NCBI RefSeq assembly: GCF_000013025.1
Contig: NC_008358.1
Location: forward strand, 124,001 to 188,000
Direction: 5' to 3'
DNA length: 64,000 bases
Source: Hyphomonas neptunium ATCC 15444
GTDB lineage: Bacteria; Pseudomonadota; Alphaproteobacteria; Caulobacterales; Hyphomonadaceae
Below the pieces are notes generated by a model, which saw only the letters and a program-made list of their open reading frames with translations, was not told the origin of the DNA and ran no database searches. This document shows positions 1 through 64,000 of this stretch, piece after piece (position 1 is the first letter of the stretch; the number at the start of each line of letters is the position of its first letter). A program made the translations under genes and the position numbers.

Positions 1-497
1 GCCGAAATCTGCACGGCGTCAGAGGCGTCAAGGCCGATGATTTCCTCGATCTGCTCCTTAACCCGGTCCACATCGGCGGCAGGCAGGTCGATCTTGTTGA
101 GGACCGGCACGATCTCATGGTTCTGGTCGATGGCCTGGTAGACGTTGGCGAGCGTCTGGGCTTCCACGCCTTGCGAGGCGTCCACCACCAGCAGAGAGCC
201 TTCGCAGGCGGCCAGACACCGGGAGACTTCATAGGCAAAGTCGACGTGTCCGGGGGTGTCCATGAGGTTCAGCGTATAGGTTTCCCCATCGCTGGCCGTA
301 TAGGACAGGCGCACGGTCTGGGCCTTGATGGTGATGCCGCGCTCTTTCTCGATATCCATCGAGTCGAGCACCTGCTCACTCATTTCACGGTCAGTGAGGC
401 CGCCGCAGGCCTGAATCAGGCGGTCGGCTAGGGTCGATTTCCCATGGTCGATATGGGCAATGATCGAAAAATTACGGATTTTATCGCGCGGTGTCAT
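1..497 (-). CDS. lepA: Elongation factor 4 (LepA), N-terminal part, cut by the window edge
   Basis: LepA is a ribosome-bound GTPase that back-translocates stalled ribosomes. About 165 N-terminal residues are present and the rest lies before base 1. Reading the minus strand, the G domain is clear: G1 AHIDHGKST at residues 14-22, RGIT (G2), DTPGH (G3) and NKID (G4), and the opening [16 protein letters not shown] is typical of LepA rather than EF-G or EF-Tu. I chose the ATG at 497. An in-frame ATG at 506 would add three residues, and neither has a strong Shine-Dalgarno sequence. The gene is divergent from the membrane-protein gene at 623. Confidence 0.96.
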
Positions 498-622
498 CGG
501 GCGCATATAGCGGGCACTTGCGCGCTGGGAAAGTGGGCGCAGGCGGGCGGGATGTGGGTCTTCGCCTTGCGAGTGCCATAAACGTCAGTTAGCCTTCGTT
601 TTCCCCTTTGGAGGATGACCTT

Positions 623-1474
623 ATGGCGGACAACGCAGACCGGGGTACCTCGTCGATCCGGGTGATCGGGAACGACAAGGCCGTAGATCGCGCCGCCGCC
701 AAGGATGCCAAGCTCGAGCGTCTCCACTCGCTGCATGCTGGCAATATGAGCGCCATTGAGACCAAGTATGGCGGGCGCATCGCGGACGCCGAGAACGCCG
801 TCAGCACGATCAACGCCAAATGGGACACAATTCAGGCCGAAGTCGACCGCCAGCCGCGCTATGCGCGCAGTGTGTTCTATTGGCCGTTCATGGTCGCCCT
901 GATGCTGTTCGAGATTCCGGTGAACCGGCTGAGTTTTGAGCTGTTTTTCCGGGAAAGCCCGACCGTTTCGCTGGGCGTGGCCTTCCTCGTCGGGGTCATT
1001 CTGGTGACCCTGGCACACCGGCTGGGGCTGGTGCTCTGCCGGTTTGGCTATCATGTGAAAAAATCAGGCTGGGCCGGGCAGATCATTCAGGTGGTCCTGA
1101 TCTCGGCGATCATCGTGGCCCTGATCTATGGCGTCTCGGTGCTCCGTCAGGGGTATCTGGACTTTGAAACCCAGCCGCAGGCGAGTTTTGCCGACGTGCT
1201 GGCCGGTTCGGGCGCCGTGCAGGTGGCCGGAGACATGTTCAAGGCCGGCCTTGGCATTTCCGGCTGGATTTTCTTTGCCATCAATATGGGCATCATCGCG
1301 GTCGGCCTGACAGCTGCCTATTTTTCCCACGATCCCCATCCGGATTTTCAGGCGCAGGACATTCAGCTGAAGAAAGCCGAAAAGCAGCTGGCGCTGATCA
1401 AGGGCCAGCGGGCTGACGCCGAATCCATCGAGCAGCGCCGCCATGCCAACCAGATCAACAGGGCCAGCGCCTGA
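623..1474 (+). CDS. Uncharacterised four-TM membrane protein with coiled flanks
   Basis: This 283-residue protein is not a family I recognise. A charged, probably helical N-terminal cytoplasmic part (about residues 1-80) precedes four hydrophobic segments at roughly 84-102, 118-140, 155-175 and 208-232. A charged, Lys/Glu/Gln-rich helical tail follows. GGAGG at 610-614 lies 8 bases before the ATG at 623, so that start is preferred over an in-frame TTG at 608. The stop is only 4 bases before the lipoprotein start at 1479, so the two genes are almost certainly cotranscribed and may form an envelope pair. Confidence 0.8.
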   Translation: MADNADRGTSSIRVIGNDKAVDRAAAKDAKLERLHSLHAGNMSAIETKYGGRIADAENAVSTINAKWDTIQAEVDRQPRYARSVFYWPFMVALMLFEIPVNRLSFELFFRESPTVSLGVAFLVGVILVTLAHRLGLVLCRFGYHVKKSGWAGQIIQVVLISAIIVALIYGVSVLRQGYLDFETQPQASFADVLAGSGAVQVAGDMFKAGLGISGWIFFAINMGIIAVGLTAAYFSHDPHPDFQAQDIQLKKAEKQLALIKGQRADAESIEQRRHANQINRASA

Positions 1475-1478
1475 TCCG

Positions 1479-2273
1479 ATGAACATCATTTCCGGACGCC
1501 GGCTCGCCCTGCCGGTCATCGCCCTCTCGCTTCTGCTGTCGGCCTGCTCAGGGCCGGGCGGATCCGGCTTTGTGAACAGCACTCCGGAGGCTTACTGCCA
1601 GCTCAGCGAACGCTCGACCCTGTTCCTCATCGACCGGACAACCACCTTTGATGCGGGCGACCAGACCTTGCTGACCGAAAGTCTCGGCAATGTCGTGGAC
1701 CGGCTCGAAACGGGCGACCGGATCATCATCGCGACGATTTCCGACCATTATTCCAAGACGCGCCAGCTGGCCAATGCCTGCAAGCCGGGCTGTCCTGAGG
1801 CGGGCGGCGTGATGGATGAGATTGTCGGCTCGTGCAGCACGATGAAGGCCAAGCAGGACCAGCAGCAGTTCATGGGCAGCCTGGCCACCTCGCTGCGTGA
1901 TGTCATCACGTCTGCGGAAGATGCGTCGGGGTCTGACATCATCCGCACCATCGGACACTGGACAGGGTCTTCGACGGCGGAGCCCTACACCAGTATCGTG
2001 GTGTATTCCGACATGCTGGAAAACAGCGACATGATCGCCTGGAGCAAGTTTTCCTCTCTGCCCGAAGACGAGCTGATGTCGATTGTGACCGGGCATGGCG
2101 CGCTGGCGAGGACGCCGGGCGCAAATATTCGCCTGATCGGCTATGGCCGGCTCCATGATGAGGCGCGCTCGCCCTTGCCGGCGGCGCTGGACGCGAAGTT
2201 GCGGGGCTTCTGGACACGCTACTTCTTCGAGGGCGGCGGGCAGGTCGAGTTTTCGGCGCGCACTGACGGCTGA
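1479..2273 (+). CDS. Lipoprotein with von Willebrand A-like fold (putative)
   Basis: The protein has 264 residues. A lipoprotein signal peptide ends in LLLSAC with the lipidated Cys at 23, so it should be anchored in the envelope. The segment STLFLIDRTTTF, followed later by the strand SIVVYSDMLENSD, resembles the first and fourth beta strands of a vWA domain, but the metal-site DxSxS is replaced by DRTTT, so metal binding is uncertain. ATG 1479 is chosen over an in-frame start at 1443 because only it begins a proper signal peptide. It forms an operon with the four-TM protein just upstream. The vWA assignment is inference from pattern only. Confidence 0.72.
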   Translation: MNIISGRRLALPVIALSLLLSACSGPGGSGFVNSTPEAYCQLSERSTLFLIDRTTTFDAGDQTLLTESLGNVVDRLETGDRIIIATISDHYSKTRQLANACKPGCPEAGGVMDEIVGSCSTMKAKQDQQQFMGSLATSLRDVITSAEDASGSDIIRTIGHWTGSSTAEPYTSIVVYSDMLENSDMIAWSKFSSLPEDELMSIVTGHGALARTPGANIRLIGYGRLHDEARSPLPAALDAKLRGFWTRYFFEGGGQVEFSARTDG

Positions 2274-2361
2274 GCCTGCGGCAATCCCCGCATTTCTGCG
2301 GAGTTGCTTTCGCCGGGCGCTGAACTTAGCGATACTGCCATCGAACCACAGGAGCTTTTTT

Positions 2362-2937
2362 ATGCGTCACCCGATTGGAATCATGATGGCCGGGGCGCTT
2401 GCGCTCGGGATTTCGGCGTGCACGCCGGCTGAAACGAGCGCCGAAATCGACACGGGCAACGTTGAGCCGCCCGCCATTGAGGCCGAGCCGGAAACAGAGG
2501 AAGCGCCCATGGGCGAGTATGAAATGGGTGAGATGCCCAGCGACGCCGACCAGGCCGCTGCGGCGGACGCGGCGCAGGCGGCGGCCGAGTCGGGCGTCGT
2601 CTATGCCGGGGAAGGGCAGAAAGGCGGAGACGTTTCCCTGCCGATGGGGCAGGTGCTCCGGATCGAACTCGAGACGATCCCAACGGCGGGGTATGTCTGG
2701 CAGGTCGTTGAGAAGCCTGACTTCCTGGAGCTGGCGGCGGAGAACACCCGGCCCACCAATCCGGCGCTTCAGAACCTGCCGGGCTTTACCGGCGGCAATC
2801 ATTATATGAGCTTCGATCTCAGAGCGTCTGGCGAAGGCACGGGCGTGATCAAACTGACCGAGAGCCGTCCATGGGAAACCGAAGAGGCCCCGTCCGACAC
2901 GTTTGAACTGACCGTCACGGTCACGGCTGCGGAGTAG
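2362..2937 (+). CDS. Chagasin-like (I42) cysteine protease inhibitor lipoprotein
   Basis: The protein has 191 residues, with a lipoprotein signal (GISAC, Cys 20) followed by an acidic, Ala/Glu-rich linker to about residue 80. The C-terminal 110 residues carry the three loops known from the chagasin/I42 family: PTAGYVW at 107-113, GTG at 159-161 and RPWE at 169-172. Family members block papain-type proteases by inserting these loops into the active site. A periplasmic or surface role is inferred from the lipobox. ATG 2362, preceded by AGGAG at about 2350, fits better than the far-upstream in-frame ATG at 2143, which overlaps the previous gene. Confidence 0.82.
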   Translation: MRHPIGIMMAGALALGISACTPAETSAEIDTGNVEPPAIEAEPETEEAPMGEYEMGEMPSDADQAAAADAAQAAAESGVVYAGEGQKGGDVSLPMGQVLRIELETIPTAGYVWQVVEKPDFLELAAENTRPTNPALQNLPGFTGGNHYMSFDLRASGEGTGVIKLTESRPWETEEAPSDTFELTVTVTAAE

Positions 2938-2949
2938 GTAGGCCCCCTC

Positions 2950-4047
2950 TTGGCAGACACTCAGTCCTCCCCCCCCAAGACCGGCATCAATGCCGAGGGC
3001 TTCCTGACCGACAGCTGGTATCTGGCTGCTACCTCGGCGGAGCTGAAGGCGGGCCAGCAGCAGCGGGTGATGATGCTGGGCGAGCCGGTTGTTGTGGGAC
3101 GGACCCCGGCAGGGGAGGCGTTTGCCCTGCGTGACATCTGCCCCCATCGGCTGGTGCCGCTGTCTGCGGGCCAGCAGGTGGAGACGGCCGGCGAGTGGAC
3201 GCTGCAGTGCCCCTATCATGGCTGGCGCTTTGGGACCGATGGCGGCTGCAGGCTGATGCCGAGCCTGACCGGGGACAGCCCGTATGATCCGTCCAAGGTC
3301 AAAGTGCGCCGCTATCCGGTGCATGAGGCCAATGGCGCGGTCTATATCTATGTGGCGCATGATGCGCGCAGTATTGCGCCGCCAGCTGTTCCGCCCCCGG
3401 ATTTCGGCCCGCTGCCGGAAAAGCCCGGCTTTGTCATCCATGATGTATTCAATGCGCATATGGATGATGCGGTCGTGGGCCTGATGGACCCGGCGCATGT
3501 GCCCTTTGTGCATAATCAGTGGTGGTGGCGCCCGCCGTCTGCAGGTCTCAAGCTCAAGGAAAAGCCGTTCGTGCCGATCACGCGCGGCTGGGCGATTGAC
3601 CGGCATGCGCCTTCCTCAAACTCAAAACTCTATCGCTGGGTATTTGGCGGCGATGTGATGACGGAGATCTGTTTTCAGCTGCCGGGCTACCGGTGGGAGA
3701 TCATCTCCAATGCCACTGCGCGCCTGCTGACGCTGACCTGCCTGACACCGGAAGCGCCCAAACGTACACGGATTACCCAGTTTACCTGGTGGACGGGCGC
3801 GCCGCTCCTGAAGCTCGCCGTGCCGGTAGCCAAGCGGATGGGCAAGACATTCCTGGCCCAGGATGGCCGGATGGTGGACCTGCAGAATGAAGGCATGGCG
3901 CATCAGAAGGCGATGCTGTGGATCGATGACATCGATGTGCAGGCCAAATGGTATCAGATGCTGAAACGTGAATGGACCGCCGCGCGCTGCGAAGACCGTG
4001 ACTTTGCCAATCCGATCGAACCACGCATCCTGAAATGGATGAGTTGA
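2950..4047 (+). CDS. Rieske [2Fe-2S] ring-hydroxylating oxygenase, alpha-subunit type
   Basis: The protein has 365 residues. The Rieske cluster ligands are CPH (64-66) and CPYH (87-90), with the usual spacing. The mononuclear iron site is visible as D180, H183 and H188 in LMDPAHVPFVH. The size and layout are those of single-component-type oxygenases such as vanillate O-demethylase or pheophorbide oxygenase relatives, which need a separate reductase. No reductase is nearby, and the substrate is unknown. The start is a TTG at 2950, 12 bases after the previous stop; the first in-frame ATG would remove the conserved N-terminal strand. A purine-rich stretch near 2935 may serve as ribosome binding site. 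Confidence 0.88.
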   Translation: MADTQSSPPKTGINAEGFLTDSWYLAATSAELKAGQQQRVMMLGEPVVVGRTPAGEAFALRDICPHRLVPLSAGQQVETAGEWTLQCPYHGWRFGTDGGCRLMPSLTGDSPYDPSKVKVRRYPVHEANGAVYIYVAHDARSIAPPAVPPPDFGPLPEKPGFVIHDVFNAHMDDAVVGLMDPAHVPFVHNQWWWRPPSAGLKLKEKPFVPITRGWAIDRHAPSSNSKLYRWVFGGDVMTEICFQLPGYRWEIISNATARLLTLTCLTPEAPKRTRITQFTWWTGAPLLKLAVPVAKRMGKTFLAQDGRMVDLQNEGMAHQKAMLWIDDIDVQAKWYQMLKREWTAARCEDRDFANPIEPRILKWMS

Positions 4048-4184
4048 GGCATACTGCCTCTATCCTGCCCTGAAAAAGCCCCGGACAAATGAAAGGGTGC
4101 CCTCTGGCCGAGGCGCGTGATCGCCCCATGTTATGGCCCGCGCCCGCATTCCCCGCCTGGCGCGCCACCAAAAGGACCTGTCCA

Positions 4185-4769
4185 ATGAAAATGTTTCTCT
4201 TTGCCGCCGCGAGCGTGTTTGCCCTCGCGGCCTGTTCGCCCGCCGCTGAAGAAGGTACGCCGACAGTCGCTCCGCCGCCTGTGGAAGCCCCTGACACTGC
4301 CATGGAAGACACGATGACGGACACCCAGCCCGTCGAAGAGGTCACGCTCGTTGATGTCGTCGCCAATAACCCCGATTTCTCGACCCTGCTTGCTGCTGTG
4401 GATGCTGCAGGCCTGAGCGAAACGCTGGCCGGCCCTGGCCCATACACTGTGTTCGCGCCGACCAATGAAGCATTTGCCGCGCTTGCCCCTGGCCAGCTCG
4501 ACGAGCTTCTGCTGCCGGAAAACAAGGACGACCTGACCCGTATCGTCAGCTATCATGTCGTGCCAGGGATCGTGATGGCCGCCGATGTGCCCGCTGAAGA
4601 CGCCGCGACGTCCACCGCCAGCGTCAACAATCTTGACCTCTCGGTGCGCCGCATGGCGGACGGTTCGGTGATGGTGAACCAGTATACGGTCACCAGCTCG
4701 GACATTCAGGCCTCCAATGGCGTCGTTCACGTGATTGACGGGGTTCTGATCCCCCGCATGGAAGAATAA
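4185..4769 (+). CDS. Fasciclin (FAS1) domain lipoprotein
   Basis: The protein has 194 residues, with a signal peptide ending ALAAC (Cys 17). A short acidic/Pro linker precedes one FAS1 domain from about residue 50 to the end, with the H1-type box YTVFAPTNEAFAAL, the YHVVPG segment and the terminal VVHVIDGVL strand. FAS1 domains act in adhesion or extracellular matrix binding. AAAGGA lies about 10 bases before ATG 4185; the longer frame from 4089 lacks a signal peptide. The gene is monocistronic, closed by a strong terminator. Confidence 0.92.
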   Translation: MKMFLFAAASVFALAACSPAAEEGTPTVAPPPVEAPDTAMEDTMTDTQPVEEVTLVDVVANNPDFSTLLAAVDAAGLSETLAGPGPYTVFAPTNEAFAALAPGQLDELLLPENKDDLTRIVSYHVVPGIVMAADVPAEDAATSTASVNNLDLSVRRMADGSVMVNQYTVTSSDIQASNGVVHVIDGVLIPRMEE

Positions 4770-4798
4770 GCGCTTCTGACGATCGCTTTGCGGTCTTT

Positions 4799-4840
4799 AA
4801 AAGCCGCGTCTGCCCCTTCCGGCAGGCGCGGCTTTTTTGT
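4799..4840 (+). terminator. Rho-independent terminator after the fasciclin gene
   Basis: AAGCCGCGTCTGCC (4801-4814) pairs with GGCAGGCGCGGCTT (4821-4834) with one G-T wobble and a six-base loop. A T-run follows. Confidence 0.88.
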
Positions 4841-4908
4841 CAGGACCGCGAACAAAAAGTGAAACTGGCAAGATTCCATTAACCGCCCAGCCTGTTAGGG
4901 TGTCGCGC

Positions 4909-5412
4909 ATGAGCACCCCGATTCGAATTCTCGGCATTGATCCGGGCCTCCGCCATACCGGCTGGGGCGTGATAGAGCAGTCTGGCGCCCGCCTGGTGCA
5001 TATCGCCCATGGCGTGATCGACCCGCCGACCGACCTCTCGATGGCTGAGCGGCTGGGGCATATTTTCGAGGCGGTGGGCGAACTGGCTCGCCATCATGCG
5101 CCCCATGCGGCCGGGGTTGAGGAAACGTTGGTGAACGCAAACCCCCGCTCGGCGCTGAAACTGGGCCAGGCGCGCGGGGCGGCGATGGCGGCGCTGGCGA
5201 TGGCGGGTGTTTCGGTCGCTGAGTTTGCGCCCCGGCAGATCAAGCTCTCCGTCGTCGGCACCGGCACGGCCGACAAGGATCAGGTGAAATTCATGGTCCA
5301 GCGCCTGCTTCCCAGGGCAGGGGAGATGAAGCTCGACGCCGCCGACGCGCTTGCCTGCGCCATCTGCGCGGCGCACCATCTGCCGCTGCAGATGAAGCGG
5401 GGCGCGGCATGA
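4909..5412 (+). CDS. ruvC: Holliday junction resolvase RuvC
   Basis: RuvC is the endonuclease that cuts four-way junctions held by RuvAB. It has 167 residues, the usual length. The catalytic acidic residues are present: the first Asp in RILGIDPG (D11), the Glu in GVEETLVN, and the two Asp in LDAADALA near the C-terminus. ATG 4909 gives the standard N-terminus; the longer frame from 4837 runs into the upstream terminator. It overlaps ruvA by four bases (ATGA), so translation is probably coupled. Confidence 0.97.
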   Translation: MSTPIRILGIDPGLRHTGWGVIEQSGARLVHIAHGVIDPPTDLSMAERLGHIFEAVGELARHHAPHAAGVEETLVNANPRSALKLGQARGAAMAALAMAGVSVAEFAPRQIKLSVVGTGTADKDQVKFMVQRLLPRAGEMKLDAADALACAICAAHHLPLQMKRGAA

Positions 5413-6032
5413 TTATAGGTCGTCTCAAGGGCGAGGTTGCGGCCATCGGGCTCGACCATGTGCTGATTGACGTAAACGGGGTGGGCTATGTCGCCCTCGC
5501 GGGAACGCGCCTCCTGGCAAGGCTGCAGACGGGCGACGCGATCACCGCGCATATCGAAACGCGCGTGACCGAAAGCTCGATCACCCTCTTTGCCTTCGCC
5601 ACCGATGAAGAGCGCGCCTGGTTCGTGCGCCTTCAGGATGTGCCGGGCGTTGCCGGAAAGTCCGCCCTCGCCATTCTCGACGGGCTTTCCCCGGCTGACA
5701 TCATGGATGCCATCGCGCTGGGCGATGCGGGCGCCTTCACCCGCGCCAAGGGTATCGGCAAGAAGCTCGGGGAACGGATCGTTACCGAGCTGGCCGGCAA
5801 GGCGCCTCCTCTGGGACGGTTTGGCAAATTTGAAGTGGCCGCTGTTGCGGGCCTTGCCTCTGCCCAGCCGGCCTCGGCAGCCACCGGCGCACGGGGCGAA
5901 GCGGTCAGCGCGCTGGTCAATCTCGGTTATTCGCAGAGCGAGGCCGCCAGGGCTGTGGCGGCGGCGGCCAAGAACGGGGCTGAAGAAGTTGGCGCGCTGG
6001 TCAAAGGCGCGCTGAAGGAACTGGCCAGATGA
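5409..6032 (+). CDS. ruvA: Holliday junction branch migration protein RuvA
   Basis: RuvA is the junction-binding subunit of the RuvAB branch-migration motor. It has 207 residues, beginning MIIGRLKG as in most RuvA proteins. An N-terminal OB fold (about 1-63), a tandem helix-hairpin-helix region with GVAGKSA and [10 protein letters not shown], and a C-terminal three-helix RuvB-binding domain (about 160-207) can be traced. It overlaps ruvC upstream and ruvB downstream by four bases each. Confidence 0.97.
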
Positions 6033-7063
6033 GCCGCGAGGGCGCCCTCTCCGATCCCAACGCCCAAGGCGGGGATGCGCTCGACCGCGCCCTCCGCCCA
6101 CAGACGTTTGAGGATTATGTTGGCCAACGCAAGGCAAAGGCCAATCTCAAGGTTTATGTCGAGGCGGCGCGCGGGCGCAAGGAAGCGCTCGACCATGTGT
6201 TGCTGTTCGGCCCGCCCGGCCTGGGAAAGACCACGCTGGCGCAGATCCTCGCGCGGGAGATGGGCGTGGGTTTCCGCGCCACCTCCGGGCCGGTGATTGC
6301 CAAGGCGGGCGATCTTGCTGCCATCCTTACGAACCTTGAGCCCAATGACGTGCTGTTCATTGACGAGATCCACCGCCTGCCGGCCATCGTGGAAGAGATC
6401 CTCTATCCCGCGATGGAGGATTACGCGCTCGACCTGGTGATCGGGGAGGGGCCAGCAGCGCGCTCCGTGCGGCTCGATCTCGCGCCGTTCACACTGGTGG
6501 GCGCCACCACGCGCGCCGGCCTTCTCGCAACGCCGCTGCGGGACCGGTTCGGCATCCCCGTTCGTTTGGAATTCTACGAACCCGAAGAGCTTGGCCGCAT
6601 CGTCATGGCGGCGGCCCGCAAGCTCGGTGTTCCGATCACGGAAGATGGTGCGGTGGAGATTTCCGCCCGCGCGCGCGGTACGCCGCGTATCGCGCTGCGC
6701 CTCTTGCGCCGGGTGCGCGACTTTGCCGAGGCCGAAGGGGCCGACATCAACCGCGCCTCAGCCGCCCGCGCGCTCAAGCGGCTCGAGATTGACGAAGATG
6801 GGCTCGACGCGCTCGACCGGCGGTATCTGCATGCGCTGGTGAAAACCTATGCGGGCGGGCCAGTGGGCGCCGATACGCTCGCGGCGGCCTTGTCCGAAGC
6901 GCGCGACGCGGTGGAAGATGTGATCGAGCCTTACCTGATGCAGAAAGGCTATGTGGCACGCACGCCGCGCGGGCGGGTTGCTGCGCCGCTCGCCTATGAG
7001 CGGTTGGGGCTGAAGGCGCCGAATGGCCAGCAATCTGCCCTTTTTGGTGAAGACGAAGACTGA
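6029..7063 (+). CDS. ruvB: Holliday junction helicase RuvB
   Basis: RuvB is the hexameric AAA+ ATPase that drives branch migration with RuvA. It has 344 residues. Walker A is GPPGLGKT (61-68) and Walker B is LFIDEIHRL. The GATTRAG sensor 1 region and the C-terminal winged helix with RTPRGR follow. It is the last gene of ruvCAB. Its stop (7061-7063) directly abuts the stop of the convergent DUF983 gene, leaving no room for a separate terminator. Confidence 0.98.
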
Positions 7064-7462
7064 TCAGCCCGCATCATCTGTCCCGGCTGCTCCGCCGCCC
7101 ATCGCCCACAGAAGGCCGATAATTGCGCCCTTGATCCGGGGAAGGAGCATCAGTACTGCCAGGATCGCAAACGCCCCCAGCGCGGGCAGGGTGAGCCAGA
7201 TCGGCCAGCTTTCCTGCCGCGCGCTGACGAATGTCATTCCCGCGAGAAACGGCCCGAGGATCAGCACCGTCAGCCAGGGCGGCCCGTCTTCAGCGCGGAT
7301 GCGCCCGATCGGCGCGCCGCAGGCTGCGCACTGGCCTACTTGTTTGAGATACCGTGCGTAAAGCTTTCCCCGTCCGCATTCCGGGCAGCGGTGGCGCAGC
7401 CCGCGAAGCAGCGGGCGCCAGGCGGGCGAAGGGGCCGGGGAAGGGAGGTGTGGCTCGGGCAT
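7064..7462 (-). CDS. DUF983 family membrane protein
   Basis: The protein has 132 residues. The N-terminus carries two CxxC knuckles (CPEC at 26-29 and CAAC at 45-48), which suggest a zinc ribbon. The EDGPPW segment and two hydrophobic helices follow. This arrangement is typical of DUF983, a small alphaproteobacterial inner-membrane family of unknown function. The gene is convergent with ruvB with zero spacing and divergent from the gene at 7539. Confidence 0.86.
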   Translation of the reverse strand: MPEPHLPSPAPSPAWRPLLRGLRHRCPECGRGKLYARYLKQVGQCAACGAPIGRIRAEDGPPWLTVLILGPFLAGMTFVSARQESWPIWLTLPALGAFAILAVLMLLPRIKGAIIGLLWAMGGGAAGTDDAG

Positions 7463-7538
7463 GGCCCTGCTTACACCCGGCTGGCCTCCCCCTGTTATGA
7501 GGGATGACGCCGCATGGAGGCCCTGCTAGCTTCCGGTC

Positions 7539-8684
7539 ATGGCGCTGGGATGGGATAAGATAGAACAGACAGAAGGCTTTGCCGGGCTGCGCGCCCACGC
7601 AGAGGCGCAGGTGCTGCCTTTGCTGGAGGGCGCGGACCTGCGCCCGGTGGACGCAAAGGCGCTGACGGGGCGTCTCGGCGGGGCGGTGTCGGGCGGGTTC
7701 ATTTTCTTTGTCATCAGCTTCCTGATCGTTCAGGGGCTTTTGCCAAATAACTGGTGGGGCGAAACGCTCGTCTTCATTCTTTTCCCGCTTCTCTTTCTGG
7801 GCAGCATTTTGGGGGCCCTTTTTCTTTTCCGGCGCAGCCTTATTCGGGTGCTGATGGACGCAAAGGCGCGGTTCATCATCCGGGGCCGGGCGCTCTCGGC
7901 GCTCTCTGCGCCTCTGGGGCTTTCCTATGTCGCAACGCCCGGCGGCGCGCCCGCGCCCCTCAAATGGCTGGCCCAGCAATCCTGGGCGCCGGCTGAACTC
8001 CGCGATCTGACGGCCACGTTCGAGGCGGAAGGTGGCATGGATGATGCGGTGGCCGCAGCGCGGGAGGCAGGACTGATGATTGAGTCCAATGTCTATGTCG
8101 TCGGCACCAGGGAACAGAAGGAACGCTATCAGGAGATGGCCGCCACTCAGGCGACGGTGGAAGACGGTTTCCACGGTGTTCGGCGCGGCATCGGATTTGA
8201 TATGTTCGAATGGGTGGAGCGGGTTGAGGACGCGCCCGACATTCATCATCTGGTGATTGTATTGGACGCGCCGCTCGATCTGCACGGGATCACGCAGCTC
8301 AGGGCGCGCAAGGCGGGGTGGCCGCAAGAAGCCTCCCCGGCACGGTTTGAGGAGATTGACCTTGGTCCGAAAGCCTTTGACGCGGCCTACCGCCTCCGGT
8401 CTACCGATCAGGTGGAGGCCCGCGCGATCTTCAATCCGGCGGTAATCGAGCGCGTGATCGGTCTGGCGCATGATGGCAAGTTTCGCGCTGTCGCCAAGGG
8501 GCGGCGTCTCGTGTTCGACTTTCCCGGCGTGAACCGGTTTTCCCTGATCGATGTCGTCACTGGGGACTGGAGCGAGGACACGCTGCGGCAGACGGCTTCG
8601 GACATGGCAGAAGCACTCACCCTCGTCGATACGCTCGCCCACGCCTTCATGCTGGCGCGCAAGTCTGATACGGGCACGGTATGA
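7539..8684 (+). CDS. DUF3137-like membrane protein
   Basis: The protein has 381 residues. Two adjacent hydrophobic helices lie at about 52-75 and 80-102, followed by a long soluble domain. The C-terminal part, with FDAAYRLRSTDQVEARAIFNP and later GRRLVFDFPG, resembles the DUF3137 pattern in which an oxidoreductase-like protein of unknown role folds on the cytoplasmic side. It overlaps ybgC by four bases (ATGA), so it is the first gene of the ybgC unit. The family call is moderate; the function is unknown. Confidence 0.72.
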   Translation: MALGWDKIEQTEGFAGLRAHAEAQVLPLLEGADLRPVDAKALTGRLGGAVSGGFIFFVISFLIVQGLLPNNWWGETLVFILFPLLFLGSILGALFLFRRSLIRVLMDAKARFIIRGRALSALSAPLGLSYVATPGGAPAPLKWLAQQSWAPAELRDLTATFEAEGGMDDAVAAAREAGLMIESNVYVVGTREQKERYQEMAATQATVEDGFHGVRRGIGFDMFEWVERVEDAPDIHHLVIVLDAPLDLHGITQLRARKAGWPQEASPARFEEIDLGPKAFDAAYRLRSTDQVEARAIFNPAVIERVIGLAHDGKFRAVAKGRRLVFDFPGVNRFSLIDVVTGDWSEDTLRQTASDMAEALTLVDTLAHAFMLARKSDTGTV

Positions 8685-9136
8685 GCTTACCTGATCTTGA
8701 TTCTGAAAACTTTGACGTGGCCCGCCAGCACTGGATCGCCGTGCGCGTCTATTATGAAGACACAGACTTCACCGGCATGGTCTACCACGCCAACTATCTG
8801 CGCTTCTTTGAGCGGGGCCGGTCAGATCATCTCCGCGATGCGGGTATTTCCCATCAATCGCTGCTGGCGCGCGAAGACCCTGCCGCCTTCACGCTGACGA
8901 ATGTGAACGTCACCTATCGCAAGCCCGGCAGGGTGGATGATCTTCTGCATATCCGCACGCGCTATCTGGGCATGGATGGCCCGCGTATCCGCTTCTCTCA
9001 GGCCTGTCTGCGGGAAGGGGAGGTGATCGCTGAGGCCGAGATCACTGCCGTGATGATCCATGCGGACGGGCGCCTGCGCCGCCCGATCAAGGAAATTGCA
9101 GAGCGGCTGGAAGCTTACAGGTGGATGGCGGGTTAA
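8681..9136 (+). CDS. ybgC: Tol-Pal associated acyl-CoA thioesterase YbgC
   Basis: This is a 151-residue single hot-dog domain enzyme of the 4-hydroxybenzoyl-CoA thioesterase family. The N-terminal signature YYEDTDFTGMVYHANYL contains the catalytic Asp. Family members hydrolyse short or branched acyl-CoA and are usually encoded just before tolQ, as here. Its start overlaps the stop of the DUF3137-like gene. A 317-base gap with its own probable promoter separates it from tolQ. Confidence 0.93.
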   Translation: MSLPDLDSENFDVARQHWIAVRVYYEDTDFTGMVYHANYLRFFERGRSDHLRDAGISHQSLLAREDPAAFTLTNVNVTYRKPGRVDDLLHIRTRYLGMDGPRIRFSQACLREGEVIAEAEITAVMIHADGRLRRPIKEIAERLEAYRWMAG

Positions 9137-9453
9137 CGGCGCTGCGGGGTGCCGAAGACATCCCGGGCTCTGACCAAATTCAGGCAATTTCTGAATCCCA
9201 ATGCACCGCTTTATGTGGGCCGTCAGCGCGGCTTAAAGATTAAGAATCCGCCATAATGGCTTAACCATCATGCAGTATCGCTCATATCGACTGAGCAAAG
9301 CCTGCAACACGCCGTGTTTCTGCCGGATTTGCGATAGATTACAGAGCGGAAATAACCAGTGCCCGCAGTTGAACCCCCCCACGTTTCTGCTACCGCAGGA
9401 GCCGTCCGGGGCAGGGTGAGTTGCCCCGGCAGGCCAAGGAGATAACGAGACCC
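9137..9453. other. Intergenic region between ybgC and tolQ
   Basis: This 317-base stretch has no supported gene. The middle part (9230-9350) is AT-richer than its surroundings and is a likely promoter region for tolQRAB. It contains TTAA-type elements near 9236-9265, including TTAACCAT, which resembles one half of a CtrA site, but no full TTAA-N7-TTAA pair. AAGGAGAT at 9436-9443 is the probable tolQ ribosome binding site. Confidence 0.5.
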
Positions 9454-10164
9454 ATGGAAACGGACGCAATCGGCACGGTTGCCAGCCATTCGGATTTTTC
9501 CCTGATCAGCCTGCTGATGGCCGCTGATCCGGTCGTGAAGCTTGTGCTGCTTGCACTGTTCCTTGCCTCGGTCTGGTCCTGGATCGTGATTGGCGAAAAA
9601 TTCTTCAAGCTGGGCGGTCTCAAAAAGTCATCGCGCGATTTTGAAGAAGCCTTCTGGAGCGGCCGCGCCGGCGAGATCGACATGCGCCCCGGCCAGGGCG
9701 GCAAAGACCCCGCCAGCCGGGTTTTCATCTCGGCAGCCCGTGAATGGGCCGACGCGGGCAAAGGCCCTGTCTCTGTTGAGGCGACCGCCATTGTCAGCCG
9801 CGCCGAGCGCTCGATGCGCGCGGCCGTTGACCGCGAGATCGGCCGGGCCAGCGCCGGGCTGTCGGTCCTGGCCACGATTGGCTCTGCCTCGCCCTTCATC
9901 GGCCTGTTCGGCACCGTCTGGGGCATCATGAACGCCTTCCTCAACATTGCCGAACAGCAGGATACGAGCCTGGGCACGGTTGCCGGCCCGATTGCCGAAG
10001 CGCTGTTTGCCACCGGCCTCGGCCTCATCGCCGCTATCCCGGCGGTTATCTTCTACAACAAGTTTACCAGCGACCTGACCAAGCTCGGCGATCAGCTTGA
10101 TACCTTCTCTCAGGATGTCCTCGTGCGCCTTTCCCGGCGCGCGTCGGATGCAACACGCGATTAG
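9454..10164 (+). CDS. tolQ: Tol-Pal system proton channel subunit TolQ
   Basis: TolQ is the MotA/TolQ/ExbB-type inner-membrane protein that, with TolR, uses the proton gradient to energise TolA. It has 236 residues with three TM segments: one near residues 27-48, and a conserved pair in the C-terminal half (SPFIGLFGTVWGIMNAF and ALFATGLGLIAAIPAVIFYN). ATG 9454 follows AAGGAGAT and gives the usual N-terminus. tolR starts 12 bases after its stop. Confidence 0.96.
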   Translation: METDAIGTVASHSDFSLISLLMAADPVVKLVLLALFLASVWSWIVIGEKFFKLGGLKKSSRDFEEAFWSGRAGEIDMRPGQGGKDPASRVFISAAREWADAGKGPVSVEATAIVSRAERSMRAAVDREIGRASAGLSVLATIGSASPFIGLFGTVWGIMNAFLNIAEQQDTSLGTVAGPIAEALFATGLGLIAAIPAVIFYNKFTSDLTKLGDQLDTFSQDVLVRLSRRASDATRD

Positions 10165-10176
10165 GGCGGGGCGGCA

Positions 10177-10626
10177 ATGGGTCTGATCCTCGGTTCTGGT
10201 GGCAAAGGCGGGCGGCGCGGACGGCGCGCCCTGAACGCCGAAATCAACGTGACCCCCTTTGTGGATGTCATGCTGGTGCTGCTGATCGTCTTCATGGTCA
10301 CCGCGCCAATGCTGGTGCGGGGCGAACAGCTGAACCTGCCGCGGACAACCTCCGCGCCGATCAAGTCCGATCCCAACGACGCCCCCTTGACCGTCTGGGT
10401 CAAGGCCGATGGCACGGTGCTGATCCAGCAGACGGAAATGGAAATCGAAGGCCTTGGCGCCCAGCTCCAGGCGATTGTCGGGGAGGGGTATGACAAGGAC
10501 GTCTTCCTCTATGCCGACGAAGCTGTGCCCTACGGCATCGTGATGCAGGTGACGGCCGAAGTGCGTGGCGCCGGGTTCACCCGCATGTCCTTCGTGACCG
10601 AACAAAAGTCCGACCAACCGCGCTGA
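10177..10626 (+). CDS. tolR: Tol-Pal system protein TolR
   Basis: TolR is an ExbD/TolR family protein with one TM helix and a periplasmic domain. It has 149 residues. After a basic cytoplasmic N-terminus (GGKGGRRGRRA), the INVTPFVDVMLVLLIVFMV helix contains the conserved Asp that carries protons. The periplasmic part ends with the family's usual short strand near VTEQKS. It lies between tolQ and tolA in the same operon. Confidence 0.96.
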   Translation: MGLILGSGGKGGRRGRRALNAEINVTPFVDVMLVLLIVFMVTAPMLVRGEQLNLPRTTSAPIKSDPNDAPLTVWVKADGTVLIQQTEMEIEGLGAQLQAIVGEGYDKDVFLYADEAVPYGIVMQVTAEVRGAGFTRMSFVTEQKSDQPR

Positions 10627-10651
10627 CCGCTTAAGGAACCAATTTCAACCG

Positions 10652-11575
10652 ATGCTTCGTGGCCTGACAGTTTCCGCACTTGTGCATGCCAGCGTGCTGG
10701 CCATGGCGGTAGTCTCATGGCCGCAGGACACCAATGATTGCGATGACCAGATCGAGCGCCTGCGCCGCGAGCAGCCGGGCATCAGCTCTGTTGAGATCCT
10801 GATGCAGCTGCCCCAGTGCGCGTCGTCAGCGGACCTGCCCATCGACTTCCTTGAAATTGGCCGCATCTCCGATGTCGCCGAGCTGAGAAAATCCGATACG
10901 CCCGAGCCCGAGCCTGAACCCGAAGCGGCCCCTGAGCCCGTTGAAGAAACGCCGCCCCCGCCAGAGCCGGAAGCCGCCGAGCCCGAGCCGGAGGTCGAAG
11001 TGCCCGACCCGCGCGAGCCTGAGCCGGAACCGGTTGAGGAACCCGAGCCCAAGCCCGAACCCAAGAAAGAAGAGCCCAAACCCAAGCCCAAGCCGGTGGA
11101 AAAACCACCCGCCAAGCCGAAGGATGATCTCGACTTTCTGGATGATTTCGAAAGCACGCTTCAGTCCAAACGCGCTTCCGAGCAGCGTCCTGAAACACAG
11201 CAGACCGACCGGCCCGTTCTGGCCAATTCAGACCGTGACCAGCAGGGGGCAGGGGAGCGCACCGGCGCCACCGCCTCGCTTCAGGCCGCGCTGCGCCGTC
11301 AGATCATGGAATGCTGGACCGGCGTGGATGACCTGCCGCCGGAACACCAGATTGATGTCGTTGTGAGCGTGAAACTGGCCCGTGATGGTTCTCTGGCCGA
11401 GGCTGCCAAGCTGATCTCGCCCCGGTCGCGCCCTGTCGGCCGTTCGGGCATTGCTGTTGACCGGGCGCTTCTGGCAGTCCGTAAATGTGGTGAGATCGGG
11501 AATTACCGCCTGCCGGCGGAAGATTATGATCTTTGGAAAGATATCAACGTGACGCTTGGCCCGAAACAGGGTTGA
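10652..11575 (+). CDS. tolA: Tol-Pal system protein TolA
   Basis: TolA links the TolQR motor to Pal at the outer membrane. It has 307 residues: one N-terminal TM helix (about 5-22), a long Pro/Glu then Pro/Lys-rich segment (about 87-165, built from PEPEP and PKPK units), and a C-terminal TonB/TolA-like domain with MECWTGVDDLP and a late Cys (VRKCGEIG). The Pro-rich spanner replaces the Ala/Lys helix of the enterobacterial protein. The low-complexity DNA (10900-11110) is a likely slippage or recombination target. Confidence 0.93.
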   Translation: MLRGLTVSALVHASVLAMAVVSWPQDTNDCDDQIERLRREQPGISSVEILMQLPQCASSADLPIDFLEIGRISDVAELRKSDTPEPEPEPEAAPEPVEETPPPPEPEAAEPEPEVEVPDPREPEPEPVEEPEPKPEPKKEEPKPKPKPVEKPPAKPKDDLDFLDDFESTLQSKRASEQRPETQQTDRPVLANSDRDQQGAGERTGATASLQAALRRQIMECWTGVDDLPPEHQIDVVVSVKLARDGSLAEAAKLISPRSRPVGRSGIAVDRALLAVRKCGEIGNYRLPAEDYDLWKDINVTLGPKQG

Positions 11576-11615
11576 GACATGCGCGTCGCAAGAATTCGAT
11601 GAGGAGTGCGAACTG

Positions 11616-12971
11616 ATGCTGAAACGCCTGATGCCGTTCCTGGCAGTCATCATGCTGGCCGTTGGGCTGGTGGCGCCTGCCAGCGCCCAGCTGCAGGTCC
11701 GTGTGGATGAAGGGAACTTCAAACCCACCCCCATCGCCATTCCGGACTTCCAGGTTACGGGCGCCAATACCGAGATCGCCCGCCAGATTACAGAAGTGGT
11801 GCGCGCCGACCTCGCCTCCACCGGCCTGTTCGACATGCAGAACCCGGCCTCCTTCATCCAGCGCGACCTCTCGATCAATGCCGAGCCGCGCTTCGCAGAC
11901 TGGAAGATCATCCGCACGGATGCGCTTGTCGTGGGCGCGTTTGAAGAGCTGCCCGATGGCAAGCTCGCCGTGTCGTTCCGCCTCTGGGACGTTTATGGCG
12001 GGGAGTTGATGCGCATCAATGGTGAGCCCGGCCGCCGCCTGACCACCACGCCGGAGAACTGGCGCCGCATTGCCCACAAGATTGCGGACTCGATCTATAC
12101 CCGCCTGACCGGTGAAGACCCGTATTTCGACACGCGGATCGTCTACATCGCCGAGACCGGCCCGAAGACCGAGCGCGTCAAGCGTCTGGCCATCATGGAC
12201 AGCGACGGCGCCAACCAGCAGTATCTTACCTCCGGCCGCTCGACCGTGCTGACGCCCCGCTTCAGCCCGTCCTCGCAGGAAATCACCTACATGTCGTTTG
12301 AGGGGGGGCGCCCGCGCGTCTACCTCTTCAATATCGAAACAGGCCGCCAGGAACTGCTCGGGAATTTCCCCGGCATGACGTTTGCCCCGCGCTTTGGCAC
12401 GGATGGTCAGAGCGTGCTGCTGTCGCAGGCCCAGCGCGGCAACACCGATGTCTACATCATGAACCTGCGGACGCGCGAAAGCCGCCGCCTGACGGACCAT
12501 CCGGCGATCGACACCTCGCCTTCCATGTCTCCGGATGGCAAATCGGTCGTGTTCAACTCCGACCGGGGTGGCACGCCGCAGCTCTATATCATGAACACAG
12601 ACGGCTCACCGCGCGCCTGCGCGTCGGGCGGCCGGGATACGGCCTGCCGGATCACCTTCGGGCGCGGTCGGTATTCCACTCCCGTCTGGTCCCCGCGCGG
12701 TGACCTGATTGCTTTCACGAAGCAGGAAGGCGGAAAATTCTATATCGGTGTCATCGGCACGGATGGCAAAGGCGAGCGCCTGTTGTCGGAATCCTATCTG
12801 GATGAAGGTCCGGATTGGTCGCCAAATGGCCGCGTGATCGTTTTCTTCCGTGAGAATCGCCCTGGCGCGGGTGCACAGCTCTGGTCGGTTGACCTTTCCG
12901 GCCGGAATGAGCGCCGTGTGATGACCCAAACGGACGCTTCGGACCCTGCCTGGTCGCCGGTTCTGGAATAG
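11616..12971 (+). CDS. tolB: Tol-Pal system periplasmic beta-propeller TolB
   Basis: TolB is the periplasmic partner of Pal and TolA. It has 451 residues. The signal peptide ends APASAQ, an N-terminal alpha/beta domain runs to about residue 170, and a six-bladed propeller follows, with repeated blades such as TPRFSPSSQEITYMSF, TSPSMSPDGKSVVFNS and TPVWSPRGDLIAFTK. ATG 11616 is preceded by GAGGAG at 11601 and starts the signal peptide; the frame extends to 11556 but overlaps tolA. A strong hairpin follows the stop. Confidence 0.97.
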   Translation: MLKRLMPFLAVIMLAVGLVAPASAQLQVRVDEGNFKPTPIAIPDFQVTGANTEIARQITEVVRADLASTGLFDMQNPASFIQRDLSINAEPRFADWKIIRTDALVVGAFEELPDGKLAVSFRLWDVYGGELMRINGEPGRRLTTTPENWRRIAHKIADSIYTRLTGEDPYFDTRIVYIAETGPKTERVKRLAIMDSDGANQQYLTSGRSTVLTPRFSPSSQEITYMSFEGGRPRVYLFNIETGRQELLGNFPGMTFAPRFGTDGQSVLLSQAQRGNTDVYIMNLRTRESRRLTDHPAIDTSPSMSPDGKSVVFNSDRGGTPQLYIMNTDGSPRACASGGRDTACRITFGRGRYSTPVWSPRGDLIAFTKQEGGKFYIGVIGTDGKGERLLSESYLDEGPDWSPNGRVIVFFRENRPGAGAQLWSVDLSGRNERRVMTQTDASDPAWSPVLE

Positions 12972-12987
12972 TCTTTATTGAACAAGG

Positions 12988-13020
12988 CGCCTGGCCGGGT
13001 GCTTAAAGCCCGGCCAGCAC
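12988..13020 (+). other. Hairpin between tolB and pal
   Basis: CTGGCCGGG (12991-12999) and CCCGGCCAG (13009-13017) form a perfect nine-base stem with a nine-base loop, 20 bases after the tolB stop. No T-run follows, so it is more likely an RNA-processing or partial attenuation element than a full terminator. It may set the Pal:TolB ratio. Confidence 0.55.
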
Positions 13021-13203
13021 GTCAGAATATGGCCACTTCGTGGCAAAAACAGCACACCGGGAGAAATATTCCCCCGAATACAGATTGTCGCGCTAAAACA
13101 GTCAGAATAAGGAAATATAGGCCCGATAAGACGGCCGCCGACATACAGAAGCCGCGAAGCGGTCCGTAAAGTGCCACCTGAAGTAAACTTGGAGCCCCGA
13201 CAC

Positions 13204-13746
13204 ATGCATATTCTACTGAAAGCCTCTGCCGCTGCCGCTCTGCTGGCCGCAACGGCAGCATGCGCTTCCCGTCCTCCCCCGGTCGAAGAACCGGTTACCC
13301 CTCCGCCGGTCGAAGAGACCGTCACGGAAACGGAAACCGTTGTCACCGAGCCGGTTGTTGAATCCTCGATCACACCGGGCTCGCTGGAAGATTTCCGCGT
13401 GAACGTTGGTGAGCGCGTCTATTTCGACCTCGACCAGTACGGCCTCGACTCTGACGACCAGGAAATCCTGAAGCGTCAGGCAGCCTGGCTGAACGCCTAC
13501 CCGAACGTTCGCGTTCTCGTGGCCGGCAACGCTGACGAGCGCGGCACGCGTGAGTACAACCTCGCCCTCGGCGAGCGTCGTGCCAGCGCTGCAAAAGACT
13601 ACCTCGTCAGCCTCGGCGTCAGCGCTTCGCGCGTTGATACCGTCTCTTACGGCAAAGAGCGTCCGGTCGCTGGCGGCTCGAATGACGAGTCGTGGGCAAT
13701 GAACCGTAACGCATGGACACAGATCGTTTCCGGCGCCACCAGCTAA
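13204..13746 (+). CDS. pal: Peptidoglycan-associated lipoprotein Pal
   Basis: Pal is an outer-membrane lipoprotein that binds peptidoglycan through an OmpA-like domain. It has 180 residues, with a lipobox ending ATAAC at Cys 20, a Pro/Val/Thr/Glu-rich linker, then the OmpA domain from about residue 60 with YFDLDQYGLD, the NADERGTREYNLALGERRA peptidoglycan motif and the final MNRNAW segment. ATG 13204 begins the signal peptide; an in-frame GTG at 13171 is less likely. Separated from tolB by 232 bases, it probably also has its own promoter. Confidence 0.96.
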   Translation: MHILLKASAAAALLAATAACASRPPPVEEPVTPPPVEETVTETETVVTEPVVESSITPGSLEDFRVNVGERVYFDLDQYGLDSDDQEILKRQAAWLNAYPNVRVLVAGNADERGTREYNLALGERRASAAKDYLVSLGVSASRVDTVSYGKERPVAGGSNDESWAMNRNAWTQIVSGATS

Positions 13747-13771
13747 GGCGTACTGCGTTTACGTGATGAAA

Positions 13772-13818
13772 AGGACAGCCGGGTGCCATAATTTGGCCCC
13801 GGCTGTTTCTTTTATTGC
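13772..13818 (+). terminator. Rho-independent terminator after pal
   Basis: ACAGCCGGG (13775-13783) pairs with CCCGGCTGT near 13807-13815. The loop includes ATAATTTGG, and TTCTTTTATT follows. Confidence 0.82.
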
Positions 13819-13860
13819 CCAGGGCTGCAGTCTGCCCCCTCGCACCCGGAGATCACCGTC

Positions 13861-14817
13861 ATGCTGAAAGCCTCCCTTACCGGCCTCGCCGCACTAGGAA
13901 TTCTTGCCACCCCGGCCCTCGCGCAGACGCGCAGCGCGCCCATCGTGAAGGGCGTCACCACCGGGGCGCTCTCCCAGCAGGTGGATCAGACCCGTCAGCA
14001 GACGGCCGATCTGATGCTCGAGATCAATCGCAATGCTGAGCGGATCAACCAGCTCAGCGGGCGGGTTGAGACCCTCGAATATGAACTCTCACGCACACGT
14101 GATGGCGCCCAGCAGCAGATGCTGGACAATGAAACCCTCGCTCAGCAGAACGCCGATCTGCGCGCGCAGCTTGAAGCGCAGGCGCGTGCGATCACCGCGC
14201 TGCAGATGGTTGTGGGTATTGAGCCGACAGAGACCCTGGACACCGGGGCAGCTTCCGGCCCGGCGCCTTCGCCCTTTCCCGCCGCTTCCGGCCAGCAGGC
14301 AATGGGGCCGGCGCCCAGCGCGCAGCCAGGCTCAAGCGGCGGACCTTCAGTTCTGACCCCAGCCCCGTCGACCCAGGCCGGCCTGCCGGAAGGGTCGCTG
14401 GGAACCATATCTGCCAGCCAGCTTCCTGGGGAAGCCGGTCCGCTCTTCGCTGTGGCCCGTCAGCGCCTGCTCGCGCTCGACTATGCCGGCGCGCAGGAGG
14501 CGTTCCAGTCCTTCGTCGATCAGTTCGGCAACGATCCGCAGGCGGGTGAAGCCTATTTCTGGCTCGGCGAAACGCTGCACCAGCAAAATGCCTATGCCGA
14601 GAGCGGCCAGGCCTACACGACGATGATCCGCTCCTTCCCGGATGACGAACGCGCGCCCGATGCGCTGGCGCGTCTTGCGCGCTCGATGCGGTTGATCGGG
14701 GATACGGCAAAGGCCTGCCAGGCACTCGATACGCTGCCCAAGCGCTATCCGAATGCCTCCAAGGTGGTCCGTGACCTGGCAGCGGTCGAGCGCACGCGCT
14801 CCGGATGCTCGGGCTAG
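13861..14817 (+). CDS. cpoB: Cell division coordinator CpoB (YbgF)
   Basis: CpoB is a periplasmic protein that couples Tol activity to septal peptidoglycan synthesis. It has 318 residues: a signal peptide ending ATPALAQ, a coiled-coil (about 40-120, rich in Gln/Leu/Glu), a Pro/Ser/Gly-rich linker (about 125-190), and three TPR-like repeats (GEAYFWLGETLHQQNAYAE and neighbours) to the end. The gene follows the pal terminator and overlaps tilS by 13 bases. Confidence 0.93.
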   Translation: MLKASLTGLAALGILATPALAQTRSAPIVKGVTTGALSQQVDQTRQQTADLMLEINRNAERINQLSGRVETLEYELSRTRDGAQQQMLDNETLAQQNADLRAQLEAQARAITALQMVVGIEPTETLDTGAASGPAPSPFPAASGQQAMGPAPSAQPGSSGGPSVLTPAPSTQAGLPEGSLGTISASQLPGEAGPLFAVARQRLLALDYAGAQEAFQSFVDQFGNDPQAGEAYFWLGETLHQQNAYAESGQAYTTMIRSFPDDERAPDALARLARSMRLIGDTAKACQALDTLPKRYPNASKVVRDLAAVERTRSGCSG

Positions 14818-15908
14818 GTCCGCAACAGGCGGCCTTTGAGGCAGCGCTCGGCGCGCTGCCTGATCGGTTGCTGGATACCCCCGTTGGTGTGGCGGTTTCC
14901 GGGGGCAGTGATTCCCTCGCGCTTCTGATCCTGGCGCATCGCTGGGCCGCCCGGCGCGGGCGGGTGTTGCGGGCGCTGACGGTCGATCATGGTCTGCGCC
15001 CGGAGTCGCGGGCCGAGGCCGAGGCCGTTGGTCGTCTCTGCGCGGACATGGGTATTGAGCATGACATCCTGCGTCTTGAAGGCGCCGCGCCACGCCAATC
15101 GGCACTGCGGCGCGGACGCCATGCCGCGCTCGCCAGGACAATCGCGGACAAATCTGGACACTTGCTGCTGACGGGGCATACGGCAGATGATCAGGCCGAG
15201 ACCTTCCTCATGCGCGCCCGGCAGGGGTCGGGCTGGTACGGGCTTGCCGGGATGCGCCCGCTTTCGCTCTCCCCGGTGTGGCCCGAAGGGGAGGGGGTGT
15301 TCATTGCCCGGCCACTGCTCGGCATCCGCCGGGAGGCGCTGCGCGCCTTCCTGAGGGACGAGGGGCTGGGTTGGGCAGACGACCCCTCCAACGACAATCC
15401 GGCCTTCGAGCGCGTGCGCATGCGCCGCCTTTTGTGTCCGGAAATGTCCCGGAATGTCCCGGTTTTGTCATTGGTTGACCGGTTTCAGACATTAAGAATG
15501 ATTGAGGATGGCGCCATTTGGCGTTGGATGACCGCGAATGTCCGGGCCGGTGAGGCGGGAATCCATGTCGCATCCTTTGCCGGGCACCCTCCCGAAAGGG
15601 CCGCAAGAGCGTTGGGTATGCTCCTTCAGATCGCCGCAGGACGCGAGATGCCTCCCAGAGGGGAAAGCCTCCGCCGCCTCGCCGAAGAGATTGTTTCAAA
15701 AGGAGATTTCCGGGGCGCCACGCTCGGCGGATGCCGGATCACGGCCCGCCGCACGCATATCTGTCTCAAGCCCGAATGCGGCCCGCTCCCCCCCGGCACT
15801 GCGGCGCGCCTCGCCGCAACCCAGGCCATCCTTTCCGGCAACCCGAATGAAATTGCCGCATCAGCAGGAAAGGAGTCGTTTTTAGAGGATTTGGTGCCTA
15901 TCTTCTAA
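14805..15908 (+). CDS. tilS: tRNA(Ile)-lysidine synthetase TilS
   Basis: TilS makes lysidine at the wobble C of tRNA-Ile(CAU). It has 367 residues. The PP-loop SGGSDS is at 32-37, and LTVDHGLRPES and LTGHTADDQAETFLMR match the N-type ATPase core. It is short compared with the E. coli enzyme (about 430 residues), mainly in the C-terminal domains. Two arrays of 10-bp-phased GGACA/TGTCC units lie inside the reading frame at 15136-15160 and 15435-15470. The second encodes a Cys/Pro-containing segment that looks unlike the family. It overlaps cpoB by 13 bases. Confidence 0.92.
   Translation: MLGLGPQQAAFEAALGALPDRLLDTPVGVAVSGGSDSLALLILAHRWAARRGRVLRALTVDHGLRPESRAEAEAVGRLCADMGIEHDILRLEGAAPRQSALRRGRHAALARTIADKSGHLLLTGHTADDQAETFLMRARQGSGWYGLAGMRPLSLSPVWPEGEGVFIARPLLGIRREALRAFLRDEGLGWADDPSNDNPAFERVRMRRLLCPEMSRNVPVLSLVDRFQTLRMIEDGAIWRWMTANVRAGEAGIHVASFAGHPPERAARALGMLLQIAAGREMPPRGESLRRLAEEIVSKGDFRGATLGGCRITARRTHICLKPECGPLPPGTAARLAATQAILSGNPNEIAASAGKESFLEDLVPIF
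15136..15160 (+). repeat. Phased GGACA array 1 (inside tilS)
   Basis: GGACA occurs at 15136-15140, 15146-15150 and 15156-15160, a period of exactly 10 bases. The same unit and period recur at 15435-15470 (inverted) and 59776-59830. Confidence 0.6.
15435..15470 (-). repeat. Phased TGTCC array 2 (inside tilS)
   Basis: TGTCC occurs at 15435, 15445 and 15455, followed by TGTCA at 15466. The period is 10, 10 and 11 bases. It is the reverse complement of the GGACA unit in the other arrays. Confidence 0.65.
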
Positions 15909-15956
15909 ACTCGTTCCCGTATGGTGGATCGAGTAGTTTCTGACGGAACCAACGCT

Positions 15957-17876
15957 ATGAATGTCCGGAATTTGGCGATCTGGGGCGCGCTCGCCCTGCT
16001 TGTGATCGGTATGGCTGTTATGATGGGCGGCAACCCTGAAGTTGCCCGCGCCGATCCGACTAAGCTGTCCGAGATCTATCAGCTGGCAGAAGACGGCAAA
16101 CTTGCCGACGCCACGCTGGGCGACACCACGATCATCGCCAAGACCACCGACGGCCGCACGCTGAAAAGCGAGCTGCGCGCGCTGGACATGAAAACCGAAG
16201 ATATTCTCACTCAGAACAATGTTCCTTTCTCGGTGAAGCCCGATACGGGCCGCAACAATGTGGCCTCCGTACTCCTGTCGCTTTTGCCGATCCTGCTGAT
16301 CGTCGGCTTTGTCTTCTTCATGATGCGCCAGATGCAGGGTGGGGGCACCCGCGGCGCCATGAGCTTTGGCAAGTCGCGGGCGCGCCTGCTGACCGAAAAG
16401 CATGGACGCGTCACCTTTGATGACGTGGCCGGTGTGGATGAGGCAAAGGAAGAACTCCAGGAAATCGTTGAGTTCCTGCAAGACCCTTCCAAGTTCCAGC
16501 GCCTGGGCGGCAAAATTCCGAAAGGCGCGCTGCTGGTCGGCCCGCCCGGTACAGGTAAAACCCTGCTTGCGCGCGCTGTTGCCGGCGAAGCTGGTGTGCC
16601 GTTCTTCACGATTTCCGGTTCTGACTTCGTCGAAATGTTCGTCGGCGTTGGCGCCAGCCGCGTCCGCGACATGTTCGAGCAGGCCAAGCGCTCGGCGCCT
16701 TGCATCATCTTCATCGACGAAATTGATGCCGTTGGCCGCTCACGCGGCGCAGGCCTCGGCGGCGGCAATGACGAACGCGAGCAGACGCTGAACCAGCTCC
16801 TCGTCGAGATGGATGGTTTTGAGGCCAATGAAGGCATCATCATCATGGCGGCCACCAACCGCCCGGATGTGCTCGACCCTGCGCTGCTGCGCCCCGGCCG
16901 GTTTGACCGTCAGGTGACTGTTGGCAATCCTGACATAATCGGCCGCGAGAAGATCCTGCGCGTTCACATGCGCAATGTGCCGCTCGCCAAGGATGTCGAG
17001 ACCAAGACGATCGCGCGCGGTACGCCCGGCTTTTCCGGCGCTGACCTCGCCAACCTCGTGAACGAGGCCGCTCTCCTGGCGGCACGCCGCGGCAAACGTG
17101 TCGTTGCGATGCAGGAATTTGAGGACGCCAAGGACAAGGTGCTTATGGGGCCAGAGCGCCGCTCGATGGTCATGTCGGAGAAGGAAAAGATCCTGACCGC
17201 CTGGCACGAGGCCGGCCACGCTGTTGTGGCGATGAAAGTGCCTGCTGCCGATCCCGTTCATAAGGCGACGATCATTCCGCGCGGCCGGGCTCTCGGCATG
17301 GTCATGCAGCTGCCCGAAGACGACAAGCTGTCGATGTCCAAGGTCGAGATGACTTCGCGCCTGGCCATCATCATGGGCGGCCGGGTCGCCGAGGAACTGA
17401 AGTTCGGAGATGACAATGTCACCGCCGGCGCTGCCTCCGACATCCAGCAGGCCACACGGCTCGCCCGCGCGATGGTCACACGCTGGGGCTATTCGGACAT
17501 CATCGGCCCGGTTGATTACGGCTCGGATCAGGGCGACGTGTTCCTGGGCCAGCAGCTCATGCAGTCCAGCCATATCTCGGAAGATACCTCGCGCAAGATC
17601 GAGGAAGAAGTCCGTAAGCTGATTGAAAAGGGCAAGGAAGACGCCCGGCAGGTCATGACGGAGTTCCGCAAGGAATGGGAAGCGATCGCGACCGGTCTGC
17701 TCGAATTCGAAACGCTGACGGGTGAAGAGATTGCCGGCCTGCTGAAAGGTACGCCGCCGAGCCGTCCGGATATTTCCGATGACGACGCAGGCCCTGCCTC
17801 TGCTGTTCCGGTCATCGGTAAGCGCAAGAAGCCGAAAGATGACGGCATTGGCGACGCAGAACCCAATCCGGCCTGA
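15957..17876 (+). CDS. ftsH: ATP-dependent zinc metalloprotease FtsH
   Basis: FtsH is a membrane-bound AAA+ protease that degrades misfolded membrane proteins and regulators such as LpxC and sigma-32. From ATG 15957 it has 639 residues: TM1 (about 5-25), a periplasmic domain, TM2 (about 101-122), an AAA module with Walker A GPPGTGKT (195-202) and Walker [11 protein letters not shown], and the zinc site HEAGH (417-421). ATG 15957 gives the standard N-terminus MNVRNLAIW; an in-frame ATG at 15921 would add 12 residues. It follows tilS as in many proteobacteria. Confidence 0.97.
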
Positions 17877-17895
17877 CGCCATACAACCACATAGA

Positions 17896-17932
17896 CAAAG
17901 CCCTTCCGGTTCACCGGGAGGGCTTTTCTTAT
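17896..17932 (+). terminator. Rho-independent terminator after ftsH
   Basis: AAGCCCTTCCGGT and ACCGGGAGGGCTT pair with one wobble and a very short loop. TTTTCTT follows. Confidence 0.86.
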
Positions 17933-18000
17933 CTGGGTGTGGTCCTGGCGTGGACTTCCGGGCGCTTGCCTTTCCTGGGCTGGCCGATAGGCTGGTTCTC

Positions 18001-18606
18001 ATGATGCTCAAACTGGCTTTTGCCCCCGCTATCGCCTTCGCTCTTGCTGCTTGTGCGAGCGCGCCGTCTGGTCCGCCGGATCTTCCGTTTGCGGAGGGCC
18101 TTGCAGCGGCCTGCGGCAAAGCCTTTGAAGGCCGTGTCGTCAGCCATGACACGGTGGATGACGAGTGGCGCGAGAACAGGTTGGTAGTGCATGTGCGCGA
18201 TTGCGAACCGGGTGTGTTCCGCCTGCCGCTAAGCGTGGGTGAGGATCGCTCGCGCACCTGGGTTCTGACGTCGACAGGGGAGAATGGCGCCTGGGAGCTG
18301 CGCCATGTGCACCGCCATGAAGATGGCAGTCTTGACGCGCTGACCGATTATGGCGGCTTCTCAATTTCTGATCCGGCGGCCGCGCGCCAGGAGTTTCCCG
18401 CCGACCAATCCACAAAGGATCTCTTCGACAAAGAGGGGATACCTGTCTCCAAGACCAATGTCTGGGCAGTGGAAGTTCGATCAGGGCAGCAAATGTTTGC
18501 CTACGAACTGAAGCGGCCCGAACGGTTCTTCCGGGTTGAGGTGGACCTGTCGACCCCCGTTGAGATTCCGCCTCCGCACTGGGCGCCCCCTGCGCCTCCG
18601 ATGTGA
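18001..18606 (+). CDS. Small lipoprotein of unknown function
   Basis: The protein has 201 residues, with a signal peptide ending ALAAC (Cys 18). The mature part has a conserved-looking pair of Cys (LAAACGKAFEG and VRDCEPG) that could form a disulfide, and no domain I recognise. Tandem ATG codons lie at 18001 and 18004; the frame is open back to 17779 inside ftsH but lacks a signal peptide there. The C-terminus is Pro-rich. It is close to the next hypothetical gene on the same strand. Confidence 0.75.
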   Translation: MMLKLAFAPAIAFALAACASAPSGPPDLPFAEGLAAACGKAFEGRVVSHDTVDDEWRENRLVVHVRDCEPGVFRLPLSVGEDRSRTWVLTSTGENGAWELRHVHRHEDGSLDALTDYGGFSISDPAAARQEFPADQSTKDLFDKEGIPVSKTNVWAVEVRSGQQMFAYELKRPERFFRVEVDLSTPVEIPPPHWAPPAPPM

Positions 18607-18646
18607 GGTTCGCGGGCAGCCGGTACGCACGCCGGTCAGCCCTTAT

Positions 18647-18976
18647 GTGCACCGTCCGGTGGACGGGGCATTTCACACTGCCACAAGCTTTGATCCCCCG
18701 TTTCCGGCAAGAAGACTGGGGGAGGGGTGGCCTCTCTGGATTCTGGAGCACCGGGGGCACGAACTTTACTTCGCAAGCCCGGAAGAGATGACGCATGTGG
18801 CGGGCGTTCTGGGGCAGAAAGTTCTTCCCGATCCGCGCGTTCTGGGCGCCGAGTTTGGCGCTGTGAACTCCCATTGGCTTTCACGCATGGACAAGGTCTG
18901 GCTGAGCTGGAAGGTGCGGCAGGAAGTGGTGCGCAAACTCGACAGCGCGCGCGAAAAGGCGCGTGATTTCCCCTAA
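18647..18976 (+). CDS. Hypothetical protein
   Basis: This is an open frame of about 109 residues from a GTG at 18647; it is open back to 18536, overlapping the upstream lipoprotein. The C-terminal part (LYFASPEEMTHVAGVLGQKVLP, then DKVWLSWKVRQEVVRKL) has the composition of a real soluble protein with an amphipathic final helix. I do not recognise the family, and the start is uncertain. Competing minus-strand frames here look like shadows because they are rich in Arg and Pro. Confidence 0.55.
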   Translation: MHRPVDGAFHTATSFDPPFPARRLGEGWPLWILEHRGHELYFASPEEMTHVAGVLGQKVLPDPRVLGAEFGAVNSHWLSRMDKVWLSWKVRQEVVRKLDSAREKARDFP

Positions 18977-19078
18977 GTGCGCTAACATGGATCGCATCGG
19001 CCCGGCTTCCCAAGGGCGCCCTCGCGCGATAGACACCCGCCACAACTGCGTAACCAGAGATTATCAAGGGGATTTCCC

Positions 19079-19837
19079 ATGGCCGGACACAGCAAATGGG
19101 CCAACATCCAGCACCGCAAAGGCAAGCAGGACAAGAAGCGCGCCGTTCTTTTCGCGCGCCTGTCCAAGGAGATCACGGTCGCCTCGAAGATGGGCGGCCC
19201 GGACCCTGCGATGAACCCGCGCCTGCGTCTTGCGATTACCAACGCGAAGGGCGTCTCTGTTCCCAAGGACAACATCCAGCGCGCCATTGATAAAGGGCAG
19301 AGCAGCGGCGGGGCCGACTATGCTGACATCCGGTATGAAGGCGTGGGGCCGGGCGGCGTGGGTATCATCGTTGAAGCCTCCACCGACAACAAGAACCGCG
19401 CGGCGACAGACATCCGGACAGCCTTTTCAAAAAATGGCGGCACATTGGGAACCACCGGGTCGGTATCTTTCAATTTCGATCAGCTCGGCGAGATCGAGTA
19501 TCCGGTGAGCGCGGGATCGGCAGACGAAGTCATGGAAGCGGCCATCATGGCGGGCGCGCAGGACGTGGAGTCGAATGAGGACGGCCACTGGATCTATACG
19601 GCGCGGGAAGACTTCGCGGCCGTATCCACTGCGCTGGCGGACACGTTCGGGAGTAAGGTTGAGCCGACTTCAGCAAAAATCATCTGGAAACCGAAGGTGA
19701 CCACGCCGATTGCAGGCGACGCAGCCGACCAGTTGATGAAGATGCTCGATGTGCTCGATGAGCTCGACGATGTTCAGAGTGTCTACGACAATTCGGAAAT
19801 CTCTGAAGACGAGATGGCCCGCCTTTCCGGGGGCTGA
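19079..19837 (+). CDS. yebC: YebC/PmpR family protein (TACO1-like)
   Basis: The protein has 252 residues and begins MAGHSKWANIQHRKGKQD, the family hallmark. Members bind DNA or ribosomes and have been linked to transcription control and to relief of ribosome stalling on proline stretches. The three-domain length is standard. AAGGGGA lies 10 bases before the ATG. The gene is convergent with the CoA-transferase, whose stop directly abuts this one. Confidence 0.96.
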   Translation: MAGHSKWANIQHRKGKQDKKRAVLFARLSKEITVASKMGGPDPAMNPRLRLAITNAKGVSVPKDNIQRAIDKGQSSGGADYADIRYEGVGPGGVGIIVEASTDNKNRAATDIRTAFSKNGGTLGTTGSVSFNFDQLGEIEYPVSAGSADEVMEAAIMAGAQDVESNEDGHWIYTAREDFAAVSTALADTFGSKVEPTSAKIIWKPKVTTPIAGDAADQLMKMLDVLDELDDVQSVYDNSEISEDEMARLSGG

Positions 19838-21013
19838 TTACCCCTCTGCGCCAAGGCCGAGGCTCTCCAGGATACTTTCCGTATCAGCGCCTGGCCGCGG
19901 GGGCGGCAGGCGCAAGCTGGCGGGCGTTTCGGAAAAATGGACCGGATGGCGCATGGTCCTATACTTTCCCGCCTCGGGATGTTCCGCTTCGGTGAAAAAG
20001 CCGGTAGCTACAAGGTGAGGGTCGGTCAGCACTTCGGCCATCGTGTTGTAGCGCATGGCCGGAATGTCGGCCTTGTCCATCAGTTCCAGCCATTCAGCGG
20101 TCGTCTTCGTCGCGCTTACCTTTTCGATGAGGGCGTACAGGTCGCCGACATTTTCGGTGCGCGCCTGATAAGTGGAGAAGCGCGGGTCCTTGAAGATGTC
20201 GGGCATGCCGCCGATCTGGAAGAACTTTTCCCACTGCTCGTCCGAATACGGAACAAGCCCGATGAAGCCGTCTTTCGTGGGGTAGGGGCGGCGATTGGGA
20301 TTGATGGAGCGCGTATAGGCGAGCTTGCCATTGCCGGGCAGGAAGGTCTCGCCATAGAGATTTTCGACCATGTTGAAGAAGGTGAAACTCTCCAGCATCG
20401 GCACCTGCACGAACTGACCCTTGCCGGAGCGGGCGCGGTGAAGGAGCGCGGCGAGCGTTGCATAGGTTGCGAAAAGCCCGGCCGTCTTGTCTGCGACGAG
20501 AGAGGGCGCGTATTCGGGGCGGCCGCCCGAGCGCAGGGCGTTGAGATCTGCAAAGCCCGATGCGCCCTGAATGAGGTCATCATAGGCCTGGCGGTGTTCA
20601 TAGGGGCCGCCTTTGCCAAAGCCCGCGCAATGGACGTAGACGATGTCCTCCTTCAGCGCCTTGACCTGTTCATAGCCAAATCCGAGCCGTTCCATGCCGG
20701 CGAGGCGCACATTGTGGAAGAAGCAGTCTGCCGTTTTCAGAAGCTCGGTGAGGGCGGCTTTCCCCTCCGGTGTCTTGGCGTCGAGCGTCAATGCCCGCTT
20801 GTTGCGGTTGAGCGCCATATAGATGGGGCCGAGATCGCCAGTTGGGGAGGCGCCAGCATAGCGCATGGTATCGCGCTTTTTGGGCGGTTCGATCTTGATG
20901 ACCTCTGCCCCGAGATCGGCGAGAATGAGCGTTGCGAACGGCCCGAGAACGACAGAACTCATATCGACGATGCGCATACCCGAGAGTGGGCCGGGACGGG
21001 ACTTATCGGTCAT
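19838..21013 (-). CDS. CaiB/BaiF (class III) CoA-transferase
   Basis: The protein has 391 residues. Class III enzymes move CoA between acids through an enzyme-bound Asp anhydride. The catalytic Asp is in QAYDDLIQGASG. The N-terminal GPFATLILADLGAEVIKIEPP fold and the C-terminal TRPTDPH-like region (VLTDPHLVATGFF) are typical. The ATG at 21013 (MTDKSRPGPLSGMRIVDM) is chosen; the frame extends upstream into the selO 3' end without conserved sequence. The substrate is unknown; racemases of 2-methylacyl-CoA belong to the same fold. Confidence 0.9.
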   Translation of the reverse strand: MTDKSRPGPLSGMRIVDMSSVVLGPFATLILADLGAEVIKIEPPKKRDTMRYAGASPTGDLGPIYMALNRNKRALTLDAKTPEGKAALTELLKTADCFFHNVRLAGMERLGFGYEQVKALKEDIVYVHCAGFGKGGPYEHRQAYDDLIQGASGFADLNALRSGGRPEYAPSLVADKTAGLFATYATLAALLHRARSGKGQFVQVPMLESFTFFNMVENLYGETFLPGNGKLAYTRSINPNRRPYPTKDGFIGLVPYSDEQWEKFFQIGGMPDIFKDPRFSTYQARTENVGDLYALIEKVSATKTTAEWLELMDKADIPAMRYNTMAEVLTDPHLVATGFFTEAEHPEAGKYRTMRHPVHFSETPASLRLPPPRPGADTESILESLGLGAEG

Positions 21014-21080
21014 TAAGGGCCTCCATATTTTTCGGGTAAGTGCCTGTAGCGCGCTGCGAAGATCAAGGCATTCCCTTGCG

Positions 21081-22508
21081 TTATAGCGCGAGGGCGACGC
21101 GGGCTTCTTCGATGTGGCTGACCTTGGCATTGAAGCCTGACCAGTCGTCTGCCTCGGCAATCGGAGACCAGAGGGCTTCCACCTCCTCGATGATGAGGCT
21201 GACCGGCGCGGGTTTCTGGAAATAGGCCGTTGCCAGGCGTTCCGGGCGCACAGCCTCGCGCGCCATGAGGATGTCGCGGACCGGCCCAAAGGCGGCTGCG
21301 CGGTAGAGATCGGCCTGCGGTGAGGCGGCGGCGCGCGTTTCGCTGGCGGCGCCGCCAAACCAGTCGAAGAATGTCTGCGGCCAGTTTGCGCCGCTCTCGG
21401 TCATCCAGCCGTAGAAGGCTTGGAGGAACGTGATGTCGGCGGATATGTCACCTTCCGGCTTTATGCCCAGCAAGGCGTGGGTATGGGCGGCGAAGCTGTT
21501 CCGGTAGGCTTCCTCATAGGGCGCCAGCGATTTGGCGAGATCGTCGGCTTCGGCCAGAAGCAGCATCGCCGAGGCGAGTTGCTGCAATGCCCATCCCCCC
21601 TGCACGGGTTGGCGCCCGAAACGGTAAAGGCCCTGAGAGTCAAAGTAGGCCGCCGTGAAATTCGGATCTGAGACCGGCAGGAACCGCCAGGGGCCAAAGT
21701 CAAACGTCTCGCCTGTAATGTTGAAATTATCGGTGTTCATGACGCCGTGCACGAATCCGGCAGCCATCCACTGGCCGATCATCCGGCCTGTCTTGAGGGC
21801 GATATTTTCCAGCAGCTTGCACGTCTTGCGGGCCATATCCGGATCATCGGCATCTGGATAGAATTCTGCGACACAGTAATCGACGAGGCGCGCCATGCTC
21901 TCGCGATCTTCCATCCAGGCGCAGCGCTGGAAGGTGCCGAAACGGACATGGCTGTGCGAAAGCCGCACCAGCACCGAGGAGCGGGTAGGGGAGGGCTCAT
22001 CGTTCCGGCTGAGCTGTTCGCCGGTCTCGATCAGGCTGAAGGCTTTTGACGTATTGACGCCGAGCGCTTCAAGATAGCTGGCCGCAAGGATTTCGCGGAC
22101 GCCGCCCTTGAGCGTCAGCCGGCCATCTCCCTGACGAGACCAGGGCGTCTGGCCGGAGCCTTTGGTGCCCAGGTCCAGAAGGCGGCCTGCCTTGTCGCGG
22201 ACCTGCGCGAACAGAAAGCCTCGGCCATCTCCCAGCTGGGGATTGTAGGTGCCGAACTGGTGGCCGTGATACCGCATCGCCAGTGGCTGCGGGAGATTTC
22301 CCGGCAAGGGGGAGAAGCGTGCGAAATGCGCGATCCAGGCCGCATCGGTTAGATCGCCCAGACCGGTTTCGGCGGCCCAGCGCTGGTTGCGCCAACGCAA
22401 CAGGGCGGCGGGAAAATCTGCCGGCTCCACGGCGTCGGCGAAAGATTCCGCAATGCGAAGAAACGGACGAGACGAAGGCGCGGCGTGCGGCGGGGGGCTA
22501 TTCTGCAT
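21081..22508 (-). CDS. selO: Protein adenylyltransferase SelO (UPF0061)
   Basis: SelO is a pseudokinase that flips ATP and AMPylates Ser/Thr/Tyr of redox proteins. It has 475 residues. YHGHQFGTYNPQLGDGR, DLGTKGSGQTPWSR (with the catalytic Lys), GGVREILAASYLEALGV and HGVMNTDNFNITGETFDFGPW are all family blocks. The C-terminus ends soon after the kinase-like domain and I see no terminal CxxC redox motif, which the E. coli form carries. The gene is upstream of the CoA-transferase on the same strand (67-base gap). Confidence 0.94.
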   Translation of the reverse strand: MQNSPPPHAAPSSRPFLRIAESFADAVEPADFPAALLRWRNQRWAAETGLGDLTDAAWIAHFARFSPLPGNLPQPLAMRYHGHQFGTYNPQLGDGRGFLFAQVRDKAGRLLDLGTKGSGQTPWSRQGDGRLTLKGGVREILAASYLEALGVNTSKAFSLIETGEQLSRNDEPSPTRSSVLVRLSHSHVRFGTFQRCAWMEDRESMARLVDYCVAEFYPDADDPDMARKTCKLLENIALKTGRMIGQWMAAGFVHGVMNTDNFNITGETFDFGPWRFLPVSDPNFTAAYFDSQGLYRFGRQPVQGGWALQQLASAMLLLAEADDLAKSLAPYEEAYRNSFAAHTHALLGIKPEGDISADITFLQAFYGWMTESGANWPQTFFDWFGGAASETRAAASPQADLYRAAAFGPVRDILMAREAVRPERLATAYFQKPAPVSLIIEEVEALWSPIAEADDWSGFNAKVSHIEEARVALAL

Positions 22509-22695
22509 GATCTACACCAGCTTGTGGGTGAACGGAGGATGTGGGGCGGCGGGCAAAAGTTCTTTTTTTGTATGCAGCGCCGCAGCACAAGTCACCCCTT
22601 TGCGACCTCGCAATACCGCATAAGAGTGAGATGTGTCCAATCAATGACAAGCGGCAAAAGCTTGCGCCTGGACCAGTTTAAACGGGAGGAAGCGA

Positions 22696-25584
22696 ATGAA
22701 GTATTTCAAGGAAGTGCTCCTTTGCGCCTCAGCGATTGCGCTGAGCGGCGTACTGGGAGCACATGCACAACAAGAAGATGGTGAGCGTAAGCTCAGCACC
22801 GTGACAGTCACAGGGTCTTACATTCAGGGTAGTCCGGAGGATGCTGCCCTGCCTGTCGACGTGCTCACCGCAGCCGACCTTGTCCTCGAGGGCAAGCCAT
22901 CGGTAACCGAACTGATCCGGAATCTGGGCGTTTCGTCCGGTGTAGATGGTCAGACGAACCAGTTTGCCTCAAACGGCCTGGAAGGCACGTCCAACGTGAA
23001 CCTTCGCGGTCTGGGGCCCGCGCGGACGCTCGTACTCATAAACGGGCGGCGCCATACATTCCATCCATATTCCATCGGCGAGCAGGCGCAGCTGTTTGTC
23101 GACACCAACAGCATTCCTTCAATTGCGGTGGGCCGTATTGAAGTTCTCAAAGATGGCGCCGCGGCGCTCTACGGCTCCGATGCAATTGCCGGCGTCGTCA
23201 ACTTCATCACCCGCGATGACCTGGAAGGGTTTGAAATCGGCGGGTCATATCAAACCTTCGAAGGCACAGACGGCGAGTATGACGTCTCCGCCGCCTATGG
23301 CTTCCAGGGATCAAACTTCAACTGGGTTACGTCCGTCGGCTACCAGTTCCGCAACGAAGTGCGCGCGAACGAAAAGGAGTGGGGCGTTCAGCCTTACGCC
23401 AACAACCCGGTCGGGGGATGGTCGGCTATCTCCAATCCGGGACGCTTTGTTCCGCTTGGTATCGGTGCAAATGGCCTGACGCCACTGGCGGCAAACGTGA
23501 ATGATGTCGGGTGCGAACCGCTGGGTGGCACGCTGGCGCCAACCTGCGTGTTCAACTTCACCCAGTTCGACAACCTGGTCGAAGAGGAGGAGCGGTTCCA
23601 ATTCCTGACGGAATATAACCGGCAACTCGGCAACGGCGCGGAACTGCACCTTGAGCTGATGTATGCGCAGACGGATGTTCCGACCTGGAAAACATCGCCC
23701 TCTTACCCGCCGCAAGTTCTGACCAACCAGGTATTGCTCGCCAGCCATCCAGGCTTCCAGCAGTATATTGCGGACAATCCGGGTGCGTTTCCGACTGGTA
23801 CGGTCGCCGCCTTGTTCATTGGCCGGTCTTTCGGTCTTGGCGGCTATCCGGGGACCGGAAGCTCTCAGGAAGGTAGCCGGGATTATAATACCTGGCGTGG
23901 CTCCGGCTCGTACACAGGCAGCTTCGAGAACGACATCAATTATGATCTCGGGCTTTCCTACTCAACGACTGAAGGCTATCGCCTGACAAACGACACCTAC
24001 ATCACGGGCCTGACATCAGCGCTGCGCGGTTTTGGTGTGTGTACAGATCCCAATACGGGGTTTGACCCGGCAACAGGCACTGTGCCCTACGCGCCCGGCT
24101 ATGCCGGAACGCTGACGGCCGGGGCTGGCGGCTGCGAATACTACAATCCGTTCTCGAACGGTATTGCCGCCAATGCTGTGACCGGGGCGGAAAACCCAGG
24201 CTATGTGCCGGGGCTGGAAAACTCGGTAGCGCTTGCTGACTGGTTGACCGATCCAAGCGAGACGACAGCAACGACGGACCTTCTGGTGTTTGATGCCGTA
24301 TTCTCAGGCACCAGCAACGTCCAGGCTGCCGGCGGCGCAATCGGTTGGGCCGCAGGCGCTCAGGTTCGCCGGGAAAGCTTTGAGGTCGAGCCATCTGCTT
24401 TGACCGATCTCAGTGTTACCCCAGGACCAGGCGGCACAGGCCCGTACTCCTTCCTCGCAGGCACAAATGCGGCCGACAGGGAGCAGACGATCTATGCTGT
24501 CTTCGGCGAACTGCAGGTTCCGCTTTACGACAATCTGGATATGCAGGTTGCCGTCCGGTATGAGGACTATGGCGGGTCTATCGGCTCGACATTTGACCCC
24601 AAGGTTGCGGCCAAATGGCAGGTGAATGACAATATCGCCCTGCGCGGTTCTGCTCAGACATCCTTCCGTGGACCGACGCTCAACCAGCTTGATGGTGTTG
24701 GCACAACTCTGCAGTTTGTGTCTGCGGCTTCAGCCTTCAAGGCGATCGACCAGTTCGGTAACCCTGACCTTGCTCCGGAATCGGCATTCAGCTTCAACTT
24801 CGGTGCCCTCTTCGAGCAAGGCGGATTCAATGCCTCGCTGGATTACTACAATTTCGACTTTGAAGACCCGATCATCGTGGAAGAACAGTCGAACATTGTG
24901 GCGGCAGCTGTCACGGCTCTGAGAGCCGGCGACCTCTCTGATCCGATCCTCAGCCGGATCACGTTCAACGATCCCAACAACATCATTACCGGGACAGGCA
25001 CACCTGCGGCCGGTTCTGATATTGCACGTGTCCGGACGGGTGTCGTGAACGGCCCGAACATCAAGACTTCGGGTATCGACCTGCGCCTCGGCAATACCTT
25101 TGGCGCGATGCAGGGGGGCGGGGAGATTTCTCTCGGACTCGATGCGACCTACATCATCGAATATGATGTGGCGCCTTACTTTGTTGAAGGCGTCTCGATC
25201 GGCGGCGGTGATTATGTTGGCCAGTTCAACCGGTCCAACTTCACCCGGTCGATGCCACAATGGAAGGCAAACGTGTTTGCCAATTATGCGCTTGGCGATC
25301 ACAACCTCCGGGCTGTGATGCGTCACATCGACAGCTACAAGGATGAACGTGCACCAGCCGCGCGCGGCGGCGTTGGCGAAAAGATCGACGCTCAGACGAC
25401 GTTCGATCTTTTCTACAACTGGAAGGCACCGTTTGAATTCGATCTGGGTCTAAGCGTTGTCAACGTGACGGATGAAGATCCGCCATTTGCGGCATTCGAT
25501 CTGAACTATGATCCCTATACCCACAATCCGTTCGGCCGGACCTTCAAAATCAACCTGACCAAACGCTTCGGCGGCGGTAGCTGA
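22696..25584 (+). CDS. TonB-dependent outer-membrane receptor (large, plug + 22-strand barrel)
   Basis: The protein has 962 residues, with a signal peptide ending GAHAQ. The plug domain (about 45-180) contains LRGLGPARTLVLINGRR and IEVLKDGAAALYGSDAIAGVVNFIT. The barrel ends in a C-terminal Phe-rich strand (TFKINLTKRFGGGS). It resembles the long receptors of Xanthomonas/Caulobacter type that import oligosaccharides, peptides or vitamins, but the substrate cannot be read from sequence. GGGAGG lies 9 bases before ATG 22696. The gene is convergent with the second receptor, with back-to-back terminators between them. Confidence 0.93.
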   Translation: MKYFKEVLLCASAIALSGVLGAHAQQEDGERKLSTVTVTGSYIQGSPEDAALPVDVLTAADLVLEGKPSVTELIRNLGVSSGVDGQTNQFASNGLEGTSNVNLRGLGPARTLVLINGRRHTFHPYSIGEQAQLFVDTNSIPSIAVGRIEVLKDGAAALYGSDAIAGVVNFITRDDLEGFEIGGSYQTFEGTDGEYDVSAAYGFQGSNFNWVTSVGYQFRNEVRANEKEWGVQPYANNPVGGWSAISNPGRFVPLGIGANGLTPLAANVNDVGCEPLGGTLAPTCVFNFTQFDNLVEEEERFQFLTEYNRQLGNGAELHLELMYAQTDVPTWKTSPSYPPQVLTNQVLLASHPGFQQYIADNPGAFPTGTVAALFIGRSFGLGGYPGTGSSQEGSRDYNTWRGSGSYTGSFENDINYDLGLSYSTTEGYRLTNDTYITGLTSALRGFGVCTDPNTGFDPATGTVPYAPGYAGTLTAGAGGCEYYNPFSNGIAANAVTGAENPGYVPGLENSVALADWLTDPSETTATTDLLVFDAVFSGTSNVQAAGGAIGWAAGAQVRRESFEVEPSALTDLSVTPGPGGTGPYSFLAGTNAADREQTIYAVFGELQVPLYDNLDMQVAVRYEDYGGSIGSTFDPKVAAKWQVNDNIALRGSAQTSFRGPTLNQLDGVGTTLQFVSAASAFKAIDQFGNPDLAPESAFSFNFGALFEQGGFNASLDYYNFDFEDPIIVEEQSNIVAAAVTALRAGDLSDPILSRITFNDPNNIITGTGTPAAGSDIARVRTGVVNGPNIKTSGIDLRLGNTFGAMQGGGEISLGLDATYIIEYDVAPYFVEGVSIGGGDYVGQFNRSNFTRSMPQWKANVFANYALGDHNLRAVMRHIDSYKDERAPAARGGVGEKIDAQTTFDLFYNWKAPFEFDLGLSVVNVTDEDPPFAAFDLNYDPYTHNPFGRTFKINLTKRFGGGS

Positions 25585-25615
25585 TAAAGAGGTAGGCTCG
25601 AACAGAGTTCCTTAG

Positions 25616-25648
25616 AGGCGGCCCCCGGAAACGGGGGCCGTTTTTCTT
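25616..25648 (+). terminator. Terminator after the plus-strand receptor
   Basis: GGCCCCCG and CGGGGGCC form a stem around GAAA near 25619-25639. TTTTTCTT follows. Confidence 0.88.
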
Positions 25649-25659
25649 GAGCCGGAAAG

Positions 25660-25689
25660 AAAAAGGGCGGCCTGGAGGCCGCCCTTCTG
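25660..25689 (-). terminator. Terminator after the minus-strand receptor
   Basis: AAGGGCGGCCT (25663-25673) pairs with AGGCCGCCCTT. Read on the minus strand it is followed by a T-run from the A-rich stretch at 25657-25664. Confidence 0.85.
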
Positions 25690-25723
25690 AGTCTGTGTCT
25701 CTCTGGCCCGGAGGCCGGAGATC

Positions 25724-28084
25724 TTAATAGACGTAGGTGAGTTCCAGGCCGAGCAGGCGGCCTTTCTTGAGCGGCGAGAAGGTGCCGCCAGCGATCTGCG
25801 TCTGGTAGGCCGTGTTCGGCGAGCCGGCGACCGAGTTCGGGCCGGGGAAGGGCAGCTGTGTGTCGTTGCCGATCTGCACTTCGTCGAGCAGGTTTTTACC
25901 GTAGACAGAGGCCGAAAGGCCTTCCATCGGCGTTTCCCAGGTGATGTTCACATCGATCATGTCCGCATCCTGGATCCAGCCGAAGTTGCTGTCCGTGTAG
26001 GCGATACGGTCGCGGTGCTGGTAGCTGGCCTGAGCAACGATGGCGCCGGAGGTTCCGAGGTCAAAGTCCTTGATCAGACCGAAGCCATAGGTCATCGGCG
26101 GCACGCGGGGCAGGTCGAGATTGACGTCTTCCCGGTCCACGATGCCGTCGGCGTTGAGGTCGAAGAACACTTCGTCATAACCGGCATCCATGAAGCCGAC
26201 ATTGAACGAACCGAGCAGGGTATCTGTCAGAGCAACGCGGCCATCAAATTCGAGACCGTAGATCGTTGCGTCTGCCGTGTTGACGATGTTCTGGACAACG
26301 CCCGAAGCGCCAGCGGTGTTCACTTCGCGCTGCATGTTGCCGACTTCGGTCATGAAGGCAGCGCCGTTGACCTGAATGCGGCCGTCGACGCTTTGCGCCT
26401 TGAAGCCGACTTCATAGGAATCGACTTCTTCTTCATCAAAGCCAAGGCTGCCGGTCTGCGCCACGAATTGATTGAAGATCGGCAGGTCGGTTATGCGGAA
26501 GTTGTAGCCGCCCGAGCGGAAGCCCTTGGTGTAGTGGGCGTAGGACTGGACATTGTCGTTCCAGAAATACTGGAGGCCGACTTTGGGGGTCCAGTTCTTC
26601 CATTCGTCAGAGTCGCTGAAGCCGTTGGGCTCGCCCGGCGCGCCGGGAGGGCTGATAAGGCCGATCAGTGAGTTGAAGCCGTCGGCGGAACAGGTGCCTT
26701 CGACGACGCTGCAAGGGAAGCGGGGGCGGATGTAGATGACGTCGCCAGCTTTTTCCTCGACCGAGTAACGAACGCCGACAGTCGCGATCAGTTTCTCCGT
26801 CAGAGAATAGTCAACGTTGGCGAATGCGCCCCAGACCGTGTGGTCCAGCGTGCCGCCGCCGTAGAAGCCCCACGGAATGCTCGCCGGAAGGGCTGCAGGG
26901 CGGGTGCTCGGCAGGTTACGGATCTCTGTGTAGTCGAGCGTCTGCTCGAAATAGTAGAGGCCTGTGGTCAGGTCGATCTTGTCGAACGTGCCCGCATAGC
27001 GCAGCTCGTTTGAGAACTGTTCCTGATTGAACTCGGCATTGGAGTGGAAGAGTGTCAGCGGCGTTGCATCGATGTCGCCGCTCGAGGTGGACTCGTAGTT
27101 GCGGTAACCGAAGATGTTCGTGATCACGCCATTGCCGAAGCCGACATCAAGGTCCGTGCGGAGCGATCCGAGGATCGTTTCAGATTCGCCAAAGCCGGGA
27201 TTGTTGATCGACATGTCGAAATTATCGCGGTCGAACCAGGAGTGGTTCTTGCCCGAGGGGCCATCCGAACGCGAGTCGGTGTATTCGAGCTTGCCGAGGA
27301 AGGTGAGGGCATCGGTCGGCATGAATTCAAGGCCACCGCGATAGGTGATGGACTGAAGTTCGCCGTGGTTGTCGCCGTTGAAGCTGTTTTTGAAGTAGCC
27401 GTCATCGGTGTTGTAAGAGACGCCAAACTTGCCGTTCAGCAGGTTCTCGATCAGCGGACCGGAAACGATTGCCTGAACGTTGGTGTTTGCGCCGCCGCGG
27501 TCGCTGTCGACCGGGCCGTCAATGCTGGTGCGGGCCTTGAAAGAGAATTCGTCGGTGGGGTTGGCCGTGTTGACGACAATGGCGCCGCCTGTGGTGTTGC
27601 GGCCGAAGAGCAGGCCTTGCGGGCCGCGCAGAACTTCGATGCTGTCGAGGTCAAACATGTCGACAACGACGCCGCTGTTCACGCCGAGATAAACGCCGTC
27701 CACGAAGACGCCGACTGCCGGGTCGATCGACGGGATGGACGAGTTCACGCCAAGGCCGCGGATTGCGAAGTTGGCTGTGCCGCGCGCGGTGCCCACGTCA
27801 TCCAGCGAGACGTTCGGGGCCGAATAGCTCAGGCTTTCCAGCGTCGTGACGTTGAGCGCGTCCAGCGTGTCAGAGTTATAGGCAGACATAGCGACCGCAA
27901 CGGTCTGCACGTCTTCCACATCAGCCTTCTTGGTCGCAGTCACGGTAACCGTACCAAGCACGCGCTCAATCGCAGATTCGCGGGTCGCGCTTGTCTCGGT
28001 CTGTGTCTCTTCCTGGGCATGGGATGGGGCAATCAGGATGAGGGCTGCAGATGCAGACGTCATCAGAATTTTATTGAACGTCAT
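25724..28084 (-). CDS. TonB-dependent outer-membrane receptor
   Basis: The protein has 786 residues, with a signal peptide ending APSHAQ. The plug domain contains VTVTATKKADVEDVQTVAVA, FAIRGLGVNSSIPSIDPAVG and IEVLRGPQGLLFGRNTTGG, a pattern common in sphingomonad and Hyphomonas receptors for aromatics and terpenoids. The barrel ends LGLELTYVY. It is encoded downstream of, and on the same strand as, an esterase and a feruloyl-CoA-synthetase-like gene, suggesting joint use. A perfect 9-1-9 palindrome lies about 70 bases upstream of its ATG. Confidence 0.93.
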   Translation of the reverse strand: MTFNKILMTSASAALILIAPSHAQEETQTETSATRESAIERVLGTVTVTATKKADVEDVQTVAVAMSAYNSDTLDALNVTTLESLSYSAPNVSLDDVGTARGTANFAIRGLGVNSSIPSIDPAVGVFVDGVYLGVNSGVVVDMFDLDSIEVLRGPQGLLFGRNTTGGAIVVNTANPTDEFSFKARTSIDGPVDSDRGGANTNVQAIVSGPLIENLLNGKFGVSYNTDDGYFKNSFNGDNHGELQSITYRGGLEFMPTDALTFLGKLEYTDSRSDGPSGKNHSWFDRDNFDMSINNPGFGESETILGSLRTDLDVGFGNGVITNIFGYRNYESTSSGDIDATPLTLFHSNAEFNQEQFSNELRYAGTFDKIDLTTGLYYFEQTLDYTEIRNLPSTRPAALPASIPWGFYGGGTLDHTVWGAFANVDYSLTEKLIATVGVRYSVEEKAGDVIYIRPRFPCSVVEGTCSADGFNSLIGLISPPGAPGEPNGFSDSDEWKNWTPKVGLQYFWNDNVQSYAHYTKGFRSGGYNFRITDLPIFNQFVAQTGSLGFDEEEVDSYEVGFKAQSVDGRIQVNGAAFMTEVGNMQREVNTAGASGVVQNIVNTADATIYGLEFDGRVALTDTLLGSFNVGFMDAGYDEVFFDLNADGIVDREDVNLDLPRVPPMTYGFGLIKDFDLGTSGAIVAQASYQHRDRIAYTDSNFGWIQDADMIDVNITWETPMEGLSASVYGKNLLDEVQIGNDTQLPFPGPNSVAGSPNTAYQTQIAGGTFSPLKKGRLLGLELTYVY

Positions 28085-28155
28085 TTCCGGGAGTTTCCTC
28101 TAGTCTTTTGCGGTGCCAGCGGTGTCTGGCCCTTGCGGACTAAATAGACAGTTAT

Positions 28156-28174
28156 CAAACATTTGAAATGTTTG
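28156..28174. promoter_or_regulatory. Perfect 19-bp palindrome upstream of the receptor gene (probable operator)
   Basis: CAAACATTT at 28156-28164, one central G, then AAATGTTTG at 28166-28174: a perfect inverted repeat in an AT-rich promoter-like stretch, 72-90 bases before the receptor ATG. The size fits a dimeric repressor such as a TetR, GntR or MarR family protein. No such regulator is encoded nearby. Confidence 0.6.
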
Positions 28175-28261
28175 CTGCGGTGCAATATTCGTGTTTAATT
28201 GCAGGGTGTTGCCCGTGGGTCACGCAAAATGTAAGTACTTTTTTGGAACTTTATATAGTTC

Positions 28262-29218
28262 TTAAATCGCACCGAGGGCTTCGCCCGTTATTTTGCCCGC
28301 CTCTCTTGCTGCCAACCGTGCGGTCGCTGAGATGTGAGTAAGGTTCAGAAATCCGTGTACCATCGAAGGATATTCCTTTTCACTCACCGCAATGCCCATG
28401 GCGCGCAGCTTTGCTGCATAGGCGAGACCTTCATCATGCAGAGGGTCCCATCCGCACACGATGATATGTGCCGGGGGCAAACCTTTCAGTTCTTCAGCGG
28501 GCGCAAACAATGGTGAAATTCGGGGGTCCATGTAAGTTCCCGGATCGGGCAGATAGTGGCCCCGGAAGAATTCGAACAGGCCGACGGAGATGAAGAAGCC
28601 GCTCTCCTGAGGAGACATCTTCTTGCTGCGGATGTCGGCAAACTGGAGCAGGGGGTAGAGAAGTAGCTGGAAGGCGGGCCGGGGGCCTTTGATCCGGTTC
28701 ATCTGTTGGCAGACGAATGCAGCCAGGTTTCCGCCAGCACTATCTCCGGCCACGGCGACACGGCGCGGATCAATTCCGACATCTTCACCATGCGCGCTGA
28801 TCCAGTGCCACGCGGCCAGGGCGTCGTCATGTGCGCATGGGAAGCAGGTTTCCGGCGCGAGGCGATAATCGATTGCCAGCACCCGGCAGCGCGAGCCTTC
28901 TGCCATACGGCGGCAGATCATGTCATGGCTTTCCAGATCACCCAGGACAAACCCGCCACCATGGAAAAAAAGTATGCCGGGGCCGGGCGGTACGCCAGCG
29001 CCGAGGGGTACGTACAGGCGGGCCTTAAGGGGACCGGTGGGGCCGGGAATGGTCAGAATGCGAACGTCTGCGAGTTCCGGCGCGTCGGGTTCTCCAGAAT
29101 AGTCCATCCTGAAAAACTGTTGCCGCAGCCGCTCGATGGGCAGGCGCAGGTCCGGTGGATGCATCTCTGGGAGGTGCAGTTTGTCTCTGAAGCTGCGGAA
29201 GGCATCGTCAAACGTCAT
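28262..29218 (-). CDS. Alpha/beta hydrolase, hormone-sensitive lipase (HSL) family esterase
   Basis: The protein has 318 residues. HSL hallmarks are present: oxyanion HGGG (86-89), nucleophile GDSAGG (158-163), then the Asp in CGWDPLHDEGL and the His in MVHGFLNL. No signal peptide is visible, so it acts in the cytoplasm on short-chain or aromatic esters. ATG 29218 is chosen; an in-frame GTG at 29227 is also possible, and neither has a clear Shine-Dalgarno sequence. It sits between the acyl-CoA ligase gene (upstream, 81-base gap) and the receptor gene, all on the minus strand. Confidence 0.92.
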   Translation of the reverse strand: MTFDDAFRSFRDKLHLPEMHPPDLRLPIERLRQQFFRMDYSGEPDAPELADVRILTIPGPTGPLKARLYVPLGAGVPPGPGILFFHGGGFVLGDLESHDMICRRMAEGSRCRVLAIDYRLAPETCFPCAHDDALAAWHWISAHGEDVGIDPRRVAVAGDSAGGNLAAFVCQQMNRIKGPRPAFQLLLYPLLQFADIRSKKMSPQESGFFISVGLFEFFRGHYLPDPGTYMDPRISPLFAPAEELKGLPPAHIIVCGWDPLHDEGLAYAAKLRAMGIAVSEKEYPSMVHGFLNLTHISATARLAAREAGKITGEALGAI

Positions 29219-29299
29219 GGGCCACACATCTGCCGGGCAATTCCGGCGATGTGATGGCGCATTAGGTGTGATGCAAGGGCCTTGAAAGCGCGTCCGGAT

Positions 29300-31153
29300 C
29301 TAAAGTTGTATGACGCCGGGCGCTGGAGGCTCAGCGTAAAGCGCCTGAACAAGGTTTGCACGCCGGGAAATGACCAGACGTTGGTTCACATAGCCTTTGT
29401 CGGTGATCTCTCCAGCGTCGATGCTTGGCGCCTCGGTCATCACGAGAACACGTTTGATGCGCCGGGAGGAGCCGGGCTCGCCCGCGTTGAAGGCGCTGGC
29501 CTTGCGCGCAAGGTCGGCGACAAGCGCGGCAAAGCCCTTGGCTGGCTCCCCGGCGGCTTTGGCATATTGTTCGGCCGTTGCGGGTGAGGGCCATACCAGC
29601 GCGGTCGCAAAGTCCTTGTCCTGGCCACAAATGACGGCGTCAAATATCAGCGGTGAGCAGGCGGCGACAAAGTCGGGTCTGAGTGTTCCAACCGATACCC
29701 AGGTGCCGGAGGAAAGCTTGAAGTCCTCGCCCACCCGGCCATCGAAGATGAGGCCCTGATTTGGATCACTTTCATCGACGAATTTCACCGCATCTCCGAG
29801 GCAGTAGAAGCCTTCTTCGTCAAAGACTTCGGCATTCTTTTTCGGGTCGTTGTGATAGCCCGGCATTACGCTGGGGCCTTTAACGCGCACCTCCAGCTTT
29901 TCACCGTTCGGGACGAGTTTGAGGGTCGTTCCGGGGAGCGGAAGCCCGACCAGGCCAACCCGCTCGGCTTCCCAGTGAACTACGGTGATGCCTTGTGTTT
30001 CAGTCGCACCATACATTGTGATGATGGGGATGCGGCGCCCCGTGGCTTTGATGGAGAGCGCCTGCAGGCGGTCGTAAAGATCGTCCGAAAGGGTGGCTCC
30101 GCCATAACCGATGGAGCGCATGTTCTTGAAGAAGGCTTTCAGCAGCGCTTCATCCTGTTCCATCGCTTCCGCCAGCATCGAGAGTGCGATTGGCGCCGTC
30201 CCGAAAGTTGACGGGCTACACTCGTGAATGTTGCGGATGGTCTCATGGAACAGCGCGGCGGTGGGCTTGCCGCCGTCAATCCAGAACGTGGCGCCATTCC
30301 AGAGGGCGCCATTGAAGTTCACATTGGAGCCGGAGATATGGTTCCAGGGCAGCCAGTCCAGCACATGGGCGATCTTGTCTGGGTCATAATCGGGATCGCG
30401 GGCATCATCGCGCAAACCTTCCTGGCCAGCGATCATTGCGCACATCGACCCCTGCGTTTGCGGAACGGGCTTTGGCATGCCCGTTGAGCCGGACGTGAAA
30501 AGGTATTTCGCAGTTGTGTCATCTGTCAGTGTCGACATCGCTGCGGCAATGGCCGAGGTGGGGGGCGTTGAAACCAGGTCATCAAAATGACGGACCGAAT
30601 TGTCGCCGCCGGGGGCGGCGCTGACGATCGTACAGTCTTGAGCTCCAAGCGCGGCGATGCCCCGTTGAAAGGGCGCAAGCTGCTCGGCAAATATAATCGC
30701 GGGCTTCACTGACGCATAGCAATGCTTCAGCTTGTCGAAGTCATTGGACATGGTGGAGTAGGGGACCGAGATGGGCGCCGCAGGCGCACCGATCTTCTGG
30801 GCAGCGAGGATCACGAGGGCCGCGCGGATAGAGTTTCCCGACAAGATCATGACCGGCGCGTCAGGGCCTGCGCCGAGATCAAGGAAGGCTTGTGCCAGAG
30901 AGTCTGTCAGACGATTGGCGTCCCCGTAAGTTACCTCCACCCATTGATCCGTCTCCGGATCACGTTCCTTGATGAAAACCCGGTCCGGATGTTGAGCGGC
31001 ACGCTCTGCGAGCGCGTGCGGAATGGTTGAGGGGCGTAAGCCCGGCGCTTGGCGCGACTTGATATATATTGCGCCGCCCTTGCGGGTCATTTCCACATCG
31101 GGGGACTTTTGCGGCAGGGGGCGAAACGGGGGAAGGGTTTGTCCTTCGGCCAT
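29300..31153 (-). CDS. Acyl-CoA synthetase, feruloyl-CoA synthetase-like
   Basis: This is a 617-residue AMP-forming ligase. The P-loop-like motif is LFTSGSTGMPKPV. The YGATETQG motif and the GEDFKLSSGTWVSVGTLR hinge with C-terminal domain fit the feruloyl-CoA synthase subgroup, in which the N-terminal VEMTRKGGAIYIKSRQAPG segment is typical. It would activate ferulate or a related aromatic acid with ATP and CoA. No hydratase/lyase (Ech) is in the window to complete ferulate breakdown. It is the first gene of a minus-strand ligase-esterase-receptor group. Confidence 0.85.
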   Translation of the reverse strand: MAEGQTLPPFRPLPQKSPDVEMTRKGGAIYIKSRQAPGLRPSTIPHALAERAAQHPDRVFIKERDPETDQWVEVTYGDANRLTDSLAQAFLDLGAGPDAPVMILSGNSIRAALVILAAQKIGAPAAPISVPYSTMSNDFDKLKHCYASVKPAIIFAEQLAPFQRGIAALGAQDCTIVSAAPGGDNSVRHFDDLVSTPPTSAIAAAMSTLTDDTTAKYLFTSGSTGMPKPVPQTQGSMCAMIAGQEGLRDDARDPDYDPDKIAHVLDWLPWNHISGSNVNFNGALWNGATFWIDGGKPTAALFHETIRNIHECSPSTFGTAPIALSMLAEAMEQDEALLKAFFKNMRSIGYGGATLSDDLYDRLQALSIKATGRRIPIITMYGATETQGITVVHWEAERVGLVGLPLPGTTLKLVPNGEKLEVRVKGPSVMPGYHNDPKKNAEVFDEEGFYCLGDAVKFVDESDPNQGLIFDGRVGEDFKLSSGTWVSVGTLRPDFVAACSPLIFDAVICGQDKDFATALVWPSPATAEQYAKAAGEPAKGFAALVADLARKASAFNAGEPGSSRRIKRVLVMTEAPSIDAGEITDKGYVNQRLVISRRANLVQALYAEPPAPGVIQL

Positions 31154-31245
31154 GATGAATTCCTCGGCGATGTCGGTATAGCTGCATCCAAGGATAGCTG
31201 CCCGGCGTCAGTGCGCAACAGGTGACGCCGCGCTAAGCGGGTGGC

Positions 31246-32595
31246 TCAGCTGTTTCCAGCCGCTGCAGTTACTGCGTTTGCTGCATGGTGCAGGGCTTTT
31301 AGCATGAGGTCTTCGTCCAGTGCTTCAGCCATAACGCGGATCAAAGGTTCTGTGCCGGACTTTCTCACCACCATCCGCCCACGGTCGCCGAGCAGGCCCT
31401 CTGCTTCGGCCAGCGCTGTCTTGACCCTATCAGATTCGAGAGGGTTCGCGCCCGAATAGCGTATGTTAATCAGCTCCTGTGGCGCGGGCGTGAAAACCCG
31501 CAACATATCGGATGCCTTACCGCCGCGCGCGGCGAGCACTGACAGGATTTGCAATCCTGCCAGAAGGCCGTCTCCTGTAGTGGAAACATCTGAAAGTATG
31601 ATGTGTCCGGATTGTTCGCCACCGAGGTTGAAACCGTGTGCGCGCATATGTTCGCCTACATACCGGTCACCCACCTTCGTGCGTGCCAGAGTTAGTCCTT
31701 CCGTCTTCAGATATTCTGACAGCCCCATGTTGGACATTACCGTGGCCACCATGCCGCCACCCTTGAGGCGGCCGGTGCGGTGCATTTCGCCCGCAATGAG
31801 GCCCATGACCTGGTCGCCGTCCGCTTCGGTACCGGTTTCGTCTATTACGATCAGGCGGTCTGCATCACCGTCCAGAGCAATTCCGATATGAGCGCCGGTT
31901 TCCAGAACGGCCGCCTTGAGCGCGCCGGTTGCAGTAGAGCCAAACCCGGCATTGATATTGATCCCGTCTGGCGCGGCGCCAATAACGGTCAGCTGGGCGC
32001 CGAGTTCAGTCAGGGCGGCCGGTCCGGTCTCAAATCCTGCGCCATGTGCGCAGTCCAGAACGACCTTCAGTTTCGAGAAATCTTGTCCGCCAGCGAGTGT
32101 GTCGAGGCAGCGGCGGACATATCGATTTGACGTGCCGGCCATCGTGCGTGGAAGCGTGATCTCGGCGGGCGCGGCGTACTCGCCTTTCAGCGCTGTACCC
32201 ATAGCCATTTCGAGCGCTTCTTCGGTGTCATCGTCGAACTTGATGCCCTCGGGACTGAACAGCTTGAGGCCATTGTCCTCAAATTTGTTGTGACTTGCCG
32301 AGACCATAACCCCGAGCGCGGCACCCGTTTCCCGCGCCATCAGGGCAACTGCGGGGGTCGGCACGACGCCGAGCAGCACAGGGGTAATTCCCATCGATGT
32401 GAAACCCGCGACAAGTGCTGCTTCGATCATGTCTCCCGAGCGGCGGGTGTCGCGGCCGATCACGACCTCCCTTCCTCCTTCGGGCGCGAAGGTGCGGGCG
32501 GCTGCTATGGAGAGGCGCAGCGCTGTTTCTGCCGTCATCGGACTTGTATTCACCCGTCCGCGAATGCCGTCCGTTCCAAAATATTGGCGCGCCAT
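31246..32595 (-). CDS. glmM: Phosphoglucosamine mutase GlmM
   Basis: GlmM converts glucosamine-6-phosphate to glucosamine-1-phosphate for peptidoglycan and LPS precursors. It has 449 residues. The N-terminus is MARQYFGTDGIRG, the phosphorylated Ser is S101 in VSASHN, the metal loop is DGDADR, and the C-terminal phosphate-binding RKSGTEPLIRV is present. The frame is open to 32766, but ATG 32595 is the conserved start, with GGAGG-like AAAGACATG context. In many proteobacteria glmM follows ftsH; here it is 13 kb away. Confidence 0.97.
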   Translation of the reverse strand: MARQYFGTDGIRGRVNTSPMTAETALRLSIAAARTFAPEGGREVVIGRDTRRSGDMIEAALVAGFTSMGITPVLLGVVPTPAVALMARETGAALGVMVSASHNKFEDNGLKLFSPEGIKFDDDTEEALEMAMGTALKGEYAAPAEITLPRTMAGTSNRYVRRCLDTLAGGQDFSKLKVVLDCAHGAGFETGPAALTELGAQLTVIGAAPDGININAGFGSTATGALKAAVLETGAHIGIALDGDADRLIVIDETGTEADGDQVMGLIAGEMHRTGRLKGGGMVATVMSNMGLSEYLKTEGLTLARTKVGDRYVGEHMRAHGFNLGGEQSGHIILSDVSTTGDGLLAGLQILSVLAARGGKASDMLRVFTPAPQELINIRYSGANPLESDRVKTALAEAEGLLGDRGRMVVRKSGTEPLIRVMAEALDEDLMLKALHHAANAVTAAAGNS

Positions 32596-32618
32596 GTCTT
32601 TCCTCCGACGCCGGCCAT

Positions 32619-33407
32619 TCAATGCGGCGTCACATCTCCAAAAACGACAAAGTGGGGATTGTCGTATCCGCGGTCCCGCTTGCCATAGAGGAGGGGCTCT
32701 CCGGAAATAGTCAGTACGCGGCCCCCGGCAGCTTCCACGACGGCCTGTCCAGCAGCAGTATCCCACTCCATGGTGCGGCCGAGACGGGGGTAGACGTCTG
32801 CCTCACCTGCTGCAACGAGGCAGAATTTCAGGGCAGAGCCAGCCCCTTTGATTTCGGCAACCGGATACTGCGACAGCCATTCATCCGTCTCGGGACTACG
32901 GTGCGACTTGGAGGCAACGGCGGTTAGTCCGGCAGCCGGGGCAGGGCGTACCTTGAGCGTCGTGCGATCGCCGGGAACCGGCCCGTCGGGTGCAGCATTT
33001 GCATGCCAGGCTTTGCCAGGGCCTTCGGCGACAAAAAGACGGTTCTGGGCAGGAACATAAACGACGCCCATGACCGGACGGCCATGTTCGATGATTGCAA
33101 TATTCACCGTGAACTCGCCATTCTTTGCGACGAATTCCTTGGTCCCGTCCAGCGGGTCAACCAGTGCGAAGCGGGCGCCGTGTTCGGGCATGTGTCCGCC
33201 CGCGACCGCCTCTTCGGCGATGACCTGGAGGCTGGGCTCCGCCTCGGCGAGGCCTTTCAGTATGATTGCTTCGGCAAGGCCATCGGCTTCGGTCAGTACG
33301 GAATGATCGTCCTTGTGGCTGACGCTGAAGTCCGTGCGATAAACGCGCATGATTTCCTTGCCGGCGGCAAGGGCGATAGCGGCGAGAATGTCTGCGGTGA
33401 CTGCCAT
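32619..33407 (-). CDS. cysQ: 3'(2'),5'-bisphosphate nucleotidase CysQ
   Basis: CysQ is a magnesium-dependent phosphatase of the inositol monophosphatase fold that removes 3'-phosphoadenosine phosphate made during sulfate assimilation. It has 262 residues. The metal sites are EEAVAGG, DPLDGTKEF and, near the C-terminus, EWDTAAGQAVVEAAGG. The stop is 23 bases before glmM on the same strand, so they are likely cotranscribed. GGAGGG precedes the ATG at 33407. Confidence 0.94.
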   Translation of the reverse strand: MAVTADILAAIALAAGKEIMRVYRTDFSVSHKDDHSVLTEADGLAEAIILKGLAEAEPSLQVIAEEAVAGGHMPEHGARFALVDPLDGTKEFVAKNGEFTVNIAIIEHGRPVMGVVYVPAQNRLFVAEGPGKAWHANAAPDGPVPGDRTTLKVRPAPAAGLTAVASKSHRSPETDEWLSQYPVAEIKGAGSALKFCLVAAGEADVYPRLGRTMEWDTAAGQAVVEAAGGRVLTISGEPLLYGKRDRGYDNPHFVVFGDVTPH

Positions 33408-33422
33408 TGAAGCCCTCCTCGC

Positions 33423-34319
33423 TCAGCGCATTACATCAAGCAGCTCAACTTCGAACTGCAGTGCCGTGTTGGGAGGGATCGGTCCGCCGGGAGTGCCTTC
33501 TTCGCCATACCCGAGTTCAGACGGAATGTAGAGCATCCAGTGATCGCCGGGTTTCATCATGGCCAGGGCCTCTACCCAGCCGCTGATGAGGGCGTTTGAA
33601 GGAAAAACCTCCGGGTCCCCGCGTTGGTAGGAGGAGTCAAAAAGCTCTCCTGTTTCTGCGAGGCGGCCTTCATAGTGGACAACGACGAGTTGGCCGCCAA
33701 CAGGAGGTTCTCCCTCCGCATCGCCGCTTTTGAGCACAATGTATTGTAATCCGGACTCGGTCGTTTTCACTTCCGGAAGGTCAGCATCCCATGGGTAGTA
33801 TTTGGCCCAGGCAGCTGCATCGGATTTCTTGGGTTCGACGATTTCAAGAAGAGAAACATAGAATACCAGATCGTCCCCCGCCTTGATGACGCCGCGAGCC
33901 TGATTGCCGTAAGCAAGCTTGTTGGGGATGTAGAAGACATACTCGTCACCCACGCTCATTTCCTGAAGGCCGATGGTCCAGCCGGGGATCACCTGATTGA
34001 GACGGAATTCAGACGGGTCACCCCGGTCAATCGAGGAATCGAATTTCTCGCCTGAAGGCAGGCGGCCGTCATAATGAACGCGCACCCGGTCAGACGGTAC
34101 AGGCTTCTTTCCGTCTTTAGGGCCCTCTTTCACGATGATGTACTGGACACCGCTGTCAGTGGTCTGGATGCCTTTTGCATCCGGGTCCCAGGGCAGGTAG
34201 TCGTCGACAGGGGAGGTCATGGCAGAGTCCTCGGCGGAACTATCCGCGCTGCTGGATTGAGGGGCGCACGCTGCCAGCGAAAGGCTGACGGCTGCGGCGG
34301 CAAGTAGGGCGCGAAACAT
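33423..34319 (-). CDS. Tandem-domain FKBP-type peptidyl-prolyl isomerase lipoprotein
   Basis: The protein has 298 residues, with a lipoprotein signal ending SLAAC (Cys 18). Two FKBP domains follow: about 75-165 (VRVHYDGRLPSGEKFDSS, IPGWTIGLQEM, IPNKLAYG) and about 205-298 (VVVHYEGRLAETGELFDSS, ISGWVEALAMM, IPSELGYGEEG). They share the linker pattern YLPWDPDA / YYPWDADL, which suggests internal duplication. Members assist folding of envelope proteins. AGGAGG lies before the ATG. It precedes cysQ and glmM on the same strand (15-base gap). Confidence 0.93.
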   Translation of the reverse strand: MFRALLAAAAVSLSLAACAPQSSSADSSAEDSAMTSPVDDYLPWDPDAKGIQTTDSGVQYIIVKEGPKDGKKPVPSDRVRVHYDGRLPSGEKFDSSIDRGDPSEFRLNQVIPGWTIGLQEMSVGDEYVFYIPNKLAYGNQARGVIKAGDDLVFYVSLLEIVEPKKSDAAAWAKYYPWDADLPEVKTTESGLQYIVLKSGDAEGEPPVGGQLVVVHYEGRLAETGELFDSSYQRGDPEVFPSNALISGWVEALAMMKPGDHWMLYIPSELGYGEEGTPGGPIPPNTALQFEVELLDVMR

Positions 34320-34400
34320 GGAGCAACCTCCTGAAGGGGCAAAACTGTCGCGTGCTCTCTAGGCGCGTTCAGCGTGATAGTCACGTGTAACGCGCCGTTC

Positions 34401-35627
34401 CTAGATGGCGCGCGGCGGGTAGCCAGCCTGAGCCAGCGCGTCGATGACTTCCTGTGTGTGCTGGCTGTCACGGGTCTCCATCAGGATGTCGAACTCGGCG
34501 CCTTTCGCCGGCACATCCAGCGCAATCCGGTTGTGGGCGACTTCCATGATATTGGCGCCATTGTCTCCGATGATCTTGGAAACCAGCGCGAGCAGGCCCG
34601 GCCGGTCATCTCCGACGATGCGGATACGGGCCAGTCGGTTCTCGCGGACCAGTGCCCGCGTCAAAACAGAGGCCAGCAGGCGCGTATCGATATTGCCGCC
34701 GCAGAGTACGAGGCCAACCTTGCGTCCATAGAAACGGGAAGGGTGGGCGAGGAGAGCGGCAAGGCCCGCGGCCCCGGCGCCTTCTGCAATCGTCTTTTCG
34801 ACCTCTACAAAGAGCGTAATGGCGCGTTCGAGGTGTTCCTCCTCAACGAGGACCACATCATCCACCATGCGCTCGCAGATCTGCCGGGTGATGTCCCCAA
34901 CATCGCGCACGGCAATGCCTTCTGCGATCGTTGCACCGCCCGTTTTTGCGGGTTTGCCGCGCATGGCGGCGTGCATGGCCGGATACATTGCCGTCTGCAC
35001 GCCAATGATGCGGATTTCCGGCTTCAGCGCTTTCGCCGCAATGGCTATGCCTGAAATCAGGCCGCCGCCACCGATTGGCACAACCAGCGTATCGAGCCCC
35101 GGATTGTCCGCCAGCATCTCAAGCGCGATAGTGCCCTGGCCAGCGATGATGTCTGCATCATCGAAAGGATGTACGAATGTCAGGCCTTCACGCTCGCAGA
35201 CGGCATAGGCATGGGCCTTGGCCTCATCGAATGTCATGCCTTCCAACAGAACACGGGCGCCGTGATCGCGGGTATGCTCAACCTTGTTGAAAGGGGTGGT
35301 CTGCGGCATCACGATGGTCGCGGGAATACCAAGGCGACGGGCGTGATAGGCAACGCCTTGCGCATGGTTGCCGGCCGAAGCGGCAATCACGCCATATTTC
35401 TTCTCATTGTCGGAAAGCTTGGAGAGCTTGTTCAGCGCGCCGCGTTCCTTGAAGGCGGCGGTGTACTGCCGGTTCTCCAGCTTGACCCAAACTTCAGCGC
35501 CCGTAATTGCCGACAGTGTTTTGGAGTGGGCGAGCTCTGTGCGCTCAATTTGCCCCTCCAGCACCTTGGCGGCGGCCTGTATGTCGGACAGGGTTACGGG
35601 CAGTTCGGGAGGCAATGTATCAGGCAT
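34401..35627 (-). CDS. ilvA: Threonine ammonia-lyase with ACT-like tail
   Basis: This is a PLP enzyme that deaminates threonine to 2-oxobutanoate, the first step of isoleucine synthesis. It has 408 residues, the length of the single-ACT form. The PLP Lys is K60 in AAFKERGA, followed by ASAGNHAQG and the glycine loop VPIGGGGLISG. The C-terminal 75 residues look like one ACT regulatory domain. Other enzymes of this fold (serine racemase, catabolic TdcB) are possible, but the ACT tail favours the biosynthetic type. Confidence 0.92.
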   Translation of the reverse strand: MPDTLPPELPVTLSDIQAAAKVLEGQIERTELAHSKTLSAITGAEVWVKLENRQYTAAFKERGALNKLSKLSDNEKKYGVIAASAGNHAQGVAYHARRLGIPATIVMPQTTPFNKVEHTRDHGARVLLEGMTFDEAKAHAYAVCEREGLTFVHPFDDADIIAGQGTIALEMLADNPGLDTLVVPIGGGGLISGIAIAAKALKPEIRIIGVQTAMYPAMHAAMRGKPAKTGGATIAEGIAVRDVGDITRQICERMVDDVVLVEEEHLERAITLFVEVEKTIAEGAGAAGLAALLAHPSRFYGRKVGLVLCGGNIDTRLLASVLTRALVRENRLARIRIVGDDRPGLLALVSKIIGDNGANIMEVAHNRIALDVPAKGAEFDILMETRDSQHTQEVIDALAQAGYPPRAI

Positions 35628-35672
35628 GGGAAGGGTCCGGTCAGAAGCGGGCGCACCCTATGCGGGCGGGGT

Positions 35673-37508
35673 TCAATTTACAAGCAATCCTGCCGTTCCA
35701 CTCCCAGGGTCATGTTCCGCCACCCAATGGTCGGGGCCGACCTCGACAAGCTGGGGCTGATACTGCTCGGCATCTTCATCATCCTTGAGCTTTGACTTCA
35801 GGAAGCGCAGCGCCGCCCGGCTGTCCAGCGGGCTGGGGAGGTCGCCAGTCAGGCGCACGCGTTCCCGGCTGCGCTCGCCTTTCGGGTCCGCGTTGGGAAC
35901 GGCGGCAATCAGGCCCTGGGTGTAGGGGTGGCGGGCATCTTCATAGATGGCGGTGCGCCCGGCCAGTTCGACGATCCGGCCAAGATACAGCACCATCACC
36001 CGGTGGCTGATCTGGCGCACGACGGCGAGGTCGTGGCTGATGAATATCATCGCGAGGCCGAACTCTTTCTGAAGCTCGATGAGAAGGTCGACTACCTGTG
36101 CCTGGACCGACACGTCGAGCGCCGAAACCGCCTCATCGCAGATAACCAGTTTCGGCTTCAGGATCATGGCGCGGGCGATCCCGACACGCTGGTTCTGGCC
36201 GCCTGAAAGCTCGTGCGGATACCGGTTGATCAGATTTGGATCGAGCCCGACGCGTGGCAGGATTTCCCGCACTTTGGCTTCGCGCTCACTGCGGGAGAGG
36301 CCGGGATCGTGGACGAGCAGCGGTTCGGCAACAGACGCCCCAATGGTCATTCTTGGGTCAAGGCTGGCCAGCGGGTCCTGGAACACGATCTGCAGATCAT
36401 CGCGCAGGCCGTTCATTTCGCTGCGGCTGGCTTTGGCAATATCCCGGCCCAGCCAGGCGACCTTGCCTGCTGTTGGCGGGATCAGCCTCAGGACGCCGCG
36501 CGCCAGAGTAGACTTTCCGCATCCTGATTCTCCGACCACGCCGAGTGTTTCGCCGGGCCTCAGGTCAAAGCTCACCCCGTTGACCGCTTTGAGGGGCTTG
36601 GTCTTGCCGAACAGGCCTCCTTTTATCTGTATCGGAAAATGAACCTTCATCTCCTCAACGCGGAGAACCGGCTCTATTCCATCTGCGGGAGCCGGGCATA
36701 GGGCCGGCCGGCCGGGCGGGTCGGGTTGATCAAGACGAGGTACGGCGGCCAGCAGCATCTTTGTATAATCGTGCTTGGGCGCATAAAAGATCTGGTCGGT
36801 GGTGCCTTCTTCGACAATCTCGCCATATCGCATAACAATCACACGATCACACATGCGAGCGACGACACCCATATTGTGCGTGATTAGAACAATGCCGGTG
36901 TCTGTTTCCCGCTTGAGTTCATCCATGAGCTCAAGAACCTGCGCCTGTACGGTCACATCCAGCGCAGTGGTCGGCTCGTCCGCGATCAACACTTTTGGGC
37001 CGCAGAGCATGGCAATAGCGATCATCACGCGCTGACGCATGCCGCCCGACAACTCGTGTGGGAACTGTTCCATCCGCCGCGCGGCTTCGGGAATACGAAC
37101 ATGTTCCAGCCACTCGACGCAGCGTTGGTTGGCTTCTGCGCCCTTCAAGCCTTTGTGAAGGGCCAGTATCTCCCGCATCTGGGCGCCGACTGTCATGTGC
37201 GGTGTCAGGCTTGTCAGCGGGTCCTGAAATATCATCGACATTTCGGCGCCGCGGATGCTGCGAAGCTCTGGAATGGATGCCGTGAGCATTTCCGTGCCGC
37301 TGAAGTTTATGCTGCCGGTGGCTTTGCCATTGCCTGCCAGAAGGCCCATGGCGGCAAGGGCTGACTGGCTCTTTCCAGAGCCGCTTTCGCCAACAATGCC
37401 TACACACTCTCCAGGGGAAACATTGAAAGAAACTCCCTTCACAGCGTTCACTGTGCCATCGGGCGTTTCGAAATCGACCTTAAGGTCCGTCACGGTCAGA
37501 AGTGTCAT
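35673..37508 (-). CDS. Fused dipeptide/oligopeptide ABC transporter ATPase (YejF-like)
   Basis: The protein has 611 residues and two complete ABC ATPase modules. The first has Walker A GESGSGKS (40-47) and signature LSGGMRQR; the second has GESGCGKST and LSGGQNQR. Each is followed by the Pro-rich oligopeptide-transporter C-terminal extension ([13 protein letters not shown]). Such fusions energise peptide importers of the Yej/Dpp/Opp type. No permease or binding protein gene is adjacent, so partners must be elsewhere. ATG 37508 is chosen because it begins the ABC domain; the upstream frame is not conserved in type. Confidence 0.92.
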
Positions 37509-37568
37509 GGATATGACGAGTAACGGCGTGGGGCAGGGGTGCAAGAGGCACGTGCAGATTCCGGCGCA

Positions 37569-37606
37569 GGAAAAACGCCGCGTCCCGAACGGGGGCGCGG
37601 CGTTCT
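37569..37606 (-). terminator. Terminator after ompW
   Basis: AACGCCGCG at about 37574-37582 pairs with CGCGGCGTT at 37596-37604. On the minus strand it is followed by TTTTTCC. Confidence 0.84.
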
Positions 37607-37672
37607 CGGCAGGCAATAGCCACCGGGGGTTGGGTTGAGAGGCGGGTATTGCCTGTTCTGACCGTGGCCAGA

Positions 37673-38353
37673 TCAGAATTTGTAGCCGAGACCAATGCCC
37701 ACAACGAGCGGATCAATATCGACGTCAGCGTTTACGGCCGCGCCCAGAGCCGTGGAGAAATCCACCGTTACATCCGTGTTGATCCAGATCTTCTTGATGT
37801 CGGCATTGAGCGCCCAGCCGCCTTCTTCGCCGTCCAGATCATAATCAAAACCGACCTGTAGGGCAGGGCCAAAGCTTGGATCGTAATCGATGCCGTCCGC
37901 AACCGGGCCTTCCTCCTCGTTGAAGAAGAATGTCGCGTTGATGCCGGCGCCGACATACGGCTTGAAACGGGTACCGTTCTGGAAGTGATACTGCAGGGTC
38001 AGGGTCGGCGGCAAAAGCCAGACATCGCCAAGGTCTATTGTGGCATCGGTCAGCGCGCCGGGTACAGTGACCTTGGTTGCCTTCACGTCGTGGGGCGTAA
38101 CACCGAGAATAAGCTCGGCGGCAATGTTCCTGTTAAAGAAGTAGGTGATGTCGAGTTCGGGCACATACTGATCGCCGATGTCGACGCCGCCCTGAAGCCG
38201 GGAGCCCCCGACTGACAAGGCGCCAGCCTCGTCCGGCATGACGCCGATGACGCGTGCGCGGACCATCCAGGGATTGTCTTCCGCTGCGGCCGTGCCGGCT
38301 AGTCCGATGAATGTTGAGCCGGTCATCAGGGCGGCCATCAGGAGATTTTTCAT
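37673..38353 (-). CDS. ompW: OmpW family outer-membrane protein
   Basis: The protein has 226 residues: a signal peptide (ending GTAAAEDN), then eight beta strands of a small barrel with [43 protein letters not shown] and the terminal VGIGLGYKF, all OmpW hallmarks. OmpW forms narrow hydrophobic channels. A terminator follows. The upstream gene is divergent, with a 274-base gap. Confidence 0.92.
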
Positions 38354-38627
38354 GGTAGAAATCCGCGGTTAATTTGAAGGATAGGGAACTGCTAATGCGT
38401 GGAAATAAAAGGTGAAATTGATCAGTTTGCCGCGCGGCTGCGGGACGCGCGGCACAAGCGCTCATTTAGGTACTCGTCCGTATTGAGATAAAATTTCCGG
38501 AGGCGGATATTGATGGTCTGTGCGACCCTAAGCCCGCCGGACTGCGTCACGCTGACCTTGGGAAAGGCTTGCCTTGGGGCAAGTGAGCGGGGAACATGTC
38601 TTCAGTCCCTTTCCGCTGGAGTGCTCA
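38354..38627. other. Divergent intergenic region, ompW / iron alcohol dehydrogenase
   Basis: This is a 274-base stretch without a supported gene. The ompW side (38370-38420) is AT-rich and promoter-like. A hairpin of TGCCGCGCG (38428-38436) and CGCGCGGCA (38446-38454), a perfect nine-base stem with nine-base loop, sits in the middle. No T-run follows on either strand. Confidence 0.5.
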
Positions 38628-39761
38628 ATGCCGGTCATGAATTTTCTTACTCAGTGCGTCTTCGATTCGGGTGCGCTGAAGCAGCTTGCCAAACTCGCAA
38701 AGGCGCGCGGCATAACGCGCCCGTTCATTGTGACCGATGCTGGCATCAAGGCTTCAGGTATCCTGGCGAAGGTGGAGGACGCACTCGGTGTAGCGCCGGC
38801 GGGCGTCTTCGCGGAGACGGTTCCCAATCCAACGGAAGCACAGACGAAGGTGGCGACCGCACTCTACAAGGAGTCCGGCGCAGACGGGATTATCGCGGTG
38901 GGCGGGGGCTCGTCCATGGATCATGCGAAGGCAATCGGTCTGATGGCCAGCCATGACGAGCCCCTGGAAACCTATGCTGCCATCATCGGTGGGTCCAAGC
39001 TGGTCGGCAAGATCCCGCCGCTGATTGCGATTCCCACAACCGCCGGTACGGGTTCGGAAGTCTCCATCGGTATGGTCATCATTATGGAAAATGGGCGCAA
39101 GGAAACCTTTGCGTCGCCCAACCTTATTCCGCTGGTTGCGCTTTGTGACCCTGATCTGACGATCGGTCTCCCAGCGGGCCTCACGGCGGCAACGGGTATG
39201 GATGCCCTGACCCACTGTATCGAGGCGATCCTCACGCCTGCCATCAATCCGCCTGCGGAGGGGATCGGTTACGATGGCGCTCGCCGGGCATTTGGCATGG
39301 ATATGTTGAAGCGGGCCGTGAGGGATGGATCAGACGAGGAGGCGCGTTGGCATATGATGATGGCCAGCTATGAGGGCGCGCTTGCCTTCGTGAAGGGCCT
39401 TGGCGGCGTTCATGCGCTCAGCCATGCGGCCGGGCGCTTGCATGACAAGAAGCTGCACCATGGGACGCTGAACGCAGTTTTCCTTCCGCACATCCTGCGC
39501 TTTCACAATGGTGCTGCCGACGAAAAGTATGCCCGGCTGCGCGAGGCGATGGGGCTCAAGGCAAACGCCGATCTCGCCGATGCCATTCAGGACCTCAACG
39601 ATGCGATCGGCATTCCCAAGACACTCAGCGCCATGGGCCTTTCTGCGTCGGACGGTCCAGGAATTGTTGAGTATGCCCTGGTGGATCTTGCCCATGCAGG
39701 AAATCCACGTCCGATGAGCGCGGATGATTATGCGGCGGTATATGAGACCGCGCTCGGCTGA
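38628..39761 (+). CDS. Iron-containing alcohol dehydrogenase
   Basis: This is a 377-residue group III dehydrogenase using NAD(P). The nucleotide-binding VGGGSSMDHAKAI and the TTAGTGSE loop are present. The metal ligands are the Asp of MDALTHCIEA's preceding helix and the His residues in THCIEA, GGVHALSHA and KLHHGTLNA. The substrate is unknown; lactaldehyde, butanol and 4-hydroxybutyrate enzymes share the fold. CTGGAG lies 7 bases before ATG 38628, which is preferred over an upstream in-frame TTG. The next gene starts 9 bases after the stop. Confidence 0.92.
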   Translation: MPVMNFLTQCVFDSGALKQLAKLAKARGITRPFIVTDAGIKASGILAKVEDALGVAPAGVFAETVPNPTEAQTKVATALYKESGADGIIAVGGGSSMDHAKAIGLMASHDEPLETYAAIIGGSKLVGKIPPLIAIPTTAGTGSEVSIGMVIIMENGRKETFASPNLIPLVALCDPDLTIGLPAGLTAATGMDALTHCIEAILTPAINPPAEGIGYDGARRAFGMDMLKRAVRDGSDEEARWHMMMASYEGALAFVKGLGGVHALSHAAGRLHDKKLHHGTLNAVFLPHILRFHNGAADEKYARLREAMGLKANADLADAIQDLNDAIGIPKTLSAMGLSASDGPGIVEYALVDLAHAGNPRPMSADDYAAVYETALG

Positions 39762-39770
39762 GGAAGAACC

Positions 39771-40445
39771 ATGAAGCGCCGCTTCGCTCCCATACTCAAG
39801 ATGGCCGCCAGCCATCATGGTGGGGAAGAGGCGGCGCTTGCAAAATCGGTGAACGCCCATTCGGTGAAGCGTCTCGAGAAAGTACCGGGAGACAGGCTGC
39901 TTTCTATCATGACCCGGTGTGTCTTCAATGCGGGCTTCAACTGGAAAGTCATCGAGGCTAAATGGGAAGGGTTCGAAACAGCCTTTGAGGGGTTTGACCC
40001 AGCCAAGCTTGCCTTTTTCGGCGACGAGATGATGGACCATCTTGTTACGGATGAACGCATTGTCCGCAATGGGCAGAAGATCAGAGCCACCCTTGAGAAC
40101 GCAAAGTTTGTTGCGGAGTTCGAGAACAATCAGGGTGGTTTTGGTCGTTTTCTTGCCGGCTGGCCCGGTGAGGATCAGGCCGGACTTCTAGACGTCCTCA
40201 ACAAGCGCGGCTCCCGGTTGGGCGGGGCAACGGGTCAATACTTCCTGCGCTTCGCAGGATGGGACGCCTGGATCGCATCGTCTCATGTGTGCGCGGCATT
40301 GGTGCGCGAAGGCGTGCTCGACAAACCCGTTGCCACAAGCAAACGTGATCTGGCGAGCCTTCAGTCGGCGATCAACGCTTACCATGACGACAGTGGGCTG
40401 CCTCGTGCCCAGATCAGCCGGTTGCTTGCGATGAGCGTTGGCTAA
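39771..40445 (+). CDS. DNA-3-methyladenine glycosylase I (Tag)-like protein
   Basis: The protein has 224 residues. The central block TRCVFNAGFNWKVIEAKWEGFETAFEGFDP, then MDHLVTDERIVRNGQKIRATLENAKF, matches the Tag fold, which excises 3-methyladenine. The N-terminal RCxW zinc segment of E. coli Tag is not seen, so activity may differ. It is tightly linked to the alcohol dehydrogenase upstream. Its stop is 6 bases from the convergent phytase stop. Confidence 0.8.
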   Translation: MKRRFAPILKMAASHHGGEEAALAKSVNAHSVKRLEKVPGDRLLSIMTRCVFNAGFNWKVIEAKWEGFETAFEGFDPAKLAFFGDEMMDHLVTDERIVRNGQKIRATLENAKFVAEFENNQGGFGRFLAGWPGEDQAGLLDVLNKRGSRLGGATGQYFLRFAGWDAWIASSHVCAALVREGVLDKPVATSKRDLASLQSAINAYHDDSGLPRAQISRLLAMSVG

Positions 40446-40451
40446 CGGACC

Positions 40452-41510
40452 TTATTCGGCATTCAGCTCAGTAAGGCCAAGTGCCGCTTCAACATCCGCC
40501 CAGTTCACAATCTTGAAGTTCTGGTCCTGACCCGACCGCGGATTACCATCATCCTGCACAACAAGGACGCCGCGTGGAAAGCCGGGAAGCGCGCCCGAGA
40601 AAACATCAATACCATCCGTGTGGCTAACTTCGTCGATCCCTACGGTTTCATTGGCAATAATGGAGAAGCTGCCGCGCGGGGCATGCGGCGCCTGACGCTC
40701 ATATACCACGAAGCGGTCGTCTTCCTGCGCGGACGCGACAACCCAGCCCGCACCATTGGCGCCTTTCCAGATGGAGACGCCTTCCACATCCGCAACAAGG
40801 CCATTGGGGCCATCAATGGTGTCGATCAGCGCGGGAGTGGGCGCGTCTTCTCTATAAGCAACCGTCCAAAGTCCACGGTTCTCTTCGCCTACGAACATCA
40901 GACCGTTTGCTTCATCAAACACGCACCCTTCAAGCTGGGTTTCAAGTTTGACAGTTTTCAGCAGGTCGCCGGCAACGCCCTCTGGGGCAGCGGACATCTC
41001 CCAGATCTGCAGAGTACCGTCCTTATAAGTCACACCCGCAAGATCGCGGCCATTCTCGCGGCCCTGGCAGATACCGTAAGGCTCTATCATGCCGGTCGGT
41101 ATGTCGCCTGTATGGCTGACGGCCGCGGTTTGGCGGTCGATCATAAACACAGAAATGGCGTTCACCTGATCATTGCTGGCAATCGCGACATCGTATGAAC
41201 GATCCGCTGACTGACGGACGTCTATATTGTTGACCAGACCGATCGGCAGGTTCTGCACTTCTGATCCATCCAGGGCATATACAACGAGGCCGACCTGTTT
41301 GTTCGTCCCGAGGATCAGGGACTTCTCGGGATCGGCCGGATGCAGCCAAACCGCTGGATCGTCAGCGGCGTCTCCCTGGGCACCGGCCGGGGTTGTTTCC
41401 ACACTCGCCATCACGAATTGCTGACCGTCAATGATCGGAGCCGGCGCAGTGGCGCAGGCCGCAGCACTTAGGGTGAGGAGGGTTGCGAGCGTGGGCCGGA
41501 AGAAGGACAT
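40452..41510 (-). CDS. Beta-propeller phytase (3-phytase), exported
   Basis: The protein has 352 residues, with an N-terminal signal, possibly a lipobox at SAAAC (Cys 19). The phytase blocks DDPAVWLHPADPEKSLILGT, NNIDVR, PYGICQGRENG, LEGCVFDEANGLMFVGEENRGLW and DVEGVSIW fit a six-bladed calcium-dependent phytase, which releases phosphate from inositol hexakisphosphate outside the cytoplasm. AGGAG lies 6 bases before ATG 41510; the in-frame TTG at 41528 is less likely. It is downstream of a CHAD protein on the same strand. Confidence 0.9.
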   Translation of the reverse strand: MSFFRPTLATLLTLSAAACATAPAPIIDGQQFVMASVETTPAGAQGDAADDPAVWLHPADPEKSLILGTNKQVGLVVYALDGSEVQNLPIGLVNNIDVRQSADRSYDVAIASNDQVNAISVFMIDRQTAAVSHTGDIPTGMIEPYGICQGRENGRDLAGVTYKDGTLQIWEMSAAPEGVAGDLLKTVKLETQLEGCVFDEANGLMFVGEENRGLWTVAYREDAPTPALIDTIDGPNGLVADVEGVSIWKGANGAGWVVASAQEDDRFVVYERQAPHAPRGSFSIIANETVGIDEVSHTDGIDVFSGALPGFPRGVLVVQDDGNPRSGQDQNFKIVNWADVEAALGLTELNAE

Positions 41511-41591
41511 GATGGCTCCTGTAAGCAAGGAAAGGACGATTCGGCGCCTTCTTTATCGCTACTGCGTGACAGTATCGCGACGGCTCGAATC

Positions 41592-42470
41592 TCAGGCATC
41601 ACTGAGTGACCAATATACGGCCCATCTGGCGATCAATGCCTTGGGTTTTTCGGCCGTCAGGAGGCCGGAAATGCGCTCAGCTTTCTTCAAGAGCCGTTTC
41701 TGGTCGCGAAGCGCGGCCCGCTTGACGTCTTTCAGAGCGTCCTTGTGCAGCGCGTCTGGCGGTAGCGCCTCCAGCGCCGCAATCAGCAGGCCACTGTCGC
41801 GCCAGTCGCCAAGGCATTCGGAAAGCCGGCTCGCCAGCTTGGCGTGTGCGTCCATGGCTTCCGGGCAGATCTGGCCGAGCAACAACGTTTGGTGCCAGTG
41901 AGACTTGGCGCTTTTCCGCCAATTGTGGGTCGCCTCTTCATCGCGTGTGCTGATTGCTGCAGCGAAGTCTTTGCGCAGCCTTTTATAGCTGCGCTGAACA
42001 CCGGGACGGACGGCGTCGAAACCCTCTGAGGCAATGTTCCAAAAGGCAGCGCGTTTGGCCGCTGCACGGATGTCCCGCCCGAAGACCTTCAGCAGTTTTA
42101 CCGACCCGGCTGCGCTGCCCGAAGCGGTTGGGTTGGCAACCAATGCAGCGTTCGTAGCCTCTCTTGTTTCCGCCGGGAGCTTCAGCCGCCCGAGGCTGTC
42201 GTGAATTGCGCCTGTGTCGCGGGCCGATGACAGGCTGCGGGCGCAATCCTTGAGGATTGTATTCTCTGCTTTGGCGGCGGGGAACACAGGCGCGACAAGC
42301 CGGATCACGGAGCGAATCCGCTTGGTGCTTTTGCGCACCTCATGAACCTGATTGGCGAGAGGGAGCTCTGAGTCGGCGAGAATGTCCGCTATGCGTGCAA
42401 ATTCTTCGCCTGCGATCCTTCGGGTGCCGGCTTCAACGGTCTCACGGCCCGGTTTCAATCTGTAAGCCAT
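41592..42470 (-). CDS. CHAD domain protein (polyphosphate-binding family)
   Basis: The protein has 292 residues and is almost wholly alpha-helical. Conserved basic and His residues are spaced as in CHAD domains: HEVRKSTKRIRSVIRLV near residue 40, and THNWRKSAKSHWHQTLLL in the second half. Family members bind polyphosphate or related polyanions. ATG 42470 is chosen; an in-frame ATG at 42497 would add nine residues. It is followed 81 bases later by the phytase gene on the same strand. Confidence 0.88.
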   Translation of the reverse strand: MAYRLKPGRETVEAGTRRIAGEEFARIADILADSELPLANQVHEVRKSTKRIRSVIRLVAPVFPAAKAENTILKDCARSLSSARDTGAIHDSLGRLKLPAETREATNAALVANPTASGSAAGSVKLLKVFGRDIRAAAKRAAFWNIASEGFDAVRPGVQRSYKRLRKDFAAAISTRDEEATHNWRKSAKSHWHQTLLLGQICPEAMDAHAKLASRLSECLGDWRDSGLLIAALEALPPDALHKDALKDVKRAALRDQKRLLKKAERISGLLTAEKPKALIARWAVYWSLSDA

Positions 42471-42625
42471 CTTTGTTCGCCTGCTCTCCGTATACATCCG
42501 GTATCGGCCAAGCTGTCACATCCGGTGGCCTGCCGCCAACGTGATCGCGTTAGGGGCGAGTGGAGAGCTACAGGAAATTGTCAAAAATCTACATGTCATT
42601 CCTGCGAATCCCGCGATAAGGGAGC

Positions 42626-43048
42626 ATGCTCCAGAACATCCAGATCCTATCCAATGGTATAGCCCTCATAACCTGCGCCATGGCGATCGGCGCGTCCTGG
42701 GTGGCTTCAATTGCATCACCCAATTGCAGCTTTGACAAACTGACCGGAGCGCGGGCGGATTCTCATGTCAGGGAACTGCTCTATCGCACCGCAACGCCAA
42801 TCGCCGGATTGATGCTGACTTCGGGCGCGCTTTTTCTGGTGGCAACCAGTTGGGTGGCGGGCACTCTTGCGCTTATTTCGTCATTTGGGTTCTTCTCGAC
42901 CCGCCTGATGCTCGCGCCCAAAGAAGGGAAAAACCCGCAAGGTGTGCGCACGCGCCGGAAAGAGCAGCGGGGCAGCTCGGTGATGTTATCTCTGATGTTC
43001 ACGGTGGCGGCCGTTGCCGCCGCAGTGCTGGGGTTGTTCGGCCTTTAG
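42626..43048 (+). CDS. Small membrane protein of unknown function
   Basis: The protein has 140 residues with four hydrophobic stretches (about 9-30, 52-70, 75-92 and 117-138) and a basic loop (KEGKNPQGVRTRRKEQRG) before the last. I do not recognise a family. Its 3' end overlaps the stop of the convergent gene at 43045 by four bases. Confidence 0.62.
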   Translation: MLQNIQILSNGIALITCAMAIGASWVASIASPNCSFDKLTGARADSHVRELLYRTATPIAGLMLTSGALFLVATSWVAGTLALISSFGFFSTRLMLAPKEGKNPQGVRTRRKEQRGSSVMLSLMFTVAAVAAAVLGLFGL

Positions 43049-43428
43049 GCCATAACCAGCCACAAGCAGCCCATCTCGTGCAGCTTCCGGAAGCTTTCGG
43101 AGGAGCGTTGCGCCGCTGATTTCGCAATCCGTCCCGCGGTCTTCCGGTTTACCGAAAGCATCATCACGCAGATTATCAGGCCTGCGCCTGCCATCCACCA
43201 CCCAACGACCAGGGCAGCGATCACGCCAGCAAGGCAAACCAGATATGCCAGGGCGTCGAGAACGCGAAGACGGATGTGGAGCCATCGGCCAAATGGCTTA
43301 AGCAGTTCCGGGTTGCGGTGCAGCGTTTCGGCGTCAATGGCGAAGCGCGTGCCGGGCGTGTTCTCGAAAATCAGAGCCCGAGTCATGCGTCCTGCATCGT
43401 GCGGATTGGGCTGGCAGGTCAGAAACAT
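43045..43428 (-). CDS. Small membrane protein of unknown function
   Basis: The protein has 127 residues from ATG 43428, which has GGAG eight bases upstream; in-frame ATGs at 43434 and 43386 are alternatives. One long hydrophobic stretch (about 64-94, enough for two TM helices) is flanked by basic residues; the tail RSSESFRKLHEMGCLWLVMA is helical. The family is unknown. It is convergent with the previous gene. Confidence 0.6.
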   Translation of the reverse strand: MFLTCQPNPHDAGRMTRALIFENTPGTRFAIDAETLHRNPELLKPFGRWLHIRLRVLDALAYLVCLAGVIAALVVGWWMAGAGLIICVMMLSVNRKTAGRIAKSAAQRSSESFRKLHEMGCLWLVMA

Positions 43429-43641
43429 CAGCATTGCTCCGGGCGGGTTTCTCCCCATGGGAGAATTGCTAACCGGAGGATATTAACTCTGTGCGGGTGA
43501 GGGCGCTGAAGTTTCAGGGGTTCTCAAGACTTTCGGTTAACCCTCAAGCTTCCCTGTGGCGTGCGCCCCGCTGGCGAAAACATTTGCCGGACCGATTATA
43601 GAGGGGTACGCTGCACTGCAACATAAAGGGTCTGAAAGACG

Positions 43642-44940
43642 ATGCTCTATTCCCTTGTCGAACTGAACCGGGTTGCGATGGCGCCAATGCGGCTTGCCGC
43701 GCGCGCCGGGCTCGCCGCCCTGAATTCGCCGTTTAACCCGATGGGGCAGACCAGCTACGGCAAGTCGCTCGCGGCGATGGCGGACGTGTTCGAGAGCGCG
43801 ACCCGCTATTACGGCAAACCCGAATGGCGGATCGGTTCGGTCCGTATAAACAGCATTGATGTGCCGGTAGAACCGCAGATCTCCTGGCGGTCACCCTGGT
43901 GTAGTCTGGTTCATTTCAAAAAAGACGCGGGTCGCCTTGCCGAAGCGCGCCGCAAGGGCGCAGCGCCGCTCCCGCGCATGCTGATTGTGGCGCCATTGTC
44001 GGGCCATTATGCAACGCTTCTGCGCGGAACCGTCGAGGGATTTCTCGAAACACACGATGTCTACATCACTGACTGGACGGACGCGCGTATGGCGCCGGTC
44101 TGGCTCGGCCGGTTCGATCTTGACGATTACATTGATCATATTCGCAAGGTGCTCACACATCTGGGCGGCGGTGTGCATGTGCTGGCCGTTTGCCAGCCCG
44201 GTCCGCCTGTGTTGGCGGCGATCGCGATGATGGCAGAAGATGATGATCCGGCGCGTCCGGCGACCATGACATTCATGGGCTCTCCGATTGATGCGCGCCG
44301 CTCGCCGACCATTCCAAACAAGCTGGCGGAAGAGCGCCCGTTTGAATGGTTCGAACAGAACATGATTTACACGGTGCCTGCGCCCTATCCGGGCATGCTG
44401 CGCCGCGTATACCCCGGATTTGTGCAGCTTTCCTCGTTCATGAACATGAACTGGGACCGGCATGTCGATGCCCACTGGAAGTTCTTCAACCACCTGGTTG
44501 GCGGCGACGGTGACAATGCCGGAAGACACCGCGAGTTCTATGATGAATATCTTTCCGTCCTTGATCTGACGGAGGAGTTTTATCTTCAGACCATTCAGCG
44601 GGTCTTCCAGGAGCACCATATCCCGCGGGGCATCTACAGCTACAGGGGCGCGCGGCTGGTGAAGCCGGAGGCAATTCGCGATGTAGCCCTGATGACCGTT
44701 GAGGGGGAAAAAGACGACATCTCCGGTATCGGCCAGACGCAAGCCGCGCACGATCTCTGTACGAATATTCCAGAAGATATGCGAACGGATTATATTCAGC
44801 CGGGCGTCGGCCACTACGGCGTCTTCAACGGCTCACGGTTCGAGACGGAAATTGCGCCGCGTGTGGCACAGTTCACCCGGCGCTTTACCGATCGTGAGAA
44901 GGAAGAAGCGGCTCACAGCGTGGCCGCGGCCCGCCGCTAA
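43642..44940 (+). CDS. phaZ: Intracellular polyhydroxyalkanoate depolymerase PhaZ
   Basis: The protein has 432 residues. It is an alpha/beta hydrolase of the intracellular PHB depolymerase family with a Cys nucleophile: AVCQPGPP (C184). The Asp in VEGEKDDISG and the His in GVGHYGVFNG complete the triad. YITDWTDARMAP and the conserved N-terminal MLYSLVELNR are family-typical. It mobilises carbon stored as PHB granules. The synthase genes are not in the window. Its stop is 6 bases from the convergent PLP-enzyme stop. Confidence 0.95.
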   Translation: MLYSLVELNRVAMAPMRLAARAGLAALNSPFNPMGQTSYGKSLAAMADVFESATRYYGKPEWRIGSVRINSIDVPVEPQISWRSPWCSLVHFKKDAGRLAEARRKGAAPLPRMLIVAPLSGHYATLLRGTVEGFLETHDVYITDWTDARMAPVWLGRFDLDDYIDHIRKVLTHLGGGVHVLAVCQPGPPVLAAIAMMAEDDDPARPATMTFMGSPIDARRSPTIPNKLAEERPFEWFEQNMIYTVPAPYPGMLRRVYPGFVQLSSFMNMNWDRHVDAHWKFFNHLVGGDGDNAGRHREFYDEYLSVLDLTEEFYLQTIQRVFQEHHIPRGIYSYRGARLVKPEAIRDVALMTVEGEKDDISGIGQTQAAHDLCTNIPEDMRTDYIQPGVGHYGVFNGSRFETEIAPRVAQFTRRFTDREKEEAAHSVAAARR

Positions 44941-44946
44941 GCTGGT

Positions 44947-46020
44947 CTAGCCGCAGATCGTCGCCTCGAAGTCCAGCAACTCAATCTCTGGCGTGAGGTG
45001 GCCCTCCTTATGCGGCTCTTCGCATGCCAGTGCGCCGGAGAGATACTTCTTGTTATCGTCGCAGAAGACCGTCGCTACGCAAGCTGTGTCTCCCAGCCTC
45101 TCTGCGGCAATCAGCGCGCCGATCAGGTTGGCGCCTGAAGAAATGCCAACTCCCAGGCCGAGCTCACGAGCGAGCCTTTGCGCCATCCGGATGGCGTCCC
45201 CGTCTGAAACGGCAATAACCTCGTCGACTTGTTCCAGCTTTACGAGGGCCGGGATAAAGTCATCGGATATCCCCTGGATGCGATGTTGGCCCACCTTGTA
45301 GCCGGTCGACAAAGTGGGAGATTCCTGGGGCTCGAGGGGGTGAACCTTTACGTCCGGAAATGCCGATTTGAACGCACGTCCGACACCCATGACGGTGCCA
45401 CCTGTTCCAACACCGGCTACAAAGGCATCCGGTCGGGCATCAAGCGTGGCCAGCTGATTGATCAGTTCACGTGCAGTGGTCTGGGCGTGCGCGGCGGAAT
45501 TGTCGCCATTGGAAAACTGGCAGGGCAGAAATACATCCTTCCTGCTGGCAGCAAGGGTTTCGGTCGCGGCGATGGCGCCCAGAAATCCGCCCGCCTCTCT
45601 CGATAGAAGGTTCAGGTTCGCCCCAAGGCTGCGCAGAAGGTTCTTGCGTTCACCGCTCATCCAGTCTGGCATGAAAATCTCAACCGGATGGCCAAGCGCG
45701 CGGCCCAGCGCAGTGAGGGCAATACCGGCATTACCGCTGGTGGCTTCGGCAATCGTGTCTCCGGGCTGAAGGGCGCCCGAACGATAGGCGCACGCAAGGA
45801 TCGAAAGCGCCATGCGATCCTTGATCGAGCCCGTCAGATTATAATGCTCCGCCTTTGCGTGGATAACACGCTCCCGGCCCCTGAAGCGTAACCGAATGGA
45901 CAGCATCGGCGTGCGTCCGATGAGGGCAGAGAGCGCCTTCAGCCGCGCCTCCTGGCACTGGCGCGCCGAAGGGAGGGACGAAACGGCGGGCGGCGTTATA
46001 GCGGAAGCGGGCTGAGGCAT
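44947..46020 (-). CDS. PLP-dependent cysteine synthase/cystathionine beta-synthase-like enzyme
   Basis: This is a 357-residue fold-type II PLP enzyme. The PLP Lys is K67 in NLTGSIKDR, and TSGNAGIAL binds the substrate carboxylate. [10 protein letters not shown] is the phosphate cup. The SSGAN segment near the C-terminus is also conserved. Activity could be O-acetylserine sulfhydrylase or a cysteine/serine-degrading relative; sequence alone does not decide. It is divergent from an Lrp/AsnC regulator with an inverted repeat between them, the usual layout for an amino-acid-responsive target gene. Confidence 0.88.
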
Positions 46021-46059
46021 ACGAGTAATGTCTCACGCCATTTACGCAGTTTCATCTTA

Positions 46060-46099
46060 GAAAATTATCAAAAAGTACTATTGGAAGAGTATAATTTTC
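46060..46099. promoter_or_regulatory. Inverted repeat between the PLP enzyme and Lrp/AsnC genes (candidate operator)
   Basis: GAAAATTAT (46060-46068) and ATAATTTTC (46091-46099) are perfect nine-base arms 22 bases apart (31 bases start to start, about three helical turns). The region is very AT-rich in a GC-rich genome, 40 bases before the PLP gene and 18 before the regulator gene. This suits an Lrp-type octamer binding same-face sites. Confidence 0.6.
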
Positions 46100-46116
46100 G
46101 GAATAAATATCTATTT

Positions 46117-46575
46117 ATGGAAAACATTGATGATACGGATCGATTGATCCTTCGCGCACTGCAAGCGGACGGAAGCGCATCGCTCGAATCCATTTCGGCG
46201 GGCGCCAGCATTTCAGTGAACACCTGCTGGCGCCGGGTGAAGCGGCTGGAAGAGGCCGGGATTGTCTCTAAGCGAGTAGCTTTGATTGATCCGGAAAAGG
46301 TTGGCTTGGCCCAAACCGTCTTCGTTGCCATACGCACCCGAGATCATTCTGCCGCCTGGCTACAGCGCTTTTCGGCTGCAGTTAGCGCGGTCCCGGAAGT
46401 CATAGAGTTCTATCGGATGGCGGGCGACGTGGATTACCTGCTGAAAATTCAGGTGGGTAGCGTCGCTGACTATGACCGTGTTTACAAAGCGCTGATCGCG
46501 CGGGTCGACCTTGCCGATGTCAGCGCCACTTTTGCAATGGAGTGCCTGAAAAACACGACCGAACTACCGCTTTAG
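46117..46575 (+). CDS. Lrp/AsnC family transcriptional regulator
   Basis: The protein has 152 residues. An N-terminal winged HTH (DDTDRLILRALQADGSASLE, then SVNTCWRRVKRLEEAGIV) and a C-terminal RAM ligand domain (MAGDVDYLLKIQVGSVADYDRV) are as in Lrp. The ligand is presumably an amino acid, most likely linked to the divergent PLP enzyme. ATG 46117 (MENIDDTDR) is the conserved start; the frame is open back to a TTG at 46081. It overlaps the convergent gene end by four bases. Confidence 0.94.
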   Translation: MENIDDTDRLILRALQADGSASLESISAGASISVNTCWRRVKRLEEAGIVSKRVALIDPEKVGLAQTVFVAIRTRDHSAAWLQRFSAAVSAVPEVIEFYRMAGDVDYLLKIQVGSVADYDRVYKALIARVDLADVSATFAMECLKNTTELPL

Positions 46576-47423
46576 AAAGCAGGCGCGGGAGCGGGGAGCA
46601 TAAGTTCCGGCATCAGGCAGCTGGCGAGGGGTTGGCCAGGGGTTGTTTTGGTCAGGCCTTCGGGCTCGCGCAGATAGCTACGCATCGCTTCACTCGCAAC
46701 ACGGTCAAAACTCTCGACTGCGGCGGGTTGAGCCGTTTCCTTGAGTATGCGGGCATCCTGGCAGGTTCTCTGCTCGAGAATCGTCAATGCGGCAGGCTCT
46801 CGCCCGGTTCGTAAGGCGCGCAGCGAGGCGCGCATGGGATCTGCGCGCAGAACCGCCGCAGCTGGCAGGCCGGGACCATCAGGCACCGCCAGCCAGAGAG
46901 CACGCACCCCTGCCTCGGGATCCTGTTGTGAGAAACTAACGGCCAGAATGACGCCGCCTCGGGATTTCCGGATGTCGAACTCCGACATGCCCTCCGCTGT
47001 CAGGGTCTCTAGCCATTCACTGATACCCAGATTGCGGACCTCCAGCGCCTCTCGCTGGTTGCCTGCCGCCAACAAGGCAACCGATTGATCAAGGCGCTGC
47101 GCCGGAGACAGCCGCGCACCCCGCGCAATGGCGCTGGCATAATGGGAAACAGCATCCGAAGCCTCTCCCGCGTCCAGCGCGCCGCGCGCGGCAATCAGGT
47201 GTGCTTCGCGCGCTTCGAACCTATCGGGACAATCGGAAATGAAGGTTTCAGCTGTGTTTTGCAGATACGCCGGTGTCGCTTCTTCGGTTGGCTGCAATAT
47301 GGCTGTCTGGAAGCGCGAAACGTCGCTCAAGCCGCAACCTTCCTGCGCCATGGCGCCTAGGGGTGTAGCCAGGATAACCAGACATATCCCGGCCGATCTT
47401 ATCCAACTTCCGAAGTTTACCAT
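46572..47423 (-). CDS. Exported protein of unknown function
   Basis: The protein has 283 residues, with a signal peptide ending LGAMAQEG. The mature part is helical and looks TPR-like (Ala-rich pairs such as AREAHLIAARGALDAGEASDAVSHYASAIARG). Cys pairs (EGCGL, SDCPD; RTCQDA, ASCLMP) suggest disulfides in the periplasm. The family is unknown. GGGAG lies before the ATG, and a strong small hairpin lies in the leader (47438-47458). Confidence 0.7.
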   Translation of the reverse strand: MVNFGSWIRSAGICLVILATPLGAMAQEGCGLSDVSRFQTAILQPTEEATPAYLQNTAETFISDCPDRFEAREAHLIAARGALDAGEASDAVSHYASAIARGARLSPAQRLDQSVALLAAGNQREALEVRNLGISEWLETLTAEGMSEFDIRKSRGGVILAVSFSQQDPEAGVRALWLAVPDGPGLPAAAVLRADPMRASLRALRTGREPAALTILEQRTCQDARILKETAQPAAVESFDRVASEAMRSYLREPEGLTKTTPGQPLASCLMPELMLPAPAPAF

Positions 47424-47437
47424 ACCCAGCTCCCGCG

Positions 47438-47458
47438 TCCTGAAACGCTGTTTCAGGA
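47438..47458. repeat. Perfect inverted repeat in the leader of the exported protein gene
   Basis: TCCTGAAAC (47438-47446), GCT, then GTTTCAGGA (47450-47458): nine-base arms and a three-base loop, 15 bases upstream of the ATG at 47423. No T-run flanks it on either strand. It could be an operator or a leader hairpin. Confidence 0.55.
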
Positions 47459-47492
47459 GTAACGGTGCAAGGCGCGTGCCGGTTCCATAAAC

Positions 47493-48302
47493 TCAGGGAT
47501 GGATGCCCGAGGGGTCGTTCACTGGATGGAAATGCCCGTCATCCGCGCTGTGGCCGTGGTCTTCATGCCCATGACCATGGATTGGGAGGATCATCAGGAT
47601 CAGGGCAATGAGGATGCCGCTCCCAAGGGCCGCAACCCCCCGGATTGGAGGCTCTTCCTTCAAGGGCTGCATCAGGGGGCCGGTGGCCACATAAATCAGG
47701 AGGCCGGCCGACAGCGCGTAAAGCGCGGCAACAATTTCCGGACCGAGACCGGTCAGGAAGAGACCGCTGACCAACGCGCCAAACGGGGTCGTCGCCCCGG
47801 CAGCGAGAAACGCCCAGAACAAGGCCTCCCGGACACGGAAGCCATGGCGGGCGAGGATAGCAAAGGCAATCACACCTTCGGCAAACTCATGCAGGATCAG
47901 TGAGGTGGACGCATAGACCCCGGATTCGAAGCTGGCGGCGAAGGTTACCGAGTAGATCACCCCATCAAGGAAAGAGTGCAGGCCAACTGCCAGGAGAGGC
48001 GTCAGTGCGCGTGCCCGGCCACCCGCCTTTTCCGGAAACAGGGCATTGATGCCGGACGTCAGCAGCAAGCCTCCAAAAAAACCTGTCAGCAGAAAGGCCG
48101 GTGCGCGCGCGCTCATCAGGATGGCTTCCGGCGCGATGTGCAGCAAGGTCAACGAGATCAGCATGCCCCCAGCGGCCAGCGAGAACAGCCCGGATTGGCG
48201 GGCGGTCCAATCGCTGCGGATCGCGACAGCTACGAGACCAGCCGACGTTACGAGGGCCGCGATCAGCCCGAACAGGATAGGCGCCTGAAGAGAAAGGGGC
48301 AT
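47493..48302 (-). CDS. ZIP family metal (zinc) transporter
   Basis: The protein has 269 residues and about eight TM helices. The metal path is formed by TM4 HSFLDG and TM5 HEFAEG, both ZIP hallmarks. A His-rich C-terminal tail (HGHGHEDHGHSADDGHFH) probably buffers zinc. Members import Zn2+ into the cytoplasm. It is divergent from the His-rich lipoprotein of the ABC group, with a Zur-like site midway between. Confidence 0.92.
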   Translation of the reverse strand: MPLSLQAPILFGLIAALVTSAGLVAVAIRSDWTARQSGLFSLAAGGMLISLTLLHIAPEAILMSARAPAFLLTGFFGGLLLTSGINALFPEKAGGRARALTPLLAVGLHSFLDGVIYSVTFAASFESGVYASTSLILHEFAEGVIAFAILARHGFRVREALFWAFLAAGATTPFGALVSGLFLTGLGPEIVAALYALSAGLLIYVATGPLMQPLKEEPPIRGVAALGSGILIALILMILPIHGHGHEDHGHSADDGHFHPVNDPSGIHP

Positions 48303-48390
48303 TCGGCGGCGGATGTCCGTCTTGCTGCCGTCTTGAGGGGGCAGGGGTTGATGAAGGGCTGCGCCTTGTGCGCTCAGGCACCTTGCGAAA

Positions 48391-48409
48391 AGTGTTATAA
48401 TGTTTCACT
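48391..48409. promoter_or_regulatory. Zur-box-like site between divergent zinc genes
   Basis: The partly palindromic stretch AGTGTTATAATGTTTCACT has outer arms AGTG/CACT and an AT-rich TTATAAT core like known Zur sites of alphaproteobacteria. Its centre (48400) is 98 bases from the ZIP start and 94 from the lipoprotein start, almost exactly in the middle. TATAAT inside it could also serve as a -10 box that Zur would cover. Confidence 0.5.
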
Positions 48410-48493
48410 CTTGCGCTTGCCAGAAGTATTTTGCGGCACAGCTGGGTTTTCCCGGCATTCGTATGCCGCTTTCCCGTTACCAGGAGCTGACCC

Positions 48494-49138
48494 ATGAGTT
48501 CATCCGCCCGCTTTCTGACCCCGCTGCTCACCGGAGCTGCAATTTCTGTTCTTGCCGCCTGCGGTCCGGGAGCGCCGCCGCCCGCCGAGACTGCGGCGGT
48601 CGAGACCGGAGAAGCACTGCCGGAAGACGGACCTTCTGGTGACGTTCAAACCCCGTCCGGTGATGACCATCCGGAAGGTGAGGCGGGCCACCACGAGGAT
48701 GGAGAAGGCCATGATCATGAAGAAGAGCATGCTGGGGGCACAGCTCATGTTCACGGCATTGCGGATCTGGCCTTTGTCTTCGAAGGTGGGACGCTGACCG
48801 CCGACATGATGTCTCCGCTGGCCAATTTCGGGCTCTCAGAGGCCGACGGGGTGTTCACGGATGAAATCAAATCGGCGCTTCCGGGACTGATTACCGTGAC
48901 GGGTGGCGATTGCACGCCAAACGCGCCGGTGGCGGAGATCGATACATCAAGCGGCCACACAGACGCGCATGTCGGGTTTTCCTGGACCTGCATCAATCCG
49001 GCCAATGTGTCCTCGGCCCGCTTTACCGGGTTTGCCGACTTTCCGGGTTTTGAAACGATCAATGCCGTCTTTGTTGGCGATACGGTTCAGAAAGCCGCAG
49101 AGCTGACGCCTTCCTCCCCAGAGCTTTCCCTGAAATAA
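48494..49138 (+). CDS. His-rich DUF2796-like lipoprotein (zinc binding, putative)
   Basis: The protein has 214 residues, with a signal peptide and lipobox VLAAC (Cys 23). A His/Asp/Glu-rich segment at about 55-85 (HHEDGEGHDHEEEH) is followed by AHVHGIADLAFVFEG and a domain with two conserved Cys (GGDCTP and SWTCINP), the DUF2796 pattern. It may hand zinc to, or sense zinc for, the ABC system encoded next. AGGAG lies 7 bases before ATG 48494. The next gene starts 8 bases after its stop. Confidence 0.82.
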   Translation: MSSSARFLTPLLTGAAISVLAACGPGAPPPAETAAVETGEALPEDGPSGDVQTPSGDDHPEGEAGHHEDGEGHDHEEEHAGGTAHVHGIADLAFVFEGGTLTADMMSPLANFGLSEADGVFTDEIKSALPGLITVTGGDCTPNAPVAEIDTSSGHTDAHVGFSWTCINPANVSSARFTGFADFPGFETINAVFVGDTVQKAAELTPSSPELSLK

Positions 49139-49146
49139 CGGCTGAG

Positions 49147-49842
49147 ATGGCTGACCCGGTTATTGATATCGAAGGGCTGCGCTTTGCCTGGAAGAGCGGC
49201 CCGCAGGTGCTCGACATGGATACGTTTCGTGTCGATGCCGGAGAGCGCGTGTTCCTGCGGGGACCGTCGGGCTCTGGGAAATCCACGCTGCTCGGCCTGA
49301 TCGCCGGCGTTCTTCAGCCCCAGGCGGGGCGCATCTGCGTGTTGGGCGAAGATATGAACGTGCTCAAAGCTGGCCGCCGCGACAGGCTGCGCGCTGACCG
49401 GATGGGCGTGATATTCCAGATGTTCAATCTGGTGCCGTATCTGTCGGTAACGGGAAACGTCCTGCTGCCGCTGCGCTTTTCCCCGGCGCGCCGGATGGCT
49501 GCCGGAAATGATCCGCAGGCGGAAGCCCGCAGGTTGTTGGCGCGGCTGGGTCTGGAAGATAAAGAGTTGCTGGAGCGCCGGGTATCAGACCTGTCTGTCG
49601 GGCAACAACAGCGCGTGGCGGCCGCGCGTGCCCTTATCGGCAGCCCGAGCCTCGTCATCGCCGACGAGCCGACTTCAGCCCTCGACGCCGACGCGCGGGA
49701 CCGGTTCATCACCCTGCTCTCCGAAGAGGTAGAGCGGTCAGGCGCAACGCTTCTGTTCGTCAGTCATGACGCATCCCTCGCCGGATTGTTTACGCGCGCT
49801 GCCGATCTCACGGCAATAAACCGGGCAGGGGCGCCGGCATGA
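49147..49842 (+). CDS. ABC transporter ATP-binding protein (MacB/LolD type)
   Basis: The protein has 231 residues. Walker A GPSGSGKST (39-47), signature LSVGQQQR, Walker B LVIADEPTSALD and the switch His in FVSHD are present. It belongs to the LolD/MacB group that drives mechanotransmission by FtsX-like permeases rather than channel import. It overlaps the permease gene by four bases, so they form one unit. Confidence 0.92.
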   Translation: MADPVIDIEGLRFAWKSGPQVLDMDTFRVDAGERVFLRGPSGSGKSTLLGLIAGVLQPQAGRICVLGEDMNVLKAGRRDRLRADRMGVIFQMFNLVPYLSVTGNVLLPLRFSPARRMAAGNDPQAEARRLLARLGLEDKELLERRVSDLSVGQQQRVAAARALIGSPSLVIADEPTSALDADARDRFITLLSEEVERSGATLLFVSHDASLAGLFTRAADLTAINRAGAPA

Positions 49843-51107
49843 CCGCCCTGTTTTCGCTGGCCTGGGCAAGCCTTCTGAACCGCAAGGGCTCAGTGATCCT
49901 TACGATTGTCGCCGTCGCGCTGTCGGTTGCGTTGTTTCTCGGCGTGGAGAAAGCCCGTAGCGGTGCGCGGGAAGGTTTTGAAAATACCATTTCCGGAACC
50001 GACCTGATCGTTGGGGCGCCGACCGGAACTGTGAACCTTCTTCTCTACTCTGTGTTCCGGATGGGGTCTGCGACAGCGGAAGTCTCCTGGCCAACCTATC
50101 GCCAGATTGCCGAACGCCCCGATGTGGCGTGGACCGTCCCGATTGCATTGGGCGACAGCCATCGCGGCTTTCGCGTGATGGGGACAGCCCCGGAATATTT
50201 TGCCCATTACAAGTATGGCGGCGGGCAGGCATTGGAGCTTGCCGAAGGCGCGGTCTTCGATGACCTGTTCGATGCCGTGATCGGCGCCGATGTTGCGCGC
50301 GATCTTGGGTACGCGCTGGATGCGCCATTGGTTCTGACCCACGGACTTGGCGCGGCGGATCTGGGCTCAGGCCATGAGAACCGGCCATTCCGCGTGTCGG
50401 GCATCCTCAAGCCCACGGGAACGCCTGTAGACCGCACCGTCCATGTCTCCCTCGAAGCGATCACGGCGATCCATGTCGGCTGGGAAACGGGGGCCAAGAA
50501 CCCGCTTGCCGACTCGATCCCGACCGACATGATCAGGTCTTTTGATCTCACCCCCAAAACGGTCACAGCGATTTTCGTCGGGCTGGAGCGTAAGGGCACA
50601 ATCCTGACAACGCGCCGCCAGATAAATACCAATCGCGGTGAGCCCCTCATGGCGATCATCCCCGGCGAGGCGCTGCGAGAGCTTTGGGGCGTGACCTCCA
50701 TTGCCGAGCGCGCGCTGCTGGCCGTGTCCGGCTTTGTGATTGCCGTCGGCCTCGTCTCTATCCTCACATCGATCCTGACCAGCCTCAATGAGCGGCGTCG
50801 TGAAATGTCGATCCTGCGGGCAACGGGCGCGCGCCCTGGTCATATCTTTTCCCTGCTTGTGCTGGAGTCGGGCCTCATCGGCTTCATGGGCGCGTTGATT
50901 GGCATCGTCATTGTCCACAGCGCGTTTGCGGTGGTCGCGCCGCTGCTGCAGGCGCGGTACGGCGTGGCCTTTGGAACGGGCGGGCCGGGGTTGCTTGATC
51001 TCTACGTGCTTGGCGCCGTGACGCTTGCATCGCTTCTGATCGGCGCGGTTCCGGCAATTGCCGCCATGCGGCGGTCATTGGCCGATGGGCTCAGCGTCCG
51101 ATTGTAA
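49839..51107 (+). CDS. ABC transporter permease, FtsX/MacB type
   Basis: The protein has 422 residues: one TM helix near the N-terminus (about 15-35), a large periplasmic domain (about 60-275), and three TM helices in the C-terminal part (LLAVSGFVIAVGLVSILTSI, then two near 340-410). The topology and the FtsX-family loop RRREMSILRATGARPGHI are clear. With the ATPase it probably extracts or moves a lipoprotein or envelope factor in zinc homeostasis, judged from its neighbours. Confidence 0.9.
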   Translation: MTALFSLAWASLLNRKGSVILTIVAVALSVALFLGVEKARSGAREGFENTISGTDLIVGAPTGTVNLLLYSVFRMGSATAEVSWPTYRQIAERPDVAWTVPIALGDSHRGFRVMGTAPEYFAHYKYGGGQALELAEGAVFDDLFDAVIGADVARDLGYALDAPLVLTHGLGAADLGSGHENRPFRVSGILKPTGTPVDRTVHVSLEAITAIHVGWETGAKNPLADSIPTDMIRSFDLTPKTVTAIFVGLERKGTILTTRRQINTNRGEPLMAIIPGEALRELWGVTSIAERALLAVSGFVIAVGLVSILTSILTSLNERRREMSILRATGARPGHIFSLLVLESGLIGFMGALIGIVIVHSAFAVVAPLLQARYGVAFGTGGPGLLDLYVLGAVTLASLLIGAVPAIAAMRRSLADGLSVRL

Positions 51108-51155
51108 CAGCATTGTGCTCTGGAACTGTGCGCGAGGGCGCCTTAAACAAGGGAT

Positions 51156-51881
51156 ATGAAAACGACATCCCTTCCGGGCTTTGCCCTCGCCAGCCTCGCC
51201 ATTGGTCTTGCCGCTGCCTGTGGCGGCGCTTCAACAAACGGGACGGCAGAAGCCGCGCCTGCCAAGCCGGCAGAGGAAGCGCCTGCCAAGGCCAAGGCAG
51301 ACGGTCCGAAAGTCGGGGACAAGATTGGTCAGAGCGCTGCCGAGCGTGCTGCAGCGCGTGCAGAGGCCGCCAAGAAGCGCGCGGCAGATCAGGCCCGCAT
51401 CGATGCTGAACTGGCAGCCCGCGGCGTCGAGCGGATTGGCTGGGAAGACCTGATGCCGGAAGGGGAGGAAGAACGCCTCGCTCAGATGTATCAGGCACAG
51501 ATGGCGATGCTTTATTCCGGCGCCGGTGTGGCCGAAGGTTCAGCGGCGGATACGGCCGTGCAGATCGGTACCTTCAACACTGTGAAGGAGCTCAACGGCA
51601 AGAAGATCCGCATCCCTGGCTATACCGTACCATTCGAGTATGGCGCCGATGCGCAGATCAAGGAATTCCTGCTCGTCCCGTATTTCGGCGCCTGTATCCA
51701 CGCGCCGCCGCCACCGCCGAACCAGACCGTTTTCGTGATGTCTGACAAGGCAATCAAGATGCAGGACCTCGCGCAGGCCGTCTGGATTGAAGGCACCATC
51801 CATACCCAGACCCAAGAAAGCGATCTTGCGGACGCTGCCTATACGATCACGCTGACCGGGATCGAGGAATACACTTACTGA
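51156..51881 (+). CDS. DUF3299 lipoprotein
   Basis: The protein has 241 residues, with a lipobox LAAAC (Cys 22). A Lys/Ala/Glu-rich helical linker (about 25-95) precedes the DUF3299 domain with IRIPGYTVPFEY and FLLVPYFGACIHAPPPPPNQ, whose Cys and His could bind metal. This family is repeatedly found with DUF2796 proteins and MacB-type ABC genes, supporting a role in the same zinc-linked unit. Its stop overlaps the next start by one base. Confidence 0.85.
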   Translation: MKTTSLPGFALASLAIGLAAACGGASTNGTAEAAPAKPAEEAPAKAKADGPKVGDKIGQSAAERAAARAEAAKKRAADQARIDAELAARGVERIGWEDLMPEGEEERLAQMYQAQMAMLYSGAGVAEGSAADTAVQIGTFNTVKELNGKKIRIPGYTVPFEYGADAQIKEFLLVPYFGACIHAPPPPPNQTVFVMSDKAIKMQDLAQAVWIEGTIHTQTQESDLADAAYTITLTGIEEYTY

Positions 51882-52516
51882 TGCAGCATAATCTCGACCT
51901 GGATGCCGTGCAGGTCATTGCCTGGGATTTCGACGGTGTTCTCAATCGTAATATTGAGAAGGGCGTCTTCGCCTGGTCGCGCAATTTCGAACAGGATCTT
52001 GGGCTGCCGCTTCAATCCTTTTCCAGCTTTCTGTTTTCCGGTCGCTTTCAGAAGGCGATGGTGGGGCAGGCTTGCCTGGTCGAGTTGGTGACCGAATGGG
52101 CTGAATTGAATGATGCCCCCGGCCGCGCGCCCGAGATACTCGACTATTGGTTCAGACAGGACGCAATCCCCGACGACCGCACACTGGCGCTTTTCGAGCC
52201 CCTGAAGGCTCGCGGACTGCGACACGTGATGGCGACCAATAACGAAATTCACCGCACGGCTTTTATCGAAGACGCCATGGGGTTTGGCGGGCGGATGGAG
52301 CGCATTTTTGCGGCAGGGCGAATGGGCATCGCAAAACCCGATACCGCCTATTTCGCCCACATTGAAACAGAGCTTGGCGTGGCGCCTGAGGCGCTGCTGC
52401 TCGTCGATGACATGGAAGAGAATGTTGCGTCCGCCAGAACCCGCGGATGGCAGGCGTTCCATTTCGAGGAAGGCGCTCATGAGCTTCTGGAGCGGGCGCT
52501 CGGGCTTCAGCTGTAA
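51881..52516 (+). CDS. HAD superfamily hydrolase
   Basis: The protein has 211 residues. HAD motif I is DFDGVLN (D16 nucleophile, D18), motif II is MATNN, motif III Lys is in GIAKPD, and motif IV is LVDDMEEN. The cap is of the small helical (epsilon-type) kind. Phosphatase activity on a small metabolite is likely; the substrate is unknown. TGATG couples it to the DUF3299 gene. Confidence 0.9.
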   Translation: MQHNLDLDAVQVIAWDFDGVLNRNIEKGVFAWSRNFEQDLGLPLQSFSSFLFSGRFQKAMVGQACLVELVTEWAELNDAPGRAPEILDYWFRQDAIPDDRTLALFEPLKARGLRHVMATNNEIHRTAFIEDAMGFGGRMERIFAAGRMGIAKPDTAYFAHIETELGVAPEALLLVDDMEENVASARTRGWQAFHFEEGAHELLERALGLQL

Positions 52517-52549
52517 TTGATGCCCATTTCGGGCGAGCCCCGCTTAAAG

Positions 52550-52582
52550 CAAGAAGGGCGACCCGACAGGCCGCCCTTCCGC
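52550..52582. terminator. Hairpin between convergent HAD and mscL genes
   Basis: GAAGGGCG at 52553-52560 pairs with CGCCCTTC at 52572-52579. The T content after it is poor on both strands, so it is a weak bidirectional terminator candidate. Confidence 0.45.
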
Positions 52583-52660
52583 ACTCTACGCGGTACTCTA
52601 CTATCCACAAAGTAGCAGCGGACTGCTTAATACTTTGCGAACCCTGTGCCGCAGCTTTGC

Positions 52661-53074
52661 CTACTGGTTCTTGGCCAGAAGGTTGCGGATTTCTTCCAGA
52701 AGCACTTCCTGGCGCGGTGGGGCCGGAGGCGGCGCCGCTTCTTCCTTCTTCTTCAGCGTGTTCATGCCCTTGATCACGAAGAACAGGGCCAGCGCCATGA
52801 TGACGAAGGAAATCACGGCATTGATGAACTTGCCATAGGCGATCACCGGGGCGCCGGCTTCCGTGGCGGCCACCAGGGAGACATACTCCGTGCCGTTCAA
52901 CGAAATGAACAGATCGGCGAAATCTACCCCGCCCATCAGCATGCCCAGCGGCGGCATCATGATGTCGTTCACCAACGACGTTACGATCGTGCCGAAGGCG
53001 CCGCCGAGGATGAAGCCGACGGCGAGGTCGACAAGATTGCCCTTGAGGGCGAACTCTTTGAATTCTTTAAACAT
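52661..53074 (-). CDS. mscL: Large-conductance mechanosensitive channel MscL
   Basis: MscL is a pentameric channel that opens under membrane tension to release solutes during hypo-osmotic shock. It has 137 residues. The N-terminal [19 protein letters not shown] helix and TM1 ([21 protein letters not shown]), a short periplasmic loop, TM2 ([19 protein letters not shown]) and a charged C-terminal helix are present. It is downstream of ihfB on the same strand. Confidence 0.96.
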
Positions 53075-53182
53075 TATCTACCCCTTCCGATTGGCGGGAT
53101 GCCGCCAGCGTATGCAACAGAAATCGCGGTGTTTGAGATCAGCGTCAAGGCGCTGCAACAAGGGCGCGAAAAGGGGAGAGGC

Positions 53183-53482
53183 CTATCTCGCCTCGGGATC
53201 GTTGCCGCCATTGACGCGGGCGCGCAGTTCCTTGCCCGCCTTGAAGAAGGGGACGGCTTTCGCCGGCACTTTCACAGGCTCGCCCGTGCGGGGATTACGG
53301 CCCTTGCGGGCATCCCGTTTGCGCACCGAGAATGCGCCGAAGCCGCGCAGTTCAACCCGGTCGCCGCGGGTAAGCGCGTCACCGATCTCGCCAAGGATGA
53401 CGTTCACGACCTTTTCAACGTCTTCGTGACGCAGGTGCGCGTTTTCAGCCGCGAGCTTCTCTATGAGTTGGGACTTCAGCAT
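53183..53482 (-). CDS. ihfB: Integration host factor beta subunit
   Basis: IhfB is a DNA-bending protein that works as a heterodimer with IhfA. It has 99 residues, starting [14 protein letters not shown]. The beta-arm [23 protein letters not shown] contains the Pro that intercalates into the minor groove. The frame extends to 53533, but ATG 53482 is the conserved start. It follows rpsA as in many alphaproteobacteria, with two hairpins between them. Confidence 0.95.
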
Positions 53483-53501
53483 CGCGTTGATAATAAACGC
53501 A

Positions 53502-53534
53502 TTTGCGGCGGGAGCGCTAGGCCCCCGCCGCAAA
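53502..53534 (-). other. Strong hairpin in the ihfB leader
   Basis: TTTGCGGCGGG (53502-53512) and CCCGCCGCAAA (53524-53534) form a perfect 11-base stem, 20 bases upstream of the ihfB ATG. There is no clean T-run; a leader or attenuator hairpin is more likely than a full terminator. Confidence 0.55.
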
Positions 53535-53552
53535 CATTTCGGGAAATTTAGG

Positions 53553-53583
53553 TTGCCGGTCCGCTTTCACGCAGACCGGCCCC
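53553..53583 (-). terminator. Terminator-like hairpin after rpsA
   Basis: GCCGGTCTGC and GCGGACCGGC (minus strand, 53555-53580) pair with one wobble around GTGAAA. AACCTAAATTT follows. It is 15 bases after the rpsA stop. Confidence 0.5.
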
Positions 53584-53597
53584 CAATCGAACGGCCA

Positions 53598-55577
53598 TCA
53601 GGCCAGTGAATCGGCCTGATCTTTCCAGCCATCGCGCTCGAAACGGCCCTGGATAGCCAGTTCCTCTTCGAGGTCTGCGATCTGCTCGTCGGAGAGCGCA
53701 GCGATCTGCCAGAAGTGGAAGACGCCGGCTTCGTTCAGCTTTTTCTCGAATGCCGGGCCGAGACCCTTGAGGGTCTTGAGGTCGTCAGCTTCGCCTTGCG
53801 GGGCGTCGAGACGGCCACGGTCGTCCAGCGAGTCGGTGTCAGCAGCGGCCTTTGGCTTGCCTTTCGACGATGCCAGGGCTGCGCCCAGGATGTCGCCAAG
53901 AGACGCGCCGGCATCTGCCGAACCATACTGTGCGACGGCTTCGGCTTCTTCTGCGATCTCAAGGGCCTTGATCGAGAGCGAAACGCGGCGTGTTGCGCGG
54001 TCCACCGTGATGATCTTGGCGTCGACCTTGTCACCGACTGCAAAGCGCTCTGGGCGTTGGTCTGCCCGGTCACGCGAAAGGTCGGAGCGGCGGATGAAGC
54101 TTTTCACAGCCGGAGTACCGAATTCGACTTCGATACCGCCGGAGGTGATTTCCGTCACGGTGCAGGTCACGGTCGCGCCGCGCTTGAGGCCACCGCCGCC
54201 ACCACCAGCAGACTCGCCGCTGCTGCTGACTGCCGATTCAATCGGGTCACCGGAAAGCTGCTTGATGCCCAGCGAGATGCGCTCTTTGTCGACGTCGACA
54301 TCAAGAACCTTCGCTTTGACACGGTCGCCCTTGGTGAAGGCTTCGATCGCCTGATCGCCGGATTTATCCCAGGCGATGTCGTTGATGTGCACCATACCGT
54401 CGAGATCCGGGCCAAGGCCAACGAACAGGCCGAACTCGGTGATCCCGCGGACTTCGCCTTCGATTTCCGTACCGACTGGATTTTCGGCAAGGAAAGCGCT
54501 CCATGGGTTGTCCATGGTCTGCTTGAGGCCGAGCGAGATGCGGCGCTTTTCGCTGTCCACGTCCAGCACTTCCACATCGACTTCCTGCGAGGTCGACAGA
54601 ATCTTGCCGGGATGCACGTTTTTCTTGGTCCAGCTCATTTCGGAGACGTGGATCAGGCCTTCGACACCATCTTCCAGCTCCACGAAGGCGCCGTAATCGG
54701 TGATGTTGGTGACAGTGCCCTTGAGGCGCGCGCTGACCGGGTAGCGGGACGAAATGTTGTCCCACGGATCGGTGCCGAGCTGCTTCATGCCGAGCGAGAT
54801 ACGCTGGGTTTCCGGGTTGATCTTGATGATCTGAACTTCGACTTCCTGACCCACTTCGACCACCTGCGAGGGGTGGTTGATGCGCTTGTAGGACATGTCG
54901 GTAACGTGCAGCAGGCCATCGATGCCGCCGAGGTCAACGAACGCACCGTAATCGGTGATGTTCTTGACGATGCCCTTGCGGACGTCGCCTTCAGCCATGT
55001 CGGAGACGATCTCGGCACGCTGTTCGGCGCGGCTCTCTTCGAGGATCGCGCGGCGCGAGACAACGATGTTGCCGCGAACGCGGTCGAGCTTGAGGACAGC
55101 GAAAGGCTGCACTTCGCCCATGAGCGGACCGACGTCGCGCACGGGGCGGATGTCGACCTGGCTGCCGGGAAGGAAGGCATTGACGCCGCCGAGGTCGACG
55201 GTGAAGCCGCCTTTGACGCGGCCGGAGATGGCGCCTTTGACAGGCTCGCCTTTCGAGAAGGACTTCTCAAGCTTGATCCAGCGCTCTTCGCGGCGGGCCT
55301 TGTCGCGCGAGAGAACGGCTTCGCCCAGCGCGTTTTCGATCCGATCGAGGTAAACATCGATCAGGTCGCCAGGGGCGGGCTGCTTGTCTTCAAGCATGAA
55401 TTCTTTGGTCGGGATGCGGCCTTCGGTCTTCAGGCCGATGTCGACGACGACGGCGTCGTTGTCGATGCGCAGGACGGTTGCCGGGATAACCTGGCCTTCC
55501 TGCATGGCAGATGCCGCAGCCGAGGACTCGAACATCGAGGCAAAATCGGCCGGGGAGGGGTTCATTTCGTTCGTCAT
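53598..55577 (-). CDS. rpsA: 30S ribosomal protein S1 with C-terminal helix-hairpin-helix extension
   Basis: S1 helps the ribosome bind mRNA. It has 659 residues, against 557 in E. coli. Six S1 (OB-fold) repeats are visible, with repeated KGIVKNITDYGAFVDLGG-like blocks. After a low-complexity linker, the last 62 residues (LKTLKGLGPAFEKKLNEAG, then IAALSDEQIADLEEEL and GRFERDGWKDQA) form a helix-hairpin-helix unit like the tails seen on some alphaproteobacterial L21 and NuoE proteins. ATG 55577 is chosen because the frame upstream (to 55679) is not S1-like. GGAG lies about 8 bases before it. Confidence 0.96.
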   Translation of the reverse strand: MTNEMNPSPADFASMFESSAAASAMQEGQVIPATVLRIDNDAVVVDIGLKTEGRIPTKEFMLEDKQPAPGDLIDVYLDRIENALGEAVLSRDKARREERWIKLEKSFSKGEPVKGAISGRVKGGFTVDLGGVNAFLPGSQVDIRPVRDVGPLMGEVQPFAVLKLDRVRGNIVVSRRAILEESRAEQRAEIVSDMAEGDVRKGIVKNITDYGAFVDLGGIDGLLHVTDMSYKRINHPSQVVEVGQEVEVQIIKINPETQRISLGMKQLGTDPWDNISSRYPVSARLKGTVTNITDYGAFVELEDGVEGLIHVSEMSWTKKNVHPGKILSTSQEVDVEVLDVDSEKRRISLGLKQTMDNPWSAFLAENPVGTEIEGEVRGITEFGLFVGLGPDLDGMVHINDIAWDKSGDQAIEAFTKGDRVKAKVLDVDVDKERISLGIKQLSGDPIESAVSSSGESAGGGGGGLKRGATVTCTVTEITSGGIEVEFGTPAVKSFIRRSDLSRDRADQRPERFAVGDKVDAKIITVDRATRRVSLSIKALEIAEEAEAVAQYGSADAGASLGDILGAALASSKGKPKAAADTDSLDDRGRLDAPQGEADDLKTLKGLGPAFEKKLNEAGVFHFWQIAALSDEQIADLEEELAIQGRFERDGWKDQADSLA

Positions 55578-55718
55578 GGGGTCTCCGGAGAGGGCCAAAT
55601 GGTTCAAGGCAGGCCAGCACCATTGCCGCCTGCGCACATTCGACCCGTCATGTGGTCTTTCAGTATCTGAAGCGGGCACCGCCTGTTTGGATTGAGGCGT
55701 TCCCCTTGCAGGTGCCCC

Positions 55719-56357
55719 TCAGGCAGTCTTTCCCTTGGCAAGGGCAGCCTCAACAGCTGCCATCGCCCTTTCCACAGCCGCCTCTATAGTGAGATCAGTG
55801 GTATCGATCAAGATAGCATCGTCTGCCATCGCGGCCGGGGCATCCGTGCGCCCCTGATCACGTGCATCGCGGATTTTCAGCTGCTCAATCACCTGATCCA
55901 GCGTCACGTCCTCGCCATGCCCGATCAGCTCTTTCCAACGCCGCTCGCCGCGCTGGGGCACATCGGCATCCACCCACAGCTTCACGTCCGCGTCCGGGGC
56001 AATGACCGTGCCGATGTCGCGGCCATCCAGCAAGGCGCCGCCTTCGCGGGTCGCAAAGGCACGCTGCAGCTCGAACAGGGCCTGGCGCACGGAGGGGATG
56101 GCGGCAACAACGCTCGCGGCTTTGCCTGCTTCTGCTGAGCGCAGTTCATGCTCGATAAAGTCCGACAGATCGAGCATCCGGGCGATGTCAGACAGGGGCC
56201 CGGCCTCGTCCAAGGGAACGCCTTGTTTCATCGCGGCTACGCCTACGGCGCGGTAAAGCCGGCCGGTATCCATGTGGGGCAGGCCATAATGAGCCGCGAG
56301 GCGTTTCGCGATGGTGCCCTTGCCAGAAGCTGTCGTGCCGTCAATTGCGATGATCAT
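55719..56357 (-). CDS. cmk: Cytidylate kinase
   Basis: Cmk phosphorylates CMP and dCMP with ATP. It has 212 residues. The P-loop is GTTASGKGT (7-15). HMDTGRLYRAVGVAAM and LDGRDIGTVIAPDADVKLWV are family blocks. It is upstream of rpsA, the classic aroA-cmk-rpsA-ihfB order, here interrupted by an oxidoreductase gene between aroA and cmk. Confidence 0.95.
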   Translation of the reverse strand: MIIAIDGTTASGKGTIAKRLAAHYGLPHMDTGRLYRAVGVAAMKQGVPLDEAGPLSDIARMLDLSDFIEHELRSAEAGKAASVVAAIPSVRQALFELQRAFATREGGALLDGRDIGTVIAPDADVKLWVDADVPQRGERRWKELIGHGEDVTLDQVIEQLKIRDARDQGRTDAPAAMADDAILIDTTDLTIEAAVERAMAAVEAALAKGKTA

Positions 56358-56384
56358 GAGGCCGGGGAGTGATCCACCCCCCGC

Positions 56385-56416
56385 CTCAAGTCAAGTATGG
56401 CTCAAGTCAAGTATGG
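56385..56416. repeat. 16-bp tandem duplication between cmk and the oxidoreductase gene
   Basis: The unit CTCAAGTCAAGTATGG occurs at 56385-56400 and again, identical, at 56401-56416, then begins a third time (CTCA). It lies directly before the stop of the oxidoreductase gene. A recent slippage duplication. Confidence 0.85.
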
Positions 56417-56417
56417 C

Positions 56418-57509
56418 TCAGGCCGTGGCCGCTTCTGCCACAAAGCCCTTCCAGGTCTTCATGTAATTCACGAACACCGGGCCAAGGCCCTCGGCCACCA
56501 GATGCGCTTCTGGAACAGGCAGGGCAATCGGCGTGAAACCCGCGTCTGTTTCGACCTTCTTCGGGAAGTCATGGTGCAGGATCGCGCCGCGCCCGATCAC
56601 GACATAGTCGAGCCCGGCGTCCATGGCGCGCTGGCAGCTTTCGCCGGTGGTCAGCTTGCCGGCGGCGCCCAGGCGGCAATTGCCGCGCGGCAGGCCGGTG
56701 AACCACTCGACCAAGGGGCGGCCCTTGAAGCTCGGGTCTTCCGGTTCCTTGAACGTGTCCCACAGGGACATGTCGAGATAATCGATGTCCCCGCCCGTCA
56801 TCAGGTCGCTGGAGAGGCGGCGGATTTCGCCGATGTCCATGCCGAAGCGTTCCGGTGAGAGGCGCACGCCGAGTGAGAAGTCTTTCCCGCATTCTGCCCG
56901 CACGCCCGCAATGATGTCGCGCAGCAGTCTGGTGCGGCCATCAAAGTCACCGCCATACTCGTCTTCGCGCTTGTTGATGTCCGCGCTGATGAACTGGCAG
57001 AGCAGGTATCCGTGTGCGCCGTGCAGCTCGACGCCGTGGAAGCCGGCCTTCTCGCTGCGCTTGGCTGCGGCGACGAAGTCGTCGGCCACCTGTTTGACTT
57101 CATCAAGCGTCATCGCCCGCGCGCCGGTTTCTTCGTCAGCAGAGGGGCACAGCGGCGCACGTCCGCTGATCAGTTCTCGGGGCGTGCGCATGCCCGCATG
57201 GTGAAGCTGCACGACCGAATGGGTGTCGTTGCTGTTCAGCGCCTTTGCCAGCCGCGTGAGGCCTGGGAGGTGCTTGTCATCAAACACGCCGAGCTGGCCG
57301 GGAAAGCCCTGGCCATCAGCTTGCACATGCGCCGCGCAGGTCATCGTCAAGCCAAAGCCGCCTTCGGCGCGCTTCGCCAGCCAGTGAAACTCGTCATCGC
57401 TGAGCGTGCCATCGGCATGGCTCTGCATGTTGGTGAGCGGCGCGAGCATGAAGCGGTTCTTCATGGCGGGGCCACGGGTGAGGGTCATTTGAGAATGAAG
57501 TGAGGTCAT
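56418..57509 (-). CDS. NADH:flavin oxidoreductase / Old Yellow Enzyme homologue
   Basis: This is a 363-residue FMN TIM barrel. The opening NRFMLAPLTNMQSHADG, VVQLHHAGMR, the active-site block GFHGVELHGAHGYLLCQF, and the C-terminal phosphate site VVIGRGAILH are typical. Relatives reduce enones or 2,4-dienoyl-CoA; lack of an extra C-terminal domain favours the simple OYE type. The gene sits between aroA and cmk on the same strand, an insertion into a conserved order. ATG 57509 has GAAGTGAGG-like purines upstream. Confidence 0.9.
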   Translation of the reverse strand: MTSLHSQMTLTRGPAMKNRFMLAPLTNMQSHADGTLSDDEFHWLAKRAEGGFGLTMTCAAHVQADGQGFPGQLGVFDDKHLPGLTRLAKALNSNDTHSVVQLHHAGMRTPRELISGRAPLCPSADEETGARAMTLDEVKQVADDFVAAAKRSEKAGFHGVELHGAHGYLLCQFISADINKREDEYGGDFDGRTRLLRDIIAGVRAECGKDFSLGVRLSPERFGMDIGEIRRLSSDLMTGGDIDYLDMSLWDTFKEPEDPSFKGRPLVEWFTGLPRGNCRLGAAGKLTTGESCQRAMDAGLDYVVIGRGAILHHDFPKKVETDAGFTPIALPVPEAHLVAEGLGPVFVNYMKTWKGFVAEAATA

Positions 57510-57562
57510 GCGCCAATCCTGTCGCGGGAATCGGGTTCGTCAATTTTTCCCTCGGGGCAGGG

Positions 57563-58882
57563 TCAGCTCCGAATATCCGCGCCCAGGGTCGCCATATGGC
57601 TCATGAACTCCGGATAGCTCGTGTCGATCATGGAGATGTCGTCGACGCTGACGGGCTTCTGCGCGGCTGTGCCCATCACCAGCGCGCTCATGGCGATGCG
57701 GTGGTCATGGCGGGTCTCGACGAGGCCGCCGCCCGGCACGCGGCCGCCACAGCCCTGCACGGTGAAGCCATCTTCGGTCTCTTCCACCTCCACGCCGTTG
57801 ACGCGGAGCATCGCGACAACCGCGCCGATCCGGTCACTTTCCTTCACGCGCAATTCTTCGGCGCCGGTGACGCGGGTTTCCCCGGTCGCAAAGGCGGCCA
57901 GCACGGCCAGGATCGGGAATTCGTCGATCATGGAAGCAACCAGGCGTTCGGGTACATGGATGCCCTTGAGGCCGGCATAGCCCGAATGAATGTCGATCAG
58001 GCGCTCGCCGGCCGCTTCCCCGCGCTCGTCAGCGCCAAGGCTGGCGCCCATCAGGTCGGCCACATCATAGAAGCCGGAACGGGTGGGGTTGGACATGACG
58101 CCCTCCACCAGCACGTCGCCTTGCGGCGAGAGGAGCCCTGCGGCGATCAGGAAGGCGGCTGAAGACGGGTCGCCGGGGATCTCTGCATCCAGCCCGCGCA
58201 GGCGCTGGCCACCCTTCAGGGCGATCTCATGAACGCCGCCGGGTGCCATCCTGAACGAAAGTGTCGCGCCAAAGCCCTGCAACATCCGCTCGGTATGGTC
58301 GCGGGTGGCTTTGGCTTCGGCGACAACTGTTTCGCCCTCAGCATTAAGGCCGGCCAGCAGCACGGCCGATTTCACCTGCGCGCTCGCCTGGGGCGGGGCA
58401 TAACGGATGGCCTTGAGACTTTTCGAGCCGGTGAGCGTGAAAGGCAGCTTGCCATCGGGGCCCGCTGTATCTTTGAGGCCCATCTGCCGCAGCGGGTTCA
58501 GCACGCGGTTCATCGGGCGCGAGCAGAGCGAGGCGTCTCCGGTCAGGGACGCTGTGAGGTCATATCCGGCCATGACGCCCATCAGCAGGCGCGAGCCGGT
58601 TCCGGAGTTTCCAAAGTCCAGCACGCCCTTGGGTGAGGAGAGCCCTTTGGCGCCGACCCCGGTTACGTCCCAGCTGCCCGGACCTGTACGGGTGACGGTT
58701 GCGCCCATCGCTTCCATGGCCTGTCCGGTGCGCAGAACATCGTCGCCTTCCAGCAGTCCGCTGAAGCGGCTTTCGCCCTCGGCGAGGCCACCAAAGATGA
58801 GCGCGCGGTGGCTGCAGGATTTGTCTCCGGGCGCGCGAATGGCGCCGGCGAGGCGTTTAACCGGGTGGCTGGTCCATACCAT
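57563..58882 (-). CDS. aroA: 3-phosphoshikimate 1-carboxyvinyltransferase (EPSP synthase)
   Basis: AroA makes EPSP from shikimate-3-phosphate and phosphoenolpyruvate in aromatic amino-acid synthesis. It has 439 residues. PGDKSCSHRALIFGGLAEGES, DFGNSGTGSRLLMG, SLCSRPMNRVLNPL and the C-terminal VKESDRIGAV are family blocks. It is divergent from the FYDLN-acid protein at 59012. Confidence 0.96.
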   Translation of the reverse strand: MVWTSHPVKRLAGAIRAPGDKSCSHRALIFGGLAEGESRFSGLLEGDDVLRTGQAMEAMGATVTRTGPGSWDVTGVGAKGLSSPKGVLDFGNSGTGSRLLMGVMAGYDLTASLTGDASLCSRPMNRVLNPLRQMGLKDTAGPDGKLPFTLTGSKSLKAIRYAPPQASAQVKSAVLLAGLNAEGETVVAEAKATRDHTERMLQGFGATLSFRMAPGGVHEIALKGGQRLRGLDAEIPGDPSSAAFLIAAGLLSPQGDVLVEGVMSNPTRSGFYDVADLMGASLGADERGEAAGERLIDIHSGYAGLKGIHVPERLVASMIDEFPILAVLAAFATGETRVTGAEELRVKESDRIGAVVAMLRVNGVEVEETEDGFTVQGCGGRVPGGGLVETRHDHRIAMSALVMGTAAQKPVSVDDISMIDTSYPEFMSHMATLGADIRS

Positions 58883-59011
58883 TGGGGAAAGGTCTCGTCG
58901 GGAAGGCGGGTTGCAGATGTCAATTGGGGCTTTGACAGCGCGGGGCGTTCATGGCAAGCGCGCCGCCAACTTCCAATCGGCTTTTTGCCCCAAGAGGAGC
59001 GCGCAAGCCCC

Positions 59012-59530
59012 ATGTCCAAGGACAAGCTCGGAACCAAGCAGGTCTGTCCCTCCTGCGAGTCTCGATTTTACGATCTGAACAAACGCCCGGCCGTCTGCCC
59101 GAAGTGTGGCAACGAGTTCGATCCCGAAGATGAAGTGATCCGCACGACCATCACGAAAGTGAAGGCGAAAGCGGCCCGCGCAGCTGTGAAAGCGGCGGAC
59201 GAAGACGAAGACGACAACGAGGAAGAGGAAGACGCCGTCATCCGGGATGACGACGAAGACGACGCTGTCGAAGCTGATGACGAAGTCGAAGAAGATGAAG
59301 AAGACGCCAAAGAACTGGGCGCAGAGGACGACGATATCGTTCTTGAAGGCGCCGATGACGAAGAAGAGGAAGGCAAAGTGCCTTCGGGCTTCTCCGAGGA
59401 CGGCGTCGATGAGGACGATGATGATGATGTCATCATCGCAGATGACGACGAGGAAGAGTTCGAAATCGACGACGATGAAGACGGCGATGACGATCTTGAA
59501 ATTGCCGACGACGAAGACGACGATCGGTGA
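59012..59530 (+). CDS. FYDLN-acid family protein (TIGR02300), zinc ribbon with very acidic tail
   Basis: The protein has 172 residues. The N-terminus KLGTKQVCPSCESRFYDLNK, then CPKCGNEF, forms a CxxC...CxxC zinc ribbon that names the family. Residues from about 65 on are mostly Asp and Glu (an estimated half or more), a polyanionic tail. The function is unknown; a DNA-mimic or RNA-polymerase-interacting role is possible but not shown. AGAGGAG lies about 11 bases before ATG 59012; the frame is open to 58808, overlapping aroA. Confidence 0.9.
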   Translation: MSKDKLGTKQVCPSCESRFYDLNKRPAVCPKCGNEFDPEDEVIRTTITKVKAKAARAAVKAADEDEDDNEEEEDAVIRDDDEDDAVEADDEVEEDEEDAKELGAEDDDIVLEGADDEEEEGKVPSGFSEDGVDEDDDDDVIIADDDEEEFEIDDDEDGDDDLEIADDEDDDR

Positions 59531-59584
59531 AATAGGGGCTTGAAAGCGGCAGTGCGCTCGTCTAGTGCATCCGCTTCCCGGTCC

Positions 59585-59660
<76 letters not shown>

Positions 59661-59697
59661 GGACCCCTCTTTTCCGGCACACGGAAACGTGAACGAA

Positions 59698-59732
59698 GAG
59701 GCCGCCCCCACAGGGCGGCCTTTTGTTTTTCG
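59698..59732 (+). terminator. Terminator after tRNA-Ala
   Basis: GGCCGCCC (from about 59700) and GGGCGGCC pair around CCACA. TTTTGTTTTT follows. Confidence 0.88.
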
Positions 59733-59775
59733 CCCCGCAAACCCAGACAGATCCCGGCAAATGCGGGCCACATCC

Positions 59776-59830
59776 GGACAAATCAGGACACCTCGGGACA
59801 AATCTGACCGTTTGGCGGGCAAGCTGGACA
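59776..59830 (+). repeat. Phased GGACA array 3 (after tRNA-Ala)
   Basis: GGACA occurs at 59776, 59786 and 59796, a weaker TGACC at 59805, and another GGACA at 59826. The full copies are in one 10-base phase. It is the same unit and period as the two arrays inside tilS, here in a non-coding region. Confidence 0.65.
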
Positions 59831-60000
59831 CATTTCGGGCAACCGGCCGGATGGTAACGCTCCTTAAAGGCTTGCCGCTATGATGCCGCATCAAGGTGCT
59901 TGAACCGGCCACAATGCAGGCCCACCTTTCCTGCATGGCAAGGTGGCCAACGAGCCCTCTGCCAGCGACCCCCGGACGGGGCGCGGAAAGGAGTGGACTG

Positions 60001-60240
60001 ATGACGACCGAAATCGAGACAGACCTGTTTGAGAAAGAAGCTCTCGTCTATATCCGCCAGATGGATGTCGGCGAGGTGAGCGGACTTCTCCCGCCCGACG
60101 CGCTTGCGGACATTGATGACCCTGATGACCTGTTCATGGTGTTTTCCGCTGACGGCCAGCGCCTCGCCATTGTGGAAGGGCGTGACGCGGCCTTTGCCGC
60201 CTGCCACGCCAACGACCTTAACCCGCTCAGCGTTCACTGA
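60001..60240 (+). CDS. DUF1150 family protein
   Basis: The protein has 79 residues. ALVYIRQMDVGEV, LFMVFSADGQRLAIVEGRDAAFAAC and the ending NDLNPLSVH match DUF1150, a small alphaproteobacterial family often encoded beside an Hsp20 chaperone. No Hsp20 gene is adjacent here. AAAGGAG precedes ATG 60001 by 6 bases, so the longer frame from 59896 is not used. The function is unknown. Confidence 0.9.
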   Translation: MTTEIETDLFEKEALVYIRQMDVGEVSGLLPPDALADIDDPDDLFMVFSADGQRLAIVEGRDAAFAACHANDLNPLSVH

Positions 60241-60342
60241 CGCGGCATCAGACGGGCGCGGGCACCTAGCTCCGCGCCCGCTCTTGCTTTTCCCCGGATT
60301 GAAGTTGACACTCGCGTCATAACAATTCCGGGGAGGGAAGAT

Positions 60343-61590
60343 ATGTCCATTCGCCTGCGCGCCCTAGGCGCTGCCGTTTCTGTGCTGGCATTTGCCGCCT
60401 GTTCGCCATCCACAACCGAACCGCCGCCCCCCGCTGGCGAAGTGCCCGCGCCGCTTTCGGCCGAGGGCGATTTTGGCGCGACGCTTCAGGCGGCCCTGAT
60501 CGCCGCCAAGCCGGGCGAGACGATCCTGTTGCCCGAAGGCGTTTTCCAGCTGACCGATGGCCTGTCTCTGGATGTCGATGGCGTAACATTGCGCGGGGCA
60601 GGGCAGGAGAAGACGATCCTCGACTTCACCGGCCAGGAAGGCGCGGGCGAAGGCCTGCTCGTAACCTCCGATGATGTGCTGCTGATGGACTTCGGCGTGC
60701 GCAACACCAAGGGCGATGGCATCAAGTCCAAAGGCGCCGATCAGATCATCTACCGCTATCTGACAGTTGAATGGACGGGTGGTCCGGACGAAGCCAATGG
60801 CGCCTACGGCGTTTATCCGGTGGAATCGAAAAATGTGCTGGTTGAGAATGTAACCGTGCGCGCGGCATCGGACGCCGGCATCTATGTTGGCCAGTCAGAC
60901 AACATCATCGTGCGTAACTCCGTGGTCGAATATAACGTGGCGGGCATCGAGATCGAGAATTCGATGAATGCCGACGTCTATGGCAACATTGCCCGCAACA
61001 ATACCGGGGGCATTCTGGTGTTTGACCTGCCAGACCTTCCGGTATCGGGCGGCAATTCCACCCGCATCTTCGACAATGAAATCATCGAGAACAACACTCG
61101 CAACTTTGCGCCGGCAGGCAATATCGTTGCCAGCGTGCCCTCGGGCACCGGGGTCATCGTGATGGCCAACCGGAATGTGCATGTGTTCGACAATAACTTT
61201 GACAACAACCGCTCGGCCCATGTGCTGATCATGTCGTATTCCGAGCCGTTCACGGACGAGACCTATAATCCACTGCCGCGTGATCTGGTGTTGCGGGACA
61301 ATGATTACGGCGCGGGCGGAGACGACCCGCAGGGTGATCTTGCTCCGCTGGCGGCCGCGCTGGGCGGCCAGCTGCCCGCCATCGTGTGGGACGGGGTGGA
61401 TCGCTGGGGCGAGGGCGAGCCGCAGGCTATGAACATTGCTGTCGAGGAGGCGTCCGAGGTTGGTTTCATCAGCTTTGGCCTCGGCAGGTATCCGATTGAT
61501 CCGGCGGCCATGGCCCCTTCGCCGGAACGCCCGGTGGCCGTGGCAGCGGCCGAACCGGCAGCTGTGGTCCTGCCGCATGGCGACCGCTGA
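60343..61590 (+). CDS. Parallel beta-helix lipoprotein
   Basis: The protein has 415 residues, with a lipobox AFAAC (Cys 20). After a Pro-rich linker, a right-handed parallel beta-helix of about ten coils is visible from NIIVRNSVVEYNVAGIEIEN, VYGNIARNNTGGILVFDLP and NRNVHVFDNNFDNNRSAHVL (the TIGR03805-type pattern as I recall it). Such folds bind or cut polysaccharides, but no catalytic set is evident. GGGAGGGAA lies before the ATG. The dihaem-like partner gene starts 12 bases after its stop. Confidence 0.88.
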   Translation: MSIRLRALGAAVSVLAFAACSPSTTEPPPPAGEVPAPLSAEGDFGATLQAALIAAKPGETILLPEGVFQLTDGLSLDVDGVTLRGAGQEKTILDFTGQEGAGEGLLVTSDDVLLMDFGVRNTKGDGIKSKGADQIIYRYLTVEWTGGPDEANGAYGVYPVESKNVLVENVTVRAASDAGIYVGQSDNIIVRNSVVEYNVAGIEIENSMNADVYGNIARNNTGGILVFDLPDLPVSGGNSTRIFDNEIIENNTRNFAPAGNIVASVPSGTGVIVMANRNVHVFDNNFDNNRSAHVLIMSYSEPFTDETYNPLPRDLVLRDNDYGAGGDDPQGDLAPLAAALGGQLPAIVWDGVDRWGEGEPQAMNIAVEEASEVGFISFGLGRYPIDPAAMAPSPERPVAVAAAEPAAVVLPHGDR

Positions 61591-61602
61591 GGCAGGCCAG
61601 GC

Positions 61603-62637
61603 ATGAAATGGCAGGGCTTCCTTGCGGCGCTTTTCCTGTTGGCGGGTTGTTCCGCCGGGGGGAAGGGCGCACGCGGACCAGACCTTGACGTCATCCTGGC
61701 GGCAGGCCCCGCGCCGGTGCTTTCCGATTACGGCTTGTTTTCGGATGTTGCCGGCGCGGTCCCTGCGCAAGGCGTTCTGCCGTATGAGCTGATCAATCCG
61801 CTGTTCACCGACCACGCCGCCAAGCACCGGCTTGTCTTCGTGCCTAAGGGAGCATCGGCCTCCTTTAACGCGGAAGATGTGTTCAGCTTTCCGGTCGGCA
61901 CGGTCCTTGTGAAGACGTTTGCGTTTGCTCCGGACATGCGCGTCCCCGACGAAGGGGCATACCGCGTGGAGACGCGTCTTCTGATTCACAAGACTGAGGG
62001 CTGGGCGGCATATCCCTATGTCTGGAATGAAGATCAGACTGAGGCCGTTTATAGGCCTGCCGGAAAGCGGATCGACATCGAGACGGTGAGCCCGGCAGCA
62101 GAAACCCTGCAACTGCGCTACGCGGTGCCCAACCAGAACCAGTGCAAGACCTGCCATCAGGCGGGCGACGCCATTGAACCCATCGGGCCAAAGGCGCGCC
62201 ACCTGGCGCATGAGGGGCAGCTCACTCGCTGGGTTGAGGCGGGCATTCTGGACGGCCTGCCCGAAGGCGTCGCCGGCGAACCCTATGCGTTCGATGTTTC
62301 CCAGCCGCTGGACGCGCGGGCGCGGGCCTGGCTCGATATCAACTGCGCGCATTGTCATAAGGCAGACGGGTCGGCGTCGAATTCCGGTCTCTGGCTGCCA
62401 GCCACCGAACAGACCGGGGCCCGGATTGGCCTCCTGAAACATCCTGTTGCCGCCGGGCGCGGGTCAGGCGGGTTGAAGCAGGTGATCGTACCAGGAGACC
62501 CGGACGCCTCGATCCTCCTCTACCGGATGGCCTCGACCGAGCCGGGCGTTGCGATGCCCGAACTGGGCCGCAGCGTGAGTGATCCCGAAAGCCTCGCCTT
62601 GATCCGCGAATGGATTGGCGCGATGGAGACGCCATGA
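61603..62637 (+). CDS. HNE_0200 family lipoprotein with two CxxCH haem motifs
   Basis: The protein has 344 residues, with a lipobox LLAGC (Cys 16). Two haem-binding motifs, CKTCH (181-185) and CAHCH (248-252), mark it as a probable dihaem c-type cytochrome in the envelope. The SDYGLFSD and PYELINPLFTDHAAKHR blocks are those of the family named after H. neptunium HNE_0200 (TIGR03806 from memory). It is cotranscribed with the beta-helix gene, a pairing known in other genomes. The function is unknown. It overlaps the next gene by four bases. Confidence 0.88.
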   Translation: MKWQGFLAALFLLAGCSAGGKGARGPDLDVILAAGPAPVLSDYGLFSDVAGAVPAQGVLPYELINPLFTDHAAKHRLVFVPKGASASFNAEDVFSFPVGTVLVKTFAFAPDMRVPDEGAYRVETRLLIHKTEGWAAYPYVWNEDQTEAVYRPAGKRIDIETVSPAAETLQLRYAVPNQNQCKTCHQAGDAIEPIGPKARHLAHEGQLTRWVEAGILDGLPEGVAGEPYAFDVSQPLDARARAWLDINCAHCHKADGSASNSGLWLPATEQTGARIGLLKHPVAAGRGSGGLKQVIVPGDPDASILLYRMASTEPGVAMPELGRSVSDPESLALIREWIGAMETP

Positions 62638-63098
62638 GCGTACAAATCCTGGTCGATGGCGATGCGTGTCCGGTGAAGGACGAGATCTACATGGTGGCGC
62701 TGCGCCATCAGGTGCCGGTGAGCGTGGTGTCCAACTCATACTTCCGTATTCCGGAGCATCCGCTGATCTCCCGCAAGATCGTCAGTGACGGGTTTGACGC
62801 GGCCGATGACTGGATTGCGGAGCAGGCAAGCGCCGCCTCGATTGTCGTGACAGCGGATATTCCGCTGGCCGACCGTTGCCTGAAGGCCGGCGCGCGGGTG
62901 CTGGGGCCCTCCGGCAAGCCGTTTACAGACGACTCCATCGGCACGGCGCTGGCCACACGGTCGATCATGGCGGACCGGCGGGTCGGTGTTGCCGGTATCG
63001 GGGCAGGTGGGCCAGCCCCCTTCAGCAAGGCCGACCGCTCGCGCTTCCTGTCCGCGCTGGATGCGGCGATTGTGGCGGCCAAGCGAGCGGCGGGCTAG
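62634..63098 (+). CDS. YaiI/YqxD family (UPF0178) protein
   Basis: The protein has 154 residues. ILVDGDACPVKDEIYMVA, VSNSYFRIP, IVVTADIPLADRCLKAGARVLGP and the TDDSIG block are hallmarks of UPF0178, a PIN-like fold of unknown role, possibly a nuclease. ATG 62634 overlaps the HNE_0200 stop (ATGA). Confidence 0.93.
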   Translation: MSVQILVDGDACPVKDEIYMVALRHQVPVSVVSNSYFRIPEHPLISRKIVSDGFDAADDWIAEQASAASIVVTADIPLADRCLKAGARVLGPSGKPFTDDSIGTALATRSIMADRRVGVAGIGAGGPAPFSKADRSRFLSALDAAIVAAKRAAG

Positions 63099-63144
63099 GC
63101 GCCTTTGACTTGTGCTTAATTCCGGTCGTGCTAAGGGCCGATCC

Positions 63145-63759
63145 ATGAACCAGATCACCCTCCATAAGGGCGACCTTCCCGAAGGTCTGAGCCTTGGCCC
63201 CGTGATCGCCGTCGATACCGAGGCGATGGGCCTGAACGCCATGCGCGACAATCTCACGCTCGTGCAGGTTTCCTCCGGGGATGGCACAGCGCATCTCGTG
63301 CAGCTGACCCGCGACTATGACTGCCCCAATCTCAAGGCGCTGTTGACCGATCCCAAGGTGCTGAAGATTTTCCACTTCGCCCGGTTTGATGTGGTGATGA
63401 TGAAGCGCTGGATGGGGATCACCTGCGCGCCGATCTGGTGCACCAAGATCGCCTCGCGCCTGGCGCGCACTTACACCGACCGGCACGGCCTGAAGGATGT
63501 GGCGCGCGAAGTGGCGGGCGTGGATATGTCCAAGGCGCAGCAGAGCTCTGACTGGGGCCAGGACAAGCTTACCGACGCCCAGATCCAGTATGCGGCCAGT
63601 GATGTACTGTATCTCCACCAGATCAAGGCGGGCCTGGAGGCCATGCTGGAGCGGGAAGGGCGCCTGGAACTTGCGCAGGCCTGCTTCGATTTCCTGCCGA
63701 TCCGGGCCGATCTCGATCTGGCCGGCTGGCCGGACGAGGACATTTTTGCTCACAGTTGA
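63145..63759 (+). CDS. Ribonuclease D-like 3'-5' exonuclease
   Basis: This is a 204-residue DEDD exonuclease domain without the HRDC domains of full-length RNase D. Exo I is VDTEAMGL (D24, E26), Exo II is HFARFDVV, and Exo III is YAASDVLYL. Short alphaproteobacterial RNase D proteins of this kind trim stable RNA 3' ends. ATG 63145 is chosen over the longer frame. A probable lptC gene follows. Confidence 0.92.
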   Translation: MNQITLHKGDLPEGLSLGPVIAVDTEAMGLNAMRDNLTLVQVSSGDGTAHLVQLTRDYDCPNLKALLTDPKVLKIFHFARFDVVMMKRWMGITCAPIWCTKIASRLARTYTDRHGLKDVAREVAGVDMSKAQQSSDWGQDKLTDAQIQYAASDVLYLHQIKAGLEAMLEREGRLELAQACFDFLPIRADLDLAGWPDEDIFAHS

Positions 63760-63860
63760 GCAAAGCCTGTCCGATACCTGCCTTCTCGTGCTTTCGCAGG
63801 CGCAGCTTCACGGTTAAGACTGCTGGTTGATCGCAGTTTATCCGGATTCTCCCCGCCTCC

Positions 63861-64000
63861 ATGGAAGCAGCCCGTCACAATGATCCGATTTCGCTCTGGG
63901 CGCCCCGGCGACAGCTGACGCTGGCGCAGGCGCGGCGGCGGTCGGAGCGGGTGAAGTATCTGCGCTACGCCCTGGTGGGGGCCGCAGCGGTCTCCATCGG
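63861..64000 (+). CDS. Probable LPS export protein LptC, N-terminus (cut by window edge)
   Basis: The frame is open from ATG 63861 to the window end (46 residues). A basic stretch (RRQLTLAQARRRSERVKYLR) precedes the start of a hydrophobic segment (YALVGAAAVSI), the layout of LptC, a single-TM protein of the Lpt bridge. An RNase D gene directly before lptC is common in alphaproteobacteria. The call rests mostly on context. Confidence 0.5.
   Translation, partial: MEAARHNDPISLWAPRRQLTLAQARRRSERVKYLRYALVGAAAVSI

Follow-up and report, generated by a model that had tools for sequence, protein, structure and literature searches.

A probable zrg-type zinc-starvation locus with a divergent ZIP importer gene and a candidate Zur operator in Hyphomonas neptunium

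Introduction

A gene set composed of an ABC ATPase, a permease, ZrgA and a DUF3299 protein has been published in Vibrio cholerae, V. parahaemolyticus and Pseudomonas aeruginosa. In V. parahaemolyticus, zrgE is the DUF3299 gene and zrgA the DUF2796 gene, and a 76- to 206-fold increase of the five zrg genes in zinc limitation has been reported. In V. cholerae, zrgA is required for growth without zinc in the absence of znuA. ZrgD (DUF2607) has been reported to be absent from V. fischeri and P. profundum. Zur control has been published for the Vibrio zrgABCDE genes. In P. aeruginosa, genetic work (mBio 2024) read PA4063-PA4066 as a MacB-type exporter, and the export of pyochelin-cobalt was proposed. 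Zrg systems are in live dispute, being regarded either as zinc importers or as metallophore exporters. Among Alphaproteobacteria, znuGHI of Caulobacter has been described as an ABC system under Zur regulation, and its operator sequences are similar. It differs from the locus presented here in being annotated as ABC-2 type, and the ZrgA family was found in 0 of 14 control genomes, Caulobacter vibrioides among them.

The present locus occupies positions 47493-52516 of a 64,000-nucleotide stretch of the H. neptunium ATCC 15444 chromosome (hereafter the window). The original prediction presented it as an uncharacterised unit, a description that has to be withdrawn in view of the published sets named above. 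With a probability of roughly 0.85, we consider it a known zrg-type zinc-starvation set, probably repressed by Zur, which is accompanied by a divergent ZIP gene and has the net function of supplying zinc. The locus is mostly ordinary. It is useful in that the genus seems to lack the protein that normally binds zinc for the common zinc pump. What is added here is the Zur-like site, the pairing with ZIP, the linkage to zur and a genus in which ZrgA was found and ZnuA was not.

Results and discussion

Gene content and comparison with described systems

All six open reading frames were present as originally described. The gene of the ZIP-family zinc/metal importer (47493-48302, minus strand) encodes a protein with a His-rich C-terminal tail, which passes the PF02535 cut-off (3e-13; 50.1 vs 35.1 bits) and stays far under that of the ZupT NCBIfam equivalog (29.6 vs 252 bits). 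Beyond a gap of 191 bp, five genes follow on the plus strand. The first, zrgA (48494-49138), encodes a His-rich, PA4063-like lipoprotein of the ZrgA family (PF10986, called DUF2796 in older records; 6.4e-20, 72.2 bits against a cut-off of 27.4), with the lipobox LAAC and an N-terminal part rich in His, Asp and Glu. Since it scored 32.5 bits against the cut-off of 185 for the NCBIfam ZrgA equivalog NF047873, it was not named as that equivalog. Its HxHG motif and two later Cys residues occur in 35/35 Hyphomonadaceae-type rows of the alignment. After 8 bp comes zrgC (49147-49842), the gene of a DevA/FtsE/LolD-like ABC ATPase (PF00005, 6.8e-31), which overlaps by 4 nt with zrgB (49839-51107), encoding a MacB/LolE/FtsX-type permease with a large periplasmic domain (PF02687 and PF12704, MacB_PCD). 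The zrgE-like gene, separated by 48 bp (51156-51881), encodes a PA4066-like DUF3299 lipoprotein with the lipobox AAAC (PF11736, 1e-45, 155.7 bits). It overlaps by 1 nt with the last gene (51881-52516), which encodes a HAD-IA hydrolase (PF00702, 4.9e-11, 43.8 bits). These spacings were taken from the coordinates, and the last junction was also inspected.

The Hyphomonas set resembles Vibrio zrgABCDE in its ZrgA-family zinc protein, MacB-like permease, ATPase and DUF3299 protein (ZrgE). Unlike in Vibrio, ZrgA and the DUF3299 protein carry lipoboxes, a divergent ZIP gene and an extra HAD gene are present, none of the ten window genes scanned matched ZrgD (DUF2607), and no ZnuA was found in the genus. 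The family order ZrgA, ATPase, permease, DUF3299 is the same as in PA4063-PA4066 of P. aeruginosa. Moreover, the PDB sequences matched by the two soluble proteins come from that set: ZrgA matches 7ahw (PA4063, E=1.1e-6), and the DUF3299 protein matches 4hsp (E=4e-27), named a hypothetical protein in the PDB and identified as PA4066 in the literature. The assignment to zinc, put forward in the original prediction, is supported, and so is the likeness to the zrg genes, which was examined by protein families, sequence matches to solved structures, neighbourhood and operator pattern.

Conservation of the neighbourhood

Using ZrgB as a query, 80 loci were retrieved, of which 37 (L041-L074, L078, L095 and L101) form a Hyphomonadaceae-type group, defined by a ZrgB identity of at least 67% and not by label. 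L049, L052 and L095 are labelled as Acidobacteria MAGs and L058 as Rhodobacterales; since the ZrgB of these four group members falls inside Hyphomonas, they are probably mis-binned or mislabelled. The neighbour counts cover loci with enough flanking DNA and are conditional on ZrgB, as ZrgB was the query, and the Hyphomonadaceae counts are not independent, as these loci share ancestry. An ABC ATPase gene adjoins zrgB in 34/34 Hyphomonadaceae-type and 40/40 other loci, and a DUF3299 gene in 36/36 and 37/40, respectively, which exceeds a chance association. The ZrgA profile matched in 29 of the 40 other loci, to which a BLAST cluster adds 4, and in all 42 genomes of the genus. Where the upstream DNA suffices, the ZIP gene adjoins zrg in 34/34 Hyphomonadaceae-type loci and in 0/40 other loci. 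In three genus members inspected, a separate unit consists of a Zur-like gene followed by ZrgA and DUF3299 genes with no ABC gene seen, which suggests that these two proteins can persist together without the pump.

Transporter fold and possible cargo

The AlphaFold model of ZrgB (pLDDT 85.2) matches LolE, MacB and S. pneumoniae 5xu1 in the PDB. LolE gave the lowest Foldseek E-value, and the comparison with MacB 5gko_A (VIA-align Z 19.7, rmsd 4.8, 356 aligned) was outscored by both LolE and 5xu1. Judged by this model, ZrgB has a MacB/LolE-like type VII permease fold, as in MacAB-TolC and LolCDE, and the ATPase and permease genes are separate, as in Lol. A ZnuABC-type importer was ruled out, as PF01297 (ZnuA, cluster A-I binding protein) had 0 matches in the own genome and in 0/42 genomes of the genus; the proposal of a MacB/FtsX/Lol-type ABC transporter distinct from ZnuABC is upheld.

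The proximity to LolE, along with the lipoboxes on both soluble partners in the window, would fit a LolCDE-like extractor which sorts the ZrgA and DUF3299 lipoproteins to the outer membrane. This is very improbable, however, because the permease and the ATPase score far under the LolC/E and LolD equivalog cut-offs (30.5 vs 362.45 and 149.8 vs 307.75 bits), and in other loci ZrgA and the DUF3299 protein are mostly without a lipobox near the start (judged by visual reading of a rough motif scan), although the permease is still conserved. ZrgC meets no NCBIfam cut-off among the 25 of 186 families listed.

The match of the ZrgB model to MacB and LolE structures is also in line with ZrgBC being a MacB-type exporter of a metallophore or metal-metallophore complex, for which zinc starvation would be the signal and not the cargo. 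The same direction is indicated by the pyochelin-cobalt genetics of PA4063-PA4066 (mBio 2024) and by a Ruegeria conchae relative of ZrgB (36% identity), located in an ATPase-permease-DUF3299 run with an HlyD-type adaptor. Unlike in MacAB-TolC, however, the genes beside the permease gene in the window are those of ZrgA and the DUF3299 protein: no MacA-type adaptor was found among the ten window genes scanned, and visual inspection of the neighbour clusters found in at least 4 of the 80 loci revealed no adaptor family. NRPS condensation domains, which a pyochelin maker is expected to carry, occur in only 4/42 genomes of the genus, and none were found in the other 38, the own genome included. As ZrgA was matched in 42/42, the cargo is unlikely to be, as a rule, a pyochelin-like product of the cell's own NRPS, an argument limited to self-made NRPS products as opposed to opine-type metallophores and the uptake of foreign ones. 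Taking into account also the zrgA requirement of V. cholerae cited above, an exporter of this kind appears unlikely.

Residues His 108, 168, 179 and 212 of ZrgB are invariant in a 38-row alignment. As a ZrgA-linked metal path they do not discriminate, because all four are also present in L172, L174 and the second L081 copy, relatives beside which no ZrgA was seen; a Deinococcus relative keeps two of the four.

Operator pattern and probable Zur control

The gap between the ZIP gene and zrgA contains a Zur-like operator, TGTTATAATGTTTCA (48393-48407, plus strand). The site is an imperfect palindrome (12/15) with 3 mismatches to the Zur 13-mer core, a level at which 4 sites were found in the window against 2.1 expected by chance. 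An inverted-repeat search of the gap found no inverted repeats, and a sigma-70 promoter scan of the region gave no match. The gap scan, restricted to loci with a ZrgA match, and the whole-locus scan covered 34 of the 37 Hyphomonadaceae-type loci (L045, L052 and L058 are cut short upstream). The best match to the Zur consensus in the gap was 11-12/15 in 34/34, a score reached by at most 4/100 shuffles of each region. Across the whole loci, 26 of the 28 matches of at least 12 fall in this slot, which makes up 3% of the sequence. One of the two outside it, in L071, is the same gap site displaced by an early start of the zrgB frame.

In the 43 other loci (655 kb), all 15 matches of at least 13, distributed over 12 loci, lie 1282-1790 bases before zrgB, and two of them are perfect (TGTTATAATATAACA); no match of this level was found in 31/43. 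A zur-like gene is present in 14/43 of these loci, in 12 of them just upstream of the operon on the same strand. In the own genome, a Zur-like Fur protein scored 122 bits against NF008646, under the cut-off of 167. Based on these sequence patterns, the ZIP and zrg arms appear to share one candidate Zur operator, and the locus is probably repressed by Zur. For Vibrio this control is published, and for Hyphomonas it is suggested by the operator pattern.

The 15-mer at 48393-48407 is the only perfect copy in its genome. A search with a lineage-fitted 15-mer, allowing up to 3 mismatches, yielded 27 places, versus 15 in a reversed control. The surroundings of 7 of the 27 were examined. These comprise all four places at up to 2 mismatches, among them the window site, and a further three, at 3 mismatches, chosen for a palindromic or AT-rich look. 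A zinc-like neighbour was present at 2 of the 6 inspected places outside the window, one preceding a second DUF3299 lipoprotein and the other a ZnuD-like receptor with His-rich loops; at the other four none was seen by eye. The lineage-fitted motif was adopted after a scan with the plain Zur 13-mer, rejected as it gave 7 places at up to 2 mismatches, none in the window, versus 29 in the reversed control; inspection was confined to a minority of these 7.

Proposed role in zinc supply

In low zinc, Zur would leave the operator and both arms would be transcribed. ZrgA, anchored to the membrane, may hold periplasmic zinc through the HxHG motif and the His-rich stretch, by analogy with other members of the family in which this property was shown. 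ZrgC would hydrolyse ATP and ZrgB would act on the periplasmic side, with the DUF3299 lipoprotein as a putative accessory periplasmic protein of the system. Overall, the cell is predicted to gain zinc, ZIP being one inner-membrane route. As to the exact step, ZrgBC may import zinc via ZrgB, hand it over to another importer or export a helper molecule.

The second of these options can be put more precisely, although we regard it as doubtful: periplasmic motions of the LolCDE/MacB kind would strip zinc from ZrgA for the neighbouring ZIP, with no zinc passing through ZrgBC. The type VII fold of ZrgB, the ZIP gene adjoining zrg in every Hyphomonadaceae-type locus scored, the lack of a ZnuA match throughout the genus and the three members which keep ZrgA and DUF3299 behind a Zur-like gene are consistent with it. 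However, ZIP is not beside the operon in any of the 40 other loci, and the co-location may only reflect shared regulation. It is likewise only a tentative suggestion that, where ZnuA is lacking, Zrg serves as an ATP-driven hand-over device in which ZrgBC loads or unloads ZrgA and ZIP carries the zinc. If true, such a hand-over would bring the Vibrio genetics, which point to an importer, into agreement with a fold of the exporter type, as zinc would never cross the membrane by way of the ABC complex. For the dispute over Zrg function, Hyphomonas could offer a clean test system, because no ZnuA was found, a single divergent unit combines zrg with ZIP and one operator-like site, and NRPS condensation domains were not found in most genomes of the genus.

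HAD hydrolase

The suggestion in the original prediction that the linked HAD hydrolase may be new stands only in the sense of a local accessory. The gene is present in 21/42 genomes of the genus, near ZrgA in 20 of the 21 carriers and, in the remaining one, beside DUF3299 on another contig, and it adjoins the operon in 0/40 non-Hyphomonadaceae loci with enough downstream DNA. It is a lineage-limited local accessory of the operon, and the enzyme is a later addition, probably co-transcribed with it. The protein meets the TIGR01509 cut-off (37.2 vs 29.4 bits). The motifs DFDGVLN, ATNNE, KP and DD are intact in a 19-row alignment, in which one row ends before the last motif, and we take DFDGVL, ATNN, KP and DD to be the four catalytic motifs of a HAD-IA hydrolase.

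Gene set and identity of the locus

All six genes claimed by the original prediction were present, in the families and on the strands it had named. A gap of 191 bp lies between the ZIP importer gene (47493-48302, minus strand) and a series of plus-strand genes that begins with zrgA (48494-49138), whose product belongs to the family currently named ZrgA in Pfam, and continues with the ATPase gene zrgC (49147-49842), the permease gene zrgB (49839-51107), the DUF3299 lipoprotein gene (51156-51881) and the HAD gene (51881-52516), whose first base doubles as the final base of the DUF3299 stop codon. The genome is a single contig of 3.7 Mb, and the nearest loci, fetched with ZrgB, come from Hyphomonas or alphaproteobacteria. 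The locus is ordinary in kind and well supported, and nature offers in it a useful case on which to test a transporter that is in dispute.

The ZrgA sequence matched Pseudomonas aeruginosa PA4063 (7ahw, E=1.1e-6), and the DUF3299 protein matched PA4066 (4hsp, E=4e-27). Within the published work consulted for the analysis as a whole (PMC9820375, PMC9817125, PMC11481552, PMC8561739, PMC4176598, PMC6103462), the passages on Vibrio state that zinc limitation strongly induces both zrgE, a DUF3299 gene, and zrgA, a DUF2796 gene, in Vibrio parahaemolyticus, that V. cholerae lacking znuA requires zrgA for growth in zinc-poor medium, and that its ZrgA binds zinc. Because of these matches, and of the families and zinc phenotypes of the Vibrio genes, the gene set is, as judged from sequence, a zrg system broadly defined, and the resemblance to zrg proposed earlier is borne out. 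The narrow NCBIfam ZrgA equivalog was ruled out for the window protein (32.5 of 185 bits). An HxHG motif followed by at least two cysteines occurred in 35/35 Hyphomonadaceae-type and 32/32 other ZrgA rows, the first HxHG match in L073 and L101 falling inside the His-rich stretch, and a histidine within 12 residues before the last cysteine was found in 34/35 and 32/32, respectively. Read from the PA4063 alignment and the ligands described in part of the published work, HxHG appears to correspond to two ligands of a widely conserved zinc site, and the later cysteine pair would form a conserved disulfide, a role likewise taken from those published portions. The Glu ligand of the PA4063 site is paired with Ser in the window ZrgA in the alignment to 7ahw, and a Glu adjoins that Ser.

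Conservation of the neighbourhood

The comparison of neighbourhoods proposed with the original prediction was made on 80 loci fetched with ZrgB as query and scanned with profiles built from the matches in these loci themselves; the 37 loci with at least 67% ZrgB identity are termed Hyphomonadaceae-type, irrespective of label. It revealed a conserved core. Where enough flanking DNA was available (upstream for ZrgA, ZrgC and ZIP, downstream for DUF3299 and HAD), Hyphomonadaceae-type loci contained ZrgA, ZrgC and ZIP in 34/34 cases each and DUF3299 in 36/36, and the other loci contained ZrgC in 40/40, DUF3299 in 37/40 (two frames in 16/40) and ZrgA in 29/40. ZIP was found in 34/34 against 0/40 profile-scanned loci and HAD in 17/36 (18/37 when a contig truncated within the HAD gene is counted) against 0/40; the ZIP pairing is therefore a family trait, and the HAD is narrower still. 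Close HAD relatives (at least 255 bits) occurred in 21/42 genomes of the genus, which is taken as Hyphomonas. In 20 of these 21 the HAD and ZrgA genes lie on the same contig within about 3.5 kb, and in the remaining genome (G021) the HAD gene adjoins DUF3299 on a contig other than that of ZrgA. In one genome of another genus (G044), a 55% relative and the ZrgA gene likewise lie on separate contigs. The ZrgB tree required 3 changes of the HAD label versus a shuffled mean of 13.7, and a history of one gain and two losses would be compatible with it, without being proven. The HAD motifs are intact and strongly conserved across the aligned rows, and its PDB matches are weak, the best being 3cnh (E=3.9e-5) and YihX. 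The HAD is linked to the zinc system by position and the one-base overlap, with no sign in these data of a zinc-related substrate. A literature search, with most subscription journals outside its scope, showed no report of zrg with a HAD gene or a divergent ZIP; two papers that combine Hyphomonas, zinc and Zur do not, judged by their titles and the opening of their abstracts, concern this locus.

Further proteins accompany the operon. One of 283 aa (46572-47423) has a signal-like start, matches nothing in Pfam or NCBIfam and is encoded near the operon in 24/80 loci, every one Hyphomonadaceae-type. The cluster of a membrane protein near the ZIP gene, assigned to the HupE/UreJ_2 family on L056 (4910-5722), occurs in 10 Hyphomonadaceae-type loci in all. 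Three Hyphomonas-like zrg loci labelled as Acidobacteria MAGs (L049, L052, L095) are probably mis-binned contigs.

Zur-like operator and candidate targets

The ZIP-zrgA gap contains TGTTATAATGTTTCA at 48393-48407, and the genome has no other perfect copy. In 34/34 Hyphomonadaceae-type gaps scanned, the top score against TGTTATAATATAACA or TGTTATATTATAACA was 11-12 of 15, which was attained by at most 4/100 single-base shuffles of each region. Over whole Hyphomonadaceae-type loci, 26/28 matches of at least 12 fell inside a 500-base slot before zrgB, which amounts to 17.0 of 590 kb; the L071 match lies just beyond the slot because the zrgB frame starts early, and the L068 match lies elsewhere. 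Seven further loci of this type had 11 of 15 in the gap. Among the 43 other loci (655 kb), 15 matches of at least 13 occurred in 12 loci, all 1282-1790 bases before zrgB, and the remaining 31/43 had none. A zur-like gene was present within 14/43, and in 12 of these it directly precedes the zrg operon in the same orientation (L076, L079, L081, L088, L091, L096, L104, L106, L107, L114, L116, L117), which may explain several loci without a site directly before zrgA.

A Fur-family protein of the own genome (C1:658030) is closest to Zur, with 122 bits to NF008646 (cut-off 167). No ZnuA was found in this genome or elsewhere among the 42 of the genus. Across the 81 genomes searched, ZnuA occurred in 5 and a ZrgA match in 50; one genome (G066) has both, its ZrgA match being weak and partial, and four have ZnuA only. 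With up to 3 mismatches, the motif occurred at 27 places in the own genome versus 15 in a reversed control. Two of the 7 places whose surroundings were inspected give leads to candidate Zur targets: the one at C1:1665165 directly precedes the gene of a second DUF3299 lipoprotein, and the one at C1:2043247 that of a TonB-dependent receptor. The first site (C1:1665165-1665179) is the palindrome TGTAATAATATTACA, and the lipoprotein gene (L133) adjoins ArsR and GDT1 family genes. The second (C1:2043247-2043261) precedes a receptor with long His/Glu/Asp loops (L177, 1788-3950) that is ZnuD-related at 371 bits, under the 950 cut-off.

Permease fold and direction of transport

The AlphaFold model of ZrgB (38 input sequences, mean pLDDT 85.2) matched the Streptococcus pneumoniae transporter 5xu1 (chain M, Z 25.0, rmsd 5.5, 353 aligned), LolE (9rlc_E, Z 21.7, rmsd 7.3, 369 aligned) and MacB (5gko_A, Z 19.7, rmsd 4.8, 356 aligned). 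It concurs with the MacB-like reading of ZrgB/PA4065 in the published portions consulted, and the earlier doubt about a classic importer agrees with this LolE/MacB-type predicted fold.

The gene set, predicted fold, operator pattern and linkage to zur-like genes are established by this analysis. In the proposed mechanism, ZIP and zrg would be de-repressed jointly, ZrgA would capture zinc, ZrgBC would perform ATP-driven work, and the outcome would be zinc supply. The direction of ZrgBC is disputed, and published P. aeruginosa work argues that it exports pyochelin-cobalt. An export-like or hand-over logic is favored by the predicted fold of ZrgB and by the gene run of a Ruegeria conchae relative (HlyD-type adaptor, ATPase, permease, DUF3299). 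However, an NRPS condensation domain was found in just 4/42 genomes of the genus, this one not among them. The count speaks against pyochelin export as a general rule, although it bears on self-made NRPS products, and imported foreign metallophores or non-NRPS ones may still be the cargo.

Related units elsewhere

Three genus members (L176, L011, L012) carry a unit of a Zur-like gene, ZrgA and a DUF3299 lipoprotein, divergent from MerC-like and COG0523 genes. In L176, the one locus scanned for families, the unit spans 4115-6015 (G018:C1), and the 10 kb contain Fur, full-length ZrgA, DUF3299, MerC, DUF1826 and a ZigA-type COG0523 zinc GTPase (605.8 bits, cut-off 600). The three units have a Zur-like site of 12-13 of 15. 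Because no ABC gene was seen in them (over 10 kb in L176 and 3.5 kb in L011 and L012), ZrgA and DUF3299 can sit together without ZrgBC. On the R. conchae plasmid (L174, 2185-6085), the ZrgB/ZrgC-like pair, HlyD-type adaptor and DUF3299 protein occur with no ZrgA annotated. In Deinococcus radiodurans MP1 (L173, 3908-4363), a small protein that looks exported and contains a CPFC motif precedes a ZrgC/ZrgB-like pair; it has no Pfam match and looks DUF3299-like to the eye.
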